Assembly (NCBI RefSeq): GCF_947494015.1
Contig: NZ_CANLTL010000012.1
Span: 83,558-147,557 of the forward strand
From: an uncultured Cellulomonas sp.
Lineage (GTDB): Bacteria > Actinomycetota > Actinomycetes > Actinomycetales > Cellulomonadaceae
Length of the DNA stretch: 64,000 nucleotides
Direction of reading: 5' to 3'
Positions 1-64,000 of this stretch are shown piece after piece. Each line of letters starts with the position of its first letter. The first letter of the stretch is position 1. The notes under the pieces are model-generated. The model was not told where the DNA came from. It ran no database searches and saw only the letters and a list, made by a program, of their open reading frames with translations. A program made the translations under genes and the position numbers.

Positions 1-223
1 CGTAGGGACCGAGCCGGGAGTACAACGGCACCAGGTGCGCCCGGGCCAGCACGTTGACCGAGTCGATCTGCAGCAGGCCGAGCCGGCCGATCACGGCCTC
101 GAGGTGGCGCATCGTGATCCGGGTGCCGGGGGCCGGCCGGACCCGGTCCAGGCCCTGTGCCGCGAGGGCGACCCGGCGCGCCGCGCCGAGGGTCAGGACG
201 TCGGCGGGGCGGGAGGCGGGCAT
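1..223 (-). CDS. YcaQ/AlkX-like winged-helix protein, N-terminal fragment
   Basis: The ORF track misses this gene because it runs off the left edge. Reading the minus strand from ATG at 223 gives about 74 residues, with the stretches ARRVALAAQGL, RHLEAVIGRLGLLQIDSVNV and LYSRLGPY. These match the start of the winged-helix family (HTH_42, formerly DUF1006) that includes the interstrand-crosslink DNA glycosylase YcaQ/AlkX. In that family QIDSVN is part of the conserved N-terminal core. The catalytic region lies outside the window, so glycosylase activity is a family-level inference. It follows hpf on the same strand after 110 bp. In many actinobacteria secA sits next to hpf, so this gene is either an insertion there or marks a different order. 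Translation stops only at the window edge. Confidence 0.75.
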   Translation of the reverse strand, partial: MPASRPADVLTLGAARRVALAAQGLDRVRPAPGTRITMRHLEAVIGRLGLLQIDSVNVLARAHLVPLYSRLGPY

Positions 224-333
224 GCGCCCATCCTCCCGCCCCGCCCCTCCCCGCCCCGCCACGGTGGCGCCGGCGCGTCCGGGCTGCGGTCAGCCCACGG
301 GTCGGCGGCGCTCGGCGCGCGGTCGGTCCGCGG

Positions 334-990
334 TCAGCGCGCGGCTCGCGCCACCCCGTCGGCGGACGCCGCGGGCGTCGAGCGCAGGACGGGCGTGTCG
401 AGCTTGATCACGCCGTACGACCAGCCGTGGCGCCGGTAGGCGACGGACGGCTGGGCGGTCTCCGCGTCGATGAACAGGTAGAAGTCGTGGCCGACGAGCT
501 CCATCTCGTACAGGGCGTCGTCCACGGTCATCGGGTGGGCCTCGTGGGTCTTCTCCCGGATGACGACGGGCGAGTCGCCGAGCACGTGCTCGACCGCCTC
601 GCCGGGGGCTGGTGCCGGCGTCGGGGACTCCGGCTCGGCGGGCGCCGGCGGCCGGACGTCGACGGGAGGCACCAGGGTGTGGTTGCGGTGGTCCTTGCGC
701 CGGTCCCTGTTGCGCCGCAGCCGCTCCAGCAGCCTGCCGGTGGCGACGTCCAGGGCGGCGTATCGGTCGTCGGCCATGGCCTCCGCCCGCACCACGGGCC
801 CGCTGTCCACGACCGTCAGCTCCACGCGCTCCCGGATTCCGGCCAGCCGCGGGTTGTTCTCGTGGGTCACCTCGACGTCGATGCGCTGCGCCTGGGGCGC
901 GAGCTGCTCGACCTTGGCGAGCTTCTCCTCCACGTGACGGCGGAACTTCTCGGGCAGCTCGGCGTGCCGACCGACGACGACAATGTCCAT
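334..990 (-). CDS. hpf: Ribosome hibernation-promoting factor, long form
   Basis: Long-form HPF dimerises 70S ribosomes into inactive 100S particles in resting or starved cells. I place the start at ATG 990 (MDIVVVGRHAELPEKFRRHV), not the track start at 1053. GGAGGT lies 4-9 nt upstream of this ATG, and homology begins exactly here. The protein is 218 residues. Residues 1 to about 105 form the S30AE/YfiA fold that binds the decoding site, with a basic end (RRNRDRRKDH). A Pro/Ala/Glu-rich linker follows, and residues from about 155 form the C-terminal dimerisation domain (VVIREKTHEAHPMTVDDALYEM, VGHDFYLFID). It lies downstream of the ComF gene on the same strand with a 156-bp gap, the usual actinobacterial order mtrA-mtrB-lpqB-comF-hpf. 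Confidence 0.95.
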   Translation of the reverse strand: MDIVVVGRHAELPEKFRRHVEEKLAKVEQLAPQAQRIDVEVTHENNPRLAGIRERVELTVVDSGPVVRAEAMADDRYAALDVATGRLLERLRRNRDRRKDHRNHTLVPPVDVRPPAPAEPESPTPAPAPGEAVEHVLGDSPVVIREKTHEAHPMTVDDALYEMELVGHDFYLFIDAETAQPSVAYRRHGWSYGVIKLDTPVLRSTPAASADGVARAAR

Positions 991-1146
991 GGGGACCTCC
1001 GGGATCGTTCGAAGGGCGGGCCTCACCCGCCCGGTGGACGTGCGCTGACTCACCCCGTAGGGCGGTCGGACGGCACCACCTCCTCCCCTGCCGCGGGTGC
1101 GGGACGGCCGACGTGGCCGTGCCGAGCACGGCTCGACCGACGCCCG

Positions 1147-2019
1147 TCACCCGGCGTTGGCCCCACCGTAACCCTGGCGCCGGACGTCCTCCACGCGACC
1201 GTGGCCGGGCGGCGGTGTGGCCGCGAGCGTGATCGCCGCGACGACCCGCGCACCGGCCGCCCGGACGGCGTCGTCGCAGGTCGCGAGGGTCGCCCCGGTG
1301 GTGAGCACGTCGTCGACCAGCAGCACGGGGTGGCCGGGGGGCGGCAGCGGGACGCCGCGTCGCCACCGGACCCGGCCGCGCAGGTTGGTGCGCCGCGCCC
1401 GCGCGGTCAGGCCCACCTGGTCGTGCGCACCGCGCCGCTGGACGAGCACGGCGGCCGCCCGGGCGGGCAGCCCCGCCTCGGTGCATCCGCGGGCGACGCC
1501 GACGGCCAGCGCCCCGACCAGGTCGGCACCGCGCCGTCGTCGCGCGACGGCGGAGGACGGTGCCGGGACCACCTGCAGCGACCCGGCGGCGCCCGGCAAG
1601 CCGGCGGCCCGCAGCACGGCCGCGACCTGGCCGCCCGCACCGGCCAGCGCCGCGGTGAGCACCGGGGTCAGGTCCACCCGACCGCGGTCCTTCCACGCCA
1701 CCACCAGCTCGCGGACCTCCCCGGTGTACGGCGCGAGCGTCCAGACCGGCAGCGGCGCCCGCCCGACCCGGTCCAGCCGTGGGGCGGCGGCCTCGCAGCG
1801 CCACACCGGTCCGGTCAGGCGCGCCAGGCACGGGGTGCACAGGGCGACGTCGACCTGCCCGCAGCCGGCGCACTCCAGCGGCACGACGAGGCGGGCGAGG
1901 TCGCGGGCGGCCCGGGCCAGCGCGCCTGCGGGCCCGCCCGCTGCGTCGGCGCGCGCCGGGGACGGGCCGGCGAGCGGCCCCTCGGGCGGCGGGCGGGGCG
2001 GCGCCGGCGGCACGGTCAT
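1147..2019 (-). CDS. ComF family phosphoribosyltransferase-like protein
   Basis: This protein has an N-terminal Cys-rich stretch (CAGCG, CTPC) typical of the double zinc-ribbon of ComF/GntX proteins. A type I phosphoribosyltransferase-like fold follows. The PRPP-binding loop VLLVDDVLTTGATL is intact near the C-terminus. ComF proteins are linked to DNA uptake in competent bacteria, but in actinobacteria the role is unproven. The ORF track starts at GTG 2073. I prefer ATG 2019 (MTVPPAPPRP), because the extra 18 residues are Arg-rich, have no counterpart in the family and have no clear Shine-Dalgarno site; this start is uncertain. The N-terminus is followed by about 30 low-complexity residues. 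The gene lies between lpqB and hpf, the conserved position in this phylum. Confidence 0.85.
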   Translation of the reverse strand: MTVPPAPPRPPPEGPLAGPSPARADAAGGPAGALARAARDLARLVVPLECAGCGQVDVALCTPCLARLTGPVWRCEAAAPRLDRVGRAPLPVWTLAPYTGEVRELVVAWKDRGRVDLTPVLTAALAGAGGQVAAVLRAAGLPGAAGSLQVVPAPSSAVARRRRGADLVGALAVGVARGCTEAGLPARAAAVLVQRRGAHDQVGLTARARRTNLRGRVRWRRGVPLPPPGHPVLLVDDVLTTGATLATCDDAVRAAGARVVAAITLAATPPPGHGRVEDVRRQGYGGANAG

Positions 2020-2164
2020 CCCGCCTGCGTACCGCTCCGACCGACCGCGGCTGACGGTCGTCCACCGCCGCACCGGTGCCCGCGCCGGAACCGGCGCCTG
2101 TGGACGCCTCGGACCGGGGTCGCCCGAGGTCGACCCCGTCAGGGCCGGTCCGGGGCCGACCGGC

Positions 2165-3859
2165 TCACCCGGGGAACGCGGGCGCGCGCACCCCCTCGGC
2201 CGCGACCACCCACGAGGTGCCGCGCAGGCTCCACAGCGAGCCCGTGCCGGTCACGGCGTACACGGCCCGCTCGCCACGTCCCGCGGCCAGCCCGACCGCC
2301 GGCTCCACCGGCAGCGCCGGCACCGCCCGGGTCTGGCCCGAGACGGGCACGAAGTGCACCGTCGGACCGGTCATGGTCCCGCTCGTGCCCAGCACGGCGA
2401 GGGTCGACTCGTCGACCCAGACGACGTCGGTGGCGTCCAGCAGCGGGGCGCCGACCCGCATCCGCTCCCCCAGCCGCTGCGGGGTCCCGGAGTCGTCACG
2501 CACGACACCGGCCACGTCCACCGTCACCCCGTCCGCCCCGACCGAGACGACGGCGATCCGGGTGCCGTCCCGCGCGACCTGCAGCGACCGGACCACCCGG
2601 TCGTCCAGCCACGGTGCCTCCACGTCGACCGCCGTCCCGTCACCGCGCACCGCGGTGACCCGGCCCGCCGACGCCGACGGCCCCGACCAGATCCAGTCGG
2701 CCGGGTCGACGGACGGCTCGACGAGCGCCGGCCCGGTCAGCAGCACGCGCGGCGACCCGCCCGGCTCCGGCACACCCACCAGGGTGTCCGGACCGCTCAG
2801 CACGACCGTGGGGTCGCCGTCCGCCGACCACGCCAGGCCGCGCGTGTCCGCCGCGCCCAGGGCCCCGAGCTCGGGGACGGGGACCGGCTCGGACCCGTCC
2901 AGCACGTGCACGCGGTCGTCGGCCAGGACCCGCAGGTCCGACCCCGGCGACGGGTCCACCGTCAGGTCGGCCGCCGGCGGGTCGACCATGGGCGCCCCGG
3001 CGATGGTGATCTCGACGTCGCGGATCCGCGGCAGCTCGAGCACCTCCTCGAGCTGGGCCTTGAGCAGCGCACGGTCACGCTCGTCCGCCGCGGCCACGGC
3101 GGCGGTCAGGTCGACGGTCGCGGTGCCGTCCGCGTCCACGGGCACGGACTCGACCGCCAGCTGCGTCCCCTCGGGGAACGCCGTCCGGACCGCGTCGCGC
3201 AACCAGGGCGAGGGCCCCTCGAGCAGCTCGCGGACCGCGTAGGTGGCGGTGTTGCGCTGCGGGAACCAGCGGATCTCGGGGACCAGCTCGTCCCTCTCGG
3301 GGGTCAGGAAGTACAGCGGTGCGGGCCGGTAGACGGACTCGAAGATGGGCTCGGACATGAGCACGCCGTCGTCCAGCGCCGTGATCCGCCACTGCCCGGA
3401 GGCGTCCTGCACGAGGTCGAACACGGCCTCCTGCCGGGCGCCGGGCGGGCTCTCCCAGTAGCGGCCGTCGGCGTCGACGGTGGCCACGACCGGCAGCGTG
3501 ACGCTCACCTGCGAGCCGTCCGCGGACAGCCGCAGGTCCAGCGGCTCGGCGGTGGAGTAGACGACGACCCCCTCGTCGGGGACCCACTCGGTGCGGGCCC
3601 CGACCGTCAGGTACTGGCGGGCGACCGCGTAGTTGTCGCTCAGCCCGGCGGCGGCCGCCGCGAGGAAGCCCTGCACGAGGGCGACCGGCTCGGCGTCGGC
3701 CGGCGGGCTGTAGGCGAGCGGGAAGACGGTGCCGGGCTCGTCCACCCGGCCGTCGCCGACGGCCACCGGACCGTTCGTGGGGATCGAGACGCAGCCGCAG
3801 AGCACGAGCGCGAGCAGCGCCGCGAGCAGGGGGCCGCGCGACGCGGCACGGGGGCTCAT
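2165..3859 (-). CDS. lpqB: Lipoprotein LpqB, MtrAB accessory protein
   Basis: LpqB is an extracytoplasmic lipoprotein that interacts with the sensor MtrB and tunes MtrA output. The start is ATG 3859, which overlaps the mtrB stop (ATGA); the track start at 4372 is a run-on inside mtrB. The protein is 564 residues. A lipoprotein signal is visible (LLAALLALVLCGC), with the lipidated Cys at about residue 23. Next comes a GerMN-like region (ATVDLTAAVAAADERDRALL, near residue 250) and then a C-terminal beta-propeller-like half. Length and order agree with mycobacterial LpqB (about 580 residues). Cotranscription with mtrA and mtrB is implied by the 4-bp overlaps. Confidence 0.93.
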   Translation of the reverse strand: MSPRAASRGPLLAALLALVLCGCVSIPTNGPVAVGDGRVDEPGTVFPLAYSPPADAEPVALVQGFLAAAAAGLSDNYAVARQYLTVGARTEWVPDEGVVVYSTAEPLDLRLSADGSQVSVTLPVVATVDADGRYWESPPGARQEAVFDLVQDASGQWRITALDDGVLMSEPIFESVYRPAPLYFLTPERDELVPEIRWFPQRNTATYAVRELLEGPSPWLRDAVRTAFPEGTQLAVESVPVDADGTATVDLTAAVAAADERDRALLKAQLEEVLELPRIRDVEITIAGAPMVDPPAADLTVDPSPGSDLRVLADDRVHVLDGSEPVPVPELGALGAADTRGLAWSADGDPTVVLSGPDTLVGVPEPGGSPRVLLTGPALVEPSVDPADWIWSGPSASAGRVTAVRGDGTAVDVEAPWLDDRVVRSLQVARDGTRIAVVSVGADGVTVDVAGVVRDDSGTPQRLGERMRVGAPLLDATDVVWVDESTLAVLGTSGTMTGPTVHFVPVSGQTRAVPALPVEPAVGLAAGRGERAVYAVTGTGSLWSLRGTSWVVAAEGVRAPAFPG

Positions 3860-5517
3860 CGGGCGTCCAGGTGGTCGAGGTCGGGCACCCAGGTGGGGTC
3901 GGCGGTCGAGCGGGGCTGCGGCATGTCGGGCCCGGTCTCCGGCTCGTCGTCCGGCGGGGCCAGCGGCAGCGGCGAGTGGGTGAGGAGGATCCCGGCCCGC
4001 CGCGGCAGCGTCAGCCGGAAGCTCGCCCCCCGCCCGGGCCGTCCCCACGCCTGCAGCCAGCCGCCGTGCAGATGTGCGTCCTCGAGCGAGATCGCCAGGC
4101 CCAAGCCGGTTCCACCGGTCGTCCGGGCGCGCGCCGGGTCCGCCCGCCAGAAGCGGTCGAACACGTGGACCGCCTCCTCCGGCGTCATGCCCACGCCCTG
4201 GTCCCGCACCACGACCGCGACCGCCTGGGCGTCGTACGCGACGGTGACCTCGACGGCGCTGCCCTCGGCGTGCTCGACCGCGTTCACCAGCAGGTTGCGC
4301 AGGATCCGCTCGACCCGGCGCGGGTCGATGTCCGCGGTGCAGGCGGCGTCCGGCAGGTGCACCCGCAGCCACGTGTGCTTGGACTCCGCCAACGGCAGGG
4401 CGTGCTCGACGGCGGCCGAGACGACGTCGCGCACGTCGCGGCCCTCGGCGTCGAGCATCGCCGCGCCCGCATCGAACCGGCTGATCTCCAGCAGGTCCGC
4501 GAGCAGGTCCTCGAACCGGTCGAGCTGCTGGGTGAGCAGCTCGGCGGAGCGCTTGGCCGCGGGCGGGAACTCGTCGCGGACCGCGTGCAGCACCTCGCCC
4601 GCCATCCGGATGGTGGTCAGCGGGGTCCGCAGCTCGTGCGAGACGTCGGAGACGAACCGGCGCTGGAGCGTGGACAGCTCCTCCATGCGACGGATCTGCT
4701 CCTGCAGGGACTCGGCCATCTCGTTGAACGACCCGGCCAGCGTGGCCATCTCGTCCTGCCCGTGCACGGTCATGCGCTCGGTGAGGTGACCGTCGGCGAG
4801 CCGCGCGGCCACCTGGGCCGCGCTGCGGACCGGGCTCACCGTCTGCCGGGTCACCAGCCAGGTCATCGCTCCGAGCAGGGCGACCAGGGCCACGGCCCCG
4901 GCGGCGAGCGAACCCTGGATGAGCCGCAGCGTCTCCTGCTCGGAGGCGAAGGAGTACAGGTAGTAGAGCTCGAACCGGCCGCTGCCCGGCAGCTCCACCT
5001 GGGACCCGACCATCACCCCCGGCTCGACGCCCGCCCCCACCGGGATCGCCACCGACTGCCAGTGCTGCCCGTCGCCGTTGCCGACCGCCTCGCGCAGCTC
5101 GGTGCTGATCAGCGGCACCCGCCGGTCGTCGGAGGCCACCGGCTGGACGACCCCGGGCCCCTGCCCGATCGGCTGCTGGATGATCACGTCACGGTCCCCG
5201 GCGCCGCCGACCTGCAGCGCCCGGACGAGGTCGATGAACAGCAGCTGCACCTGGGTGTTCGCCGGGGCGGCGTCGAAGTTGTCCTGGGCCTGCCGGGTCG
5301 AGCGTGAGCTCTCGTTGAGCACCTCCTCCAGGCGCTGCTCGAACAGTCCGTCCCGGATGGAGTCCGACAGCACCCCGCCGACCAGCAGCATGGTCGCCAG
5401 CCCGATCACGAGGGTCGAGGTGATGACCCGCACCTGCAGGGACGACCGCCACCGGCGCAGCGCCCGGCGCGAGAGCACCCGGACCCGGACGCGGGTGTGC
5501 CGCAGGAACCGCCTCAC
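3856..5517 (-). CDS. mtrB: Two-component sensor histidine kinase MtrB
   Basis: MtrB is the membrane sensor kinase that phosphorylates MtrA and links envelope and osmotic state to cell division and wall hydrolase genes. Start is GTG 5517 (VRRFLRHTRV), which overlaps the mtrA stop (GTGA); the 954-residue track ORF is an upstream run-on. The protein is 553 residues. TM1 spans about residues 29-48 and an extracytoplasmic sensor region about 50-195. TM2 is about 201-220 (GAVALVALLGAMTWLV), followed by HAMP about 222-275. The H-box is SDVSHELRTPLTT with the phospho-acceptor His at about 292. The ATP-binding boxes are N (NLLVNAVEHA), G1 (DQGVGM) and G2 (GGTGLGL). The C-terminus has a 40-residue Pro/Asp-rich tail. 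All catalytic motifs look intact. Confidence 0.95.
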   Translation of the reverse strand: MRRFLRHTRVRVRVLSRRALRRWRSSLQVRVITSTLVIGLATMLLVGGVLSDSIRDGLFEQRLEEVLNESSRSTRQAQDNFDAAPANTQVQLLFIDLVRALQVGGAGDRDVIIQQPIGQGPGVVQPVASDDRRVPLISTELREAVGNGDGQHWQSVAIPVGAGVEPGVMVGSQVELPGSGRFELYYLYSFASEQETLRLIQGSLAAGAVALVALLGAMTWLVTRQTVSPVRSAAQVAARLADGHLTERMTVHGQDEMATLAGSFNEMAESLQEQIRRMEELSTLQRRFVSDVSHELRTPLTTIRMAGEVLHAVRDEFPPAAKRSAELLTQQLDRFEDLLADLLEISRFDAGAAMLDAEGRDVRDVVSAAVEHALPLAESKHTWLRVHLPDAACTADIDPRRVERILRNLLVNAVEHAEGSAVEVTVAYDAQAVAVVVRDQGVGMTPEEAVHVFDRFWRADPARARTTGGTGLGLAISLEDAHLHGGWLQAWGRPGRGASFRLTLPRRAGILLTHSPLPLAPPDDEPETGPDMPQPRSTADPTWVPDLDHLDAR

Positions 5518-6197
5518 CGCGCCGTCGCGCCCGCCCTGTACCCGACGCCGCGGACGGTCACCACGATCTCGGGCCGCTCCGGGTCGGCCTCGATCTTCGA
5601 GCGCAGGCGCTGCACGTGGACGTTGACCAACCGGGTGTCCGCCGCGTGGCGGTACCCCCAGACCTTCTCCAGGAGGACCTCGCGGGTGAAGACCTGCCAG
5701 GGCTTGCGCGCGAGCGCGACCAGGAGGTCGAACTCGAGCGGCGTCAGCGAGATCGCGGCGCCGTCGCGGGTCACCCGGTGGCCGGTGACGTCGATCTCCA
5801 GGTCGCCGATGGTCAGGTGCTCGGGGGTGGGCTCGTCGCTGCGGCGCAGCCGGGCACGCACCCGGGCGACCAGCTCCTTGGGCTTGAACGGCTTGGAGAT
5901 GTAGTCGTCCGCGCCCGACTCCAGGCCCAGGACGACGTCGACCGTGTCGCTCTTGGCGGTGAGCATGACGATCGGCACGCCGGACTCGGCCCGGATCAGC
6001 CGGCACACCTCGGTCCCGTCCTTGCCGGGCAGCATGAGGTCCAGCAGGACCAGGTCCGGCTGGACGGAGCGGAACATGCCCAGCGCCTCGTCCCCGTGCG
6101 CGCAGATCACCGGCTCGAACCCCTCCGAGCGCAGCACGATCCCGATCATCTCGGCGAGAGCGACGTCGTCGTCGACCACCAGCACACGACCCTTCAT
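5514..6197 (-). CDS. mtrA: Two-component response regulator MtrA
   Basis: MtrA is an OmpR/PhoB-type response regulator, often essential in actinobacteria, that controls division and cell-wall genes. It is 227 residues long. The receiver domain is residues 1-120, with the acidic pocket DDD at 9-11, the phospho-acceptor Asp at 53 (LLDLMLPG), Thr80 and Lys102 (SKPFKP). The winged-helix DNA-binding domain is about 130-224 (SLTPLEFDLLVALARKPWQV, RLVNVHVQRLRSKIE, VRGVGYRAG). It is first in the mtrA-mtrB-lpqB operon and its stop overlaps the mtrB GTG. Upstream lies a 329-bp divergent region with a tandem repeat. The sequence looks fully conserved. Confidence 0.97.
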   Translation of the reverse strand: MKGRVLVVDDDVALAEMIGIVLRSEGFEPVICAHGDEALGMFRSVQPDLVLLDLMLPGKDGTEVCRLIRAESGVPIVMLTAKSDTVDVVLGLESGADDYISKPFKPKELVARVRARLRRSDEPTPEHLTIGDLEIDVTGHRVTRDGAAISLTPLEFDLLVALARKPWQVFTREVLLEKVWGYRHAADTRLVNVHVQRLRSKIEADPERPEIVVTVRGVGYRAGATAR

Positions 6198-6526
6198 GAC
6201 CCCATGGTGTCACCCCGACGCACCGGCACGCTGCACGGTGGGGCCGCACGGACGAGGGACGGTCGGCGGGCGCCGCGCAGCCGGTCGCGTCCCGTGCCCT
6301 GCGTGCGGACCTGCGTGCGGACCTGCGTGCGGGCCTGGGTGCGGACCTGCGTGCGGGCCTGGGTGCGGACCTGCGTGCGGGCCTGGGTGCGGAGCGCGTG
6401 GGGGACCTGCGTGTGGGACCGGCGTGGAAGGATGACGGGGCCGGGGGCGGCGACGTGCCCGGCGTCCGTCGTGCCCCACCAGCACCACCACGCGACCCGT
6501 GGCCGCCACCGAGAGGCTCACCGCCC
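6198..6526. promoter_or_regulatory. Divergent control region between mtrA and the plus-strand membrane gene
   Basis: This 329-bp stretch has no convincing gene. It separates mtrA (leftward) from the gene at 6527 (rightward) and must hold both promoters. Its clearest structure is the 12-bp tandem repeat at 6298-6393. I see no strong -35/-10 pair. The plus-strand gene has GAGAGG about 10 nt before its ATG. The short ORFs that cross the region are made by the repeat and have no family resemblance. Confidence 0.6.
6298..6393. repeat. Eight 12-bp tandem units, alternating as 24-mers
   Basis: Eight contiguous units of the form CCTGCGTGCGGA/G and CCTGGGTGCGGA are present. The first two are identical. 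From the third on, GCGT-type and GGGT-type units alternate, so the higher period is 24 bp. A degenerate continuation (CCTGCGTGTGGGA) appears near 6406. The array sits about 100 bp upstream of the mtrA start in the divergent region. Unit length close to one DNA turn would place repeated sites on the same helix face. It is likely length-variable by slippage. Confidence 0.9.
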
Positions 6527-7771
6527 ATGACGACGCCGAGCGACCCGACGCCCCCGGGCTGGGCCTCGCCCGCACGCCCGGCCGGCTCCCGGCCCGACGA
6601 CACCGGCCCCGCGCAGCCGGGCCCGTCCGGGACCGACCCGGCACGGCCCGACGCGCCGGTGGCGTCCGGCAGCAGCGCGGCGCCACCCGTCCCACCGGGC
6701 GGGTGGGGGCCCGGGTACACCTCGCCGACCGCGGGCCCGCCCGGCTACGGCACCGGCGCCATGCCGCCCCCGCCGGGGCTCACCGGTCCCCAGCCCGCGG
6801 GGTACGGCGGCGGCCGGCCGTACGGCTACGCCCCACCAGCACCGCGCCCGGGGATCATCCCGCTGCGCCCCCTCGGTCTGGGGGAGATCCTCGACGGCGC
6901 CTTCCGGGCGATCCGGGCCAACCCGCGGGTCATGTTCGGGCTGAGCGCCGTGGTCGTGGCGATCGCGGTTGCGATCCAGTCGGTCATCCAGTGGTACGTG
7001 ACCGGCCTGCTCGCGAGCGAGCTCTCGCAGGCCGTCGCCACGCTGGACCCGGGCGGCGACCTCGGCTTCGCCGAGACGGTGGCCCCGGGCCTCGCGGCCG
7101 GGTTGACCGCCCCGGTGATCTCGATCGCGACGACCGTGCTGACCGGCCTGCTGATCGTGTCCGTGAGCCGGTCGGTCATCGGCCAGCGGATCTCGGTCGG
7201 CGAGGTGTGGTCGCAGTCGTGGCGCAAGGTCGCCGTGCTGGTGGTCTTCTCGATCGCCACCACGCTGCTGGTCCTGGCCGTCTGGGCGGCCTTCGTCGCG
7301 CTGCTCGCTGTGCTCGGGGTCAACGAGCAGTGGGCCGCCATGGCGACGCTGGCGATCCTCGGTGGTCTGGGCCTGGTGGCGGCGACCGCCTGGTTCCTGA
7401 TCCGCATCCTGCTGGTGCCCGCCGCCCTCGTGCTCGAGGGCACGGGCGTGACGACCGCCGTGCGCCGCGCGTGGAAGCTGACGCGTGGGAGCTTCTGGCG
7501 GCTGCTCGGGATCTACCTGCTGACGTCGGTCATGACGGCGATCGTCGCGTCCATCATCGTCACGCCCGTCAGCATGGTGGCCAGCTTCGTGCTCCAGGAC
7601 CCGCTGCTGACGTCGTTCGCCGGCATCGTGGTCGCGGCCGTGGTGAACATCGTGGCGTACACGCTGACCACGTCCTTCATGGCGGCGGTGCTCGCGCTGC
7701 TCTACGTCGACGTGCGGATGCGCCGGGAGGCGCTGGACGTGGAGCTCGCGCGGGCCGCGAGCGCGGCGTAG
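6527..7771 (+). CDS. Integral membrane protein, glycerophosphodiesterase membrane-domain type
   Basis: The protein is 414 residues; start is ATG 6527 (MTTPSDPTPPGWASPARP), not the track start at 6398. Residues 1-105 are Pro/Gly-rich and probably disordered and cytoplasmic. The conserved entry motif is IIPLRPLGLGEILDGAF, after which about six hydrophobic helices follow (for example VMFGLSAVVVAIAVAIQSVI). This matches the family annotated as glycerophosphoryl diester phosphodiesterase membrane domain. The catalytic phosphodiesterase domain is absent, so no enzymatic role is claimed. It heads a plus-strand run with DUF4129, DUF4350, MoxR and DUF58 genes, and the DUF4129 gene starts 10 bp after its stop. 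A role in membrane complex assembly with that set is inferred from context only. Confidence 0.85.
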   Translation: MTTPSDPTPPGWASPARPAGSRPDDTGPAQPGPSGTDPARPDAPVASGSSAAPPVPPGGWGPGYTSPTAGPPGYGTGAMPPPPGLTGPQPAGYGGGRPYGYAPPAPRPGIIPLRPLGLGEILDGAFRAIRANPRVMFGLSAVVVAIAVAIQSVIQWYVTGLLASELSQAVATLDPGGDLGFAETVAPGLAAGLTAPVISIATTVLTGLLIVSVSRSVIGQRISVGEVWSQSWRKVAVLVVFSIATTLLVLAVWAAFVALLAVLGVNEQWAAMATLAILGGLGLVAATAWFLIRILLVPAALVLEGTGVTTAVRRAWKLTRGSFWRLLGIYLLTSVMTAIVASIIVTPVSMVASFVLQDPLLTSFAGIVVAAVVNIVAYTLTTSFMAAVLALLYVDVRMRREALDVELARAASAA

Positions 7772-7780
7772 GCGCCGCCC

Positions 7781-8425
7781 GTGCGCGCCGACGTCCCGGT
7801 CGTCCCGGACGCCGAGACCGCCCGGCGGTGGGCGACCGAGGAGCTCGCCGACCCCGTCTACCACGGCGGCCCGAGCCTGCTGTCCCGTCTCGTCGAGTGG
7901 TTCCTGTCGCTGTTCGAGGGGGACGTGCCCGGGCTCGGTCTGCCGCCGGCCGTGGTGGGCGCCGTCGTCGTCCTCGTCCTCGGGCTCGTCGTCGCGGTGG
8001 CGCTGTGGGTCGCCGGGCCGGTGCGCGCTGCCCGACGCACGCGCGAGTCCGTCGTCGTCCTGGGGGACGACAGCCGCCGGGCCGCGGAGCTGCGGGCCGC
8101 CGCCGACGCCGCGGCGGCGCGGGGCGACTGGTCCGCCGCGGTGCTCGACCGCTTCCGGGCGATCGTCCGCGCCCTCGAGGAGCGGGCCCTGCTCGACGAG
8201 CGACCCGGCCGCACCGCGCACGAGGCGGCCGAGGCGGTCGGTGCGCGGCTGCCTGCCCGCACGGGCGAGCTGCGGCGGGCCGCGCGGGTGTTCGACGACG
8301 TCTGCTACGGCCACGTGACGGTCGGTGCCGACGCCGACGCCTGGCTGCGGTCGCTCGACGACGCCCTCGCGCAGACCCGCCCGGCGACGGCGGACCGGCC
8401 GGTGGCCGCCGGTGGTGCACCGTGA
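7781..8425 (+). CDS. DUF4129 domain protein
   Basis: This 214-residue protein starts at GTG 7781, 10 bp after the upstream stop. It has one transmembrane helix at about residues 58-85 (AVVGAVVVLVLGLVVAVALWV). A C-terminal cytoplasmic DUF4129 domain follows, with a helical pattern around ARGDWSAAVLDRFRAIVRAL, DERPGRTAHEAAE and ARVFDDVCYGH. DUF4129 is often found C-terminal to transglutaminase-like domains or beside MoxR/DUF58 genes, as here. Its biochemical function is unknown. Its TGA lies within the GTG start of the next gene (GTGA), implying translational coupling. Confidence 0.88.
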   Translation: MRADVPVVPDAETARRWATEELADPVYHGGPSLLSRLVEWFLSLFEGDVPGLGLPPAVVGAVVVLVLGLVVAVALWVAGPVRAARRTRESVVVLGDDSRRAAELRAAADAAAARGDWSAAVLDRFRAIVRALEERALLDERPGRTAHEAAEAVGARLPARTGELRRAARVFDDVCYGHVTVGADADAWLRSLDDALAQTRPATADRPVAAGGAP

Positions 8426-9672
8426 CGGCGCCGGTCGACGTCGGGCCCGCGGCCCCGGGAGGGCAGGGCGGGGCCGGCGGGGAGCACCGTCCGGTGCCGG
8501 GCGCCACCGTGGTGGGTGACGGCACCACCACCCGGGACCGGACGCGGCGCCGCTGGCAGCGGTGGCGCTGGCCCGCGGTGGTCGCGCTGCTCGTCGTGCT
8601 GGTCGGGCTCGCTGCGGCGCTGCCGGAGCCGGCCCGCTCGACGGTGCCGCTCGCCCCCGACAACCCCCAGGACCTGGGCGCCCGGGCACTCGCCCAGATC
8701 CTGGAGCGGCAGGGCGTCGAGATCGAGTACGTGCGCCGCAGCGCCGAGGCGCTCGCGGAGGCCGAGCGCGGCGGGACGGTGCTCGTGACCGGCTCGACGC
8801 TGCTGACGATCGACCAGATCGAGGCGTTGGCGGCCCTGCCGAACGATCTCGTCCTGCTCGAGCCGGACCCCTCGATGCTGTTCGCGGCCACCGACGCAGC
8901 AGAGACGGCGGCGGTCGCCGGCCCCCCCGGCCTGCGGTCCGCGCAGTGCGACGACCGCGACGCCCTGGCCGCCGGTGCGGTGCGGGTCGGCGGGGGCGGC
9001 TACCTGGCCCTCACCGACGACGCGACCGTGTGCTTCCTCGGCGGCGCGCCGGGGGTCGGTGCGTACCTCGTCGTGGACGGTGACCGCCGGATCACCGCGC
9101 TCGCCGACGCCTCGCTGCTGACCAACGCCGAGCTGGCCGACATGGGCAACGCCGCACTCGCCGTGCGGATGCTCGGCCGCCAGGACCGGCTGGTCTGGTA
9201 CGTGCCGTCGATCGACGACTTCGGGACCGATGCCCTGGCCACCGGCCCCGCGCTCGGCGACCTCGTCCCGCCGTGGGCGGCGCTGCTCGGGCTGCAGGCA
9301 CTGGTCGTGGCGGCGGTCGCCGCCGTGTGGCGCGGACGCCGCCTGGGCCGCCTGGTGACCGAGCCGCTGCCGGTGACGGTGCGCGCGGCGGAGACGACCC
9401 GCGGCCGCGGCCGGCTGTACCGTCGGGCGCGGGCCTACGGCCACGCCTCCGCCGCCCTGCGCGCCGGCACCGCGAGCCGGGCGGCGACCCGCCTGGGCCT
9501 CCCCCGCTCCGCCGGTGCGCCGGCCGTGATCGATGCGCTGGCGCGCGCGACCGGCCGACCCACCGACGAGATCGCCGGGCTGCTGTACGGCCCACCCCCC
9601 ACCGACGACGCCGGCCTCACCCGGCTGGCACGCAGGCTCGACGACCTGGAGAGCGAGGTTCACCGACCGTGA
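8422..9672 (+). CDS. DUF4350 domain membrane protein
   Basis: This protein is 416 residues, starting at GTG 8422 and overlapping the DUF4129 stop. The 1057-residue track ORF is an upstream run-on. A Gly/Arg-rich leader is followed by a TM helix at about residues 49-70 (WPAVVALLVVLVGLAAALP). An extracytoplasmic DUF4350 region begins at PDNPQDLGARALAQILERQG and includes GGTVLVTGSTLLTIDQIEALA, a fold related to glutamine-amidotransferase-like domains. A second TM (WAALLGLQALVVAAVAAVW) is near residue 290, and a cytoplasmic helical tail ends the protein. The gene stop overlaps the GTG of the MoxR gene. It probably forms one functional unit with MoxR, DUF58 and DUF4129. Confidence 0.88.
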   Translation: MTAPVDVGPAAPGGQGGAGGEHRPVPGATVVGDGTTTRDRTRRRWQRWRWPAVVALLVVLVGLAAALPEPARSTVPLAPDNPQDLGARALAQILERQGVEIEYVRRSAEALAEAERGGTVLVTGSTLLTIDQIEALAALPNDLVLLEPDPSMLFAATDAAETAAVAGPPGLRSAQCDDRDALAAGAVRVGGGGYLALTDDATVCFLGGAPGVGAYLVVDGDRRITALADASLLTNAELADMGNAALAVRMLGRQDRLVWYVPSIDDFGTDALATGPALGDLVPPWAALLGLQALVVAAVAAVWRGRRLGRLVTEPLPVTVRAAETTRGRGRLYRRARAYGHASAALRAGTASRAATRLGLPRSAGAPAVIDALARATGRPTDEIAGLLYGPPPTDDAGLTRLARRLDDLESEVHRP

Positions 9673-10859
9673 CCGAGGCACACCCCACCGGATCCCATGT
9701 CCTGCGACCCGACGAGGAGCGCGGCGAGGCGCCGGCTCGGCCGCCGGTGCAGGGGCTCGAGCAGCCGGCGCACGAGCGGCCGGAGCAGCCGGCGGGGCAG
9801 CCGTCGGAGCAGCTCCCGCCGCCGATGCCCCCCTCCCCGGCACCCGCGCCGATGCCGGCGCCGACACCCGTGCCGTCCGCGGCGGACGCCGCCTCCGCGC
9901 CGGCGCCGTCGGCCGACCTGCGTGACCGGCTGGGCCTCGTGCGCGCGGAGGTCGCCAAGGCCGTCGTCGGGCAGGACGCCGCGGTGACCGGGCTGGTCAT
10001 CGCGCTGCTGTGCCGCGGGCACGTGCTCCTCGAGGGCGTGCCCGGGGTGGCCAAGACGCTCCTGGTGCGCACCCTGTCCGCCGCGCTGGACCTGGACACC
10101 AAGCGGGTCCAGTTCACCCCGGACCTCATGCCCGGCGACGTCACCGGCTCGCTGGTGTACGACGCCCGGACCGCGGAGTTCTCCTTCCGCGAGGGCCCGG
10201 TGTTCACGAACCTGCTGCTCGCCGACGAGATCAACCGCACGCCCCCCAAGACGCAGGCCTCCCTGCTGGAGGCCATGGAGGAGCGGCAGGTCAGCGTCGA
10301 CGGCGTCCCGCGGCCGCTGCCGGACCCGTTCCTGGTCATCGCGACGCAGAACCCGGTCGAGTACGAGGGCACCTACGCGCTGCCGGAGGCGCAGCTGGAC
10401 CGCTTCCTGCTCAAGCTCGTGCTGCCGTTGCCCGAGCGCGAGCAGGAGGTGGAGGTGCTGGCCCGGCACGCGGCCGGCTTCGACCCGCGCGACCTGCACG
10501 GCGCGGGGGTGCGTCCGGTCGCCGGCGCGGACGTGCTGTCCCGGGCCCGCGCGGAGGTCGCCCGGGTGCAGGTCGCCCGGGAGGTGCTCGGCTACGCCGT
10601 GGACGTGTGCCGGGCGACGCGTCAGTCGCCGTCGCTGTCCCTGGGCGTCTCTCCCCGCGGCGCGACCGCCCTGCTGGCCACCGCCCGCGCGTGGGCCTGG
10701 CTGTGCGGGCGCGGCTACGTGACGCCCGACGACGTCAAGGCCCTCGCCCACCCGACGCTGCGGCACCGGGTGCAGCTGCGCGCCGAGGCCGAGCTCGAGG
10801 GCGTCACGACGGAGAGCGTGCTGGACACCGTGCTCGCCGCCGTGCCGGTCCCCCGCTGA
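9669..10859 (+). CDS. MoxR family AAA+ ATPase
   Basis: MoxR proteins are AAA+ chaperone-like ATPases that act with von Willebrand factor A-type partners. This one is 396 residues; I start it at GTG 9669 (VTEAHPTGSH), overlapping the DUF4350 stop. Residues 1-80 are a Pro/Ala/Gln-rich extension beyond the usual length of about 320. The AAA+ core begins at LRDRLGLVRAEVAKAVVGQD. Walker A is GVPGVAKT and Walker B LLLADEINR. The sensor 1 region is IATQNPVEYEGTYALPEAQ, and a C-terminal lid ends with TPDDVKALAHPTLRHR. A DUF58 gene follows after 51 bp, the classic partner. Confidence 0.95.
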   Translation: MTEAHPTGSHVLRPDEERGEAPARPPVQGLEQPAHERPEQPAGQPSEQLPPPMPPSPAPAPMPAPTPVPSAADAASAPAPSADLRDRLGLVRAEVAKAVVGQDAAVTGLVIALLCRGHVLLEGVPGVAKTLLVRTLSAALDLDTKRVQFTPDLMPGDVTGSLVYDARTAEFSFREGPVFTNLLLADEINRTPPKTQASLLEAMEERQVSVDGVPRPLPDPFLVIATQNPVEYEGTYALPEAQLDRFLLKLVLPLPEREQEVEVLARHAAGFDPRDLHGAGVRPVAGADVLSRARAEVARVQVAREVLGYAVDVCRATRQSPSLSLGVSPRGATALLATARAWAWLCGRGYVTPDDVKALAHPTLRHRVQLRAEAELEGVTTESVLDTVLAAVPVPR

Positions 10860-10888
10860 CGCCCCGGCGCCGCCGAGATGGCTGCGAG

Positions 10889-10921
10889 GTCGCTCTGAGA
10901 TGACCCTGACATGGCTCTGAC
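10889..10921 (+). repeat. Three imperfect 11-bp units over the DUF58 start codon
   Basis: The units are GTCGCTCTGAG, ATGACCCTGAC and ATGGCTCTGAC. Each of the last two begins with ATG. The first of these opens a six-codon ORF (MTLTWL, stop at 10920) that overlaps the true DUF58 start at 10911 in a different frame. Confidence 0.7.
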
Positions 10922-12203
10922 CTGGCGCGCGGTGGCCCTGACCGCGGTCGGTGCCGTCCCGGTGCTGCTGGTGCCGGTGCCCGGGACCGTGCTGCTCTGG
11001 GCGCTGCTCGTGGTCGCCCTGTGCGCACTGGACGTGGCCCTGGCGGCGTCCCCGCGGCTCGTCGCCGTCTCCCGTGCGTTGCCGGCCTCGGTCCGGCTCA
11101 CCGAGCAGACCCGCTCGGTGCTCACCGTGACCAACACCAGCTCGCGGCGGCTGCGCGCACTGGTCCGCGACGCGTGGCAGCCGTCCGCGGGCGCGCAGGG
11201 GAACCGGCACGCGGTCGACCTGCCGCCGGCCGAGTCCCGGCGCCTGGTCACCGTGCTGGTGCCCACCCGGCGCGGTGACCGGCTCGCCGACCTGGTGACG
11301 ATCCGCTCGTTCGGCCCGCTCGGGCTCGCCGCCCGGCAGGCGTCCGTCGCGGTCCCGGCCGTGCTGCGCGTGCTGCCCGAGTTCGCCTCCCGCCGTCACC
11401 TGCCCAGCCGGCTGGCCCGGTTGCGCGAGCTGGACGGGCGCGCCGCCGTGCAGGTGCGGGGGCAGGGCACGGAGTTCGACTCCCTGCGCGAGTACGTCGT
11501 CGGCGACGACGTCCGGTCCATCGACTGGCGCGCCACCGCCCGGCGCTCCGAGGTGGTGGTCCGCACCTGGCGACCGGAGCGGGACCGGCGGGTGCTGCTC
11601 GTGGTGGACACATCCCGCACCTCCGCCGCCCGCATCGGCGAGGCACCGCGGCTGGACGCGTCCATCGAGGCGGCGCTGCTGCTGGCGGCGCTGGCCGGAC
11701 GGGCCGGGGACCGCGTCGAGCTGGTGGCGTTCGACCGCCGCGTGCGCGCGCGGGTCGCCGGGGCGCACGGCAGCCGGCTGATGCCGGCGCTGGCCGACGC
11801 CCTCGCCCCGCTCGAGCCGGCTCTGGTCGAGACGGACTGGCCGGGTGTGGTCCGCGAGGTCCGGGCGCGGCTGTCGCAGCGGTCCCTGGTCGTGCTGCTG
11901 TCGGCGCTCGAGCCGGCGACCGTGGAGTCCGGGCTGCTCGGCGTGATCGGCGGGCTGACCCGCGACCACACCGTGGTGCTCGCGTCCGTGCGTGACCCGG
12001 AGTCGGACGGCCTGCGGTCGGGCCGCACCAGCGCGGCGGAGGTCTTCGACGCCGCCGCGGCCGAGCGGGCCCAGCTCGAGCGGTCCGCGGCGGGTGGGCG
12101 GCTGCGCCAGCGCGGCGCCGAGGTGGTCGACGCCCTGCCGGACGACCTCGCTCCCTTGCTGGCCGACACCTACCTCGCGCTCAAGGCGGCCGGCCGGCTC
12201 TGA
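10911..12203 (+). CDS. DUF58 domain protein, MoxR partner
   Basis: This 430-residue protein has two N-terminal TM helices (about residues 5-42). The DUF58 signature follows: GTEFDSLREYVVGDDVRSIDWRATAR. A vWA-like domain starts at RRVLLVVDTSRTS, with a MIDAS-like DxSxx motif. The pair MoxR plus DUF58 is widely conserved and is thought to mediate assembly or quality control of membrane or cell-wall complexes; the substrate here is unknown. The ATG at 10911 is the last unit of an 11-bp imperfect tandem duplication, so a second ATG lies 11 bp upstream in another frame (MTLTWL then stop). No strong Shine-Dalgarno site is seen. Confidence 0.92.
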   Translation: MALTWRAVALTAVGAVPVLLVPVPGTVLLWALLVVALCALDVALAASPRLVAVSRALPASVRLTEQTRSVLTVTNTSSRRLRALVRDAWQPSAGAQGNRHAVDLPPAESRRLVTVLVPTRRGDRLADLVTIRSFGPLGLAARQASVAVPAVLRVLPEFASRRHLPSRLARLRELDGRAAVQVRGQGTEFDSLREYVVGDDVRSIDWRATARRSEVVVRTWRPERDRRVLLVVDTSRTSAARIGEAPRLDASIEAALLLAALAGRAGDRVELVAFDRRVRARVAGAHGSRLMPALADALAPLEPALVETDWPGVVREVRARLSQRSLVVLLSALEPATVESGLLGVIGGLTRDHTVVLASVRDPESDGLRSGRTSAAEVFDAAAAERAQLERSAAGGRLRQRGAEVVDALPDDLAPLLADTYLALKAAGRL

Positions 12204-12273
12204 CCGGGCGACGGCCCGCGCACGCGTGGACGCCCTCCTTGTGGCGGGGTCCCGGGCGCGCGACCATCGACCC

Positions 12274-12876
12274 ATGCCCCGACGCGCAGCGGCCGACGAC
12301 GCCCGGGTGGCGGCCCTCGCCGCCAGCCGCGCCCTGCTCACGGTGACCGCCGTCGCGGTCGCGGCCGGGGCGCTGGTCGCCGCGTGCGCACCGTCGACCA
12401 CGGGCCGCCGCGGGGCCGGTGCGCACCGCACGCCCGCACCCCGGGCACGGGTCGACGCCGCCCTGCGCGAGGCCGGTGCGAGCGGCCTCGGCGTCGCCGT
12501 GTGGGTGCCGAACGGGCTGTGGCTGGACGGTGACCCGGGCGCGGAGCCGTTCGTCCGAGCCCTGGAGTGGGTCGCGACCACCGGACCGTCGGCCGCGCCG
12601 TCGGGCACCGTGACCGTGCGCCAGGACGCGGCCGGCGACGGGGCGGTGCGCGTGGTGGTGACCGACGACGACGCGGAGCTGGCCGCGGCGCTGGCCACCC
12701 TGGCGGACGCCGACACGCTCGTCCGCGACCGTGCCGGCTGGCTCGTCGTCACCGGCAGCAGCGTCCGCCCCCTGCTCGCCGGGGACCGGGCCGGCCTGCC
12801 CGGCACGTTCACCGTCGCGCAGCTGCGCGACCGGCTCGCCGCCCGCGCCCCGGGCGGCGAGCCGGTCGGCAGCTGA
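12274..12876 (+). CDS. Small putative lipoprotein of unknown function
   Basis: This 200-residue protein starts at ATG 12274 (MPRRAAADDARV); the longer track ORF begins inside the DUF58 gene. The N-terminus has basic residues and then a hydrophobic stretch (ALLTVTAVAVAAGALVAAC), with a plausible lipobox ending at Cys38 (VAAC). The rest has mixed alpha/beta character, with GLGVAVWVPNGLWL and a repeated Asp/Thr-rich strand (VRVVVTDDDAELAAALATL). I do not recognise the family. It follows DUF58 after 70 bp and precedes another small envelope gene, so an envelope role is suggested by context only. The codon pattern resembles its neighbours. Confidence 0.6.
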   Translation: MPRRAAADDARVAALAASRALLTVTAVAVAAGALVAACAPSTTGRRGAGAHRTPAPRARVDAALREAGASGLGVAVWVPNGLWLDGDPGAEPFVRALEWVATTGPSAAPSGTVTVRQDAAGDGAVRVVVTDDDAELAAALATLADADTLVRDRAGWLVVTGSSVRPLLAGDRAGLPGTFTVAQLRDRLAARAPGGEPVGS

Positions 12877-12904
12877 CCACGGGGGCAGCCGGTACGGTCA
12901 CGGC

Positions 12905-13516
12905 ATGACCCAGGGCCCCGACGCAGCCGCGCGCCCGCCCGGCGGACCGCGGGTGCCGCGGGCGGACCGGCCACCGGCCGCGCCCCCGCGCCCCGCACTG
13001 GACGGCGAGGGCTTCGCCGCCGCGATGGAGCTCGGCGGGCCGCCGCCCGCCCTGGTCACGGCGGTCCTGCTCTGGCTCGCCGGCAGCGCCGCCGCGCTCG
13101 TCGCCGTCGCAGCGCTGTGGATGCAGCGGGCGGCGGTCCAGGGGCGGCTGGCCGCGGTCGCCGTCGAGCAGGACCCGTCGGTCGCCGCCGACGTCGTCGC
13201 CGAGAGCGTCCGGTACGCGTTCGCCGCCGCTGCCGGCGGGGTCGCGCTGGTCGCCGTCGTCCATGCGGCCCTCGCGCTGCTGCTGCGCCGGGGACGGTCC
13301 TGGGCGCGACCGGCTCTGGTGGTCGCCGGTGCACTGGGCGTCGCGGTGGCCGTCGCGGTGCAGGAACTCGCCGCGGCCCCGGACCGTGCCCTGCTCGCCG
13401 ACCCCGTGCGGGTCGCGCTGCTGGTCCACGCCGGGCTCGTCGTGGCGGCGCTCGGCGCGATGCTCACCCCGAGCGCGGGACGGTGGCTCAGGCGCGCCCG
13501 GGCGCTGCGACGCTGA
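12905..13516 (+). CDS. Small four-helix membrane protein of unknown function
   Basis: This 203-residue protein starts at ATG 12905. Residues 1-40 are Pro/Arg-rich. Four hydrophobic segments follow (ALVTAVLLWLAGSAAALVAVAAL, AFAAAAGGVALVAVVHAALALLL, ALVVAGALGVAVAVAV, ALLVHAGLVVAALGAMLT). The C-terminus is basic and cytoplasmic. No family is recognised. TACGGT sits 6 nt before the ATG, so it may be made from a leaderless transcript of its own. Its 3' end overlaps the convergent dynamin-type gene by 29 bp (13488-13516). Confidence 0.7.
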   Translation: MTQGPDAAARPPGGPRVPRADRPPAAPPRPALDGEGFAAAMELGGPPPALVTAVLLWLAGSAAALVAVAALWMQRAAVQGRLAAVAVEQDPSVAADVVAESVRYAFAAAAGGVALVAVVHAALALLLRRGRSWARPALVVAGALGVAVAVAVQELAAAPDRALLADPVRVALLVHAGLVVAALGAMLTPSAGRWLRRARALRR

Positions 13517-15038
13517 CGGGCTCGAGCAGCGCCTCGCACGTGCGCACCACCAGCCGGCAGGCCCGACGCGTCTCGCGGTCGGCCAGCGGGTGCCGGCCCC
13601 GCTCCAGCCACTCCTCGCGCGCCCGTCGGGCGGCCTCGGCCACGCGGTCGGGTTCGGCGTCGGGGGGCAGCGCCAGCCGGTCGGTCGGCCGGTCGCCCTG
13701 GGCCCCGAGCAACCGCTCCGCCGCGGCCAGGGCGTCGGCGGGCAGCGCGAGGCCCGGGGTCCGCAGCGCCCTCAGCAGCTCGAGCTCGCGCACACCGTGC
13801 CCGGCCAGCGTCAGCCGCTCGCACTCGGCCGCCAGCTCGCGTCCCCCCGGGACGGGGTGCTCGTCCAGCAGCCGGGTCAGGGCCAGCACCGCGCCCTGGG
13901 CCCGCAGGACGTCCCGCCGCGCGGTCAGCTGGGCGTCGAGCACCCGGCGCAGCTCGGTCAGCCCGCTGCGGCGCTCGAGCTCGCCCGCCAGCACCGGCGC
14001 GGGCAGGTCCTGGGTGCGCAGCAGGGTGAGCGCGAGCCGGACGCCGAACAGCCCGAACCGGGACAGCAGCGCGGCCCGCGCCGCGGCCGGCACGGGCAGG
14101 TCGAGGGACGGCCGCCGGAACCGGTCGACCGACAGCAGCAGCCCGTCGGTCACCGTCCGGTCCAGCCGGGCCAGCGCGCGCAGGTCGGCGACCTCGTCCT
14201 CGCGCAGCGTCTGCCCGGTCACGGCGAGCAGCCCGGCGACCGGTACCACGGTCTGCACCAGCGGTCGCAACGACGCCTCCCCGCGGTACCGCTCGGCCAC
14301 ACGCCCGGAGGCGATCATCGCGTCGATCCGGCCCACCCCGACCTCGTCCGCGCGGGACAGCACGGCGACGGTCCCCGGCGCCGCCCCGCGTGCCCCGCGG
14401 CCGGCGCCGAACGACTCCAGGAACCGGACGTCGGTCGCGTGCAGGTGTCTGAGCAGGTAGACCACCGCGTCGACCACGGGCTCGCCGTCGGCCGGCTCGC
14501 CGTCGTCGCCGGTGAGGAACGCCCGGGTCCGCTCGGAGACGTCACGGGAGAGCGAGTCCAGCCCGGGGGTGTCCACCAGCGTCGTGCGCCGCAGGCCCGG
14601 TGCCGGCCACCCCACCTCGATCCGGTCGATCTGCGGCGCCGGTCGCCCGCGCAGGTCGATCTCCAGCCCGCCGGGTCCGCGCCGCGGCGGGCTGGACCAG
14701 GGGGCGCCGTCGACCGGGTGCACGGTGACCGACGGCGTCCGGGTCCACCGGTACCAGGTCAGCACCCGGGTGCACTCGGCGTGGTCGCTGGCGGCGAGCT
14801 CCACGCCGAGCAGCGCGTTGAGCAGGGTCGACTTGCCGGCCTTGAGCTTGCCGGCCAGCGCGACCCGCAGCGGTGCGTCGAGGCCGGCGAGCCGACGCTC
14901 GAGCGTGCCGACCGCCTCGGCGGCACCGGCGCCGGGTGCGGCGGCGTAGGCCGCCACCGCCCGGTCCAGCAGGTGGCGGACCTCCACGACGGCGCGGGGG
15001 CCGGGGCTCTGCTGCGCGGGCTCGTCCGCTCCGCTCAC
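13488..15038 (-). CDS. Dynamin-family GTPase, IniC-like position
   Basis: This 516-residue protein starts at GTG 15038 (VSGADEPAQQ), overlapping the upstream dynamin-type gene stop (GTGA); the 751-residue track ORF is a run-on. The GTPase motifs are G1 VALAGKLKAGKSTLLNAL, G3 TTLVDTPGLDSL and G4 VLSRADEVG (S-R-A-D in place of T/NKxD). The remainder is helical, and I see no hydrophobic membrane-paddle segment, unlike the upstream partner. The pair mirrors mycobacterial IniA/IniC, dynamin-like proteins of the isoniazid-inducible iniBAC operon that are linked to membrane maintenance under cell-wall stress. Heteromeric work with the gene at 15035 is inferred. The C-terminus overlaps a convergent gene. 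Confidence 0.85.
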   Translation of the reverse strand: MSGADEPAQQSPGPRAVVEVRHLLDRAVAAYAAAPGAGAAEAVGTLERRLAGLDAPLRVALAGKLKAGKSTLLNALLGVELAASDHAECTRVLTWYRWTRTPSVTVHPVDGAPWSSPPRRGPGGLEIDLRGRPAPQIDRIEVGWPAPGLRRTTLVDTPGLDSLSRDVSERTRAFLTGDDGEPADGEPVVDAVVYLLRHLHATDVRFLESFGAGRGARGAAPGTVAVLSRADEVGVGRIDAMIASGRVAERYRGEASLRPLVQTVVPVAGLLAVTGQTLREDEVADLRALARLDRTVTDGLLLSVDRFRRPSLDLPVPAAARAALLSRFGLFGVRLALTLLRTQDLPAPVLAGELERRSGLTELRRVLDAQLTARRDVLRAQGAVLALTRLLDEHPVPGGRELAAECERLTLAGHGVRELELLRALRTPGLALPADALAAAERLLGAQGDRPTDRLALPPDAEPDRVAEAARRAREEWLERGRHPLADRETRRACRLVVRTCEALLEPVSVAAPGRA

Positions 15039-16888
15039 GCCGGCACCCCCACGCGGGTGGCCGGGGCGTCGACCAGCCGCGCCGCGGCGGCCCGGACGCC
15101 CTCGATGCGGGCCACCGTCGCGCGGACGTGCGCGGCACGCTCGGCGCGGTCCGCCTCGCCCGCCTTGGCGGCCTCGCGCGCGGTGCGCACCGAGTCGTCC
15201 AGCGACCGGTACAGCTCGTCCGCCGTCGTCGTGAAGTGGTCCCGCAGGACCCGCTGCATCGTGCGCAGGCGGTCCTTGGAGTCCTTGCTCACCTGGAAGA
15301 TCACCTCGTCGACGTGCCGGCGCACGGCCGCCTTGGCCTCGGCCTGGCGGCGCTTGACCCGGGCCCGGTGGTCGTCCCGGTACGCCTTGCCGCCCATGAT
15401 GACGCCGATGCCGACGGAGAACGGGTTGATGATCGACATCCCGAGGGTGACCGCCGTGACCATCCCGAACATCAGGATCCCGCCGTAGGACCCGCGCAGG
15501 GCGATCAGCGTCTTCTGCGTCGGCCCGACGCGCTCGACCTCGACCCGCTCCAGGCGCGCGACCAGCTCGAGCACCTCGTCGCTGTCGCCGCGGAGCAGCT
15601 CGGGCAGGGCCACGGTGCCGTCCCGGTCGAAGTGCTGGGCGACCTGCCCCGCGAGCCACTGGGCCCGCTCGTGCGCCCACACGAAGTTGGCGGCCACCGC
15701 GGAGGCGATCCGCTGGACCAGCCAGCCGTCGAACTCGTCCCACACGACCCCGGGGTCAGCGGTGTCGACCGCCTCCTCGGCCTCCCGGGTGATCTTGCGC
15801 AGCCGGTCGCGCAGGTCGTACTCGACGTCCGCGGCCAGATCGGTCACCCCGTCGCCCAGCGTCTGCTGCCATCGCGCGGAGCGGCGCCGCAGCTCTCCCG
15901 TGGTCTCGCGCGCGGCCACCAGCTCCTCGATCATCGCGGCGCTGCCGGCGGGGTCCTCCAGGGCGCTGAGCTCGGCCCGGGCGGACATGGCCAGGTGGTC
16001 GGTGACCGCCAGGACGTCGTGCGTGGTCGACCGGCGCGCCAGCGTGCCGGCCCGGCCGACGACGTCCTCACGCAGGTACGACACGAGCTCGGGGAAGCCG
16101 GACTCCCCGTGCAGGTCGGCGTCGCGGGTGCGCGCGGCGTGCAGCCGCAGCGCGGACGACACCGGCATGAGCCGCACCCGCGCCCCCGCCGCCTCCAGGT
16201 GCCCGCGGTCGAGGTCGGCGACCTGCCGCCACTGCGGGTACAGGTCCGTCTTGGTCAGCACGCAGGCGACGGTGGGGCACAACCGCATGGCGTGGTCGAG
16301 GAACTCCAGCTCGGGCTCGGAGTACTCCTGGGCGGCGTCCGACACCAGCAGCACCGCGTCGGCGGTCGGCAGGGCCGCCATCGTGTTCGCGGCATGGGTC
16401 GACCCGAGGCCGCCCACGCCCGGGGTGTCGACGAGCACCAGCCCGTCGGCGAGCAGGCTGCGCGGCAGGGTCACCTCGGCGTGCGAGAGCCGGCGGGCGT
16501 TGCCGGGGTTGCCGAGCTCGGACACGTGCTCGGCCAACGACTCCAGCGGGACCGGCACCCGGGTGGCCGACGCCGTCGCGGCGGCACCGGAGCCGTCGTC
16601 CGGCAGGTCGGGGGGCGCCAGGACGAGTGTGGCGGACGGCACGTCACCGTGCGCGACCACGGTCGGCACCGAGGTCGCGACGTCGTCGTCGACCGGGCAC
16701 ACCGGCGCGTTGACCAAGGCGTTCACGAGCTGGCTCTTGCCCTGCTTGAACTCCCCCACCACGAGCACCCGGACGTGCGGGTCCCGCAGGCGGCGTCGGG
16801 CCGCCTCCAGGCGAGCCATGAGGTCGGGGCGTCCCGAGTCGGCCGTCACCTCGACGGCACGGTCGAGCAGGTCGGCAAGTGGTTCCAC
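15035..16888 (-). CDS. Dynamin-family GTPase with membrane hairpin, IniA-like
   Basis: I start this at GTG 16888 (VEPLADLLDRAVEVT), with GGAG about 9 nt upstream; the track adds 38 unlikely residues. The protein is 617 residues. G1 is VLVVGEFKQGKSQLVNAL, G3 LVLVDTPGVGGLG and G4 CVLTKTDLYPQW. A hydrophobic pair of segments near residues 470-505 (GGILMFGMVTAVTLGMSIINPFSVGIGVIMGG) resembles the membrane-inserting paddle of bacterial dynamin-like proteins. Long helices with heptad-like patterns flank it. This agrees with IniA, which is about 640 residues. It follows the IniB-like gene after 161 bp containing two hairpins, so expression relative to IniB may be reduced. Confidence 0.9.
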   Translation of the reverse strand: MEPLADLLDRAVEVTADSGRPDLMARLEAARRRLRDPHVRVLVVGEFKQGKSQLVNALVNAPVCPVDDDVATSVPTVVAHGDVPSATLVLAPPDLPDDGSGAAATASATRVPVPLESLAEHVSELGNPGNARRLSHAEVTLPRSLLADGLVLVDTPGVGGLGSTHAANTMAALPTADAVLLVSDAAQEYSEPELEFLDHAMRLCPTVACVLTKTDLYPQWRQVADLDRGHLEAAGARVRLMPVSSALRLHAARTRDADLHGESGFPELVSYLREDVVGRAGTLARRSTTHDVLAVTDHLAMSARAELSALEDPAGSAAMIEELVAARETTGELRRRSARWQQTLGDGVTDLAADVEYDLRDRLRKITREAEEAVDTADPGVVWDEFDGWLVQRIASAVAANFVWAHERAQWLAGQVAQHFDRDGTVALPELLRGDSDEVLELVARLERVEVERVGPTQKTLIALRGSYGGILMFGMVTAVTLGMSIINPFSVGIGVIMGGKAYRDDHRARVKRRQAEAKAAVRRHVDEVIFQVSKDSKDRLRTMQRVLRDHFTTTADELYRSLDDSVRTAREAAKAGEADRAERAAHVRATVARIEGVRAAAARLVDAPATRVGVPA

Positions 16889-16930
16889 GCGGCAGCTCCA
16901 GGGGTCGCACCGAGTAACCCATCGCGTGGG

Positions 16931-16971
16931 CAGGTCCCGCAACACCGGCGCGCCAGGTGGTGCGGGACCTG
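16931..16971 (-). other. Imperfect 16-bp hairpin between IniB-like and IniA-like genes
   Basis: The left arm is 16931-16946 (CAGGTCCCGCAACACC) and the right arm 16956-16971 (GGTGGTGCGGGACCTG), with a 9-nt spacer. 15 of 16 positions pair. It is in the untranslated gap 43 nt before the GTG of the IniA-like gene. It could stabilise processed mRNA or act together with the hairpin at 17003. Confidence 0.8.
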
Positions 16972-17002
16972 TCCCGCGGACGTGGGCCGCGGACCGGCGC
17001 AC

Positions 17003-17041
17003 GGCGGGCCGCGTCGCGCTCGTGGCGCGACGCGGCCCGCC
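17003..17041 (-). terminator. Perfect 17-bp hairpin just after the IniB-like gene
   Basis: The arms GGCGGGCCGCGTCGCGC (17003-17019) and its exact complement (17025-17041) flank a 5-nt loop. The stem begins 8 nt after the IniB-like stop codon. There is no U-tract, which is usual for GC-rich actinobacterial terminators. Because the dynamin-type genes follow on the same strand, it would act as a partial terminator or 3'-end stabiliser, giving more iniB-like mRNA than dynamin mRNA. Confidence 0.75.
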
Positions 17042-17049
17042 TGGGTCGG

Positions 17050-18369
17050 TCAGGCGATCGGGTCCTCCTCCTCCACCGGCGGCAGCCCGTCGACGTCGGT
17101 GGAGTTGTCGGAGTTGTCGCTGTTGTCGGAGTTGTCGGAGTTGTCGCTGAGCACGATGTCGTCGTAGCCGTCGTCGTCGGAGTTGTCGGAGTTGTCGCTG
17201 TTGTCCGAGTTGTCGCTGTTGTCGACGACGGAGTTGTCGACCACCGAGTTGTCGGAGTGGTCGGAGTTGTCGACCACCGAGTTGTCGGAGTTGTCGCTGT
17301 TGTCCGAGTTGTCGGAGCTGTCGACGACCGAGTTGTCGACCACCGAGTTGTCGGAGTTGTCGGAGTTGTCGGAGTTGTCCGAGCTGTCGACGACCGAGTT
17401 GTCGACCACCGAGTTGTCGGAGTTGTCGGAGTTGTCGCTGTTGTCCGAGTTGTCGCTGTTGTCGACGACCGAGTTGTCGACCACCGAGTTGTCGCTGTTG
17501 TCCGAGTTGTCGGAGTTGTCGCTGCTGTCGACCACCGAGTTGTCGGAGTTGTCCGAGTTGTCGGAGTTGTCGCTGCTGTCGACGATCGAGTTGTCGACCA
17601 CCGAGTTGTCGCTGTTGTCGGAGTTGTCCGAGCTGTCGACCACCGAGTTGTCGCTGTTGTCGCTGTTGTCCGAGTTGTCGGAGCTGTCGACGACCGAGTT
17701 GTCCGTCACCGAGTTGTCGGAGTTGTCGGAGTTGTCCGAGTTGTCGGAGTGGTCCGAGCTGTCCGAGTTGCCCACGACGTTGCCGTCGCCGAGCACGTTG
17801 CCCGCCCCGACCACGGCCGGCCCGCTGATGTCCTCGCCCGCCGCGACGCCGCCGTTGGCGACCACGGGGTGGATGTCGAACATCTGCTCCACGTCGCCGT
17901 CGGCCCAGATGTTCTGGTTGACCGAGCTGTCCACCACGGTGTCGCGGTCGTCGATGATCGTCGAGTTGTACGTGTAGGTGGCGATGAGGTTCTGCAGCTG
18001 GGGGACGACGTCGTCGCCGCTGCCCGCCGCGCTCCCGGCACCGACGGCGGCCGGGACCGCAGCCGGCGCCGCGGCAGCGGAGGCGGCCGGGACGGCGCTG
18101 ACGGCACCGCCGCCGCCCGAGCTCCCGCCGGAGCCGCTGAGGGTCGCCGGCGCGGAGTTGCCGCCGCCGAAGTCGTAGTCCCGGTCCATGCTGACCGGGG
18201 ACTGGTCGAGCACCACCGGGATGACGTCGTCGAGGTCGGCCGAGGTGATGTCGCCCAGACCCGCGTCCTCGAGGGCGCCCTGCGGGTCCTCGACGAAGGC
18301 CTGCGCGGCCTCGGGGTCACGGAGCAGGTTGAGGATGAAGTCCAGGAGCGTGCTGGCTACGTGCGGCAT
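17050..18369 (-). CDS. IniB-like repeat protein
   Basis: This 439-residue protein has three parts. Residues 1-55 (LLDFILNLLRDPEAAQAFVE, LGDITSADLDDVIPVVLDQ) match the IniB N-terminal domain. Residues 60-200 are a Gly/Ala-rich and then mixed segment containing NQNIWADGDVEQMFD. Residues 201-423 are nearly pure repeats of Ser-Asp-Asn triplets broken by VVDNS/VVDSS blocks. A short acidic tail ends the protein. In mycobacteria IniB is a Gly/Ala-rich repeat protein encoded first in iniBAC; its exact function is unknown. Start is ATG 18369 with AGAGGG about 8 nt upstream. Extreme Asp content and the absence of Cys or aromatics in the repeat suggest an acidic, perhaps ion-binding, extended structure. 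No signal peptide is seen. Confidence 0.88.
   Translation of the reverse strand: MPHVASTLLDFILNLLRDPEAAQAFVEDPQGALEDAGLGDITSADLDDVIPVVLDQSPVSMDRDYDFGGGNSAPATLSGSGGSSGGGGAVSAVPAASAAAAPAAVPAAVGAGSAAGSGDDVVPQLQNLIATYTYNSTIIDDRDTVVDSSVNQNIWADGDVEQMFDIHPVVANGGVAAGEDISGPAVVGAGNVLGDGNVVGNSDSSDHSDNSDNSDNSDNSVTDNSVVDSSDNSDNSDNSDNSVVDSSDNSDNSDNSVVDNSIVDSSDNSDNSDNSDNSVVDSSDNSDNSDNSDNSVVDNSVVDNSDNSDNSDNSDNSDNSVVDNSVVDSSDNSDNSDNSDNSVVDNSVVDSSDNSDNSDNSDNSVVDNSDHSDNSVVDNSVVDNSDNSDNSDNSDNSDDDGYDDIVLSDNSDNSDNSDNSDNSTDVDGLPPVEEEDPIA
17101..17769 (-). repeat. 9-bp-based coding repeat (Ser-Asp-Asn and VVDNS blocks)
   Basis: About 670 bp are built from 9-bp units (plus strand GAGTTGTCG/GAGTTGTCC, encoding Asp-Asn-Ser), interrupted by 15-bp VVD-containing units. 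Several superblocks of roughly 22 codons, NSVVDNSVVDSSDNSDNSDNSD, recur. Synonymous TCG/TCC changes mark unit history. The array is likely to vary in length between strains. Confidence 0.92.
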
Positions 18370-18687
18370 GTCGATCCCTCTCGTGCTGGGTGCGGGCGTG
18401 CTGCCCAGGTGGACGCTAGGGAGGGCCGGCGGGTGCAGGTATCGGGGACTTGCCCCCTACTTGGCCGTCGCCGTTGGGGGATCCTGCGCATTCCGGCGGT
18501 CGAGGGCGACGCGCGGGTCGGTGACACCTCGTCGGCGGCGACGGAGCGGGATCCCGGGGTCGACCGTCAGGTGAATCTGGGGTGAAAGGGACGAAACGGC
18601 TGGTCCGCTCGGTGCGGACGGGGGCATCATGGGCCCCGCGGGCGCCGACGAAGGACTCGCGGCGTCTGCGTGGGGAGAGGGCCGGGC
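18370..18687. promoter_or_regulatory. Divergent iniB-like / Hsp70-like control region
   Basis: This 318-bp gap has no gene and separates the two arms of the locus. On the minus side a TAnnnT element (TAGCGT, 18413-18418) lies about 45 nt before the IniB-like ATG. Two direct repeats have an 11-bp period, one helical turn: ACTTG at 18448 and 18459 (CAAGT on the minus strand), and GGTGAA at 18570 and 18581. These are plausible sites for the LuxR-type regulator encoded at 19950, but that is inference. The Hsp70-like gene has GGGGAGAGG upstream of its ATG. Confidence 0.55.
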
Positions 18688-19953
18688 ATGGGGTACACCC
18701 TGGGGGTCGATCTCGGCGGCCCGGAACCGGTCGCCGCCGTCGGCCACCCGGACGGCAGCTCGTCGGTCGTGGTCGGCCTGCCCGCCGCCACGCTGACCGA
18801 CGCGGTGGATCGGCTGGGGACCCCCCAGGACGGCTGGGACGGCGTCGGCACCGCTCCCCTCGTGCTGGCGGACGCCGTCGCGCGCTGCGTGGGGCACGCC
18901 GCGGCGACCCGGCGTGACCGGCCGTCCGACCTGGTGGTCAGCCACCCGGCGGCGTGGGGCCCGTACCGCGTGGGCCTGCTCGCCGATGCGCTGCGCGGCC
19001 ACGACCTGCCACCGTGGCGCCTGCTCCCGGACACCGTCGCGATCGCCCGTCAGGCCGCTGCGACGGATCCCCGCCTCGCACTCGGGCCGTGCCGGCTGGC
19101 CGTCGTCGACATCCGCGACGAGCAGACGAGCGTGGGCGTGGTGGCGGTCGCCGGGGACGCGCAGCCGGCCCCGCCGCCCCGCCTCGTCGGCCCGGTCCGG
19201 GTGGTCGCGGAGCTCGCCTCCGCCGACCTGGACGACGCCGTCCTGGCACACACCGTCGCGGTCGCCGCGGACCTCGGGCTCCTCGACGCGTCCGGGCTGA
19301 CGCCGGATGCGGCCGAGCGGCTGCGCGCCGCCTGCCGATCCGCGGCGGACGAGGTGCTGACCGCCGGTTCGGCGGTCGTGGGCTACCCGGCCCCGGACGG
19401 CGCCCGGCCGATCCGGTCGGTGCTCGCCGACGTGGAGCCCCGGCTGCACGACCGCAGCCGCCACGCCGTCGCGCAGGTCGCCGCGGCGGTGGGCAGGCTC
19501 GCACCCGCCGGCGTCGACGCGGTCGTGCTGTGCGGCCGGCTCGCCGCGATGCCGCTGCTGACCGAGCTCGTCGCCGAGCGGTTCGACGCCCCCGTCACCG
19601 TGGTGCCCGGCGGCGACACCGTCGCGGCCCGCGGAGCGGCGACCGCGGCGGCGCTGCTGCGCCCCGAGCCCGCCGCCGACCGCACCGCCGTCCCCCGTCC
19701 CCGCGACACGGACGCAGCCGCCGCCGAGGGGGATGCGGCTCACCGTCACGGTCGCCGCCGCGCCCCGGTGCGGTCCCGGCCCAGCTCCCGCCCGCTGCGG
19801 GCGACCGCCGCGGCGTGGATCGGGACGCTGGTCCTCGGGGTGCTCGCCGCGGCGGTCGCCGACGACGCCGTCGCGCGCAGCGACCACGGGCACGACGCGC
19901 CGGCCGGCGTCGTGGTCACGGATCCGCCGCCGCCCGGGACGTCGCGCGGATGA
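18688..19953 (+). CDS. Short Hsp70-like protein with degenerate nucleotide site and C-terminal TM
   Basis: The start is ATG 18688 (MGYTLGVDLGG), with GAGAGG 7 nt upstream; the protein is 421 residues. It aligns by pattern with the actin-like ATPase half of Hsp70: LGVDLG at the N-terminus, LVVSHPAAWG, LLPDTVAIARQAA, LAVVDIRDEQTSVGVVAV and VVLCGRLAAMPLLTELV. The phosphate-1 loop is DLGGPEPVAA, not DLGTTxS, and the phosphate-2 glycines are missing (VDIRDEQ where VDxGGGT is expected), so ATPase activity is doubtful. There is no peptide-binding domain. A basic linker is followed by one TM helix (AAAWIGTLVLGVLAAAVA, about 372-390) and a short tail. The stop overlaps the next ATG (ATGA), so it is coupled to the LuxR-type regulator and may gate it. 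Confidence 0.82.
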   Translation: MGYTLGVDLGGPEPVAAVGHPDGSSSVVVGLPAATLTDAVDRLGTPQDGWDGVGTAPLVLADAVARCVGHAAATRRDRPSDLVVSHPAAWGPYRVGLLADALRGHDLPPWRLLPDTVAIARQAAATDPRLALGPCRLAVVDIRDEQTSVGVVAVAGDAQPAPPPRLVGPVRVVAELASADLDDAVLAHTVAVAADLGLLDASGLTPDAAERLRAACRSAADEVLTAGSAVVGYPAPDGARPIRSVLADVEPRLHDRSRHAVAQVAAAVGRLAPAGVDAVVLCGRLAAMPLLTELVAERFDAPVTVVPGGDTVAARGAATAAALLRPEPAADRTAVPRPRDTDAAAAEGDAAHRHGRRRAPVRSRPSSRPLRATAAAWIGTLVLGVLAAAVADDAVARSDHGHDAPAGVVVTDPPPPGTSRG

Positions 19954-22900
19954 CCGCGACGCTGCCGCCCCCCGCCCCCGACGTCCCGGTCGCCGACCCG
20001 GCGACCGGTGGCACCGCCGCCGGAGGAGGACCGGCGGCCGCGCTCACCGCCCACCCCGTGCTCGGCCGTGCGCTGTCGTGGGTCGACCGGACCCCACAGG
20101 CGCCGCTGGTGCTGGCGATCTGCGGCACCGGCGGCACCGGCAAGTCGACGGCACTGGCCGCGCTGCGAGCCGCGTACCGCGCGGCGGGCGACCCGGTGGT
20201 GAGCGTGCGTGGACGGGCCGGCGTCCGGCCGGACGACCTCGCCGCCGCCGGCAGCCGTCCCGTCCTGGTCGACGACGCCCACCTGCTGCCGGTGGACGCC
20301 CTGGAGTGGCTGCTCGAGCGCGCCGACGACGACGCGACCCGGCTCGTCCTCGCACACCGGCCGTGGCCCCGGCCGGCTCCGCTGGCCGACCTCGTGCGCG
20401 AGCTGGACGCGCGCGCGGCCGTGGTCGGGCTGGGCGCCCTGGACCGGTCCGGGGTCGCGGCGCTCGCGCACCACCGCCTGGGCCGGCCGGCACCCGCCTC
20501 GGTCGTGGACGCCGTGGTCCACCTGTCCGCGGGGGTGCCGCGGCTCGCCGACCTGCTGCTGACCGACGCGGCGCTGAGCGGCGCGGCGTCGCCGCCCACG
20601 GCCGGGCCGACGCGGCCCGCACCCTGGCCACGGGCGTGGCCGGGATCCGCGGTGCTCGCCCAGGTCGACACGGACCTCGACGCCGCCGGGAGCGGGGCAC
20701 GCGCGGTCGTGCTCGCCCTCGCGCTCGGCGGCACACCGGAGCCCGCGGTGCTGTCCCCCGCGCTGGGACTGGCTCCGGATGTCGTCGCGCGCTCGCTGCA
20801 GACGGTCGGCGCAGCGGGACTGCTGCTCGCCGACGGGTCGGTCGTGCCGGTGGTGGCGCAGGCGCTGCTGGCGGCGTGCCCGCCCCGGGAGGCCCGCGCC
20901 GTCGTCCGCGCCCTGATCCGGGCCGGCCTGGACCACGGCGACGACGCCGCGGCGGTGGCGGCCCGCTTCGACGGCCACGGCGGCGGCCCGGAGCTGGTCG
21001 TGGCGCTGCGGGACGCGGCGGCCGCGGTCGGCGCGACGGACCCGGCGCGCGCGGCCGACCTGCTGCGCGCGGGCCTGCCGACCGGTGCGTCGGATCCCGC
21101 GGCGGTCGTGGAGCAGGCACGGTACGCGGCACTGGCCGGTGACCTGCACCGCGCCACCGCCCTGGTCGACGACGTGCTGGCGGCGGCGAGCGGACCGGTC
21201 GCCGCGGCGGCCGCGTCGGTGGCGACCGCGGTCCTCGCGCACCGCGGCCAGCTCGCCACCGCGGCCGCACCGCACCGAATCAACGCCGGCACCGGGTCGC
21301 AGCCGACCCCGGGCACGTGGCAGCCGCGGGTGACCTGTCCGGACGACCCGGCGGGCGAGGCCGCCGCCACCGTCGTGCTGCTGGGCTCGGGTGCCGTCAC
21401 GTCGTGCCTGCCCGGACCCGGCGCCACGGCCACCGCTCCCGGTGCCGGCACCCGCACCGGCACGGACGGGGCCACCGGTACCGTCGAGGTCCGGTCCGGG
21501 CCGGCGCCGGGCGCGACCACGCGGTCGTGCGCGCAGGCGCTGCTGGCCCAGGGCCTGCGTGAGTCGGTGCTCGGGGACGGCCGGCGCTGCCTGGCCACGC
21601 TGTCCCGGGCGTCGGCCCTGGTGGGCGGCGACGGCCGCGACACCCTCATGGCGGACACCCCGGCCGCGCTCGGCGCACTCGCCGCGCTCAGCGCCGGCGA
21701 GCCGGGGCACGCCGAGCGGCTGCTGCACCGGGCGATCGGCAACGGCGAGGGCGGCCCGGTCGCACAGCCCCGCCACCACCTGCTGCTCGCGTGGGTCGCG
21801 ATGGTCGGCGGACGGTGCGAGGAGGCGCGCGCGCGGGTGGCCGTGGCCCGGACGGCCGCCGGGGACCGCTGGGGCGAGCGCGACGAGCTCGTCCTGCGGG
21901 CGCTGGAGGTCGGGGTGGCGCGCCGGTCGCACGACCTGGGCGCGCTCACCCGCGCGTGGCCCGGCGCCTGGCAGGCGCTGCTCGGCCACGGGCTGGACCT
22001 GTTCATGCTGCTGCCCCTCGGCGAGCTCGCGGTCGCGGCGGCGCGCCTGGACCGCTCCCACCAGGTGGCGGCCCACCTGGAGGAGGCGGGCGGGCTGCTG
22101 GCCCGCGCCGGGGAGCCGGTGCTGTGGGCCACGCCCCTGCACTGGTACGGGGTGCGGGCGGCGATCGTCGCGGAGCGGCCCGAGTCGGTCGCCCCGCACG
22201 CCACCGCACTGGTCCGCGGCGCGGCGACCAGCCGCCACGCCGCGATGCTCGCCGAGGCGGGCCGGGTCTGGGTGCAGGTGCTCGCCGGGCGCGTGGAGCC
22301 GGCAGCCGTCGAGCGGGTGGCGCGCCGGCTGCACGCGGCCGGGCTCGGCTGGGACGGCGCGCGGCTCGCCGCGCACGCCGCGGCGCACACCGAGGACCCG
22401 CGCAGCGGGGGCCGCCTGCTGCACGTCGCACGCGACCTGCGCGCGGGCACGGACCGGGCCGTGACACCGGCGCCCGTCCTCCCGGCGGTGGGACACCGGC
22501 GGGTGCCGTCGGACGCGGCGGCCCCGGTGGCGTCACCGCGGCCGTCCCCGACGCCGGCGAGCACGGCGCCGACGCGGGCGGCCGCCGTGCCGGCGTCGTC
22601 GTCCGCCGGCCCGGCTGCGGGGACCGCTCGCGGCTGGACGGGTGCCGCGACGCCCCCGGCGGCACCGGTGCGGGCGGCCGGCGGGCCGCCGTCGTCAGCG
22701 CGGGAGGCGGCCGGGACGCGGACCGCGCCGGGACGGCCGGACCCCTCCGGCCTCGGGGACGCGGCACCCGAGATGGCCGTCCACCTGTCCGTGCGCGAGC
22801 TGGAGGTCGCGCGCCTGGTGGTGGCCGGGCACACCTACCGCGAGATCTCCGAGCGGCTGTACATCTCCGCCAAGACGGTGGAGCACCACATGGCCCGCAT

Positions 22901-23000
22901 GCGGCAGCGGCTCGGGCTGGAGTCACGGGCGGCGCTGCTGTCGCACCTGCGCGCCCGGGTCGCCACGCTGCCCGGGGAGCGACCGGAGCAGCCGGCCTGA
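19950..23000 (+). CDS. Large P-loop LuxR-type regulator, IniR-like
   Basis: This is a 1016-residue transcription regulator starting at ATG 19950, overlapping the Hsp70-like stop; the 1348-residue track ORF is a run-on. It has a Walker A at about residues 59-67 (GTGGTGKST) and a Walker B-like RPVLVDDAHLL. A long helical, TPR-like middle follows with one low-complexity insert (about 445-515), then a roughly 110-residue Pro/Ala-rich linker. A LuxR/GerE HTH ends the protein (LSVRELEVARLVVAGHTYRE, AKTVEHHMARMRQRLG, about 945-1005). This is the architecture of MalT/LAL regulators. In M. tuberculosis IniR (Rv0339c), encoded beside iniBAC, is a regulator of that type linked to trehalose-dependent induction. 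Position here supports control of the divergent IniB-like operon. Confidence 0.88.
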   Translation: MTATLPPPAPDVPVADPATGGTAAGGGPAAALTAHPVLGRALSWVDRTPQAPLVLAICGTGGTGKSTALAALRAAYRAAGDPVVSVRGRAGVRPDDLAAAGSRPVLVDDAHLLPVDALEWLLERADDDATRLVLAHRPWPRPAPLADLVRELDARAAVVGLGALDRSGVAALAHHRLGRPAPASVVDAVVHLSAGVPRLADLLLTDAALSGAASPPTAGPTRPAPWPRAWPGSAVLAQVDTDLDAAGSGARAVVLALALGGTPEPAVLSPALGLAPDVVARSLQTVGAAGLLLADGSVVPVVAQALLAACPPREARAVVRALIRAGLDHGDDAAAVAARFDGHGGGPELVVALRDAAAAVGATDPARAADLLRAGLPTGASDPAAVVEQARYAALAGDLHRATALVDDVLAAASGPVAAAAASVATAVLAHRGQLATAAAPHRINAGTGSQPTPGTWQPRVTCPDDPAGEAAATVVLLGSGAVTSCLPGPGATATAPGAGTRTGTDGATGTVEVRSGPAPGATTRSCAQALLAQGLRESVLGDGRRCLATLSRASALVGGDGRDTLMADTPAALGALAALSAGEPGHAERLLHRAIGNGEGGPVAQPRHHLLLAWVAMVGGRCEEARARVAVARTAAGDRWGERDELVLRALEVGVARRSHDLGALTRAWPGAWQALLGHGLDLFMLLPLGELAVAAARLDRSHQVAAHLEEAGGLLARAGEPVLWATPLHWYGVRAAIVAERPESVAPHATALVRGAATSRHAAMLAEAGRVWVQVLAGRVEPAAVERVARRLHAAGLGWDGARLAAHAAAHTEDPRSGGRLLHVARDLRAGTDRAVTPAPVLPAVGHRRVPSDAAAPVASPRPSPTPASTAPTRAAAVPASSSAGPAAGTARGWTGAATPPAAPVRAAGGPPSSAREAAGTRTAPGRPDPSGLGDAAPEMAVHLSVRELEVARLVVAGHTYREISERLYISAKTVEHHMARMRQRLGLESRAALLSHLRARVATLPGERPEQPA

Positions 23001-23032
23001 CCGGTCGACCGGGACGGGCTGCCGCCGTGCGC

Positions 23033-24022
23033 CTACCCGGCGACCGGCAGCACGTGGCCGGCACGGTCGGCGTCCAGGTCACCGGTGTGGCCCGCCGCGA
23101 CCGCCCGGCGCCCCAGCACGATCGTGTAGACCCAGAACGCCGCCAGGACGAGCACGCCGACGGTGATCTTCACCCCCCAGGGCAGCGCCGAGCCGGTCAC
23201 GAAGCCCTCGACGAGCCCGGACACGCCCAGCACACCGACGAGGCCGATCGCGACCGTGAACAGCGCGCGCGCCTCCTCCGCGAGCGCCCGGGACCGCGGA
23301 CGGCGCCCGGGGTCCACCCAGGTCCAGAACAGCCGCAGCCCCGCGGCACCCGCGACGAAGACGGCGGTCAGCTCGAGCAGGCCGTGGGGGGCGATGAGGG
23401 ACAGGAAGATGTCCAGGCGTCCCTCGTCGGCCATCATCCCGCCGGTCGCGCCGACCATGACGGCGTTGTTCACCAGCACGAACAGCGGCCACACGCCGCT
23501 GATCCCCAGTCCCACGCACTGGGCGGCGATCCAGGCGTTGTTCGTCCAGACCATGGCCGCGAACCCTGCCGACGGGTCGTAGTACTGGGCGAACGCGTCC
23601 TCGGCGTAGGACCGCCGCTCGGACGGCGTGCCCATCGCGGCCAGCGCGGCGGGGTCCGTGGCCACCCACGTGCCGGCGGCCACCGCCACCAGCAGGCACG
23701 CGACGGTGACGGCGACGGTCCACCAGCGGATCCGGTACAGCGCGGCCGGGACCGTCAGGACGACGAACCGGGCGACGTCGCCCCATGCGGGCTCGTGCGC
23801 GCCGGCGATGGTGCTGCGGGCGCGGCCCAGCACGTCCGACAGGCGCGCCACCGTCACGGCGTCGGGGGCTGCGGACCGGACCGTCGACAGGTCGGTCGCG
23901 ACCGCCTGGTAGAGCCGGACCAGCTCGTCGGCCTCCGCCCCGTTCAGCCGGCGCCGGCGGGCGAGCTCGTCCAGCCGGGTCCACTGCGGTCCGCGCACCG
24001 CGGTGAAGGCATCGAGGTCCAC
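23033..24022 (-). CDS. SpoIIM-family (stage II sporulation protein M) membrane protein
   Basis: This 329-residue protein starts at GTG 24022 (VDLDAFTAVRGPQW); the 650-residue track ORF extends falsely through the divergent gene. The first about 90 residues are helical and cytoplasmic (WTRLDELARRRRLNGAEADE, LVRLYQAVATDLSTVR). About five TM helices follow, with the family region IAPHGLLELTAVFVAGAAGLRLFW. In firmicutes SpoIIM supports septal peptidoglycan hydrolysis. Non-sporulating actinobacteria keep the family beside RDD and MoxR/DUF58 genes, and its function there is unknown. It is divergent from the RDD gene, a conserved pair, and the two products probably share a membrane role. Confidence 0.88.
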   Translation of the reverse strand: MDLDAFTAVRGPQWTRLDELARRRRLNGAEADELVRLYQAVATDLSTVRSAAPDAVTVARLSDVLGRARSTIAGAHEPAWGDVARFVVLTVPAALYRIRWWTVAVTVACLLVAVAAGTWVATDPAALAAMGTPSERRSYAEDAFAQYYDPSAGFAAMVWTNNAWIAAQCVGLGISGVWPLFVLVNNAVMVGATGGMMADEGRLDIFLSLIAPHGLLELTAVFVAGAAGLRLFWTWVDPGRRPRSRALAEEARALFTVAIGLVGVLGVSGLVEGFVTGSALPWGVKITVGVLVLAAFWVYTIVLGRRAVAAGHTGDLDADRAGHVLPVAG

Positions 24023-24142
24023 GCCCGATACCCTGCCACAGCGCCCGGCCGTGCCGGGTCGCCCGTCACCCCACCGCCCGGCACGGGCCGGGTTCGGACC
24101 GGGGTGGTCGGCGGGCGGGACGACGAGGGGACGCAGCGCGCG

Positions 24143-24961
24143 ATGACCGACGGGATCCTGACCGGTGAGGGCGTGCTGCTGGACTCGCGGCCGGCGTCGT
24201 TCGCCACGCGCATGCTCGCCGGGCTGCTCGACATCGTCGTGCTCGGGGCGCTGATCTTCGCGATCGTCGTCGTGGTGGGCGTGCTCGGCGCTGAGGTCGG
24301 CCCGCAGGCGGGCCAGGCGATGCTCGTGGTCGCGCTGGTGCTCGTCATGGTGGTCGTGCCCACCACCGTCGAGACGCTGACCCGGGGCCGGTCGCTGGGC
24401 AAGCTCGCGGCCGGCATCCGCATCGTGCGGGACGACGGCGGGCCGGTCCGCTTCCGGCAGGCCTTCGTGCGGGCGCTGACCGGCGTGGGCGAGCTGTGGC
24501 TCACGGTCGGGTCGGTCGCGCTGATCACGTCGATGGTCAACAACCAGGGCAAGCGGGTGGGCGACATCCTCGCCGGCACCTACGCCGTGCGGGTCCGCGG
24601 TGCGGTCCGCGCCCTGGCACCGCTGACGATGCCGCCGGCCCTGGCCGGGTGGGCACGCACGGCCGACATCGGCCGTCTGCCGGACGGTCTGGCCCTGTCC
24701 GCACGGCAGTTCCTGGGCCGCGCCGCCACGCTGCACCCGGCGTCGCGCGCGGCGATGTGCGCCGCGCTCACCGCCGAGATCGGGCGGTACGTGGCCCCCG
24801 GGCCGCCGCCCGGGACGCCGCCGGAGGCGTTCCTCGCCGCGGTGCTGGTCGAGCGCCGGGACCGGGAGTTCGCCGCCGGCAGCCGCGCGGCGGAGGTGGC
24901 CCGCGCGGAGGCGCACGTGCTGCAGCGCCTGCCGCACGCGGTGCCCGACCCGGTCGACTGA
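24143..24961 (+). CDS. RDD family membrane protein
   Basis: This 272-residue protein starts at ATG 24143 (MTDGILTGEGVLLDSRPASF), preceded by a GAGGGG box. The RDD domain covers residues 18-150. It has the FATRMLAGLLDIVVLGALI helix (Asp in place of the typical RD/RxxxxxD pattern), TM2 (MLVVALVLVMVVVPTTV), the loop TRGRSLGKLAAGIRIVR and TM3. The C-terminal about 110 residues are soluble and helical (AVLVERRDREFAAGSRAAEV). RDD proteins are small transport or membrane-regulatory proteins of unknown substrate. The gene is divergent from the SpoIIM-family gene and ends at a strong bidirectional terminator shared with ahcY. Confidence 0.9.
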   Translation: MTDGILTGEGVLLDSRPASFATRMLAGLLDIVVLGALIFAIVVVVGVLGAEVGPQAGQAMLVVALVLVMVVVPTTVETLTRGRSLGKLAAGIRIVRDDGGPVRFRQAFVRALTGVGELWLTVGSVALITSMVNNQGKRVGDILAGTYAVRVRGAVRALAPLTMPPALAGWARTADIGRLPDGLALSARQFLGRAATLHPASRAAMCAALTAEIGRYVAPGPPPGTPPEAFLAAVLVERRDREFAAGSRAAEVARAEAHVLQRLPHAVPDPVD

Positions 24962-24981
24962 GCCGACCGGGTCGGGGCGCA

Positions 24982-25007
24982 GCACCCGGCCCGTGCGGGC
25001 CGGGTGC
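24982..25007. terminator. Bidirectional terminator between RDD gene and ahcY
   Basis: This is a perfect 11-bp stem (GCACCCGGCCC / GGGCCGGGTGC) with a 4-nt loop GTGC. It lies 20 bp after the RDD stop and 2 bp after the ahcY stop on the other strand. It is symmetrical, so it can serve both convergent genes. Confidence 0.8.
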
Positions 25008-25009
25008 CG

Positions 25010-26476
<1,467 letters not shown>

Positions 26477-26686
26477 GTCACTCCAGTGCTGAACGGATGG
26501 GGCACGGGTCGGCAGGGGTCGGCGCGCGCCGACCGGTGGGTACCCACCGACGCCCGCCTGGGCACGGCAGGACACGACCGAGGCCGGGCGTCCCGCCAGC
26601 TCGCCCGGCGCAGCCCCTCTGGGCCGTGGGCATCACCGACGCCGTGCGTACCGATCGTAACGGCGGGGCACTGGGAGACTGTTCCC
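26477..26686. promoter_or_regulatory. ahcY / ABC-F divergent region with ahcY leader
   Basis: This gap serves ahcY (left) and the ABC-F gene (right). A minus-strand TACGAT (26654-26659) is a possible ahcY -10 element and would give a leader of about 170 nt. The leader contains two abutting perfect palindromes at 26517-26549. For the ABC-F gene GGGAG lies about 10 nt before the GTG. No confident -35 box is seen on either strand. Confidence 0.5.
26517..26549. repeat. Two abutting perfect palindromes in the ahcY leader
   Basis: GGTCGGCGCGCGCCGACC (18 bp, 26517-26534) and CGGTGGGTACCCACCG (16 bp, 26534-26549) are both perfect and share one base. They lie 41-73 bp upstream of the ahcY ATG. As zero-loop palindromes they suit protein dimers better than RNA hairpins. 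Confidence 0.85.
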
Positions 26687-28324
<1,638 letters not shown>

Positions 28325-28334
28325 GCGGCGGCCC

Positions 28335-29282
28335 TCAGGCCCCGTCGCCGGTGACCGCGCGGGACGCGGCCGCCCGGCGCAGGTCCGGCTCGAGGTAGAT
28401 GACGGCTGTGAGCTGCGGTACGGCCGCCCGGATCCGGCGCTCCGCCGCGTCGATCGCCCGGGCCACCCCGGCCGCGTCGACCGACTCGTCCGGCTCGAAC
28501 TTCGCGGCCACCAGCAGCTCCTCCGGTCCCAGGTGCATCGTCCTGAGGTGGATGAGGGAGCGGACACCGGGGCCGACGACGGCGCTCTCGATCGCGCGCA
28601 CCGCCGAGGCGTTCGCCGACTCCCCCAGGAGCAGGGACCGGGTCTCGATCGCCAGGACGATCGCGATGAGGACGAGCAGGATGCCGATCGAGGCGGTGCC
28701 GGCGGCGTCGTAGCGGCCGTCCCCCGTGATGAGCGTCAGTCCGACGCCGGCCAGCGCGAAGGAGAGCCCCACCAGCGCGCCGAAGTCCTCGAGCAGCACG
28801 ACGGGGATCTCGGGCGCCTTCGCGGTCCGGATGAACGACGGCAGGCTCTGCGTGCCGCGCACCTGGTTCGCCTCGTGCACCGCGGTCCGGAACGACAGCC
28901 CCTCCATGACCATCGCGGCCACGAGGACGGCGACCGGCACCCACTGCCACTGCGTGATCGGGTGCGGGTCCTGCCACTTGTGCCACGCCTCGTACAGCGC
29001 GAACAGCCCGCCGAGGCTGAACAGCACGATCGCGACGATGAACGCGTACAGGTACCGCTCCCGGCCGTAGCCGAACGGGTGCCGGGCGTCGGCCTCCTTG
29101 CGCGCCTTGCGGCCGCCGACCAGCAGCAGCAGCTGGTTGCCGGAGTCGGCCAGGGAGTGCACGGACTCGGCGAGCATCGAGCTGGAGGAGGTCAGCAGGA
29201 ACGCGACGAACTTGGTCAGCGCGATGCCGAGGTTGGCCGCCAGCGCGGCCAGGATGGCCTTGGAGCCACCGTCGTGCGCCAC
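28335..29282 (-). CDS. Cation diffusion facilitator family transporter
   Basis: This 315-residue protein starts at GTG 29282 (VAHDGGSKAILAALAANLG), sharing a base with the upstream TAG stop. It is a membrane metal:proton antiporter of the CDF type. TM1 carries LAANLGIALTKFVAFLL and TM2 has the HSLADSGNQ motif (the metal-site His and Asp pattern). TM4 and TM5 follow with LLEDFGALVGLSFALAGVG. A C-terminal cytoplasmic domain ends the protein (LHLGPEELLVAAKFE). A KARKEADARHPFGYGRER loop follows TM2, typical of the Zn/Fe group of CDF proteins. The gene ends 10 bp from the convergent ABC-F stop. Confidence 0.93.
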   Translation of the reverse strand: MAHDGGSKAILAALAANLGIALTKFVAFLLTSSSSMLAESVHSLADSGNQLLLLVGGRKARKEADARHPFGYGRERYLYAFIVAIVLFSLGGLFALYEAWHKWQDPHPITQWQWVPVAVLVAAMVMEGLSFRTAVHEANQVRGTQSLPSFIRTAKAPEIPVVLLEDFGALVGLSFALAGVGLTLITGDGRYDAAGTASIGILLVLIAIVLAIETRSLLLGESANASAVRAIESAVVGPGVRSLIHLRTMHLGPEELLVAAKFEPDESVDAAGVARAIDAAERRIRAAVPQLTAVIYLEPDLRRAAASRAVTGDGA

Positions 29283-29509
29283 TAGCGGCCCGCGCCGGGC
29301 GCGGAGACGGGCCGCGCGTCGTCGGCCAGCAGCACCGGGATGCCGTCCCGCACGGGGTAGGCCAGCGGGTTGTCGGGGTCGGTGGACACCAGCTCGGGCG
29401 AGCCGTCCGGGCCCACCCCGTCCACGAGCGTCGCACCGGTCACCGGGCACCGCAGGATGTCACGCAGCCAGGGCTCCAGGGCCCCGGCCGCCGCCTCGTG
29501 CTCGCTCAC
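29282..29509 (-). CDS. Trm112 family protein
   Basis: This 75-residue protein starts at GTG 29509, overlapping the manB stop, and ends on the CDF start. Trm112-like proteins are small zinc-finger-like partners that stabilise methyltransferases in eukaryotes and archaea; bacterial members are less studied. Motifs seen are LEPWLRDILRCPVTGATL, LVSTDPDNPLAYPVRDGIPVLLADDAR. Only one Cys remains in the N-terminal CPxCxG-type motif, the second being Thr (CPVTG), as is common in actinobacterial members. It may be a chaperone for a methyltransferase. It is too short for the track by itself. Confidence 0.85.
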   Translation of the reverse strand: MSEHEAAAGALEPWLRDILRCPVTGATLVDGVGPDGSPELVSTDPDNPLAYPVRDGIPVLLADDARPVSAPGAGR

Positions 29510-31074
29510 AGCTCCCCCTCGGCGGCGGTCTTGGCGGCGGTGTCGGCGCCCGACACCCCGGTCGCCCCGGTCACGCCCGCGGCCGCGGCGGGCGGTGTGG
29601 TCTCGCGGACCAGGGCCAGGACGTCGTCCCGGACCTTCTCCATGACGTCCTCGTCGGCCGCCTCGACGTTGAGCCGCAGCAGCGGCTCGGTGTTGGACGC
29701 ACGCAGGTTGAACCACCACCGCGGGTGGCTGTCCCAGTGGCTCACGGTCAGCCCGTCGAGCTCGTCCACCTCGACCGGGCCCGCGCCCTGATGGGTCACG
29801 TACGCGTGCACGACACGCTCCCGGGCCGACGCGACGTCGTCGACCCGCGAGTTGATCTCACCCGAGGCGGCGTACGGCTGGTAGGCCTCGGCGAGCGCCG
29901 ACAGCGGGGCGCCCTGCTCGCCCAGGGCGGCCAGCACGTGCATGGCCGCGAGCATGCCGGTGTCGGCGAAGAAGAAGTCCCGGAAGTAGTAGTGCGCGCT
30001 GTGCTCGCCGCCGAAGACGGCGTCGTGCTCGGCCATCTGCGCCTTGATGAACGAGTGGCCCACCCGGGTCCGCACGGCGGTCGCCCCGGCCGCGGTGACC
30101 AGGTCCGGGACGACCTGGGAGGTGATGAGGTTGTGGATGACGACGGACTGGCGACCGGCGGCGCGCTCGCGCTCGATCTCGCGCAGGCCCACCAGCGCCG
30201 TGATCGCCGACGGGCTGACCGGGTCGCCGTTCTCGTCGATGACGAAGCACCGGTCGGCATCGCCGTCGAAGGCGAGCCCGAGGTCGGCGCCGTGCTCGAC
30301 GACGGCCGCCTGCAGGTCCCGCAGGTTCTCCGGCTCGAGCGGGTTGGCCTCGTGGTTGGGGAACGTCCCGTCGAGCTCGAAGTACAGCGGCACGACGTCC
30401 AGCGGGAGCCCGGGCAGGCCGGCGGCGGAGCCGAGCACGGCCGGTGCCGTGTGGCCGCCCATGCCGTTGCCGGCGTCGACCACCACCGTCAGGGGGCGGA
30501 TCCCGGACAGGTCGACCAGCGACCGCAGGAAGCCGGCGTAGTCGGCGAGCAGGTCGCGGTCGGTGACCTGCCCGCGATCGGCGGCGGCGACCTCCGGGAC
30601 GGCGTCGGCGAGGTACCGGCCGGCGAGGTCACGGACCTGCGCGAGCCCGGTGTCCTGGCCGACCGGGCGCGCGCCCGAGCGGCAGAGCTTGATGCCGTTG
30701 TACTCGGCCGGGTTGTGGCTGGCGGTGAACATGGCGCCGGGCATGCCGAGCGCGCCGGACGCGTAGTACAGCCCGTCCGTGGAGCACAGCCCGATCCGCA
30801 CGACGTCGACGCCGCGCGCGGCCAGCCCGTCCGCGAAGGCCCCGACGAGCTCGGGCCCCGACGGGCGCATGTCGTTGCCGATGACCACGGCCGGCCGGCC
30901 GGTGGCGGCCCCGGTGGCACGGGTGGCGTCCGGCAGGACCACCACGTCGGCGAACGCGGCGCCGATGGCCCGCGCGATGCGGGCGTCGAGCTGGTCCGGC
31001 ACCACACCGCGCACGTCGTAGGCCTTGATCAGCGCGGACAGGTCGACGCAGGCATCCAGGGGGTTCTCAGGCAC
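29506..31074 (-). CDS. manB: Phosphomannomutase/phosphoglucomutase
   Basis: ManB interconverts mannose-6-P and mannose-1-P, feeding GDP-mannose for glycans. The protein is 522 residues from GTG 31074; the track uses GTG 31083. The later GTG is 7 nt after TAGGGT, the same spacing as at other starts here. Motifs are the catalytic serine loop TASHNPAEYNGIK, metal loop DGDADRCF, sugar loop GGEHSAHYYFRDFF and phosphate loop RASNTEPLLRLN. The C-terminal tail is Ala-rich. It is the first gene of a minus-strand run manB-trm112-cdf. With manA (41197) it supplies mannose precursors. Confidence 0.95.
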   Translation of the reverse strand: MPENPLDACVDLSALIKAYDVRGVVPDQLDARIARAIGAAFADVVVLPDATRATGAATGRPAVVIGNDMRPSGPELVGAFADGLAARGVDVVRIGLCSTDGLYYASGALGMPGAMFTASHNPAEYNGIKLCRSGARPVGQDTGLAQVRDLAGRYLADAVPEVAAADRGQVTDRDLLADYAGFLRSLVDLSGIRPLTVVVDAGNGMGGHTAPAVLGSAAGLPGLPLDVVPLYFELDGTFPNHEANPLEPENLRDLQAAVVEHGADLGLAFDGDADRCFVIDENGDPVSPSAITALVGLREIERERAAGRQSVVIHNLITSQVVPDLVTAAGATAVRTRVGHSFIKAQMAEHDAVFGGEHSAHYYFRDFFFADTGMLAAMHVLAALGEQGAPLSALAEAYQPYAASGEINSRVDDVASARERVVHAYVTHQGAGPVEVDELDGLTVSHWDSHPRWWFNLRASNTEPLLRLNVEAADEDVMEKVRDDVLALVRETTPPAAAAGVTGATGVSGADTAAKTAAEGEL

Positions 31075-31171
31075 GGGGACCACCCTAGCCAGTGCCCGCG
31101 GCGCGGCCCGGCGCCCGGGTGACGGCCCGGGACGCCGTCGCAGGTGAGCCGCTCGCCGGTCGCCGGTGCGG

Positions 31172-31552
31172 TCAGGCCTTGGCGGCGCTGCCGAGCACCG
31201 CGTCCAGCCCCACGGCGGCGCCGTCGGCGGCGAACCACGCCCGGACCTCGCAGTGGTGGCACGAGACGAACGTGACCGCGGTCCCGTCGGTCAGGGTCAT
31301 GGCGAGCCGGGTGAGCGACGTGCCGGCGCACCCCGAGCAGCGTGCGAGGTGGGCCTGGGCCGGTGCCGTGGCCGTCACGATCGACCCGAGCCGGACGGGG
31401 GCCGCCTCGGTCCGACGACTGCGGCCCCGCTGGCTGGGGACCGACGACGTCGCCCGGGTGCTCGTGCGGGCCGCCGTCACGGCGCCGACCGGGGTCGGGA
31501 ACGTGGTCGGCAGCGCCGGGGCGTCGTCGTGCTTCGTCTCCGGCACCCTCAC
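31172..31552 (-). CDS. Small zinc-ribbon protein of unknown function
   Basis: This 126-residue protein starts at GTG 31552 (VRVPETKHDD), 1 bp after the DUF3499 stop. Residues 1-60 are low complexity, rich in Thr, Arg and Pro. The C-terminal 60 residues have a Cys pattern LARCSGCAGT and VSCHHCEVRAWF, two CxxC-type pairs that would bind zinc. I recall related conserved hypothetical proteins next to DUF3499 in actinobacteria but know no function. A regulatory or assembly role by zinc-ribbon analogy is only possible, not shown. Confidence 0.7.
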   Translation of the reverse strand: MRVPETKHDDAPALPTTFPTPVGAVTAARTSTRATSSVPSQRGRSRRTEAAPVRLGSIVTATAPAQAHLARCSGCAGTSLTRLAMTLTDGTAVTFVSCHHCEVRAWFAADGAAVGLDAVLGSAAKA

Positions 31553-31553
31553 C

Positions 31554-31910
31554 TCAGGCCCCGTCCCCGCGCAGCACCCGCAGGTGCCCGCGACGGCCGA
31601 CCTCGGTGGCCTGCACGGGCTCGGGGGCCCGGTGCCGGGGACGCCCGGCCTCGCGCACGGCGTCGGCGAGCGCGAGCAGGTCGTCCTGGCTGGGACCGGA
31701 CTGGACGAAGTCGGGCGTCAGTCGCACGACCTCCCACCCCCGCGGGGCGGTGAGGCGCTCGGCATGATCGGCGCACAGGTCGTACGAGTGCGGCTCGGCG
31801 TGGTTGGCGAGCGGCCCCAGGACCGCGGTCTGGTCGGAGTAGACGTAGGTCAACGTCGCGACGGCACCGCTGTCGCAGGCGGTGCGCGAGCACTGACGGA
31901 CCGATCTCAC
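31554..31910 (-). CDS. DUF3499 family protein
   Basis: This 118-residue protein starts at GTG 31910 (VRSVRQCSRTACDSGAVATL); the 466-residue track ORF is a run-on. TACCGT lies 6 nt upstream of the GTG, a possible leaderless promoter. The N-terminal half has CSRTACDSGAVATLTYVYSD, HSYDLCADHAERLTAPRGWEV and VVRLTPDF. The Cys/His set (CxxxxC and CxxH) may bind zinc. In M. tuberculosis the family member is Rv3258c, beside pmmA (Rv3257c) and Rv3259, the same neighbourhood as here. Function is unknown. Confidence 0.9.
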   Translation of the reverse strand: MRSVRQCSRTACDSGAVATLTYVYSDQTAVLGPLANHAEPHSYDLCADHAERLTAPRGWEVVRLTPDFVQSGPSQDDLLALADAVREAGRPRHRAPEPVQATEVGRRGHLRVLRGDGA

Positions 31911-32032
31911 ACGCGAACGGTACCTGCCCGGCCGCGGACCGCAGTACCGGCACGCGACGCACGCGCGGGTGATCTCGCCGCCCGCCCGCCACCGGGCCCG
32001 GCACCGGACGCGTGCGCCGTTACGCTGCTGCG

Positions 32033-32482
32033 GTGAGCAGAGCGCCCGCTCCCCGCGAGCCCGTCCGTCCGGCCCGGCGTCGCGACCGCCGCGGCCGGGG
32101 CCTGCGCGGTCCGCTCCTGCCGCCGGCGCTGCCGGCGTACCGCACCCGGGCCGAGCGGTTCGACGACCTCGTGCTCGCCGCGGTGGAGCGGCTGGAGAAG
32201 CGGTGGGCGCGCCAGCTCGACGGCGTGGAGTTCGCGGTCGAGGACGTGCCGCCCTCGCAGCCGGCGCCCTGGGAGCACGGTGGTGTCCCGCTGGGTCGGT
32301 ACTTCCCGGCCGACACCGGCCTGGCCGCCCGGATCGTGGTGTACCGGCGTCCGGTGGAGACCCGGGCGGTGGACGCCGAGGAGCTGGAGGACCTGGTGCG
32401 GGACGTCGTCGTCGAGCAGGTGGCGCACCTGCTGGCCCGCAGCCCGGACGAGGTGGACCCCGAGTACTCGGGGGGGCACTAG
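32033..32482 (+). CDS. Metallopeptidase-family protein lacking the HExxH histidine
   Basis: This 149-residue protein starts at GTG 32033; TACGCT lies 6 nt upstream. It belongs to the small zincin-like family that includes Rv3259. The family core HEVAHH is replaced: VRDVVVEQVAHLLARSPDEV, with Val where the first zinc His should be. A Glu and the later His remain. Catalysis is therefore doubtful and a binding role is possible. The N-terminus is Arg/Pro-rich. It is divergent from DUF3499, as in mycobacteria, and is followed 12 bp later by a WbbL-like glycosyltransferase. Confidence 0.85.
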   Translation: MSRAPAPREPVRPARRRDRRGRGLRGPLLPPALPAYRTRAERFDDLVLAAVERLEKRWARQLDGVEFAVEDVPPSQPAPWEHGGVPLGRYFPADTGLAARIVVYRRPVETRAVDAEELEDLVRDVVVEQVAHLLARSPDEVDPEYSGGH

Positions 32483-32493
32483 CCTCGGGTGCG

Positions 32494-33354
32494 ATGAGCC
32501 CCACCTCGCGCCCGCCGGTCCGGGTGATCTGCGTGACGTACAACCCCGGACCCGAGCTGGACGCCCTCGCCGCCTCGCTCGCCACGGCGACCGCGAGCCC
32601 GGTCACCCTCGTCCTGGCCGACAACGGCTCGACCGACGACCGTCCGGAGCGGGTGGCCGCCGCGCACGGCGGGCAGGTGCTGCGGATCGGCGACAACGTG
32701 GGGTACGGCGCGGCCGCCAACCGCGGCGCGCAGGACGCGACCGAGCCGTGGCTGGTCGTGGTGAACCCCGACATCGTCTGGGCGCCCGGCTCGCTGGACG
32801 CGCTCCTGGCCGCCGCCGAGCGGCACCCGACCGGCGGTGCGTTCGGGCCGGTCCTGCTCAACCTCGACGGGTCGGTGTACCCGTCGGCCCGGGCGCTGCC
32901 GTCGCTGACCCAGGGGGTCGGGCACGCGCTGTTCGCGCGGCTGTGGCCGGGCAACCCCTGGACGCGTGCCTACCAGCGCCGGCAGGAGTCCGCCGAGCGC
33001 ACCGAGCGCGAGGCGGGCTGGCTGTCCGGCGCCTGCCTGCTGCTGCGCCGGGAGGCCTTCACGGCGGTCGGCGGCTTCGACCCGGCGTACTTCATGTTCT
33101 TCGAGGACGTCGACCTGGGCGAGCGGCTGGGACGCGCCGGCTGGCGCAGCGTCTACGTGCCGTCGGCGCGGGTGACGCACGTCGGCGGGACCTCCTGGCG
33201 GGACCGTCCGGCCCGGATGATCTCCGCGCACCACACCAGCGCCCGCCGCTACCTGCACCGGCGCTACCACCACCGGTACCAGGCGCCGCTGCGGGCGGCG
33301 ATCAGCCTGGGCCTGGCGGTGCGCGAGGCCGTGGAGCTGCGCCGCGCGGGCTGA
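32494..33354 (+). CDS. Glycosyltransferase family 2, WbbL-like rhamnosyltransferase candidate
   Basis: This 286-residue protein starts at ATG 32494 (MSPTSRPPVRVICVTYNPG). It has GT-A fold signatures: ICVTYNPG nucleotide region, LADNGSTDD, GDNVGYGAAANRGA, VVNPDIVW (the DxD-equivalent), GWLSGACLLLRREAF and FFEDVDLGERL. The last two are hallmarks of WbbL-type rhamnosyltransferases that add rhamnose to a lipid-linked GlcNAc. Acceptor and donor identity are inferred. No TM segment is seen, but basic and aromatic C-terminal residues (RRYLHRRYHHRY) may bind the membrane. The mycobacterial wbbL1 (Rv3265c) is near the same neighbours. Confidence 0.88.
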   Translation: MSPTSRPPVRVICVTYNPGPELDALAASLATATASPVTLVLADNGSTDDRPERVAAAHGGQVLRIGDNVGYGAAANRGAQDATEPWLVVVNPDIVWAPGSLDALLAAAERHPTGGAFGPVLLNLDGSVYPSARALPSLTQGVGHALFARLWPGNPWTRAYQRRQESAERTEREAGWLSGACLLLRREAFTAVGGFDPAYFMFFEDVDLGERLGRAGWRSVYVPSARVTHVGGTSWRDRPARMISAHHTSARRYLHRRYHHRYQAPLRAAISLGLAVREAVELRRAG

Positions 33355-33386
33355 CGCCCGGTCGCGTCAGCGCAGGCCCCAGGCGG

Positions 33387-35189
33387 TCAGGGCAGGCCCA
33401 GCCGGTCCGCGCGCCGGACCAGGACGGCGGGCGGTGCCTGCGGCCCGGGGACGGGGGTCAGGACCGAGAGCAGCTCGTCCGGCCCCTGGCCGGACGTCGC
33501 CAGCACCCACCACGCCAGCGTCGCCGGCCCGTCCGCGCCGGTGGCGGCCTCGTCGGTGCCGTCGCCCTGGTCGGCCGTGCCGGCGTCGGTCTGCGTGCCG
33601 CCGTCGGTCTGCGTGTCGTCGCCGCCCCGGGCAGCGGCGTCCGTGTCGGCGTCCGTGTCGGCGTCCGTATCGGCGTCCGTGTCGGCGTCCGTGTCGGCGT
33701 CGTCGCCGGGGGCGCCGGCGGCGGGGCCGCTCAGGTCGTCCACGGGCACGACGTCGTCGGGCACGAGCTGGACCGCGGCGACCGGGCGTCCCCGGCCCAG
33801 CGTGGCGGCGTCCACGCGCTCGGTGGACCCGGCCGGCACGGTCACCCGCTGCTCACCCAGGACCTCGCCGTCGGAGCCCAGCGCCCGCAGCACGCCGCCG
33901 GCGGGCCGGACGCCGCCCCCGTCGGCCTCGGCGCCCGGCGGCGCCACCGATCCGATGACGACCGTGCCGGTGACGCCCGCCGGGATCGCGACGACACCGG
34001 CCGCTCCCACCGGGCCGGACGCGACCCAGGCTCGCTCGAGGGTGGGGATGTCGTCGAGCTCGACGGGTGGACCCTGGCGGGTGAGCACCGCCCCGGCGAC
34101 GACCGGGGCGTCGGCGTCGACCACCGCCGTGTACGGCCCCGCCGGCAGCCCGGCCAGGGACACGTCGGTCACCTCCCCCGGACCGAGCTCGACCTCCTCC
34201 GCTCCGGCCAGGGTGACCGGCCCGTCGGGGCCGAGCAGGGTCAGGCCGACGCGGGCCCGCTCGTCCCCGGGCGCGAGCAGCCGGACCTGGGCCGTGTCGC
34301 TCGCGCCGGTCTGGCTCGCCGGCACGACCAGCCCGCCGACCACCTGGCGGGTCGCGGGTCCGGCCCCCGCGGTCACCAGGTCGGTGCCGGCCGGGGTGAA
34401 CCCCTGCAGCCGGCTGTCCTGGATGTGCGCGGACACCAGCCCACCGGCCGCGCTGACGTGGACCGCGACCCGTCGCTGCTCGGCGGCGATGCCCTCGAGC
34501 AGCAACCCGCGCTCCGCACCGGGGGCGACCAGGAACGTCCCGCCGCCGACCACCTCGACCGGCCCGGTGGGACCCCACACCTCCAGCGACACCTCGGCCG
34601 GGGTCCGCCCCGCGTTGGCCACGACCAGCAGCGCGCTGCTGCCGATCTCGGTGCTGCCGCCGACCAGCCAGATGCTGGCCGAGGGCTGCTGGCAGGACGC
34701 CGCCGCGAGCCCGCGCAGGTCGCCCTCGGTGGTGACCGAGGCGCTGGCGCCGCCCGCCGGTGCCGCCACGTCACCGGCCGGCTCGACCCGCAGGACCGTC
34801 GCGCCGTCGACGTCCGCCAGGCCGTCGACCCCCGCCGGTCCGGCGCCGGGCAGCCGCAGCAGCGGCGAGCCGCCGCCGAGCGGGGACAGGGTCGCGGGCG
34901 GGGCCGTCCGGGCGCCCGCCGGCGCCGTGGTGGCGACCCGCTGCGCGGTCAGGGTGTCCACCGGGGTCGGGTCGAACGCGGCGTCCCCGGCGGCGCTGTC
35001 GTCGGGCAGGACGAGCGGCCCCGGGCACACCAGGGTCGTCGCCGTCGGCGGCACCTGCACCACCGCGCCGGGCGCCGCCGGCACGGGCGGCACGTCCAGC
35101 CACGTGCCCGCCACGGCCACGCCGGCGACCACGGCGACGGCGGCGATGCCACCGGCCAGGCGGGCGATCCGTCCGGTCCGGCGGCTCAT
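33387..35189 (-). CDS. DUF5719 family secreted/membrane-anchored protein
   Basis: This 600-residue protein starts at ATG 35189, overlapping the stop of the large glycosyltransferase. An N-terminal TM/signal anchor is present (LAGGIAAVAVVAGVAVAG, about 11-28). The rest is an extracytoplasmic beta-rich region with repeated strand patterns (ASIWLVGGSTEIGSSALLVV, GLLLEGIAAEQRRVAVHVSA). An Asp/Thr repeat (DADTDADTD) lies near residue 505 and a hydrophobic C-terminal end follows. DUF5719 is found beside large GT2 membrane proteins in actinobacteria. Function is unknown; export and glycan-handling roles are guesses from context. Confidence 0.88.
   Translation of the reverse strand: MSRRTGRIARLAGGIAAVAVVAGVAVAGTWLDVPPVPAAPGAVVQVPPTATTLVCPGPLVLPDDSAAGDAAFDPTPVDTLTAQRVATTAPAGARTAPPATLSPLGGGSPLLRLPGAGPAGVDGLADVDGATVLRVEPAGDVAAPAGGASASVTTEGDLRGLAAASCQQPSASIWLVGGSTEIGSSALLVVANAGRTPAEVSLEVWGPTGPVEVVGGGTFLVAPGAERGLLLEGIAAEQRRVAVHVSAAGGLVSAHIQDSRLQGFTPAGTDLVTAGAGPATRQVVGGLVVPASQTGASDTAQVRLLAPGDERARVGLTLLGPDGPVTLAGAEEVELGPGEVTDVSLAGLPAGPYTAVVDADAPVVAGAVLTRQGPPVELDDIPTLERAWVASGPVGAAGVVAIPAGVTGTVVIGSVAPPGAEADGGGVRPAGGVLRALGSDGEVLGEQRVTVPAGSTERVDAATLGRGRPVAAVQLVPDDVVPVDDLSGPAAGAPGDDADTDADTDADTDADTDADTDAAARGGDDTQTDGGTQTDAGTADQGDGTDEAATGADGPATLAWWVLATSGQGPDELLSVLTPVPGPQAPPAVLVRRADRLGLP
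33637..33696 (-). repeat. Five 12-bp units coding Asp-Ala-Asp-Thr
   Basis: GCGTCCGTGTCG occurs five times (one unit has GTAT). The translated product in the DUF5719 protein is (DADT)n. The block is flanked by further Asp-rich sequence. Confidence 0.85.
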
Positions 35190-38100
35190 CGGGCTCCTCC
35201 TCGACGACGGCGCAGCGGCAGGGCGAGCAGGACGACCAGGCCGAGCAGCACGGCCTGGACGACCGACCACACCCGGCGCTCGGTGGTCTCGTACGACACG
35301 GTCAGCACGCCGCCCGACCCGCCGACGGCGAACGCCTGCCGCCAGCCGTCCTCGACCGCGGGCAGCTCGCGTCCGTCCAGCCGGGCCGTCCACCCGGGGG
35401 CGGACCGCTCGGCCAGGACGACGGTCCGATCCTCGTCACCGGCCGGCACGACGCTGCGGACCGACAGGTCCCCGGCGGCCAGCGCGGTGGCCTCGCCGTC
35501 CGGGTCGACCAGGCGCGCCCACGAGGTCACCGGGGCCTGGGGTGCGGGCGCGGGGGCGGCGCCGTCGTCGGCGGCGCCGGTCGCGGACGCGCGGTCCGTC
35601 GTCCGTCCGGTGGACGGGACGGCTGGGCGGACGACCCGCCAGATCACCCCCGTCTCGCTCTCGGTGATGCGCTCGAGCCCCGCGGTGGCGTCCAGGCGTC
35701 CCACGAGCTCCGCGCGCGGCGCCGCACCGGCGTCGCCGGTCGCCGGCGGGACGAGCACCGCACCCACCGCGAACGCGGCCAGGTCCCCCGAGACGTCGCC
35801 CACGGCCCCGGACGCGAGCCGGGCCACCAGCCGCTCGAGGGCCGTCGTCGCCGGATCCGGGTCGACGGGCCGGGCCGCGGAGACCCGGCCGTCCAGGCCG
35901 CGCGCCCGGGCGGCGGCCGAGGTCTCGGTCAGCTGCGGCCCGTCCCCGCGCAGCACGCCGTAGGTCACCCCGCCGTCGTCCGCGGGCGCCAGGGCGAGCA
36001 CCCGCGAGCGCGCCTCGGAGGTCTGCGGCTGACGTCCGACGGCCGGCACGACCGGTCCGGCGAGCGTGGTCACCGCCGGGCCCGTGCCGCCGTCCCCGGT
36101 CCGCTCCAGGGCCAGCCACTGCGTGAGCGGGACGAGCGGGGCGAGCACCGCGAGACCGGTGAGCGCACCGGCCGCGACCTGGCGCCAGCCCCACGCGTGC
36201 CGCGCGACCCGCGCCCGGACGCCGTCGGCCCCCAGGACGGCGGCCGCGAGCAGGCCGAGCATCAGCAAGGACACCCCGGCGCCCGGCCAGCCGCGCACCA
36301 CCGCACCGTCGACCACGGCGGTCTCGACCCGCGCGGCGAGCACGGCGGCGGCGAGCCCGCAGGCGGCGACCAGCCAGCCGGCACGCACACCCCGCGCGAC
36401 GCCGGGGCCGCGCAGCAGCGCGAGCAGCGCCAGCAGCACCAGGACCGCGCCCAGGACCAGCGCGAGCAGCGTCGCCACGTCGGCACCGACCGCGTCGGCC
36501 AGTCCGGTCCCGGGCGGCACGGGCCGCCCGAGCAGCGCCTGCCACGCGGGCGCAGCGGCGGACGGCACGGGCAGCGCCGGCTCGGCCACCAGCGCACGCC
36601 AGCCCCCCGCCGTCCAGCGGGTCACCGCGTCCTGAACCAGCGGCCCGGCCAGCACCAGCGCGGGCAGGGCGACGAGCAGCAGCCGGCGCCGGCTGCCGCG
36701 GGCGGCCAGGGCGACCGCGACCAGGGCCACCAGCCCGGCGGGCAGCAGCACCGGCGCACCGGCGACGGCGACGGCGAACGCGAGCCCGCCGGCCGCGGCG
36801 GCGGTGACCGAGCCCGTGCGGTCGGGGCCGTCCTCGGCGGCAGGCGTGCCGGGCGGCGGGGGTGGCGGCTCGTCCGGGTCGGGCACGACGAGCGCCGTGG
36901 CGCCGCGGGCCACCGGCACGTCGGGGGCCTCGGCGCCCGCCGGGCCACCTGCGGTGGCCGTCGCGCCGCCCGCCGCCGCGGCGGCGCTGTGCCCGGCCTC
37001 CCCGTCCCGGGCCGGGCCGGTCGCGGCACCGACCTCGTCGGCGTCGTCGTGCGCGGACCGCGCGCCCACCAGTCCGGAGACGACGACGTCGCGTCGCTGC
37101 ACGCCCAGCGCCCGCGCGACGCCGAGCGCAGCCCAGGGCAGCGCGGCGTGCGCGAGGACCGCCCCGAGCCGTCCGCCGTCCACGGCGGCGTGCAGGGCCG
37201 GTGCCGCCACCCAGACCAGCGCGGCCCACCAGCGCAGCCCGACCGCCCGGGTCGCCGCACCCGCGGCGAACCAGGCGCCGGTGCCGGCGAGCAGCAGACC
37301 GCCGAGGTAGAGCAGGTCCACGGCGCCCTGGGTCACGCCGCCGGTCAGGACCGTGACCGGGACCAGCACGGCGAGCAGCGGGTCGGCCGGCGCGGGCCGG
37401 CCCAGTCCCCCGTCGACCCACCCGAGGGTGACCGCCCGCCACAGCGCACCCAGGTCGGCCCCGGCCGGCAGCAGACCGCCACCGGTCAGCGGCCGGCCCC
37501 CGACCGCGGCCACCAGGAGCGGACCGAGCGCCACCACGGTGAGCGCCACCAGCGCCACCAGCAGGGCGCCCAGACCGAACCGCCTGCGGGTGGCCAGCTC
37601 GGCGAGCTCGGCCAGCTCGAGCTCGCTCGGCGCCTGCCGCACCCGGCGCACCTCGCGGCGGGCGAGCAGCCGGTCACGCTCCTCGCGGATCACGTCCCGC
37701 CACGACGCCTGCAGGGGTCGCAGCGATCGGCGCGGCAGCCGGCGTGCGCGCCGGGCGGTGGCGCGCGACCGGGCCATCCGGCCCGGGTTGACGATCGCGA
37801 CCACCGGGGCCGCGAGCTCGGCCGTCGCCAGCACGGCGTCCTTGCTCGCGACGCGGTACAGCGACCGCACCACGGCGGCGACCAGGAACGCGACGGTGAG
37901 CAGCGGCAGCAGCGGCAGCGGCACCGCCGCGAGCCGGGCGTGCACGTGCGCGCGGCGCCGGGTCGCGAACGACCGTCGTGGGTCGGCCGACGGGCCGACG
38001 CGCGGGTCGGGTGGCGGGTCGGCGGGCAGGTCGGCCGGCAGGTCGGCCGGCAGGTCGGCCGGCGCGGTGTCCGGCGGGGCGGCCGACCGGTCCGCCGACA

Positions 38101-39007
38101 GGTCGGCCGCGGTGGCCGGGGCGTCGTGCGGGTGGGGGTCCTGCGGGTGGGCGTCGTGCGGGTGGGCGTCGTGCGCGGCCGTGCCGGTCAGGACGTGCAG
38201 CAGGTCGTCGTCGCGCAGCCCGGCGTAGGACGCGCGGGCGTGCCGGACCGCCGCCCGGGGGACGACGACGACGCGGTGACCGGCGAGCCGGGCCCGGCGC
38301 GACAGGTCCAGGCCGTCGCCGAACGGGCCCAGCGCGGGATCGGGCCCGCCGAGCTCGTCCCAGACGTCCCGCTTGACCAGCGCGCCGGCGAGCCCGACGG
38401 CGAGCACGTCCTCACGCCCGTCGTGCTGGCCCTGGTCGACCTCGCCGTTCTCCAGGCCGGTGACCCGCCGGCCGAGGCGGGACGTGGTCAGCCCGACCTC
38501 GAGCAGGCGGGTCGGGTCGTCCCAGGCACGCTGCTTGGCCCCCGCGACCGCGACCGACGGCGCGTGCTCGACGACCCGGACCAGCTCGGCGAGCGCGGTC
38601 GGCTCCGGTGCGCTGTCGTCGTGCAGCAGCCACAGCCAGCCGGGGGTGTCCGTGGCGGCACCCGTCCCGAGCGCGCCCCGGACGGCGTCACCGAACGTCC
38701 GCGCGCCCGGCGTCGAGAGCACCCGGACCTCGGTGCCCGTCCCGGCGAACGCCGCGCCGGCCAGCCGCTCGACCGCCGGGTCGACGGCGGCGTCGATGCC
38801 GGCGCCGGTGCGGGCGGGGAGCGGTGCGGACGTGGCCGGCGGAGCGGCGTCGACGACCAGGACGGCGTCCGGGGTACGCGTCTGACCGGCGAGCGCGCGC
38901 AGCGTCGTCGGCAGGTAGCGAGTGGTCCCCCGGGTCACCACGACGGCCGTGGTGCGGGGACCACGGCGGAGCGGGAGGGGTCCGGTGACGGGCGGTGAGT
39001 CAGTCAT
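35186..39007 (-). CDS. Large glycosyltransferase family 2 membrane protein
   Basis: This 1273-residue protein starts at ATG 39007. The first about 290 residues form a GT2 domain: TTAVVVTRGTTRYLPTTLRAL, DAVLVVDAAPP, WLWLLHDDSAPEPTALAEL, VGLAGALVKRDVWDELGGPD. A 60-residue His/Asp/Pro-rich linker follows (HDAHPHDAHPQDPHPHDAPA), then a soluble region and about 12-14 TM helices. An extracytoplasmic beta domain with APGWTARLDGRELP, like YfhO-type C-terminal regions, and one last TM plus a basic tail end the protein. It probably transfers sugars at the membrane and may act on exported lipid-linked substrates, but donor and acceptor are unknown. It forms a two-gene operon with DUF5719. Confidence 0.9.
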   Translation of the reverse strand: MTDSPPVTGPLPLRRGPRTTAVVVTRGTTRYLPTTLRALAGQTRTPDAVLVVDAAPPATSAPLPARTGAGIDAAVDPAVERLAGAAFAGTGTEVRVLSTPGARTFGDAVRGALGTGAATDTPGWLWLLHDDSAPEPTALAELVRVVEHAPSVAVAGAKQRAWDDPTRLLEVGLTTSRLGRRVTGLENGEVDQGQHDGREDVLAVGLAGALVKRDVWDELGGPDPALGPFGDGLDLSRRARLAGHRVVVVPRAAVRHARASYAGLRDDDLLHVLTGTAAHDAHPHDAHPQDPHPHDAPATAADLSADRSAAPPDTAPADLPADLPADLPADPPPDPRVGPSADPRRSFATRRRAHVHARLAAVPLPLLPLLTVAFLVAAVVRSLYRVASKDAVLATAELAAPVVAIVNPGRMARSRATARRARRLPRRSLRPLQASWRDVIREERDRLLARREVRRVRQAPSELELAELAELATRRRFGLGALLVALVALTVVALGPLLVAAVGGRPLTGGGLLPAGADLGALWRAVTLGWVDGGLGRPAPADPLLAVLVPVTVLTGGVTQGAVDLLYLGGLLLAGTGAWFAAGAATRAVGLRWWAALVWVAAPALHAAVDGGRLGAVLAHAALPWAALGVARALGVQRRDVVVSGLVGARSAHDDADEVGAATGPARDGEAGHSAAAAAGGATATAGGPAGAEAPDVPVARGATALVVPDPDEPPPPPPGTPAAEDGPDRTGSVTAAAAGGLAFAVAVAGAPVLLPAGLVALVAVALAARGSRRRLLLVALPALVLAGPLVQDAVTRWTAGGWRALVAEPALPVPSAAAPAWQALLGRPVPPGTGLADAVGADVATLLALVLGAVLVLLALLALLRGPGVARGVRAGWLVAACGLAAAVLAARVETAVVDGAVVRGWPGAGVSLLMLGLLAAAVLGADGVRARVARHAWGWRQVAAGALTGLAVLAPLVPLTQWLALERTGDGGTGPAVTTLAGPVVPAVGRQPQTSEARSRVLALAPADDGGVTYGVLRGDGPQLTETSAAARARGLDGRVSAARPVDPDPATTALERLVARLASGAVGDVSGDLAAFAVGAVLVPPATGDAGAAPRAELVGRLDATAGLERITESETGVIWRVVRPAVPSTGRTTDRASATGAADDGAAPAPAPQAPVTSWARLVDPDGEATALAAGDLSVRSVVPAGDEDRTVVLAERSAPGWTARLDGRELPAVEDGWRQAFAVGGSGGVLTVSYETTERRVWSVVQAVLLGLVVLLALPLRRRRGGAR
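38025..38060 (-). repeat. Three exact 12-bp units in the glycosyltransferase linker
   Basis: GGCAGGTCGGCC occurs three times in tandem and encodes repeated Asp-Leu-Pro-Ala. A second, His-coding repeat (15-bp GGGTGGGCGTCGTGC units, HPHDA) lies next to it at about 38118-38175. Both make up the linker between the GT2 domain and the membrane region. Confidence 0.8.
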
Positions 39008-39040
39008 CTGTCCCTATGGTGCGCCCGCCCGCGGGGTGGA

Positions 39041-39367
39041 TCAGACCACGCGACGCTTGAGCTTGCGCCGCTCCCGCTCGGACAGACCGCCCCAGATGCC
39101 GAACCGCTCGTCGTGCTCGAGGGCGTACTCCAGGCACTCGGACCGGACGTCGCAGCCGGTGCAGACGCGCTTCGCCTCCCGGGTCGAGCCGCCCTTCTCG
39201 GGGAAGAACGCCTCGGGGTCGGTCTGGGCGCACAGCGCGCGCTCCTGCCAGCCCATGGCAGGGTCGTCCTGCGGGGTGCCGAAGATGGGCAGCACGGGGG
39301 CCACCGCGATGGCCGGACGGTCCTGGTCCGAGGGGAACGGTCCGTCCTCGTCGAGCAGATTCCACAT
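39041..39367 (-). CDS. whiB2: WhiB-family iron-sulfur regulator, WhiB2/WhmD type
   Basis: This 108-residue protein starts at ATG 39367 with GGAGG about 9 nt upstream. The four cluster Cys are at 46, 69, 72 and 78 (ALCAQTD, VCTGCDVRSEC), which would hold a [4Fe-4S] cluster. The turn GIWGG is at 90-94 and a basic tail KLKRRVV follows. The sequence WQERALCAQTDPEAFFPEKG is that of the WhiB2/WhmD group, needed for septation in mycobacteria and called WhiB in Streptomyces. It is monocistronic, with its own strong promoter at 39415-39443. The neighbourhood with manB and DUF3499 agrees with Rv3260c. Confidence 0.95.
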   Translation of the reverse strand: MWNLLDEDGPFPSDQDRPAIAVAPVLPIFGTPQDDPAMGWQERALCAQTDPEAFFPEKGGSTREAKRVCTGCDVRSECLEYALEHDERFGIWGGLSERERRKLKRRVV

Positions 39368-39414
39368 GCAGGTGCCTCCGGCTCGAGTGCGGTGAGATGT
39401 CGTGCGCTAGAGGA

Positions 39415-39443
39415 ATTACACGCGTGTCGTTCCCGATAGTCAA
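39415..39443 (-). promoter_or_regulatory. Strong sigma-A-like promoter of whiB2
   Basis: On the minus strand TTGACT (-35, 39438-39443) and TGTAAT (-10, 39415-39420) are separated by exactly 17 nt. These differ from consensus at one position each. The predicted start of transcription is near 39408, giving a leader of about 40 nt to the whiB2 ATG. This is the best promoter match seen in the window. Confidence 0.8.
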
Positions 39444-39514
39444 GCGCGCAGGTGGTAGGCGGTGGAGCGGCGACGGTCGGCCTCGGGGCCGGGCTCGCCC
39501 GTAGCCTGGCGCCC

Positions 39515-40288
39515 ATGCCCGCACCCGCGCCCCTGCCCGCACTCGTCGACACCCTGGCCGCGAGCGGCGGCAGTCCCCGGCTGACCGCCTACGACGCGGA
39601 CGGCGAGCGGGTGGAGCTGTCCGGCGCCGTGCTGGCCAACTGGGTGGCGAAGACCACCAACCTGCTCGTCGAGGAGCTCGACGTCGCCCCGGGGTCGACC
39701 GTGCGGCTCGACCTGCCCGCGCACTGGCGCACGCTGGTGTGGGCGATGGCGACCTGGCGGGCCGGCGGCTGCGTGGTGCTGGGTCAGCAGGACGGCACCG
39801 ACGTCGTCGTGACCGACCGCCCCGAGCCCGGCGTCGCGGACGCGGTGGTGGCGGTGGCCCTGCCCGCCCTGGCCCGCCGCTTCGACGGCACCCTGCCGCC
39901 GGGGGCGGTCGACGCCGCGGCGGCCGTGATGACCTACGGCGACGTCGTCGGCTGGACGCCCGCGACCGACCCGGCGGCCCCCGCGGTCCGCGCGGGGGTC
40001 GCCGTCGGCCCGCAGACCGCCGGCGACGCGGAGGTCACCGAGGTCGACCACGCCGCGCTCGCCGGCTGGGCGACGGCCGGGACGACGTCGGCCCCGGGCG
40101 ACCGCGTCCTGCTGGCGGCCGACCCGGACCGGGCCACGGTCCCCCGCTGGCTGCGGACCGCCCTGGGCGTCCTGCTCGGCGGCGGCTCGCTGGTCCTGGT
40201 CGGGCCCGCGCTCGCGGTCGAGCTCGCGACCGACCCCGCGCGCCGGGACCGCCTGGTGGCCACGGAGCGGGTGACCGCCGGCGCGTGA
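39515..40288 (+). CDS. TIGR03089 family protein
   Basis: This 257-residue protein starts at ATG 39515 (MPAPAPLPALVDTLAASGG); TAGCCT lies 7 nt upstream, suggesting a leaderless transcript. It resembles the N-terminal half of AMP-binding acyl-CoA synthetases (VELSGAVLANWVAKTTNLL, RLDLPAHWRTLVWAMATWRAG, LLGGGSLVLVG) but lacks the C-terminal AMP-binding signature. It is the actinobacterial family TIGR03089 of unknown function. It is divergent from whiB2 and convergent with a methyltransferase, 17 bp apart. Confidence 0.87.
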   Translation: MPAPAPLPALVDTLAASGGSPRLTAYDADGERVELSGAVLANWVAKTTNLLVEELDVAPGSTVRLDLPAHWRTLVWAMATWRAGGCVVLGQQDGTDVVVTDRPEPGVADAVVAVALPALARRFDGTLPPGAVDAAAAVMTYGDVVGWTPATDPAAPAVRAGVAVGPQTAGDAEVTEVDHAALAGWATAGTTSAPGDRVLLAADPDRATVPRWLRTALGVLLGGGSLVLVGPALAVELATDPARRDRLVATERVTAGA

Positions 40289-40305
40289 TCTCCCGGACGG
40301 GCGCG

Positions 40306-41172
40306 TCAGACGCCGGACGGCTTGCGGAACGCGACCAGCATGATGTCGCTGAGCGACCGCGAGTTGAGCAGCGGCGCGGCGAGCCACCCGACGACCACGG
40401 ACGCGACCGTGACCGGGGACGGCCGCCGGTCGAAGTGCGCCCGCTCCCACAGCCCGGCCCGGCTCATGCTCGGCAGGTGGGTGACCTCGACGACCTCGAG
40501 CCCCAGCGAGCACCCCAGCCGGGTCAGCGCACCGGCGTCGAAGTACCACAGGTGCGGGGACGGCAGGCCGCGCTGCCACAGGCGGTCGAACACGCTGGGG
40601 ACCCCCAACCGGCGCAGGACGTCGGCGACGCGGTACACGATCCCCCGCCGGTCCGGGATGTTGACCACGAGCAGCCCGCCCGGCGTCAGCCGCGACGCGC
40701 TCTCGGCGAGCGCCTCACGCGGGTCGGGCAGGTGCTCGAGCACGTCGTTGAAGGTGATGACGTCGAACAGGTCGTCCGGCCGCAGGGCCTCGGGGAAGAA
40801 GCCGATCCGCACGTCGGACCCCGCGCCGATGGCGCGTCGGGCGACGGCGACGTCCGGCTCGACGCCCACCGCGCGCAGGCCCTGCGCCGTGGCCCGCTGC
40901 AGGAGCCAGCCGTGGGCGCTGCCCACGTCGAGCAGCCGGGCACCGTCCGGGGCACCCCACGACCGGATCCGCTCCACGACCGTGGCGTTGTTCTGCCGTC
41001 GCAGCTGCGCCAGCCCCGTCGCCCGGGCCGTCTCGTCGATGAGGTCCGGGTCGTCGTTGATCGTCACGTCGAGGGTGGAGGCGTGCGTGCCGCACCGGGG
41101 GCACCGCACGTGCCAGGCGGGACCCGCCGCGGTCATGGGGGTGAGGCAGACGCAGCAACGGGGAGCAAGCAC
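40306..41172 (-). CDS. Class I SAM-dependent methyltransferase with zinc-ribbon start
   Basis: I place the start at GTG 41172 (VLAPRCCVCLTPMT), 7 nt after TAGAGT; the track uses GTG 41181. The protein is 288 residues. It begins with a Cys-rich ribbon (CCVC, CPRCGTHAS). The SAM domain is LLDVGSAHGWLLQRA, VGVEPDVAVARRAIG, DVITFNDVLEHLPDPREAL and GGLLVVNIPDRRG. The C-terminal half carries LWYFDAGALTRLG and a hydrophobic segment near the end. This form is common among polysaccharide-locus methyltransferases; the substrate is unknown. It would generate SAH, which ahcY clears. Confidence 0.88.
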   Translation of the reverse strand: MLAPRCCVCLTPMTAAGPAWHVRCPRCGTHASTLDVTINDDPDLIDETARATGLAQLRRQNNATVVERIRSWGAPDGARLLDVGSAHGWLLQRATAQGLRAVGVEPDVAVARRAIGAGSDVRIGFFPEALRPDDLFDVITFNDVLEHLPDPREALAESASRLTPGGLLVVNIPDRRGIVYRVADVLRRLGVPSVFDRLWQRGLPSPHLWYFDAGALTRLGCSLGLEVVEVTHLPSMSRAGLWERAHFDRRPSPVTVASVVVGWLAAPLLNSRSLSDIMLVAFRKPSGV

Positions 41173-41196
41173 TCCGAGCACTCTACCGGCGGTCCG

Positions 41197-42387
41197 TCAG
41201 GGCACGTCCGCCTGGACGAGGGTGCCGGCGCCGCACGCCGTCAGGCTCCCCTCGGCGGCCGGCACGAAGACCGACCCGCCGCGCTCGAGGCGCACGCTGT
41301 GACCGGCCGACGACACGGTCACGACACCGTCGAGGCAGAGCAGGACCCGCGGTCCCCGACCGGGCAGCGGGTGCACGCCGTCGTCGTCGAGGTCGGTGAT
41401 GGACAGCTCGAAGTCGTCCACGGGGGCGTAGAAGACCCGGGTCGCGCCGTGGAACACCTCCGGTGCCGTGCGGATGGGCGGTGCTGCGACGTAGTCGACG
41501 CACTCCAGCAGCTCGTCGACGTCCACGTGCTTGGCCGTCAGCCCGGCCCGCAGGACGTTGTCGGAGTTGGCCATCACCTCCACGCCGAGGCCTCCCAGGT
41601 ACGCGTGCACCCCACCGGCCGGGACGAACAGGGCCTCGCCCGGCTGCAGGGACACGGGGTTGAGCAGCAGGGCGGCCACGACGCCCGGGTCGCCGGGGTA
41701 GGCCGCCGCGAGCGTGAGCACGGTGGCGTCGGCGCGCGGCGACGTCGAGCCGGCCGCCAGCCGCTCCCGGCACGCCTCGACGAGCTCGGCGACGTCCTGC
41801 GCCGACGGCCGGTCGGCCGGGTCGAGCAGGCTGGTGAACGCGGCGCGGACCCCGGCGGGCGAGGGATCGGCGCGCAGCACCCCGTGCAGCTTGTCGGCGA
41901 GCGGTGAGGCGAGCCCGGCGAACAGCTCCGCGGCGCGGCGCGGCGCACGGAAGCCGCACAGCGCCTCGAACGGCGTCAGCGCGTACACCAGCTCGGGCTT
42001 GTGGTTGCGGTCGCGGTAGCTGCGGTGCGGGGCGTCCACCGGGATGCCGGCCCGCTCCTCGGCGTCGAAGCCGGCGCGGGCCCGGTCCACGTGCGGGTGC
42101 ACCTGCAGCGACAGCGGCTGGGCGGGCGCGATCAGCTTGAGCAGGTAGGGCAGGCAGTCCCCGAAGCGGGCCCGCACGTCGTCGCCGAGCATCGCGCTCG
42201 GGTCCGACGCGATGAGGGCGGCCAGGTCCGGGTGCTCCGCGGCCTCGACCAGCGCCGGCGAGCTCGGGTGGGCCCCGAACCACAGCTCGGCGACCGGCGA
42301 CCCGTCCACCGGTAGGCCGAGCAGCCCCGGGATGGCGGTCGGCGAGCCCCACGCGTAGTCCCGGGTGGTCGGCTGCATGGTGAACAC
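41197..42387 (-). CDS. manA: Mannose-6-phosphate isomerase, class I
   Basis: ManA converts fructose-6-P to mannose-6-P. The protein is 396 residues from GTG 42387 (VFTMQPTTRDYAWGS), with AGGGG 8 nt upstream; ATG 42378 is an alternative. The type I cupin Zn site is recognisable: LSLQVHPHVDRA (Gln/His), NHKPELVYAL (His/Glu) and the catalytic ADPSPAGV region. FVPAGGVHAYLGGLGVEVMANSDNVLRAG carries the last metal His and the signature. A TATCGT element at 42416-42421 may be its -10. It works with manB upstream at 29506. Confidence 0.95.
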   Translation of the reverse strand: MFTMQPTTRDYAWGSPTAIPGLLGLPVDGSPVAELWFGAHPSSPALVEAAEHPDLAALIASDPSAMLGDDVRARFGDCLPYLLKLIAPAQPLSLQVHPHVDRARAGFDAEERAGIPVDAPHRSYRDRNHKPELVYALTPFEALCGFRAPRRAAELFAGLASPLADKLHGVLRADPSPAGVRAAFTSLLDPADRPSAQDVAELVEACRERLAAGSTSPRADATVLTLAAAYPGDPGVVAALLLNPVSLQPGEALFVPAGGVHAYLGGLGVEVMANSDNVLRAGLTAKHVDVDELLECVDYVAAPPIRTAPEVFHGATRVFYAPVDDFELSITDLDDDGVHPLPGRGPRVLLCLDGVVTVSSAGHSVRLERGGSVFVPAAEGSLTACGAGTLVQADVP

Positions 42388-42526
42388 CGGCAGGTCCCCT
42401 CTCGTCGGCCCTCCAACGATAGGCGGGACTCGGCGGCGGGTCGCCGAGGCACCGCCGTCCGGGTGCAGGGCCGGCACGTTTTCACCCGGCAGGCGGCGCG
42501 AGCCGGGTGCGGCACACTAGGGGACC

Positions 42527-43396
42527 ATGCGCGGAATCATTCTGGCCGGAGGCTCGGGGACCCGACTGCACCCCATCACCCTGGGGGTCAGCAAGCAGCT
42601 CGTCCCGGTGTACGACAAGCCGATGATCTACTACCCGCTGTCCACCCTGATCCTCGCGGGCATCCGGGACGTGCTGGTGATCACCACCCCGCACGACGCC
42701 GAGCAGTTCCGGCGGCTGCTGGGGGACGGCTCCCAGTTCGGCATCTCCATCACCTACACCGTGCAGGCCGAGCCGAACGGCCTGGCGCAGGCGTTCGTGC
42801 TGGGAGCGGACTTCGTCGGCACGGACTCCGCGGCGCTGGTCCTGGGCGACAACATCTTCTACGGCGCGGGCCTGGGCTCACAGCTCGGGCGGTTCGAGAC
42901 CATCGACGGCGCCGCGGTGTTCGCCTACCGCGTCGCGGACCCGACCAGCTACGGCGTCGTGGAGTTCGACGCCGACGGCACGGCGCTCTCCCTGGAGGAG
43001 AAGCCGGCCCGCCCCAAGTCCAACTACGCGGTGCCCGGCCTGTACTTCTACGACAACGACGTCCTGGCGATCGCGCGCGACCTGCAGCCGTCGGCGCGCG
43101 GGGAGTACGAGATCACCGACGTCAACCGGCACTACCTCGAGCAGGGGCGGCTGCGGGTCGAGGTGCTGCCGCGCGGGACGGCATGGCTGGACACCGGGAC
43201 GTTCGACTCGCTGGTGGAGGCCTCGGACTACGTCCGGACCATCGAGCACCGCCAGGGGCTGAAGGTCGGTGCGCCCGAGGAGGTCGCCTGGCGGCGCGGC
43301 TTCCTGTCCGACGACGACCTGCGGGTCCGGGCCGAGGGCCTGGTCAAGTCCGGCTACGGCCGCTACCTGCTGGGGCTGCTCGACGAGGGTCGCTGA
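42527..43396 (+). CDS. rfbA: Glucose-1-phosphate thymidylyltransferase
   Basis: RfbA (RmlA) makes dTDP-glucose, the first step to dTDP-L-rhamnose. It is 289 residues, starting at ATG 42527 with AGGGGA 4 nt upstream. Motifs are [22 protein letters not shown] (nucleotide loop), [47 protein letters not shown] and [14 protein letters not shown]. Length and motifs are canonical. It is alone on the plus strand between two minus-strand genes, so the rml genes are not in one operon here. A convergent hairpin follows the stop. Confidence 0.96.
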
Positions 43397-43418
43397 CCCG
43401 CCGCCCGGAGCCGGCGGG
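43397..43418. terminator. Short hairpin between rfbA and the convergent methyltransferase gene
   Basis: A 7-bp stem CCCGCCG / CGGCGGG with an 8-nt loop begins directly after the rfbA stop. The convergent gene ends at 43427. It is modest, with no U-tract. Confidence 0.5.
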
Positions 43419-43426
43419 GCGCGGCG

Positions 43427-45274
43427 TCAGCGCCGCGCCCGCCGCAGCACCGGCAGGCGCCGCAGCACCCGCAGTCGCTCGGGCAGCGCCCGCACGACCC
43501 GCAGCGGCCCGGTGATGCGCCAGGACACGGTCCGCCGGACGGCGTCGTGCGTGGCCCGCTCCAGGCGCAGCTCCTCGCGCAGCGCGTCCGCGTCGGCGAC
43601 GACCGCCGCGACGTCACGCACCACCCGCAGCGGGGCGTCCAGCGCGATCGCGTCGGACGCCTCGACCGTCAGGCCGAGCACGACGGACTGGAACGCCCGC
43701 TCGCGCTCCCAGTGCTCCACCAGCGTGCGGTCGTCCAGCTCGACCCCGTACCGGGACGCGACCGCCGTGATCAGGTCCCGCAGCTGCAACGGCGTGCCGC
43801 CGGCCGGGGACCGGACCGCGAGCAGCGAGGCGAGGGAGTCGTACAGCGCGCGGAACACGACGTAGGACGACGGCACCGGCCCCTGCGCGCACCACTCGAG
43901 GTCGATGAACTGCGCCGACCCGTCGGCGTCCACCAGGAGGTTGCGCGGCAGCGCGTCGACCAGGCCGCCGTCGACCGTCCCGGCCGGCGTCGGGTCGCCG
44001 GTCGTGGCGCCGAACGCGTCCCACCAGGTGCCGAACCACCCCGCCACGTCGTCGACGGTCCAGCCGTCCCGGCCCACCACGTCGGCCAGGACGTCCGTCC
44101 ACGGCCGCGCCCGCACGTAGGGCTCGTCCACGAGCAGCATCCGGGTGCCGGCGACGGTGTCCGGCAGCTGCGGCAGCACCCGCTCGCGGCGCACCTCGAG
44201 CCCCGTGCCGGTCGCCCTGAACGCGGTGGCCTTGGCGAACTCGGGACGGCGGTCGGTGCTGCCGTAGTACCAGGCGACCGTGCGCGACGCCGGCAGCGGG
44301 CGGGTGGAGGCCCGCACCAGGAAGGAGTTGGCCAGGTCGGGCAGCAGCCCGTTGCGGTGCACCGCCCGCCAGGCGCGCTCGAGGTCGAAGGTGGTGACCT
44401 CGGGCCGCTGGTGGTCGGCGCGACCCGACGGCACCACCAGCGGCAGCGGGTCGAAGTCGGCCCCCGGAAGCAGCGCGGCCTCGGTCACCACCGACGTCGG
44501 CAGCTTGTAGTCCGGGAACGGGTAGTACCAGGCCTGCTCGTCCAGGCCGGCGTCCGACAGCCGCCGACGCAGCTCGCCCCGACCGAAGGTGACGACCGTG
44601 CCGGCGTCGTAGCGGTCCTCGACGCCGAACATCCGCCTCCCGACGTGGTCCTCGGGGAAGCCCGCCAGGTACTTCAGCCCGAGCTGGTTCTCGATCGCGA
44701 GCACGAGCTGGCCGCCGGGTGCGAGCAGGGACGCGAGGTGCTCGAGCATCGCGTCCACCGGGTCGCGGCCGGCCGCGGGGAAGAACAGCCGGCTGTACTC
44801 CAGCACCCCGATGACCACCACGGTGCCGAACGCGCCCGGCGCGACCAGCCCCTGCACGGTGTCCGCGACCACCCGGACGCCGGGCAGGTCACGGCACCGC
44901 TCCACGCACGTCGCGGCGCGGCGCGGCGACCCCTCGATCGCCACCACGTCGTGGCCGTGCTCGCCGAGCACGCGGGTGACCGCGCCCATCCCGGCGCCCA
45001 CCTCGAGCACGGGCCCGTCGAGGTCGTCGAGCAGGGGCCGCAGCAGGTTGGCCCGCTGCGAGCTCAGGTGGTAGCGGGACGGCCAGTCCCGGATGCCCGC
45101 GGCCAGCTCGCGCGAGAAGGTGCCCACGTCCGTGGCGGCACGCACGGTGTCACCGATCCAGGTCTCGACGTGGTCGCCGTCGTTGTAACGGAAGTCGGGC
45201 CGGGCGCCGTCGGGCACCCACAGGCCGCGCTGGGCGTCCTCGCGGTAGCCGAGCGCCGACAGGTCGATGGTCAT
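43427..45274 (-). CDS. Methyltransferase with kinase-like C-terminal half, WbdD-like candidate
   Basis: This 615-residue protein starts at ATG 45274 (MTIDLSALGYREDAQRG). Residues about 60-260 are a SAM methyltransferase (GPVLEVGAGMGAVTRVLG, DVVAIEGSPRRA, VVVIGVLEYSR, GGQLVLAIENQLGL). Residues about 300-500 carry kinase-fold marks: DALPRNLLVDADGSAQFIDLEW has D440 and N445 as in DxxxxN and D458 before LEW as in the metal-binding D. The C-terminus is helical with a coiled-coil stretch (DADALREELRLERATHD). WbdD, a chain-length terminator of ABC-exported O antigens, has the same order: methyltransferase, kinase, coiled coil. I infer, but cannot prove, that role. It lies in the same region as Wzm/Wzt. 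Confidence 0.75.
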   Translation of the reverse strand: MTIDLSALGYREDAQRGLWVPDGARPDFRYNDGDHVETWIGDTVRAATDVGTFSRELAAGIRDWPSRYHLSSQRANLLRPLLDDLDGPVLEVGAGMGAVTRVLGEHGHDVVAIEGSPRRAATCVERCRDLPGVRVVADTVQGLVAPGAFGTVVVIGVLEYSRLFFPAAGRDPVDAMLEHLASLLAPGGQLVLAIENQLGLKYLAGFPEDHVGRRMFGVEDRYDAGTVVTFGRGELRRRLSDAGLDEQAWYYPFPDYKLPTSVVTEAALLPGADFDPLPLVVPSGRADHQRPEVTTFDLERAWRAVHRNGLLPDLANSFLVRASTRPLPASRTVAWYYGSTDRRPEFAKATAFRATGTGLEVRRERVLPQLPDTVAGTRMLLVDEPYVRARPWTDVLADVVGRDGWTVDDVAGWFGTWWDAFGATTGDPTPAGTVDGGLVDALPRNLLVDADGSAQFIDLEWCAQGPVPSSYVVFRALYDSLASLLAVRSPAGGTPLQLRDLITAVASRYGVELDDRTLVEHWERERAFQSVVLGLTVEASDAIALDAPLRVVRDVAAVVADADALREELRLERATHDAVRRTVSWRITGPLRVVRALPERLRVLRRLPVLRRARR

Positions 45275-45323
45275 GGTGTCCGTTCCGGGGAGCAGCGAGG
45301 TCGGGCGGTGCACGGCCCGCAGG

Positions 45324-46184
45324 TCAGGCCGGCACGGTCGCCGCGAGGACCGCGCTCGCCGCGGCCGACCACCTCGCTCGCCAGTCGCCGATGGGCTCCA
45401 CCCCGGCCCGCCGCGACGCGTCGTGGCCGAGCACCGAGTACGCGGGCCGTGGTGCCGGACGGACGAACGCCCCGCTGGTGGTCCGCCGCACGATCGCGGG
45501 GTCCATGCCTGCCGCGGCCACGACCTCGCACGCGAAGCCGTGCCAGGAGGTCTGGCCGGACGCGGTGCCGTGGTAGGTGCCGCTGGGCGCGTCGGCCTCG
45601 ACCAGGCGCACGACGAAGTCGGCGAGGTCGACGGTCCAGGTCGGCTGCCCGACCTGGTCGTCGACGACGTCGAGCCCACCGCGCTCCGCGGCGACGCGGG
45701 CGATCGTCCTGGGGAAGCAGGGGCCGCCCGCGCCGTACAGCCAGGCGGTGCGCACCACGAGGTGGTCCGGGGCCTCGGCCCGCACGGCCCACTCCCCGGC
45801 GGCCTTGGTCCGCCCGTAGGCCGACCGGGGGGCCATCGGCGCGTCCTCGGCGTACGGGGAGTCGGCCGCGCCGTCGAACACGTAGTCGGTCGAGACCTGG
45901 ACCAGGCGGGCACCGTGCACGGCCGCGGCCCGGGCCAGCAGACCGGCCGCCGTCGCGTTCACCGTGAAGGCGTCGCCCTCGCGGGTCTCCGCGTCGTCGA
46001 CGGCGGTCCACGCGGCGCAGTTGACCACGACGTCGTGGCCCCGGACGGCGTCGGCCACGGGGCCCGCCGCGGTGACGTCCAGGGTCGTGCGGTCGGTCGC
46101 GGTCACGTCGTGCCCGCGGTCACGCAGCGCGGCCACGACGTCCTGCCCGAGCATCCCGCCCGCACCTGCCACCAACCAGCGCAC
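45324..46184 (-). CDS. rfbD: dTDP-4-dehydrorhamnose reductase
   Basis: RfbD (RmlD) catalyses the last step to dTDP-L-rhamnose using NAD(P)H. The 286-residue protein is an extended SDR: the N-terminal Rossmann VAGAGGMLGQDVVAAL, VVNCAAWTAVDDAE, the catalytic region VQVSTDYVFDG, and YGRTKAAGE (Tyr and Lys of YxxxK), then LVVRTAWLYG. Start is ATG 46184. It is separated from the methyltransferase by 49 bp. The rfbB (dTDP-glucose dehydratase) gene is not in the window, so it must lie elsewhere. Confidence 0.95.
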   Translation of the reverse strand: MRWLVAGAGGMLGQDVVAALRDRGHDVTATDRTTLDVTAAGPVADAVRGHDVVVNCAAWTAVDDAETREGDAFTVNATAAGLLARAAAVHGARLVQVSTDYVFDGAADSPYAEDAPMAPRSAYGRTKAAGEWAVRAEAPDHLVVRTAWLYGAGGPCFPRTIARVAAERGGLDVVDDQVGQPTWTVDLADFVVRLVEADAPSGTYHGTASGQTSWHGFACEVVAAAGMDPAIVRRTTSGAFVRPAPRPAYSVLGHDASRRAGVEPIGDWRARWSAAASAVLAATVPA

Positions 46185-46255
46185 ACCCGCTCCTCACGTC
46201 TTCCCCGCCACACGACCGCCCCAGCCTACGGGTGGGCGCCGTCCGCCCGTGCCGG

Positions 46256-47125
46256 TCAGCGCAGCGTGGGACGCAGCCGCGGCATCCGGCCGAGCTCGCG
46301 CTCGAGCCACCGGTCCCGCACGAGCGTGCCGGCGCGCAGCCCGCGCACGAGCGCCGGGACGGTCAGGCACCGCGCCCGGTAGGCGTCCTCGAGGGTCCCG
46401 GCGGCCAGGCGCGCATGGTCCGCGCGCCAGTGCCAGCCGACCTCCGGGTCCAGCTCGGTGTTCGCCGCGTACGCGGACCCGCCGTTGGCGATCTTCGTGC
46501 GGAACTGCGGCCAGGACCGCAGCGGCACGTGCAGGACGTCCAGCGGCTCGGTCTCCAGCCGCGCCCCGAGCAGCGGCCCGACGGCGTCGTGGTTGCCCTG
46601 CGGGACGACGACGTCCGGGTCGCCGCGGTGGCACACCTTGGGCGCCAGCGGGGTGCCCCGCTCGCTCACCGTGCGCAGGTTGCGCCAGCGCAGCCGGCGC
46701 ACCCACGGTCGGCCGCGGCCCAGCCGCCCCACGTCCGGGAAGCCGACCAGGTCGGTGCGGCGCGCGAGCACCGTGCCGCGGTCCGCGGGCACCTCGGCCA
46801 GCACGTCGACCAGGCGGCGGGACCGGTCGGCCGGGACCCAGAACTCGTCCGCGTCGAGGTTGATCACCCAGTCCGCCCCGTGCACGCTCGCGGCCCGCCG
46901 CGCCATCGCGGTCACCCACCGGGCCTGCCGGTAGTCGTGCGACGGCTCGTGGTGCAGCTCCAGGACGCCGGCCCGCTGGTAGGCCCGCAGCACCTCGACG
47001 GTCCCGTCCACCGACCCGTTGTCCGTCGCGACGACCATCGCCACGCCCTGGGCGAGGTGGTGCTCGATGGTGGCCGCGACGACGTCGGCCTCGTCGCGCA
47101 CCAGCAGCGTGGCGACGAGCCTCAC
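46256..47125 (-). CDS. Glycosyltransferase family 2 protein
   Basis: This 289-residue protein starts at GTG 47125 (VRLVATLLVRDEADVVAATI), overlapping the pyruvyltransferase stop. The type is the DUF4922-like or core-oligosaccharide GT2: LLVRDEADVVAATIEHHL, VATDNGSVDGTVEVL, WVINLDADEFWVP (DxD region), FRTKIANGGSAYAAN and HWRADHARLAAGTLEDAY. No TM helix is visible. Sugar specificity is unknown. Coupling to pyruvyltransferase indicates joint action in decorating one polymer. Confidence 0.88.
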   Translation of the reverse strand: MRLVATLLVRDEADVVAATIEHHLAQGVAMVVATDNGSVDGTVEVLRAYQRAGVLELHHEPSHDYRQARWVTAMARRAASVHGADWVINLDADEFWVPADRSRRLVDVLAEVPADRGTVLARRTDLVGFPDVGRLGRGRPWVRRLRWRNLRTVSERGTPLAPKVCHRGDPDVVVPQGNHDAVGPLLGARLETEPLDVLHVPLRSWPQFRTKIANGGSAYAANTELDPEVGWHWRADHARLAAGTLEDAYRARCLTVPALVRGLRAGTLVRDRWLERELGRMPRLRPTLR

Positions 47126-48210
47126 CCGGCCTCCTCGGTGAGCAGCCGGCGGGCGGTCGCCAGGGCCCCGCGCCCGTCCGCCGCGAGGTGCACCCCCGGC
47201 AGCGCGTGGGTCCAGGTCTCGACCGTGGCCGACACCTTGCCGTAGGCGTTGTCCAGCACGACGTGCGGGATCCCGAGCATCGCGCACAGCAGGTGCCCGT
47301 GCAGCTTGTCGGTGACCACGACGCGCGAGCCGCTGAGCAGGTCCAGACCGTGCCGGACCCACCGCCGCCCGAGCGGGTCGTAGGTCCGGGCCACCACGGC
47401 GTGCGCCGGACGGGCCCAGCGCACACCGTCGTCACCGGCACGCCACCGGTGCGCGACCGCGCCGTTGACCCGGAGCATCCACCGTCCGGCCCGGTCCCAG
47501 CCGGCCTGCGCGGCCGCGATGCCCTCCATCCACTCCACCCGGGTGACGTCGGCGTCCTCGGGGCCCGGCTCGTCGTAGGGCACGTGCTCGGGGTCGCCGG
47601 GGCGCCGGGCCAGCCACAGGACCGGCCGGGTGACCGGGACGGTCCGCGCCAGCCGGCCCAGGCCCAGCGCGTGGTCCGGGGACAGCGCGGGCTCCACGCC
47701 GAGCTGCTCACGCGCCCGGGTCACCGACGCGTGCTCGCGGACCAGCAGCCGGAAGCCGCCGTGCGCGGCGACGACGTCGGCCATCGCGGCGGCGTTGGCC
47801 GGGTCCCGGAAGTGGACGCTCTGCGGCAGCTGCAGGACGGGGTTGTGCCGCAGCTCGCGCAGCACCCGCATCCGGGTGCCCTGCTGCCCGGCGTACAGGT
47901 CGCCGAGGTTCCCACCGCCGTTGAGGAGCACCGGGGCGTCGCCCACGGCGCGGCGCAGCGCGCGCGGGTCGGTGTCCCACCACGCGGAGCGGTACCGGAC
48001 CCGCACGCCCAGCTCGGCGAGCAGCGCCCGGGTGCCGAGCCAGATCGCCGGGTCGCCCGGGTTGCCGTGGTTGGGGAAGTTCACCAGCGCGACCGTCCGG
48101 GCGCCGTCCAGCGCGGTCGCCAGCACGTCGCGCGCCACGTCGCGCAGCGCCTCGACCGACCGCGGCGCCGAGGCGGGAGCCGCTGCCGATGCCGCTGCCG
48201 ATGTCCCCAC
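47122..48210 (-). CDS. Polysaccharide pyruvyl transferase family protein
   Basis: This enzyme type adds pyruvate ketals to glycan sugars from PEP. I take GTG 48210 (VGTSAAASAAAP) because GGAGG lies 8 nt upstream; the track GTG at 48279 overlaps a TAGGGT -10-like element and adds an Arg-rich leader. The protein is 362 residues. Motifs are VALVNFPNHGNPGDPAIWLG, LLNGGGNLGDLYAGQQG, LPQSVHFRD, LSPDHALGLG and VVVTDKLHGHLLCAMLGIPH, VLDNAYGK. It belongs to PF04230. It precedes the GT2 gene with a 4-bp overlap and is divergent from rfbC. Confidence 0.9.
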   Translation of the reverse strand: MGTSAAASAAAPASAPRSVEALRDVARDVLATALDGARTVALVNFPNHGNPGDPAIWLGTRALLAELGVRVRYRSAWWDTDPRALRRAVGDAPVLLNGGGNLGDLYAGQQGTRMRVLRELRHNPVLQLPQSVHFRDPANAAAMADVVAAHGGFRLLVREHASVTRAREQLGVEPALSPDHALGLGRLARTVPVTRPVLWLARRPGDPEHVPYDEPGPEDADVTRVEWMEGIAAAQAGWDRAGRWMLRVNGAVAHRWRAGDDGVRWARPAHAVVARTYDPLGRRWVRHGLDLLSGSRVVVTDKLHGHLLCAMLGIPHVVLDNAYGKVSATVETWTHALPGVHLAADGRGALATARRLLTEEAG

Positions 48211-48347
48211 GCTGCCCACCTCCACCGGCCGGGTGCCGCGTCGACGGCGGCCGGTGTCCCGGCCGCACCGATCGGTCACCCTAGCGGGCCGCCGCTAGGC
48301 TGACCGGCGCCGTGACAGCGGCCACCCGACGTGAGGAGAGCCCGACC

Positions 48348-48965
48348 GTGGAGTTCCGCGAGCTCAGTGTCCCCGGGGCCTGGGAGTTCACCCCCCGCCA
48401 GTTCGGCGACCCGCGAGGCGTGTTCCTCGAGTGGTTCAAGTCCGGCCCGTTCGCCGAGGCGGCCGGCCACGCGCTGGACCTGCAGCAGGCCAACGCGTCG
48501 GTGTCCGCGGCGGGCGTCATGCGCGGCATCCACTTCGCCGACGTGCCGCCCGGTCAGGCCAAGTACGTCACCTGCGCCAAGGGTGCGGTGCTCGACGTCG
48601 CGATCGACGTCCGGGTGGGATCGCCCACCTTCGGCCGGTGGGACACCGTCCTGCTGGACGACGTCGACCGGCGCGCGGTCTACCTGTCCGAGGGGCTGGG
48701 CCACGCCTTCCTGTCGCTCGAGGACGACTCCACGGTGCTGTACCTGTGCTCGACGGGGTACTCCCCCGGCCGAGAGCACGGCATCCATCCCCTGGACCCC
48801 GAGGTCGGCATCGAGTGGCCGACCGTCGACCGGGCGGGGCGGCCGCTGACGCCGCAGCTGTCCGACAAGGACCAGGCCGCACCCGGCCTGAGCGAGGCCC
48901 GTGAGCAGGGCCTGCTGCCGACGTACGCCGCAGTGCAGGAGTACGTGGCGTCGCTGCGGGGCTGA
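48348..48965 (+). CDS. rfbC: dTDP-4-dehydrorhamnose 3,5-epimerase family protein
   Basis: RfbC (RmlC) is the epimerase that makes dTDP-4-keto-L-rhamnose. The protein is 205 residues from GTG 48348 (VEFRELSVPGAWEFTP), with GGAGAG 8 nt upstream; the track start at 48312 adds 12 residues. The RmlC cupin has PRQFGDPRGVFLEWFK, VMRGIHFADVPPGQAKYV (catalytic His region), GAVLDVAIDVRVGSPTFG, YLSEGLGHAFLSLEDDS and LYLCSTGYSPGREHGI. With RfbA and RfbD it completes three of four steps. It is monocistronic on plus. Confidence 0.94.
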   Translation: MEFRELSVPGAWEFTPRQFGDPRGVFLEWFKSGPFAEAAGHALDLQQANASVSAAGVMRGIHFADVPPGQAKYVTCAKGAVLDVAIDVRVGSPTFGRWDTVLLDDVDRRAVYLSEGLGHAFLSLEDDSTVLYLCSTGYSPGREHGIHPLDPEVGIEWPTVDRAGRPLTPQLSDKDQAAPGLSEAREQGLLPTYAAVQEYVASLRG

Positions 48966-48984
48966 CCCGTCGCCCGGCGGGCGC

Positions 48985-50109
48985 TCAGCCGGCTGCGCGG
49001 TGCGCGGACCGGAACGCCTCGACGTGCACCTCGGCGGCGGCCGCCCAGGTGAACTGCGCCGCGCGCCGCACCGCCGCCCGGCCGAGCGAGTCCCGCTCGC
49101 CCGGCGCGTCGAGCAGCGCGGCCAGCCCGGCGGCGATCGCGGGCTCGTCCGGCTCGCAGTACGCGACCGCGTCGCCGCCGACCTCGGGCAGCGACAGCTC
49201 CCGCGTGGTGAGGACGGTCGCGCCGCAGGCCATGGCCTCCAGCACCGGCAGCCCGAACCCCTCCCCGAGGCTGGGGTAGGCGAGCACCCGGGCCCCGCTG
49301 AGGAAGGGCGCCAGGTCGTCCACCGGCAGGTAGCCCGTGCGCCGGACGTCCAGGTGCGCCGGGACCGCGTCGATCGCCGGCTGCACCCGGTCGTCCCAGC
49401 CCGGGCCGCCGGCCAGGACGAGCGCCGGCGGGTCGGGACGGTCGGCCACCGCGGTGACCCAGGCACGCACCAGCGCGGGCACGTTCTTGCGCGGCTCGAG
49501 GGTGCCGAGGAACCCGACGTAGCTGCGTCCGGCGAGCCCGAGCGACGCCGCGACCCGCTCCCGCTCGCCGTCGTCCACCGGGTGGAACACCGCCGGGTCC
49601 ACCCCGTGCGGGGCGACGTGGAAGCGCCGGGGGTCCCCACCGGCGTGCTCGAGCACCGCCGACCGGGTCGCCTGGGACGGCACCACCAGGGCGGCGGCCC
49701 GGCGCACCGCCACCCGGGTCGCCGTCCGGAAGAACCGCGCCTTGACCGGCGAGTGCAGCTCGGGGTGGCTGAAGAAGGTCGCGTCGTGCAGGGTCACCAC
49801 CACGGGCACCCGCGAGCCCAGCGGCATCGTGTAGTGCGGGCTGTGCACGACGTCGGCGGCGACGCGCCGGGCCAGGGCGGGCAGCCCGGTCTGCTCCCAC
49901 ACCAGGCGCCGCGGCCGGTCGGCGATGCCCGGCACCGCGACGACGTCCGCCCCCGGCACGGTCTGCCCGAACGCCTCGGCGTCGCGCGCCTGGGCCGCGA
50001 CCACCAGCGACACCCCGAGCCGGGCGACCTCGGGCAGCAGCGCCTCGACGTAGCGCCCGACGCCGCCGCGCTCGGCCGGGATGGCCGTCGCGTCCACCAG
50101 GACCCGCAT
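48985..50109 (-). CDS. Glycosyltransferase family 4 protein
   Basis: This 374-residue protein starts at ATG 50109 (MRVLVDATAIPAERGGVGRY), with AGGAG 6 nt upstream; the track adds 23 residues. It is a GT-B fold retaining transferase: ERGGVGRYVEALLPEVARLG, DVVHSPHYTMPLGSRVPVVV, TLHDATFFSHPELH, FLGTLEPRKNVPALVRAWV, GEGFGLPVLEAMACGATVLT (E-x7-E region) and VAYCEPDEPA. This fits the mannosyl/rhamnosyl GT4 type. It is paired divergently with the plus-strand GT4 at 50214. Confidence 0.9.
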   Translation of the reverse strand: MRVLVDATAIPAERGGVGRYVEALLPEVARLGVSLVVAAQARDAEAFGQTVPGADVVAVPGIADRPRRLVWEQTGLPALARRVAADVVHSPHYTMPLGSRVPVVVTLHDATFFSHPELHSPVKARFFRTATRVAVRRAAALVVPSQATRSAVLEHAGGDPRRFHVAPHGVDPAVFHPVDDGERERVAASLGLAGRSYVGFLGTLEPRKNVPALVRAWVTAVADRPDPPALVLAGGPGWDDRVQPAIDAVPAHLDVRRTGYLPVDDLAPFLSGARVLAYPSLGEGFGLPVLEAMACGATVLTTRELSLPEVGGDAVAYCEPDEPAIAAGLAALLDAPGERDSLGRAAVRRAAQFTWAAAAEVHVEAFRSAHRAAG

Positions 50110-50213
50110 CGTTGTCTCCTCGTCCGTCGGCGAAGGTGCGGCCCCATCCCACCACGCCCGCGCGGGCGCTCCGGGCACGGCCCCACCGGGGACCGCTCGG
50201 TAGGGTCCGGCGC

Positions 50214-51326
50214 ATGCCGACCCGACTCCCCACCACGGTGGCCATGGTCACCGAGCAGTGCTGGCAGCGCGTCCCGGGCGGGTCGGCGACGTACGTCGTC
50301 GAGCTGAGCCGGGCGCTCGCGGACCGCGACGACACCCGGCTGGTCGGGGTGACGGCGCTGCACCGGCGCGGCGACGTGCCCCGCCCGGGGCTGGAACCGA
50401 CCGTGGACCGCAGCGCCGTCGCGCCGCTGCCCCGCGCCGCGCTCTACCGGGCGTGGAACCGGGTCGGCGCCCCGCGCCCCGAGCAGCTGGCCCGCGGGGT
50501 CGACGTCGTGCACGCCACGACCTGGGCGGTGCCGCCCACCCGGCGCCCGCTCGTGGTCACCGTGCACGACGTCGCGTTCCTCACCGAGCCCGAGCACTTC
50601 ACCGCGCGCGGGGTCGGGTGGTTCCGGCGCGGGCTGCAGCGGGTGGTCGCCGAGGCCGACGCCGTCGTCGTCCCGTCCCGGGCGACGTGGCAGGAGTGCG
50701 TCGCCGCGGGCATCGAGCCCGGACGCCTGCGACTGGTGCCGCACGGCGTCCGGGTGGTGCGTGCCGAGCCGGGCGCCGTCGAGGCGTTCCGGCGCCGCCA
50801 GGGGCTGAGCCGCCCGTACGTGCTGTGGACCGGCACGCTCGAGCCGCGCAAGAACGTCGGCGCTCTGCTGACCGCGTTCGAGCGCCTCACGGCCGCCGAC
50901 CCCGGGCTGGACCTGGACCTGGTGCTGGTCGGCCCGACCGGCTGGGGCGACGTGCCGCGGCCGGCGTCGGACCGGGTCCGCCGGCTCGGGCGCCTGTCGC
51001 CCGCGGACCTCGCGTGCGCGTACGAGGGGGCCCGCGCCTTCTGCTTCCCCTCCACCCGTGAGGGGTTCGGCATGCCGGTGCTCGAGGCGATGGCGCACGG
51101 CGTACCGGTGGTCACCTCGGCGGGGACGTCGATGGCTGAGGTGGCCGGCGACGACGCGCTGCTGGCCGACCCGCGCGACCCCGACGCGATCGCTGCGCAG
51201 CTGCTGCGGGCGGTCGGCGCCGACCACGACGCGCTCGCCGCGGCCGGGCTGCGCCGCGCCGGCGAGCGCACCTGGGCGCAGGCGGCCGCGGCGACCGTCG
51301 AGGTCTACCGCACGGCGGCCGGCTGA
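50214..51326 (+). CDS. Glycosyltransferase family 4 protein
   Basis: This 370-residue protein starts at ATG 50214 (MPTRLPTTVAMVTEQCWQRV), 7 nt after TAGGGT, so a leaderless transcript is likely. GT-B motifs are VPGGSATYVVELSRAL, DVVHATTWAVPPTRR, VTVHDVAFLTEPEHF, LWTGTLEPRKNVGALLTAFE, PSTREGFGMPVLEAMAHGVP and VTSAGTSMAEVAGDDALL. It is closely similar in pattern to the divergent GT4 at 48985, so the two may be old duplicates. Donor sugar unknown. Confidence 0.9.
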   Translation: MPTRLPTTVAMVTEQCWQRVPGGSATYVVELSRALADRDDTRLVGVTALHRRGDVPRPGLEPTVDRSAVAPLPRAALYRAWNRVGAPRPEQLARGVDVVHATTWAVPPTRRPLVVTVHDVAFLTEPEHFTARGVGWFRRGLQRVVAEADAVVVPSRATWQECVAAGIEPGRLRLVPHGVRVVRAEPGAVEAFRRRQGLSRPYVLWTGTLEPRKNVGALLTAFERLTAADPGLDLDLVLVGPTGWGDVPRPASDRVRRLGRLSPADLACAYEGARAFCFPSTREGFGMPVLEAMAHGVPVVTSAGTSMAEVAGDDALLADPRDPDAIAAQLLRAVGADHDALAAAGLRRAGERTWAQAAAATVEVYRTAAG

Positions 51327-51415
51327 CCCCGGCGGGCCGCCCGGGTCCGCCGGCGCCGTCAGAGGGGCTCCGAGGGCTCCGGGGCGGTGCGCCACCACCG
51401 GTTAGGATCCTGGGC

Positions 51416-52156
51416 GTGCCCCTGGACCACTCGCGCGCGCTCGTCGTGCTGCCCGCCTGGAACGAGGAGGAGTCGCTCGGCGGGGTCCTCGCGGAGATCG
51501 CCGAGACGCTGCCGGGGATGGGGGTGCTCGTGGTCAGCGACGGCTCGGTGGACCGCACGAGCGCGGTGGCCCGCGCCGCGGGCGTCCCGGTGCTCGAGCT
51601 CCCGATCAACCTGGGCGTCGGCGGCGCCATGCGGGCCGGGTACAAGTACGCCGAGCGTCATGGCTACTCGGTGATGATCCAGCTCGACGCGGACGGCCAG
51701 CACGACCCGCGCGACGTGCCGTCCCTGCTCGCCGAGATGGACCGCGAGCGGGCCGACGTCGTCATCGGGGCCCGCTTCGCCGGCATCGGGTCCTACAGCG
51801 TGCGCGGCCCGCGGCGCTGGGCCATGAAGCTGCTGTCCGGCACCCTGTCCCGCATCGCCGGGACGACGCTGACCGACACGACCTCCGGCTTCAAGGCGTG
51901 CGGTCGGCGAGCGATCTCCCTCTACGCCCGCAACTACCCCGCGGAGTACCTCGGCGACACGGTGGAGGCGCTAGTGACCGCGTCCCGCGCCGGGATGGTC
52001 GTACGGCAGGTGGGGGTGCAGATGCGGCCACGCAGCGGCGGCACCCCGTCGCAGTCGCCGGCGCAGGCCGCGCTGTTCCTCGGTCGTGCCGTGCTCGCCC
52101 TGGCCCTGGCCCTGACCCGTCCCCGGGACGTGCTCACCGAGGAGGCGCACCGATGA
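51416..52156 (+). CDS. Glycosyltransferase family 2, polyprenyl-phosphate sugar synthase type
   Basis: This 246-residue protein starts at GTG 51416, 7 nt after TAGGAT. Motifs are VVLPAWNEEESLGGVLAEI, VVSDGSVDRTSAVARAA, INLGVGGAMRAGYKYA, IQLDADGQHDPRDVPSLL and VVIGARFAGIGSYSVRGPRR; this is the dolichyl-phosphate mannose synthase/GtrB type. A C-terminal hydrophobic stretch (AALFLGRAVLALALALT) is present. With GtrA and DUF2304 downstream it would make and flip a lipid-linked monosaccharide. The stop overlaps the DUF2304 ATG (ATGA). Confidence 0.9.
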   Translation: MPLDHSRALVVLPAWNEEESLGGVLAEIAETLPGMGVLVVSDGSVDRTSAVARAAGVPVLELPINLGVGGAMRAGYKYAERHGYSVMIQLDADGQHDPRDVPSLLAEMDRERADVVIGARFAGIGSYSVRGPRRWAMKLLSGTLSRIAGTTLTDTTSGFKACGRRAISLYARNYPAEYLGDTVEALVTASRAGMVVRQVGVQMRPRSGGTPSQSPAQAALFLGRAVLALALALTRPRDVLTEEAHR

Positions 52157-52611
52157 GCGGGTACCTGCTGGCCATCGGGCTGTCGGTCGTCTTCCTCGTC
52201 CTGCTGTTCGTGCTGCTGTCCACCCGCCGGCTGCGGGAGAAGTACGCGGCGATCTGGATCGCGCTCGCCCTGGGCGTGTGCGTGCTCGGCGCCTTCCCCG
52301 GGCTGGTGTTCTGGCTGACCCGCGTGACCGGCGTCGAGGTGCCGGCCAACCTGGTGTTCGCCCTGGCGATGACGGTCCTGCTCGCGGTGTGCCTGCAGCT
52401 CAGCGGTGAGATCTCCAACCTGGAGGAGGAGACCCGCACGATCGCCGAGGAGCACGCCCTGCTCGAGGCCCGGGTGCGCGAGCTCGAGCAGGCCGCGCCG
52501 GTGCGCTCCGTGCCGTCGGCCCCGTCGGCGCCCGCCGTGGCGTCGGCGCCCTGCGTGCCGCCGGCACCCTCGGTGCCGGACGGGCACCCGGCCCCGAGCG
52601 CCGAGGTCTGA
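52153..52611 (+). CDS. DUF2304 domain membrane protein
   Basis: This 152-residue protein starts at ATG 52153, coupled to the GT2. It has three TM helices (YLLAIGLSVVFLVLLFVLL, YAAIWIALALGVCVLGAFPGL, VFALAMTVLLAVCLQL). A coiled-coil follows (SGEISNLEEETRTIAEEHALLEARVRELEQ) and then a 45-residue Ser/Pro/Ala tail. DUF2304 genes accompany polyprenyl-sugar GT2 genes, and they probably form a membrane complex. Its biochemical role is unknown. Confidence 0.9.
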   Translation: MSGYLLAIGLSVVFLVLLFVLLSTRRLREKYAAIWIALALGVCVLGAFPGLVFWLTRVTGVEVPANLVFALAMTVLLAVCLQLSGEISNLEEETRTIAEEHALLEARVRELEQAAPVRSVPSAPSAPAVASAPCVPPAPSVPDGHPAPSAEV

Positions 52612-52646
52612 GCGTCGACGACGGGCGGGTCACCGGTCTGCAGGCC

Positions 52647-53027
52647 GTGCGCGACCGGGCCCGGCGCAACCCGCTGCTGGCCTACGTCCTGGTGGGTGGC
52701 CTGAGCTACGCCGTCGACGCCGGGCTGCTGCTCGCCCTGTCGAGCGGGCTGGGCGTCGCGGTGTGGGTGGCCGCGACCGTCGGCTACTGGACGTCGGTGG
52801 TGGTGAACTTCGGGCTGAACCGGCTGCTGTTCCACACCGGCGCCGGCGGTGTGCACCGGCACGCGGTGCGCTACGGCGCCCTGCTGGCGGTCAACTACCT
52901 GGTCACGCTCGGCGTGCTGCACCTCGGCGAGCAGCTGGGCGTGCCGCTGCTGGTGACCAAGACCTTCGCCGTGGGCCTGACGACCTGCTGGAACTTCGTG
53001 CTGTACCGGGTGTGGGTCTTCCGCTGA
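52647..53027 (+). CDS. GtrA family membrane protein
   Basis: This 126-residue protein starts at GTG 52647; the reading frame is open a little upstream but offers no other ATG/GTG. Four TM helices are seen (LAYVLVGGLSYAVDAGLLLAL, VWVAATVGYWTSVVVNFGLN, VRYGALLAVNYLVTLGVL, KTFAVGLTTCWNFVLYRVWVF), ending in the usual FxxYRxWVF motif. GtrA proteins are thought to flip or support flipping of lipid-linked sugars for wall or O-antigen decoration. It follows DUF2304 after 35 bp. Confidence 0.92.
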   Translation: MRDRARRNPLLAYVLVGGLSYAVDAGLLLALSSGLGVAVWVAATVGYWTSVVVNFGLNRLLFHTGAGGVHRHAVRYGALLAVNYLVTLGVLHLGEQLGVPLLVTKTFAVGLTTCWNFVLYRVWVFR

Positions 53028-53054
53028 GCCCGCCGCGCGGGCACGACGGCGGGC
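53028..53054. terminator. Hairpin between GtrA and the convergent DUF2142 gene
   Basis: An 8-bp stem GCCCGCCG / CGGCGGGC with an 11-nt loop starts directly at the GtrA stop. The convergent gene ends at 53062, so it may serve both. Confidence 0.5.
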
Positions 53055-53061
53055 GGCGGCG

Positions 53062-54756
53062 TCAGGCCGGCCGGCCCCGGCCCGTGGCGACGTGCGTGCC
53101 GGCGTCGTCGGGCACCGTGGTCGCGCCGCCCGGGTCGGCGACGTCGGCCTCCGCGCCGTCCGCGTCCGGCGCGTCGACGGCGCGCGCGTCGCCCGTGCGG
53201 GACGGGCCGGGCTCGGCCGCACGCAGCAGCGCGACGGCGACCAGCGCCCACCCGGCGGCGTAGGCCGCCAGCAGGACCCACGGGTTGACCGGCGGCAGCC
53301 AGGACGTGGCGCTCCACCCGATCCACTCCCCCGACGCGCCGTTGACGTACCGGTGCATGTTCACCGCGTACGCGACGACGTGACCGGCCGCGACCACCAG
53401 GACCGCCAGGCGCAGCACCCGGCGGTCGAGCCACGCAGGCAGGCCTCGGTCGCGGGCCTGCACGGCCAGGCCGGCCAGCACCGGGAGGCCGACCGCCAGC
53501 GGGAGCATGTAGCGCCCCTGCCAGATGACGCCCAGGTAGCGCGCCTGGAAGTACTGCACCGCGACCGGCAGCCCCAGCACCACCAGCGCCGTGCCGGCCA
53601 TCGCGACCAGGACGCGGGCGCGCGCGAGCGCCACCCCGAGGCCCACCACCAGCCCGACCACCCCGGCGAACGCGTAGTAGAGCCAGCCCGGCAGGGTGGT
53701 GTCGAGCCAGCCGAAGATGCCGATCATGCTCTGCAGGTAGTAGCTGGTCTGCCCCAGGGTGGTCGCGACGATCGGCAACCCGACGAGCTCGGGGTTGATC
53801 ACCCGGCTGACCGTGGGCAGCGCGTCGGCGAGCAGGATCCACAGCCCGGCCGCGACGCTGCCCGCGGCGGCCAGCGCGATCCACGGCCACGACCGCCGGT
53901 CCCGGAGGACCGCCAGCACGCCCGACCACGGCGAGGCGACCAGCACCGCGACCAGCAGCACGACGAGGAAGAGCGGGCTCATCCCGCGCGAGTTCACGAA
54001 CAGCACACCGATCAGGGCGATCCGCGCGAGCCGGCGGGTCAGCAGGTCCGGCCGCGGGTAGCGCAGCGTCGTGAGCAGGCACACCCACAGCGCGATCGCA
54101 CCCATCACCTCGGTGGTCTGCGGGTTCACGGCGCTGGACAGGTAGATGACCATGGGGGTGGTCGCCGCGAGCAGCCCGTACACCAGCCAGTGCGCGCGTC
54201 CCACCTCGGCCAGCGTCCGCACCGCCGCCGCGAACATCGCGCTGGCCAGCACCGCGCTGACCAGCCGCATGAGGTAGAGCGTGTGCTCGCCGACCGGGAA
54301 CAGGCTGGGCACGCCGACCACCGCGTAGTACAGCGGGTTGTAGGCGGCGGCCGTGGTGACGACCGGGGTCTGCTCACCGAGGTCGCCGTCGAGCTCGGGC
54401 TGGCAGCTCGCGGGCTGGTCGGGCTCGAAGGCGATGCAGTACTGCAGCTCGATGGCCGCCTCGAACAGCTCGGGGACCTCCGCCTCGCCCGACCCGGCCG
54501 GCAGCCCCTCGGTGTCGGGCACCCACTGCCCGCGCACGGTCGCCGCCGCCTTCGTGGCGTGGGACGCCTCGTCGACCGACGCGATCAGCGGGTTGCCGAC
54601 CACCCACCCGGAGGTGACCAGCAGCATGGCGACGAAGGACAGCCAGAACACCCCACGCGGGGTCCGGGGCGCCCACGGCCGCCGGCGCCCCGGCGTGGCG
54701 GCCACGCTGCCGAGGCCCGTGCCGTCGCCGCCCGGCAGCGTCGCGGCGGTGCTCAT
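53062..54756 (-). CDS. DUF2142 family membrane protein
   Basis: This 564-residue protein starts at ATG 54756 (MSTAATLPGGDGTG). It has about 11-12 TM helices (for example GVFWLSFVAMLLVTSGWVVGN, ALWVCLLTTLRY). An extracytoplasmic loop carries DEASHATKAAATVRGQWVP, the family signature (DEPSHxxYA-type). Later there is a RYLGVIWQGRYMLPLAVG motif typical of DUF2142. The C-terminal 50 residues are acidic and cytoplasmic. The family has GT-C-like topology and appears in polysaccharide loci, so a sugar transferase role is possible. The gene start sits in a tandem duplication that copies the ATG. Confidence 0.9.
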   Translation of the reverse strand: MSTAATLPGGDGTGLGSVAATPGRRRPWAPRTPRGVFWLSFVAMLLVTSGWVVGNPLIASVDEASHATKAAATVRGQWVPDTEGLPAGSGEAEVPELFEAAIELQYCIAFEPDQPASCQPELDGDLGEQTPVVTTAAAYNPLYYAVVGVPSLFPVGEHTLYLMRLVSAVLASAMFAAAVRTLAEVGRAHWLVYGLLAATTPMVIYLSSAVNPQTTEVMGAIALWVCLLTTLRYPRPDLLTRRLARIALIGVLFVNSRGMSPLFLVVLLVAVLVASPWSGVLAVLRDRRSWPWIALAAAGSVAAGLWILLADALPTVSRVINPELVGLPIVATTLGQTSYYLQSMIGIFGWLDTTLPGWLYYAFAGVVGLVVGLGVALARARVLVAMAGTALVVLGLPVAVQYFQARYLGVIWQGRYMLPLAVGLPVLAGLAVQARDRGLPAWLDRRVLRLAVLVVAAGHVVAYAVNMHRYVNGASGEWIGWSATSWLPPVNPWVLLAAYAAGWALVAVALLRAAEPGPSRTGDARAVDAPDADGAEADVADPGGATTVPDDAGTHVATGRGRPA

Positions 54757-54775
54757 TCGGCGGTGCTCATTCGGC
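54748..54775 (-). repeat. 14-bp tandem duplication copying a start codon
   Basis: On the minus strand GCCGAATGAGCACC occurs twice in tandem. The first copy holds the Wzt stop (GAATGA) overlapping an ATG that reads MSTAE then stop. The second ATG at 54756 is the DUF2142 start (MSTAAT). The six-codon mini-ORF ends exactly on the true start (ATGA), so two coupled reinitiations may be needed. Confidence 0.9.
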
Positions 54776-56011
54776 AGTGGCCGTCCGCACGTCCTGCCCG
54801 GCCGGCACCAGCGCGACCGGCGGGCTGAAGTTCTCCCACCTGCTGCCCAGCACGATCGGCCCGCCGGACTCGCGCGGAGCGCCCACCATGACCTCGAACC
54901 GCGCCGCGCGGCGGTGCTGGTCGTAGTCGTGCGTGATCTGCTCGTCGACCACCGACGTGTTCAGCTCGAACACCCCGGGCTGCAGCGGCAGCGCGGGCAC
55001 GACGAGGTCGACCGACCCCGAGCCCTGCAGCCGGGCCGGCACGAAGCCCGCGTCACGGGTGTGGTGCGACCACAGGTGGGTGCCCTCGAGCGTGTGGATC
55101 GAGGCGCCGAAGACCGGCGTGTCCACCCCGCCGGGGGCGACGTAGTGCAGCCGCACCGTCATCGCGTCCCCGGTCCGGAAGGTGCGCTGGTCCTGGCCGT
55201 GGGCGTCGAGGAGCTCGACCCGCTCGACCTGGATCTCCCCCGAGCCCCAGCGCATGCCGCCGTCGGTCACCTCCTGCGCGGCGTGCCCGGTCTCGGTGTA
55301 CTCGTCGACGATGTCGGTCGCCTTGCCGACGTCGACCAGGGTGCCGTGGTCCAGCCACGCCGCCCGGTCGCACAGGCTGCGCATCTCGCCCAGCCCGTGG
55401 CTGACCACGACGACGGTGCGCCCGTCGTTGCGGAACTCGGCGAACTTCTCCCGGCACTTCTCCTGGAACTGCATGTCGCCGACGGCGAGGATCTCGTCCG
55501 CGAGCAGGACGTCCGGCTCGACGTGGATCGCGATGGAGAACCCGAGGCGCACGTACATGCCGGAGGAGTAGTTCTTGACCGGCTGGTCGATGAACGCGCC
55601 GATCCCGGCGAAGTCGACGATCGCCTCGAGCTTGAGGTCGATCTCCCGCTTGCTCATGCCCAGGATCGAGCCGTTGAGGTAGATGTTCTCGCGCCCGGTC
55701 AGCTCGGGGTGGAACCCGGACCCGAGCTCGAGCATCGCCGCGACCCGTCCCCGGGTGGTGATCGTCCCGGTGTTGGGCTGCAGGATGCGGGCGATGCACT
55801 TGAGCATCGTCGACTTGCCCGAGCCGTTGTGGCCGAGCAGCCCGAAGGTGCCGCCCTCGGGGATCTCCAGGGAGACGTCCCGCAGCGCCCAGAAGTCCTC
55901 GTACGTCGCGCGGCCGCGCCGCAGGATCGTCGCCTTGAGCGACTGGTTGCGGTCCCGGTACACCCGGAAGGACTTGGAGACGTCGTCGACGACGACGGCC
56001 GGTGTGCTCAC
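54767..56011 (-). CDS. Polysaccharide ABC exporter ATPase, Wzt-like
   Basis: This 414-residue protein starts at GTG 56011 (VSTPAVVVDDVSKSFRVYRD), overlapping the permease stop. The NBD is residues 1-245: Walker A LLGHNGSGKST, Q-loop region, signature NYSSGMYVRLGF, Walker B DVLLADEILAVGD and VVVVSHGLGEM. Residues about 250-414 form an extra beta-sandwich-like domain (RWGSGEIQVERVELLDAHGQ, VFGASIHTLEGTHLW, PLQPGVFELNTSVVDE) typical of Wzt proteins that recognise the terminal modification of the exported glycan. It pairs with the permease at 56008. This domain supports a terminator enzyme such as the protein at 43427. Confidence 0.93.
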   Translation of the reverse strand: MSTPAVVVDDVSKSFRVYRDRNQSLKATILRRGRATYEDFWALRDVSLEIPEGGTFGLLGHNGSGKSTMLKCIARILQPNTGTITTRGRVAAMLELGSGFHPELTGRENIYLNGSILGMSKREIDLKLEAIVDFAGIGAFIDQPVKNYSSGMYVRLGFSIAIHVEPDVLLADEILAVGDMQFQEKCREKFAEFRNDGRTVVVVSHGLGEMRSLCDRAAWLDHGTLVDVGKATDIVDEYTETGHAAQEVTDGGMRWGSGEIQVERVELLDAHGQDQRTFRTGDAMTVRLHYVAPGGVDTPVFGASIHTLEGTHLWSHHTRDAGFVPARLQGSGSVDLVVPALPLQPGVFELNTSVVDEQITHDYDQHRRAARFEVMVGAPRESGGPIVLGSRWENFSPPVALVPAGQDVRTATAE

Positions 56012-56937
56012 AGCTCCTCCACGACCCGTGCCGAGAACTTGCGGAAGACCAGCAGCCCGACCAGCACCGACGCGACCGCCCACGCCAGGCAGATGACCCA
56101 CTGCCCCGCCGTCGGCCACGCGTAGTCGTAGATCATCGTGCGGAACGCACCGGTGAACGCGGCCGCCGGGTTGAGGCCGTAGATCAGCTCGAGCGGGATC
56201 GCCTGGCCGAGCACGGTCCAGCCCCGGTCGTCCACGCGCTGCTGGACGTCGTCGGTGATGAGCGTCAGCGGGTAGATGATCGGGGTCGCGTAGAACCACA
56301 GCTGCATGAACAGGCTCATGATGTGCTGGGTGTCGCGGAAGTAGACCATCGCGATCGACAGGCTCATCGCGATCCCGATGGCGAAGGCGCTGATCAGGAC
56401 CATGAACACCGCGATCGCCGGGACGAACAGCAGGACCTCGAACCCGCCGGCCAGGCCCACCACGACCAGCAGGACGCCCATCTCGATGGCGAACGTCAGG
56501 GTCATCGACAAGATGACCGACATGGGCAGCACGAACCGGGGGAAGTAGACCTTGGTCAGCAGGCCGGAGTTCACCACCAGCGAGTTCATCCCCGCGGTGA
56601 TCGCCCCGGACATGAAGTTCCACGGGATGAGGGCGGCGGCGAGGAACAGCACGAACACGTGCAGGTCGCCGTTGCGGCTGGGCTGGAACGGCACCCGCAG
56701 GAACAGCCCGAACACCACGCTGAGGATGGCCAGGGTCACCAGCGGGTTGATGAACGACCACAGCCGACCGAGCGCGGTGCGCTTGAACTGGGTGCGCACC
56801 TCGCGCACGGTCAGGTTGCGGACGATCTCGAACGAGCGCTGGCGGTCCTCGCGGACGCTGCTCGATGCCCCGCCGGCGAGTCGTCGCGACGAGCCGCCGG
56901 GCGGCGACGTCGGGGACGTGGTGGGTGAGACTGCCAT
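56008..56937 (-). CDS. Polysaccharide ABC exporter permease, Wzm-like
   Basis: This 309-residue protein starts at ATG 56937 (MAVSPTTSPTSPPGG); ATG 56979 is possible but has no Shine-Dalgarno site. It is the ABC-2 type: the conserved cytoplasmic entry VREVRTQFKRTALGRLWSFINPLVTLAILSVVF, then six TM helices (FVLFLAAALIPWNFMSGAIT, ILSMTLTFAIEMGVLLVVVGL, FMVLISAFAIGIAMSLSIAM, LWFYATPIIYPLTLI). The amphipathic Leu/Trp-rich region and the GLNPAAAFTGAFR end are typical. It would transport undecaprenyl-linked polysaccharide. Confidence 0.93.
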   Translation of the reverse strand: MAVSPTTSPTSPPGGSSRRLAGGASSSVREDRQRSFEIVRNLTVREVRTQFKRTALGRLWSFINPLVTLAILSVVFGLFLRVPFQPSRNGDLHVFVLFLAAALIPWNFMSGAITAGMNSLVVNSGLLTKVYFPRFVLPMSVILSMTLTFAIEMGVLLVVVGLAGGFEVLLFVPAIAVFMVLISAFAIGIAMSLSIAMVYFRDTQHIMSLFMQLWFYATPIIYPLTLITDDVQQRVDDRGWTVLGQAIPLELIYGLNPAAAFTGAFRTMIYDYAWPTAGQWVICLAWAVASVLVGLLVFRKFSARVVEEL

Positions 56938-57001
56938 GTGGCGATGGTCCTCAGGGGTCGACTGGCGGGACGTGGACATGCTAGGTGACGCGCCCGGGCC
57001 A

Positions 57002-57028
57002 CCCCGACCGGCCGGTGACCGGTCGGGG
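57002..57028 (-). terminator. Hairpin after the GT2 gene at 57042
   Basis: A perfect 10-bp stem CCCCGACCGG / CCGGTCGGGG with a 7-nt loop starts 13 nt after the GT2 stop. A 14-bp palindrome GGCGCCTAGGCGCC (57037-57050) spans the stop codon itself. It separates this gene pair from the Wzm/Wzt unit. Confidence 0.65.
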
Positions 57029-57041
57029 GCGGCCCGGGCGC

Positions 57042-58619
57042 CTAGGCGCCGCCCGCGGGCGGCGGGCGCCGCGCCAGCGGGTTGACGTACGGGTCCTCGT
57101 CCAGCCCCACGCTCCAGCGCCGGCGCAGCGTGGCGACCTCGCGGTCGGTGACCGTGGGGACGCGGGTCTGCGACTCGTAGTGGTCCAGCGTCGCGTACGG
57201 CGTGTAGAGGTTGCGCAGACCCGCCGCCCGGGCCTTCAGGCACAGGTCCACGTCGTTGAAGTTCAGCGGCAGCGCCGGCGAGAAGCCCCCCAGCCTGCGG
57301 AACGTGTCCGCGCGCACCACCTGGCACGCGGCCGTGACCGCCAGCCGCTCACCGGTGAGCTGGGCCAGCCCCCCGAGCTCGAGGGTGTCGGCGGCGGCCC
57401 GGAACAGCACGTGGGTCGGGATGCCCTCGTGGGCGTACACGCCGGCGTGCTGCAGCGTGCCGTCGGCGAACAGCAGCCGGGCACCGACCAGGCCGACGTC
57501 GTCGGCGTCCAGCAGCGAGGTCAGCTCGTGCAGCCAGCCGGCCGACCGCACCTGGGTGTCGTCGTTGAGGAAGCACAGCACCTCCCCGGTGGCGGCGGCC
57601 GCCCCGAGGTTGCACTTGCGCGAGAAGTCGAACTCGCCCTGGAACGGCACGCTCACCCAGTCCCCGCCGGTGATCTGCTCGATCTCGGCGAGCACCGGCG
57701 CCGGGGTCTCGGCGTCGTGCACGACGACCAGCTCCAGGTCGGGGTAGCGGTCCGCCGCCCACAGGCCGCGGACGAGCTCGACGACGTGCACCCGGGTGAA
57801 CCCGTGCACCACCGACGCCCCGCCGCGGGTGGGCACGACGACGCTGACCCGCTCCCCCCGGGACCGGCGCACCACCCGCTGTCCCACCGGCCGCCCGTCG
57901 ACCTCCACCGGGGAGACGCTGACGGCGTCGATGCCGACCCGGGCGCAGTGCTCGGCGACCACCCGGCAGCGGTCGGCGGCCGCGCCCACGACGTACGGCG
58001 GCTCGGCCGGCCAGGCCCGGGCGTCGCGGTGGTAGTACGTGCCGGGCACGTGCGCGGGAGCCCCCGACCGTTCGGACACGCGCAGCACGAGGTCGTACCA
58101 GCCGGCGCTCCCGGTGCTCGGGTCGACGCCGCCGACGTCGTGCACCGCGGCGGTCGGCAGCACGGCCAGGGCCACCGCGTAGGGCTGCGACCGCAGCAGC
58201 TCCGGGGAGTACCCCGGCTTGAGCCAGGCCTCGAGCAGGCCGCCGTCCGGCGCGACCGTGCCCTCGTCGGTGTACACCCACGAGTCGGGCGACGCGGCGT
58301 CGGCGACCACCTCCAGCGCGTCCTGGGCGAGCATGTCGCCGGGCTCCACGACGGCGACGTAGGTGCCGCGGGCCTGCGCCAGCGCGGCCGCGAGGTGCTC
58401 GGCGTCGGTCGTGCCCGCGCTGCGCACCGGCGACACCCGCGGGTCACGGGCGGCGATCTCGTCGACCTCGGCCGCCGTCGCGGGGGCGGTGCCCGGCGCG
58501 ACGGCGACGACCCACTGCCACCGGCGCGACGTCTGGGACTCCAGGGAGGCGAAGGTCCGGTGCAGCGACGCCGGGGCCGACACCACGGTCAGCACGGTGA
58601 CGACCGGCAGGTAGCTCAC
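57042..58619 (-). CDS. Large glycosyltransferase family 2 protein, two GT-A domains
   Basis: This 525-residue protein starts at GTG 58619 (VSYLPVVTVLTVVSAPASLH), overlapping the stop of the coiled-coil gene. The N-terminal region (about 1-240) is a degraded GT2 (TVLTVVSAPASLHRTF, YVAVVEPGDMLAQDALEVV, WVYTDEGT, DPSTGSAGWYDLVLRVSE). The C-terminal region (about 250-510) is a clearer GT2: SVVVPTRGG, LVVVHDAETP, EVLCFLNDDTQVRSAGWL, ARLLFADGTLQHAGVYA and NFNDVDLCLKARAAG. Such two-domain enzymes are often rhamnan or O-antigen transferases. Specificity cannot be told. Confidence 0.88.
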   Translation of the reverse strand: MSYLPVVTVLTVVSAPASLHRTFASLESQTSRRWQWVVAVAPGTAPATAAEVDEIAARDPRVSPVRSAGTTDAEHLAAALAQARGTYVAVVEPGDMLAQDALEVVADAASPDSWVYTDEGTVAPDGGLLEAWLKPGYSPELLRSQPYAVALAVLPTAAVHDVGGVDPSTGSAGWYDLVLRVSERSGAPAHVPGTYYHRDARAWPAEPPYVVGAAADRCRVVAEHCARVGIDAVSVSPVEVDGRPVGQRVVRRSRGERVSVVVPTRGGASVVHGFTRVHVVELVRGLWAADRYPDLELVVVHDAETPAPVLAEIEQITGGDWVSVPFQGEFDFSRKCNLGAAAATGEVLCFLNDDTQVRSAGWLHELTSLLDADDVGLVGARLLFADGTLQHAGVYAHEGIPTHVLFRAAADTLELGGLAQLTGERLAVTAACQVVRADTFRRLGGFSPALPLNFNDVDLCLKARAAGLRNLYTPYATLDHYESQTRVPTVTDREVATLRRRWSVGLDEDPYVNPLARRPPPAGGA

Positions 58620-58951
58620 CGGCGACGCCGCCCCGCCTCGGCGGCCCGGGCCCGCTGGAGCTCGTCGACCTGGCCCCGCAGCGCGTGCACCTCCTCGGTC
58701 AGCGCCTGCACCGCGGCCTGGGCCGCGTCGCGCTCGACGGTCGCCGCGGCCTCGCGCTGCGCCGCGCGCTCGGCACGCTCCTCGGCGCGCACGGCCCGCA
58801 GCTCGGCGCGCACGCTCAGCGCGCGCGCCGTCCCGGCCTCGGCCTCGAGGCCGCGGACGAGGTCACGCAGGTACAGCTCGGCCTCGGGCGGCAGCATCGC
58901 CAGCTGGGCCTGCACGTCGTCGGTGCGGCTCGCCGTCTCGGGTGTGCGCAT
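58616..58951 (-). CDS. Small coiled-coil protein of unknown function
   Basis: This 111-residue protein starts at ATG 58951 (MRTPETASRTDDVQAQLAML) by preference, with AAGGAG 12 nt upstream; GTG 58984 in the track is possible. Residues 18-35 (PPEAELYLRDLVRGLE) are followed by 65 residues of Ala/Arg/Glu/Gln-rich coiled coil (RALSVRAELRAVRAEERAERAA, LTEEVHALRGQVDELQRAR). No family is recognised. Coupled with the downstream GT2 gene, it may be a scaffold for the glycosyltransferase. Confidence 0.65.
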   Translation of the reverse strand: MRTPETASRTDDVQAQLAMLPPEAELYLRDLVRGLEAEAGTARALSVRAELRAVRAEERAERAAQREAAATVERDAAQAAVQALTEEVHALRGQVDELQRARAAEAGRRRR

Positions 58952-59135
58952 GCGGGGCCACGACTCCTTCGAGGTAGCGGTCACCGGGCGGCACCCGGCC
59001 GGTCGCGCCGCGCGCTATACAACCACCAATCGGCGGGTGCTCTAAGGTGAGCGGGCCAGCCGAGCGGGACTGCGGCTCCCCTGGAGCCCGAGAGCGCGCC
59101 CGGGCCCAGCAACCGCCAGCGGAGGCGCCCCCGAC
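58952..59135. promoter_or_regulatory. Divergent region with AT-rich patch
   Basis: This 184-bp gap separates the coiled-coil/GT2 pair from the GT4 genes. It holds one of the few AT-rich patches here (GCGCTATACAACCACCAAT, near 59011). A plus-strand TAAGGT at 59044-59049 would give a leader of about 80 nt before the GT4 ATG at 59136. Minus-strand elements are not resolved. Confidence 0.45.
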
Positions 59136-60527
59136 ATGGCCCAGCACGCGCCGAGCACCACCCCGCGCCGTTCGGTCCTCGTCCTGACGGACGACGTCCT
59201 GTCCTCCTCGATGGCCGGTCCGGCGATCCGGGCGTGGAACATCGCCGAGGTGCTCGCCGACCACCACGACGTGCGGCTGGCCTCGACGGTGCGGTCGGAG
59301 GCGAGCTCGCCGCGGTTCGCCGTCTGCGACGGGACGCCCGAGCGTCTGCGCGGCATCGCCGAAGGGCAGGACGTCGTCGTCGTGCAGGGCTTCACCCTGG
59401 CCAAGAACCCGTGGCTGGCCGACCTCGGTGCGCGGGTCGTGGTCGACCTGTACGACCCCATCCACCTGGAGATCCTCGAGATGGCCCGGCAGGAGACCGC
59501 GCGCCGCCGCACCGAGATGCTGCAGGCCTCGGTCCGCGCGCTGCAGGTCCAGGCCCGGGCCGGCGACTTCTTCCTGGCCGCCTCCGAGCGGCAGCGTGAC
59601 TTCTGGCTGGGGCACCTCGCCGCCTGGGGGCGGGTCAACGACGCGACGTACCGCCAGGACCCGACGCTGCGCGCGCTGATCGACGTCGCGCCGTTCGGGA
59701 TCCCCCGCGAGCCCGCCACGACGGCCTCGCCGGCGATCAAGGGCCGGATCGACGGGATCGGCCCCGACGACGTCGTGCTGCTGTGGGGCGGCGGCGTCTA
59801 CAACTGGTTCGACCCGGTGACCCTGGTGCGTGCGCTCGGCGAGCTGCGCGACTCGGCGCCGGCCGTGCGGCTGGTGTTCATGGGCACCACCCACCCGTCC
59901 ATGGCCGACCCCGAGACGGCCGCCCTGCGCGAGGCGGTGCGCGCGGCCACCGACCTCGGGCTGGTGGGCACGCACGTGTTCTTCACCGAGGGCTGGGTCC
60001 CGTACGCGCAGCGGGCAGGCTTCCTGACCGACGCCGACCTGGGCGTCTCGACCCACTTCGACCACGTCGAGACGTCGTTCTCCTTCCGCACCCGCATGCT
60101 CGACTACCTGTGGGCCGGCCTGCCGATCGTGTGCACGTCCGGGGACACGTTCGCCGACCTGGTCGCCGAGCACGACCTCGGCCGCGTGGTGCCGCCGCGC
60201 GACCCGGCGGCCCTCGCCCGGGCGATCACCGAGCTGCTGGACCCCGACGTCCGGGCGGGCTGCACCGACCGCATCGCCGCAGTGCGTGAGCGCTTCCGGT
60301 GGGACGTCGCGCTGCGCCCGCTGGTGGACTACGTCGCCGAGGCACCCCGGGCCGCCGACCTGGCGGTGCGCACCAGTGCCGTCGGACGGGCCGCCGCACT
60401 GGGCGCCCGGGTGGACGACCTGGCCGGCGAGGTCCGGCGGTACGTCGAGGCCAACGGCTGGCAGCGCCTGGCGCGCCGAGCCGGGCAGCTGGTCTGGCAG
60501 CGAACCCGTTCCCTCACGCACCTCTAG
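59136..60527 (+). CDS. Glycosyltransferase family 4 protein
   Basis: This 463-residue protein starts at ATG 59136 (MAQHAPSTTPRRSVLVLTDD). Features are LTDDVLSSSMAGPAIRAWNI, LGARVVVDLYDPIHLEIL, FLAASERQRDFWLGHLAAWG, LLWGGGVYNWFDPVTLVRAL, HVFFTEGWVPYAQRAGFLTD and FRTRMLDYLWAGLPIVCTSG. They show a GT-B enzyme with a degenerate C-terminal acidic motif, typical of GT4 members in cell-wall loci. A basic, helical C-terminal tail is present. It is 7 bp before the next glycosyltransferase gene, so an operon is likely. Confidence 0.9.
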   Translation: MAQHAPSTTPRRSVLVLTDDVLSSSMAGPAIRAWNIAEVLADHHDVRLASTVRSEASSPRFAVCDGTPERLRGIAEGQDVVVVQGFTLAKNPWLADLGARVVVDLYDPIHLEILEMARQETARRRTEMLQASVRALQVQARAGDFFLAASERQRDFWLGHLAAWGRVNDATYRQDPTLRALIDVAPFGIPREPATTASPAIKGRIDGIGPDDVVLLWGGGVYNWFDPVTLVRALGELRDSAPAVRLVFMGTTHPSMADPETAALREAVRAATDLGLVGTHVFFTEGWVPYAQRAGFLTDADLGVSTHFDHVETSFSFRTRMLDYLWAGLPIVCTSGDTFADLVAEHDLGRVVPPRDPAALARAITELLDPDVRAGCTDRIAAVRERFRWDVALRPLVDYVAEAPRAADLAVRTSAVGRAAALGARVDDLAGEVRRYVEANGWQRLARRAGQLVWQRTRSLTHL

Positions 60528-60534
60528 GACCCGC

Positions 60535-63177
60535 ATGCGCATCGTCGTCGTCTCCTCGCACTTCCCGCCCAACTTCGTCTCGGGCGGGACGCTCGTGCCG
60601 TACCGCGCCGCCCTGGGGCTGGCGCAGCGGGGCCACGAGGTGTTCGTGTACGCGGGCCGGATCGACCCGTCCAGCCCCGACGGGGAGGTCACCGAGGAGC
60701 GCACCGCCGACGGTCTGACGATCCGGTGGGTCACGTGCACGTCGGCGACGGAGTGGGCCTCGGACACCAACTTCTCCAACGGCGAGGTGGAGGCGGACTT
60801 CGCCGCCTACCTGCAGGCCGTCCGGCCCGACGTCGTGCACGTGCACGCCATCCAGGGCTTCGGCGGCGGGCTGGTCCCGCTCGCGCGCGCGGCGGGAGCC
60901 GCGGTGGTGATCACCATGCACGACCTGTGGTGGTGGTGCGCCCGCCAGTTCATGGTGGAGCCGTCGATGCACGCGTGCCCGGTGGTCCCGGCCGCCGGCG
61001 TGTGCCCGTGCGCGCGGGACAACGCGTGGCTGCAGGCGCGCAACCACCGGCTCGCCGCGCAGGGCCGCACGGCCGACCTGGTGCTCACCCCGTCGGCGAG
61101 CATGCGCCGCATCCTGGTCGCCAACGGCGTCGACCCGGCGCGGGTCCAGGTCGACGAGAACGGCGTCCCGGACGACGTCGTCCGCGTCGACCCGGTGGCG
61201 CCCGGCAGCGTGCAGCAGGAGCAGGAGCAGGCGCCCCGCACCGGTCCGCTGCGGCTGATGTTCGCCGGCGGCACCCACGCGCTCAAGGGCGGCCCGCTGC
61301 TGCTGGAGGCCGCCGCCCGCCTGGTGGACCGGCCCGGCTGGGAGCTGGAGATGTACGGGTGGGAGGGCCGCACGGTCCCGGCGCACCTCGAGGGCCACGT
61401 GCGGTTCCGGGCGCCGTACGCACCGCACGAGGCCGCCGAGGTGCTGGCGGCCCACGACGCGCTCGTCCTGCCGAGCCTGGCCCGCGAGTCGTACTCGCTG
61501 CTCACCCGGGAGGCGCTGCGGGCCGGGCTGCCGGTCCTGACCTCCGACACCCCCGGGCCCACCGAGGCGGTCCGGGACGGGGTCAACGGGCTCATCGTGC
61601 CGATCGGCGACGTCACCGCGCTCGCCGCGGCGATGGAGCGGCTGATCAGCGAGCCGACCCTGCTCGCCGACCTGGCGCCCGACCGCAGCGCGGTGCGGCT
61701 GCGCACCGTGGACGAGCAGGTCGACGCGAACGTGGCCCAGTACGAGCGGCTGCTCGCCGAGCGCTCCGCGGCCGAGGCCGCCGAGGCGGCGGCGGCGACC
61801 CTCGAGGTGACCGACCGGCCGCTGCCGCCCATCCGGCAGGTGCTGCTCGCCAGCGGCATCGGCAGCGCGCCGCTGCGCTACCGCGGCCGGCTGCCGCAGG
61901 AGGGACTGGCGCTGCACGGCGTGCGGATGGACGTGCGGATGTACCGCGACGTCGACGTCGCCCGGCTCGCCCGGTCGACCGACGCGCTCGTGCTCTACCG
62001 CACCCCGGCGACCGAGCAGGTGCTCGACCTCGTCGCGATGGTCCGGGCCCGCCCCGGTCCGGTGCCGGTGCTCTTCGACATCGACGACCTCGTCGTCGAC
62101 CCCGACCTGCACGCCGAGATCGACCCGCTGCTCGAGGTCCTCGACCCCGAGGACCGCCGCCGCTACTGGCAGGGGGTGCGCCGCTACCGCACCACGCTGG
62201 AGTCGGCCGACGCCTTCATCGGGTCCACCGACCCGCTGTGCGCGGCGATCCACCGGCTGACCGGCATGCCGGTCCACCGCTTCGCCAACGGCGTGGGCAG
62301 GCACCTGGCCCAGGCGAGCGACCACGCGCTGCGCCAGCCGCGCCGGCCGGGTCCGCTGCGCATCGGCTACCTGTCCGGGACCAACACCCACAACGCCGAC
62401 TGGGCCTTCATCGAGGGGGCCGTGATCGACGCGATGCAGGCGCGACCGGACCTGGAGCTGTGGCTGGGTGGCCTGCTGGACGTCTCGCCGCGGATGGACC
62501 CGTACACCGCGCGCGTGCGGCGCCTGCCGCTGATGTCCTGGCTGGAGCTGCCCACCGTGCTGCGCGACCTGGACGTCAACCTGGCGCCGCTGAACGTCGG
62601 CACCCAGTTCAACGAGGCCAAGAGCGCGATCAAGCACCTCGAGGCGGCGCTCGTCGAGACGCCGACGATCGCCTCACCCACCCAGCCGTTCCGGGAGGCG
62701 ATCCGGCACGGGGCCACCGGCTACCTCGCGCACTCCGCCGCGGAGTGGACCGAGCTGCTGCTGCGCCTGGTCGACGACGCCGCGCTGCGGTCCTCGATGG
62801 GGCAGCGCGCCCGCACCGAGGTGCTGCTGGACCTGTCCCCCGCCCTGCAGGGGCGCCGCTACCTCCAGATCCTGCAGTCGGCCCAGGCGGACGTGGCCGA
62901 GCACGGGCACCGGCCGATGCTGGCGGGCTTCACCCCGGAGACCGAGAACGAGCCGTTCTTCCGGTGGGACGCCGAGCCGTACGAGGGCGCCCCGTGGCTC
63001 CAGGCGCCCGGTCGCCCGGGCGAGCCGGCAGCCCGCGACCTGCGCCGCATCGTCTCGGACTACCGGGTCAGCGCGTTCGGGTACCTCGCCGACCAGGGCG
63101 TCGCCGCCACGACCGTCAAGGTCGCGACGGTCGCCGGGCGACTGCCCGCACGCGCCCTGCGCCGGCTGGCCCGCTAG
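60535..63177 (+). CDS. Tandem two-domain glycosyltransferase (GT4-GT4)
   Basis: This 880-residue protein starts at ATG 60535 (MRIVVVSSHFPPNFVSGGTL), with AGGA 7 nt upstream. The N-terminal GT-B (about 1-400) has MHDLWWWCARQFMVEP, LMFAGGTHALKGGPLLLEAA and LPSLARESYSLLTREALRAG. A linker follows. The C-terminal GT-B (about 440-790) has SGIGSAPLRYRGRLPQEGL, VPVLFDIDDLVVDPDLHAEI, RIGYLSGTNTHNADWAFIEG and LNVGTQFNEAKSAIKHLEAAL. Two active sites could add two sugars successively. A helical C-terminal tail ends in basic residues. Donors are unknown. Confidence 0.9.
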   Translation: MRIVVVSSHFPPNFVSGGTLVPYRAALGLAQRGHEVFVYAGRIDPSSPDGEVTEERTADGLTIRWVTCTSATEWASDTNFSNGEVEADFAAYLQAVRPDVVHVHAIQGFGGGLVPLARAAGAAVVITMHDLWWWCARQFMVEPSMHACPVVPAAGVCPCARDNAWLQARNHRLAAQGRTADLVLTPSASMRRILVANGVDPARVQVDENGVPDDVVRVDPVAPGSVQQEQEQAPRTGPLRLMFAGGTHALKGGPLLLEAAARLVDRPGWELEMYGWEGRTVPAHLEGHVRFRAPYAPHEAAEVLAAHDALVLPSLARESYSLLTREALRAGLPVLTSDTPGPTEAVRDGVNGLIVPIGDVTALAAAMERLISEPTLLADLAPDRSAVRLRTVDEQVDANVAQYERLLAERSAAEAAEAAAATLEVTDRPLPPIRQVLLASGIGSAPLRYRGRLPQEGLALHGVRMDVRMYRDVDVARLARSTDALVLYRTPATEQVLDLVAMVRARPGPVPVLFDIDDLVVDPDLHAEIDPLLEVLDPEDRRRYWQGVRRYRTTLESADAFIGSTDPLCAAIHRLTGMPVHRFANGVGRHLAQASDHALRQPRRPGPLRIGYLSGTNTHNADWAFIEGAVIDAMQARPDLELWLGGLLDVSPRMDPYTARVRRLPLMSWLELPTVLRDLDVNLAPLNVGTQFNEAKSAIKHLEAALVETPTIASPTQPFREAIRHGATGYLAHSAAEWTELLLRLVDDAALRSSMGQRARTEVLLDLSPALQGRRYLQILQSAQADVAEHGHRPMLAGFTPETENEPFFRWDAEPYEGAPWLQAPGRPGEPAARDLRRIVSDYRVSAFGYLADQGVAATTVKVATVAGRLPARALRRLAR

Positions 63178-63256
63178 GCACCGCCGGCGGACGCGCCTGT
63201 CGCGCCGCTGCCGTCCGGCCCCTCGACGAAGTGGCCGGGGGGCCGGACCGCCGTGC

Positions 63257-64000
63257 TCAGCGCGGGACCTCCACGCCCACGGTGAACGACGCCCCGGGCG
63301 CGACCGTGAACGTCTGCGGCCCGGGCAGGGTGAACCCGGCCGGCACCGCCACCGCCACCGCGCAGTACGTCCCGGGGAACGCCGAGATCGGGAACGACCC
63401 GTCCGCCGCCGTGCGCATCCGGGAGAACACCGTCGAGCACGTCGCGTTGCGGATCTCGAACACCGCACCGACCACCGGCGCGCCCCCGGACGTGGCCACC
63501 AGCCGGCCCGACGACGCCGCCGCCGGCACCTCGACCCGGGCCGTGAACCCGCCGGCCCCGACCGCGAACGTCAGCGGCCCCGGCAGGGTGAAGCCGGCCG
63601 GGACCGACACCGCCACCGCGCAGTAGGTGCCCGGGAACGCCGTCACCGGGAAGGAGCCGTCCGCGCCCGTGCGCATCCGGGAGAACACCGTCGAGCACGT
63701 CGCGTTGCGGACCTCGAACACCGCACCGGCCACCGGCACGCCCCCCGAGGAGGCCACCACCCGGCCCGACGACGCCGCCGCCGGCACCTCGACCCGGGCC
63801 GTGAAGGCGCCCGCCCCGACCGCGAACGTCTGCGTCGCCGGCAGCGCGTACCCCGACGGCACCGACACCGCGACCAGGCAGTACGTCCCGGGGAACGCCG
63901 TCACCGGGAACGCCCCGTCCGCGCCCGTGCGCATCCGGGAGAACACCGTCGAGCACGTCGCGTTGCGGACCTCGAACACCGCACCGGCCACCGGCACGCC
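63257..64000 (-). CDS. C-terminal part of a repeat protein with 86-residue Cys-paired modules
   Basis: The frame stays open to the right edge, so the N-terminus is missing. The visible about 247 residues hold three modules of 86 residues: GAVFEVRNATCSTVFSRMRT, then GxFPVTAFPGTYCAVAVSVP and a tail with FTARVEVPAAASSGR. The module resembles prealbumin-like or SpaA-type repeats (GAVFEV ... PGTY), but each has two Cys and no Lys in the first strand, so a disulfide rather than an isopeptide bond is likely. The last module ends in VEVPR and a stop, with no LPxTG or TM. It is probably secreted; its anchoring is unknown. Confidence 0.8.
   Translation of the reverse strand, partial: GVPVAGAVFEVRNATCSTVFSRMRTGADGAFPVTAFPGTYCLVAVSVPSGYALPATQTFAVGAGAFTARVEVPAAASSGRVVASSGGVPVAGAVFEVRNATCSTVFSRMRTGADGSFPVTAFPGTYCAVAVSVPAGFTLPGPLTFAVGAGGFTARVEVPAAASSGRLVATSGGAPVVGAVFEIRNATCSTVFSRMRTAADGSFPISAFPGTYCAVAVAVPAGFTLPGPQTFTVAPGASFTVGVEVPR
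63257..64000 (-). repeat. 258-bp tandem coding repeat, three visible copies
   Basis: The same stretch (for example CGCATCCGGGAGAACACC) recurs near 63414, 63672 and 63930, a period of 258 bp. Copies one and two (edge side) are more alike than the terminal one. The array continues beyond the window. Confidence 0.9.

Follow-up and report, generated by a model that had tools for sequence, protein, structure and literature searches.

The tandem modules encoded at the end of the window (the whole stretch of 64,000 nucleotides analysed here) are predicted to be the C-terminal tail of a secreted PGRP/Amidase_2-type N-acetylmuramoyl-L-alanine amidase. The modules have, with confidence from structure models, the CnaB/SpaA fold, but the Lys / E-box Glu / Asn-Asp isopeptide triad is wholly gone from them, and one disulfide within each module is likely. 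The parts are all of known kinds; what is new is their combination and the complete triad loss in a tandem Cys-paired array.

The module array and its fold

Tandem Repeats Finder scored a repeat of period 258 bp at 63294-64000 at 1141, far above chance, with 89% matches over 2.7 copies and no indels. The minus-strand frame over this repeat encodes modules of about 86 residues, in agreement with the sequence-only reading, with slight length variation (module 1 has 87 aa and the last module carries a one-residue insertion). The window runs from base 83558 to base 147557 of contig C12, and as C12 has a length of 147557 bases, the window end is the contig end; the module frame is open there and has no start on the C12 side.

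63257..64000, minus strand: 3' part of the module gene, tandem SpaA-like, Cys-paired modules (ORF of 247 aa plus stop, Tandem Repeats Finder, Pfam SpaA)
63764..64000, minus strand: module cut at its 5' side by the contig end, 79 aa; Cys codons 63953-63955 and 63878-63880
63506..63763, minus strand: complete 86-aa module, folded by AlphaFold with its flanks (63500-63772); Cys codons 63695-63697 and 63620-63622
63257..63505, minus strand: last module, 82 aa plus stop, ending in GVEVPR; Cys codons 63437-63439 and 63362-63364

Five modules were detected in the genome, three in the window and two in contig C29, and five is a minimum count, as the assembly breaks inside the array and leaves a gap between C12 and C29. 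The two Cys in fixed positions noticed earlier are found at module positions 23 and 48 in all five modules, so the array is not limited to one further copy and the Cys positions are conserved. The GAVFEV and PGTYC signatures also held: each copy in the window has GAVFEV/I and PGTYC together with both Cys, and 27 columns are invariant across the five modules.

The earlier description of the DNA copies as nearly identical was overstated. The three window copies share 83-91% DNA identity (dS 0.20-0.32), and the first module shares only 68-72% with the other modules (dS 0.40-0.66). Over all copies the identity is 68-91%, dS 0.20-0.66 and dN 0.06-0.33, with dN below dS in nearly all pairs. The copies are thus not recent identical duplicates, and they have diverged with the Cys retained. 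Such divergence bears on the reading of the array as an ordinary degenerate SpaA/CarboxypepD_reg repeat tail of no special role, the Cys being a neutral lineage peculiarity. The C29 modules do also score as CarboxypepD_reg, and tails made of such clan repeats are frequent in the family; we nevertheless consider this reading unlikely, because none of the five modules has lost either Cys, not even the one about 40% different in amino acids with dS up to 0.66, and dN falls below dS in almost every pair.

The Pfam SpaA profile PF17802 matched the three-module window protein with 63.6 bits (E 1.9e-17, cut-off 23.1). The genome-wide PF17802 search listed no single module, and the match of the C29 part is to CarboxypepD_reg, a related family of the same clan. 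AlphaFold modelled one module with its flanks as a seven-stranded CnaB fold (pLDDT 93.4). The best Foldseek match in the PDB was CnaB2 of L. plantarum (8bdw, E 2.9e-6, TM 0.80), followed by pilins, FbaB and, lower down, SpaD of C. diphtheriae (4hss); 2x5p and 3kpt were matched as well. The earlier assignment to SpaA-like modules is thus supported by profile and predicted fold alike. In the three-module model (pLDDT 83.6, pTM 0.56) the modules are predicted to form separate beads, their relative orientation being uncertain.

Isopeptide residues and the cysteine pair

The modules resemble the SpaA prealbumin-like and CnaB domains (PF17802; CnaB2 of 8bdw, FbaB CnaB2/SpyCatcher 4mls) in their seven-stranded fold, in the GA-F-E-V start and in the E-box strand pattern ending in P-x-G-Y/F. 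Unlike the isopeptide domains of this group they have no Lys, E-box Glu or final Asn/Asp, and are unable to form the isopeptide bond; a Cys pair is present instead. The missing Lys, pointed out by the sequence-only reading, was borne out over the 392 module residues, which contain none, and the other two residues of the triad are missing too. In the E-box strand, YTFVETAAPDGY of the module aligns to YCAVAVSVPAGF of CnaB2/SpyCatcher, and the position of the catalytic Glu is occupied by Ala in the modules and by Pro in one of them; the last strand of the modules contains neither Asn nor Asp. According to a 2025 survey, 41% of such domains in Actinomycetota have a disulfide alongside the isopeptide bond (PMC12617251), whereas the modules described here have the Cys pair without the isopeptide residues.

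In the AlphaFold model, Cys 26 directly follows strand 2 and Cys 51 is part of strand 5. In SpaD, the D3 domain has two of its strands tied by Cys352-Cys402, and SpaA has a comparable bond (PMC4014117); Cys385-Cys449 of FimP is at a similar place (PMC3485203). The second Cys of the module aligns exactly with a disulfide Cys in both FimP and SpaD, and the first, strand-B Cys is two residues later than the pilin Cys. A disulfide within each module is likely because the Cys positions match those of the pilin disulfides exactly or within two residues.

The C-terminal CnaB domains of actinobacterial pilins (C. diphtheriae SpaA/SpaD, Actinomyces oris FimP) share with the modules a Cys at the same place in the E-box strand (YC/FC), a Cys at the end of strand B, in the modules a probable partner, and probable oxidation by a DsbA-like/VKOR pathway. 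The pilins differ in having an isopeptide bond together with the disulfide, a large loop insertion, a pilin motif and LPXTG, whereas the modules are compact and tandem and have neither isopeptide residues nor a sortase signal. In Actinomyces, exported pilins are oxidised by the MdbA/VKOR pair (PMC9974433). Two genes lying within about 3 kb in the genome studied here may, by analogy, form the corresponding oxidation pathway.

C4:5123-5509: VKOR gene
C4:7996-8469: Thioredoxin_4 (DsbA-like) gene

Metal binding by the Cys, or disulfides between different tails that would produce a covalent surface mesh, could be considered given that the Cys are invariant and number ten or more per chain. Both appear very improbable: the positions match the intra-domain disulfide of the pilin C-domains, and a module with just its two Cys, and neither a His nor a further Cys, is an unlikely metal site. 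As a natural case of a tandem CnaB-type array that has lost the isopeptide machinery and probably retains a disulfide only, the array would allow two covalent ways of stiffening to be compared in the same fold.

The amidase and its wall-polysaccharide locus

The earlier reading proposed an extension past the window in search of a signal peptide, an anchor and the copy number. The 5' part of the gene was found at the start of contig C29 (L004:3-1712, minus strand), encoding a signal peptide, Amidase_2 and two modules: C29 begins inside a module and reads back, without a stop, through two modules into the amidase and, ahead of it, the signal peptide. The C12 and C29 ends very likely belong to one gene, the join spanning an unsequenced gap, because the genome has no module matches beyond these five, which sit where the two contigs face each other, because the start is missing on one side and the stop on the other, and because the synteny agrees. 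In the one-contig genome G011 of a related genus, homologues of the C12 genes (the window glycosyltransferases and ABC transporter) and of the C29 genes (methyltransferase, amidase, rmlB and LCP) are together within 20 kb. The copy number is thus at least five modules.

The C29 protein starts with a hydrophobic signal, followed by a region conserved in orthologs and by Amidase_2 (PF01510, 65 bits against a cut-off of 26). The zinc-ligand motifs VVHHTAS and HRDVGFTACPG (His, His, Cys) and the YNFLV stretch align with solved PGRPs, and the first module begins at residue 426, shortly after the amidase. We found no paper in the literature combining a SpaA-like domain with an amidase.

The protein ends in ASFTVGVEVPR with no sortase motif or transmembrane segment, and the best 19-residue hydropathy of the window part is only 1.45, inside the modules. 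An LPXTG surface protein was rejected, as no sorting signal or transmembrane segment follows the last module. Sortase-anchored pilins and fibrillar adhesins do not match either, the N-terminal domain being an amidase and an LPXTG-type signal being absent. Four sortase genes are present in the genome. The earlier idea of disulfide-stabilised surface modules stands in part: disulfide stabilisation and export are both probable, but the modules are the tail of an amidase rather than a free-standing surface or adhesin protein.

The locus contains rmlB, LCP (LytR-CpsA-Psr), a Wzt-type ABC transporter and many glycosyltransferases, a gene set as expected for a rhamnose/wall-polysaccharide locus. The G+C content near the module gene is 70-78%, and relatives and pilin-like matches place the bacterium among the actinobacteria, in a family of at least 25 genera.

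60286..63177, plus strand: two-part glycosyltransferase (GT4 type), convergent with the module gene (Pfam, ORF)
54767..55933, minus strand: Wzt-type ABC transporter ATPase (ABC_tran and Wzt_C) of the same wall-polysaccharide locus (Pfam, G011 synteny)

The first of these is a single frame joining two glycosyltransferase halves, that is, two GT4-type stretches.

Exchange of amidase tails and the proposed role

The amidase has a match in 129 of 150 family genomes. The secreted PGRP/Amidase_2 amidases of the family (L006, L007, L048-L076) are alike in the N-terminal region and the amidase domain (at most 66% identity) and, in the species checked, in a locus adjoining rmlB and LCP. They differ in their tails, which are of DUF4214, CWB2, RVLDTR or other type, SpaA modules being found only here. 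Among the best 30 amidase loci the tails are DUF4214 repeats, CWB2 repeats, a tail of about 475 aa with RVLDTR motifs, and further types; within the genus itself, DUF4214 tails occur in two species, and another species has a tail that resembles FG-GAP on inspection and lacks a clear match in Pfam. A SpaA tail on the amidase was seen in 1 of the 150 family genomes among the matches listed, and the SpaA-profile search of these genomes gave no match beside an amidase among those listed, compared by eye. The C-terminal position of the orthologous wall amidases thus appears, from sequence comparison, to be a domain-exchange slot.

Some further observations concern these loci. In L048-L076, one conserved wall amidase carries unrelated C-terminal tails in a largely syntenic locus of related species. 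G001, of the same genus and rated 100% complete, has no match to the amidase. L004:6295-8838 (plus strand) encodes a probable secreted zinc metalloprotease (HEIGHNLGLGH) with no Pfam match (E 1e-5) and a C-terminal RVLDTR-type tail, of the same kind as the amidase tail in G011 and other genera.

We consider it fairly probable that the array is a swapped-in, disulfide-locked tail for wall retention or spacing of the secreted amidase, the disulfide and the wall role both being inferred. A retention or spacer role is suggested because CWB2, which occupies the same position in relatives, is an anchor to a wall polymer (PMC8056022). The module Cys, at the site of the pilin disulfide between the E-box strand and the end of strand B, would be oxidised outside the cell by the DsbA-like/VKOR system, and the disulfide would lock each bead. 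The tail would then retain the amidase within the wall and fix its distance, like the other tails in this position, through repeated weak contacts and spacing and not through sortase. The clostridial Cwp proteins, in which an enzyme is combined with a CWB2 wall anchor, may work alike, as wall enzymes held on repeated non-covalent modules; the CWB2 fold is unrelated to that of the SpaA modules, for which wall binding is putative.

A ligand-binding tail in place of a spacer, adhesin-like or a lectin for wall polysaccharide, with a CnaB binding face and avidity by repetition, is a serious though somewhat less than even prospect. It would agree with the known polymer-binding module CWB2 filling the same position in orthologs, with the amidase lying within a polysaccharide locus and with the invariance of VFSRMRT and most of AFPGTYC in all modules; however, CnaB/SpaA domains are mostly stalk domains (PMC8286594), and no known ligand-binding SpaA module of such type was found by sequence or fold. 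More tentatively, the tail position may be an exchangeable wall-attachment slot in which every lineage places a module that fits its particular wall polysaccharide; the Cys-paired SpaA modules would then be a new disulfide-dependent wall-binding repeat that took the place of DUF4214/CWB2-type anchors in this species. With unrelated tails on orthologous wall amidases in one conserved locus of related species, the way in which such enzymes are retained in the actinobacterial wall can be put to a direct test.

No Cys-paired module was found elsewhere in 150 family, 297 order and 397 phylum genomes, samples that overlap in part. None was detected by an exact-pattern scan of 84,980 species, which reaches close relatives only, and the viral scan gave no relative. 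Several matches were rejected. The Chiayiivirga match of the scan of about 85,000 species (L046) is due to chance, being a frame without domain context and with a stop nearby. The family matches L011-L018 are ordinary CarboxypepD_reg/SdrD_B/SpaA-like repeats, mostly with LPXTG-like ends and none with the Cys pair, and the order and phylum matches, at E 1e-3 to 1e-6, likewise lack the pair and belong to ordinary CnaB/CarboxypepD domains. L036 has Cys near both positions, but it is a partial match in a subtilase-type protein. The plasmid tblastn matches are ordinary Firmicute SpaA proteins of about 28% identity.

Two other repeats were observed in the window: a 24-bp tandem repeat at 6298-6426 (5.3 copies, 89% matches), and a long degenerate tandem array of 9/15/51-bp units at 17101-17770, the minus strand of which would read as Asp-Asn-Ser-rich repeats.
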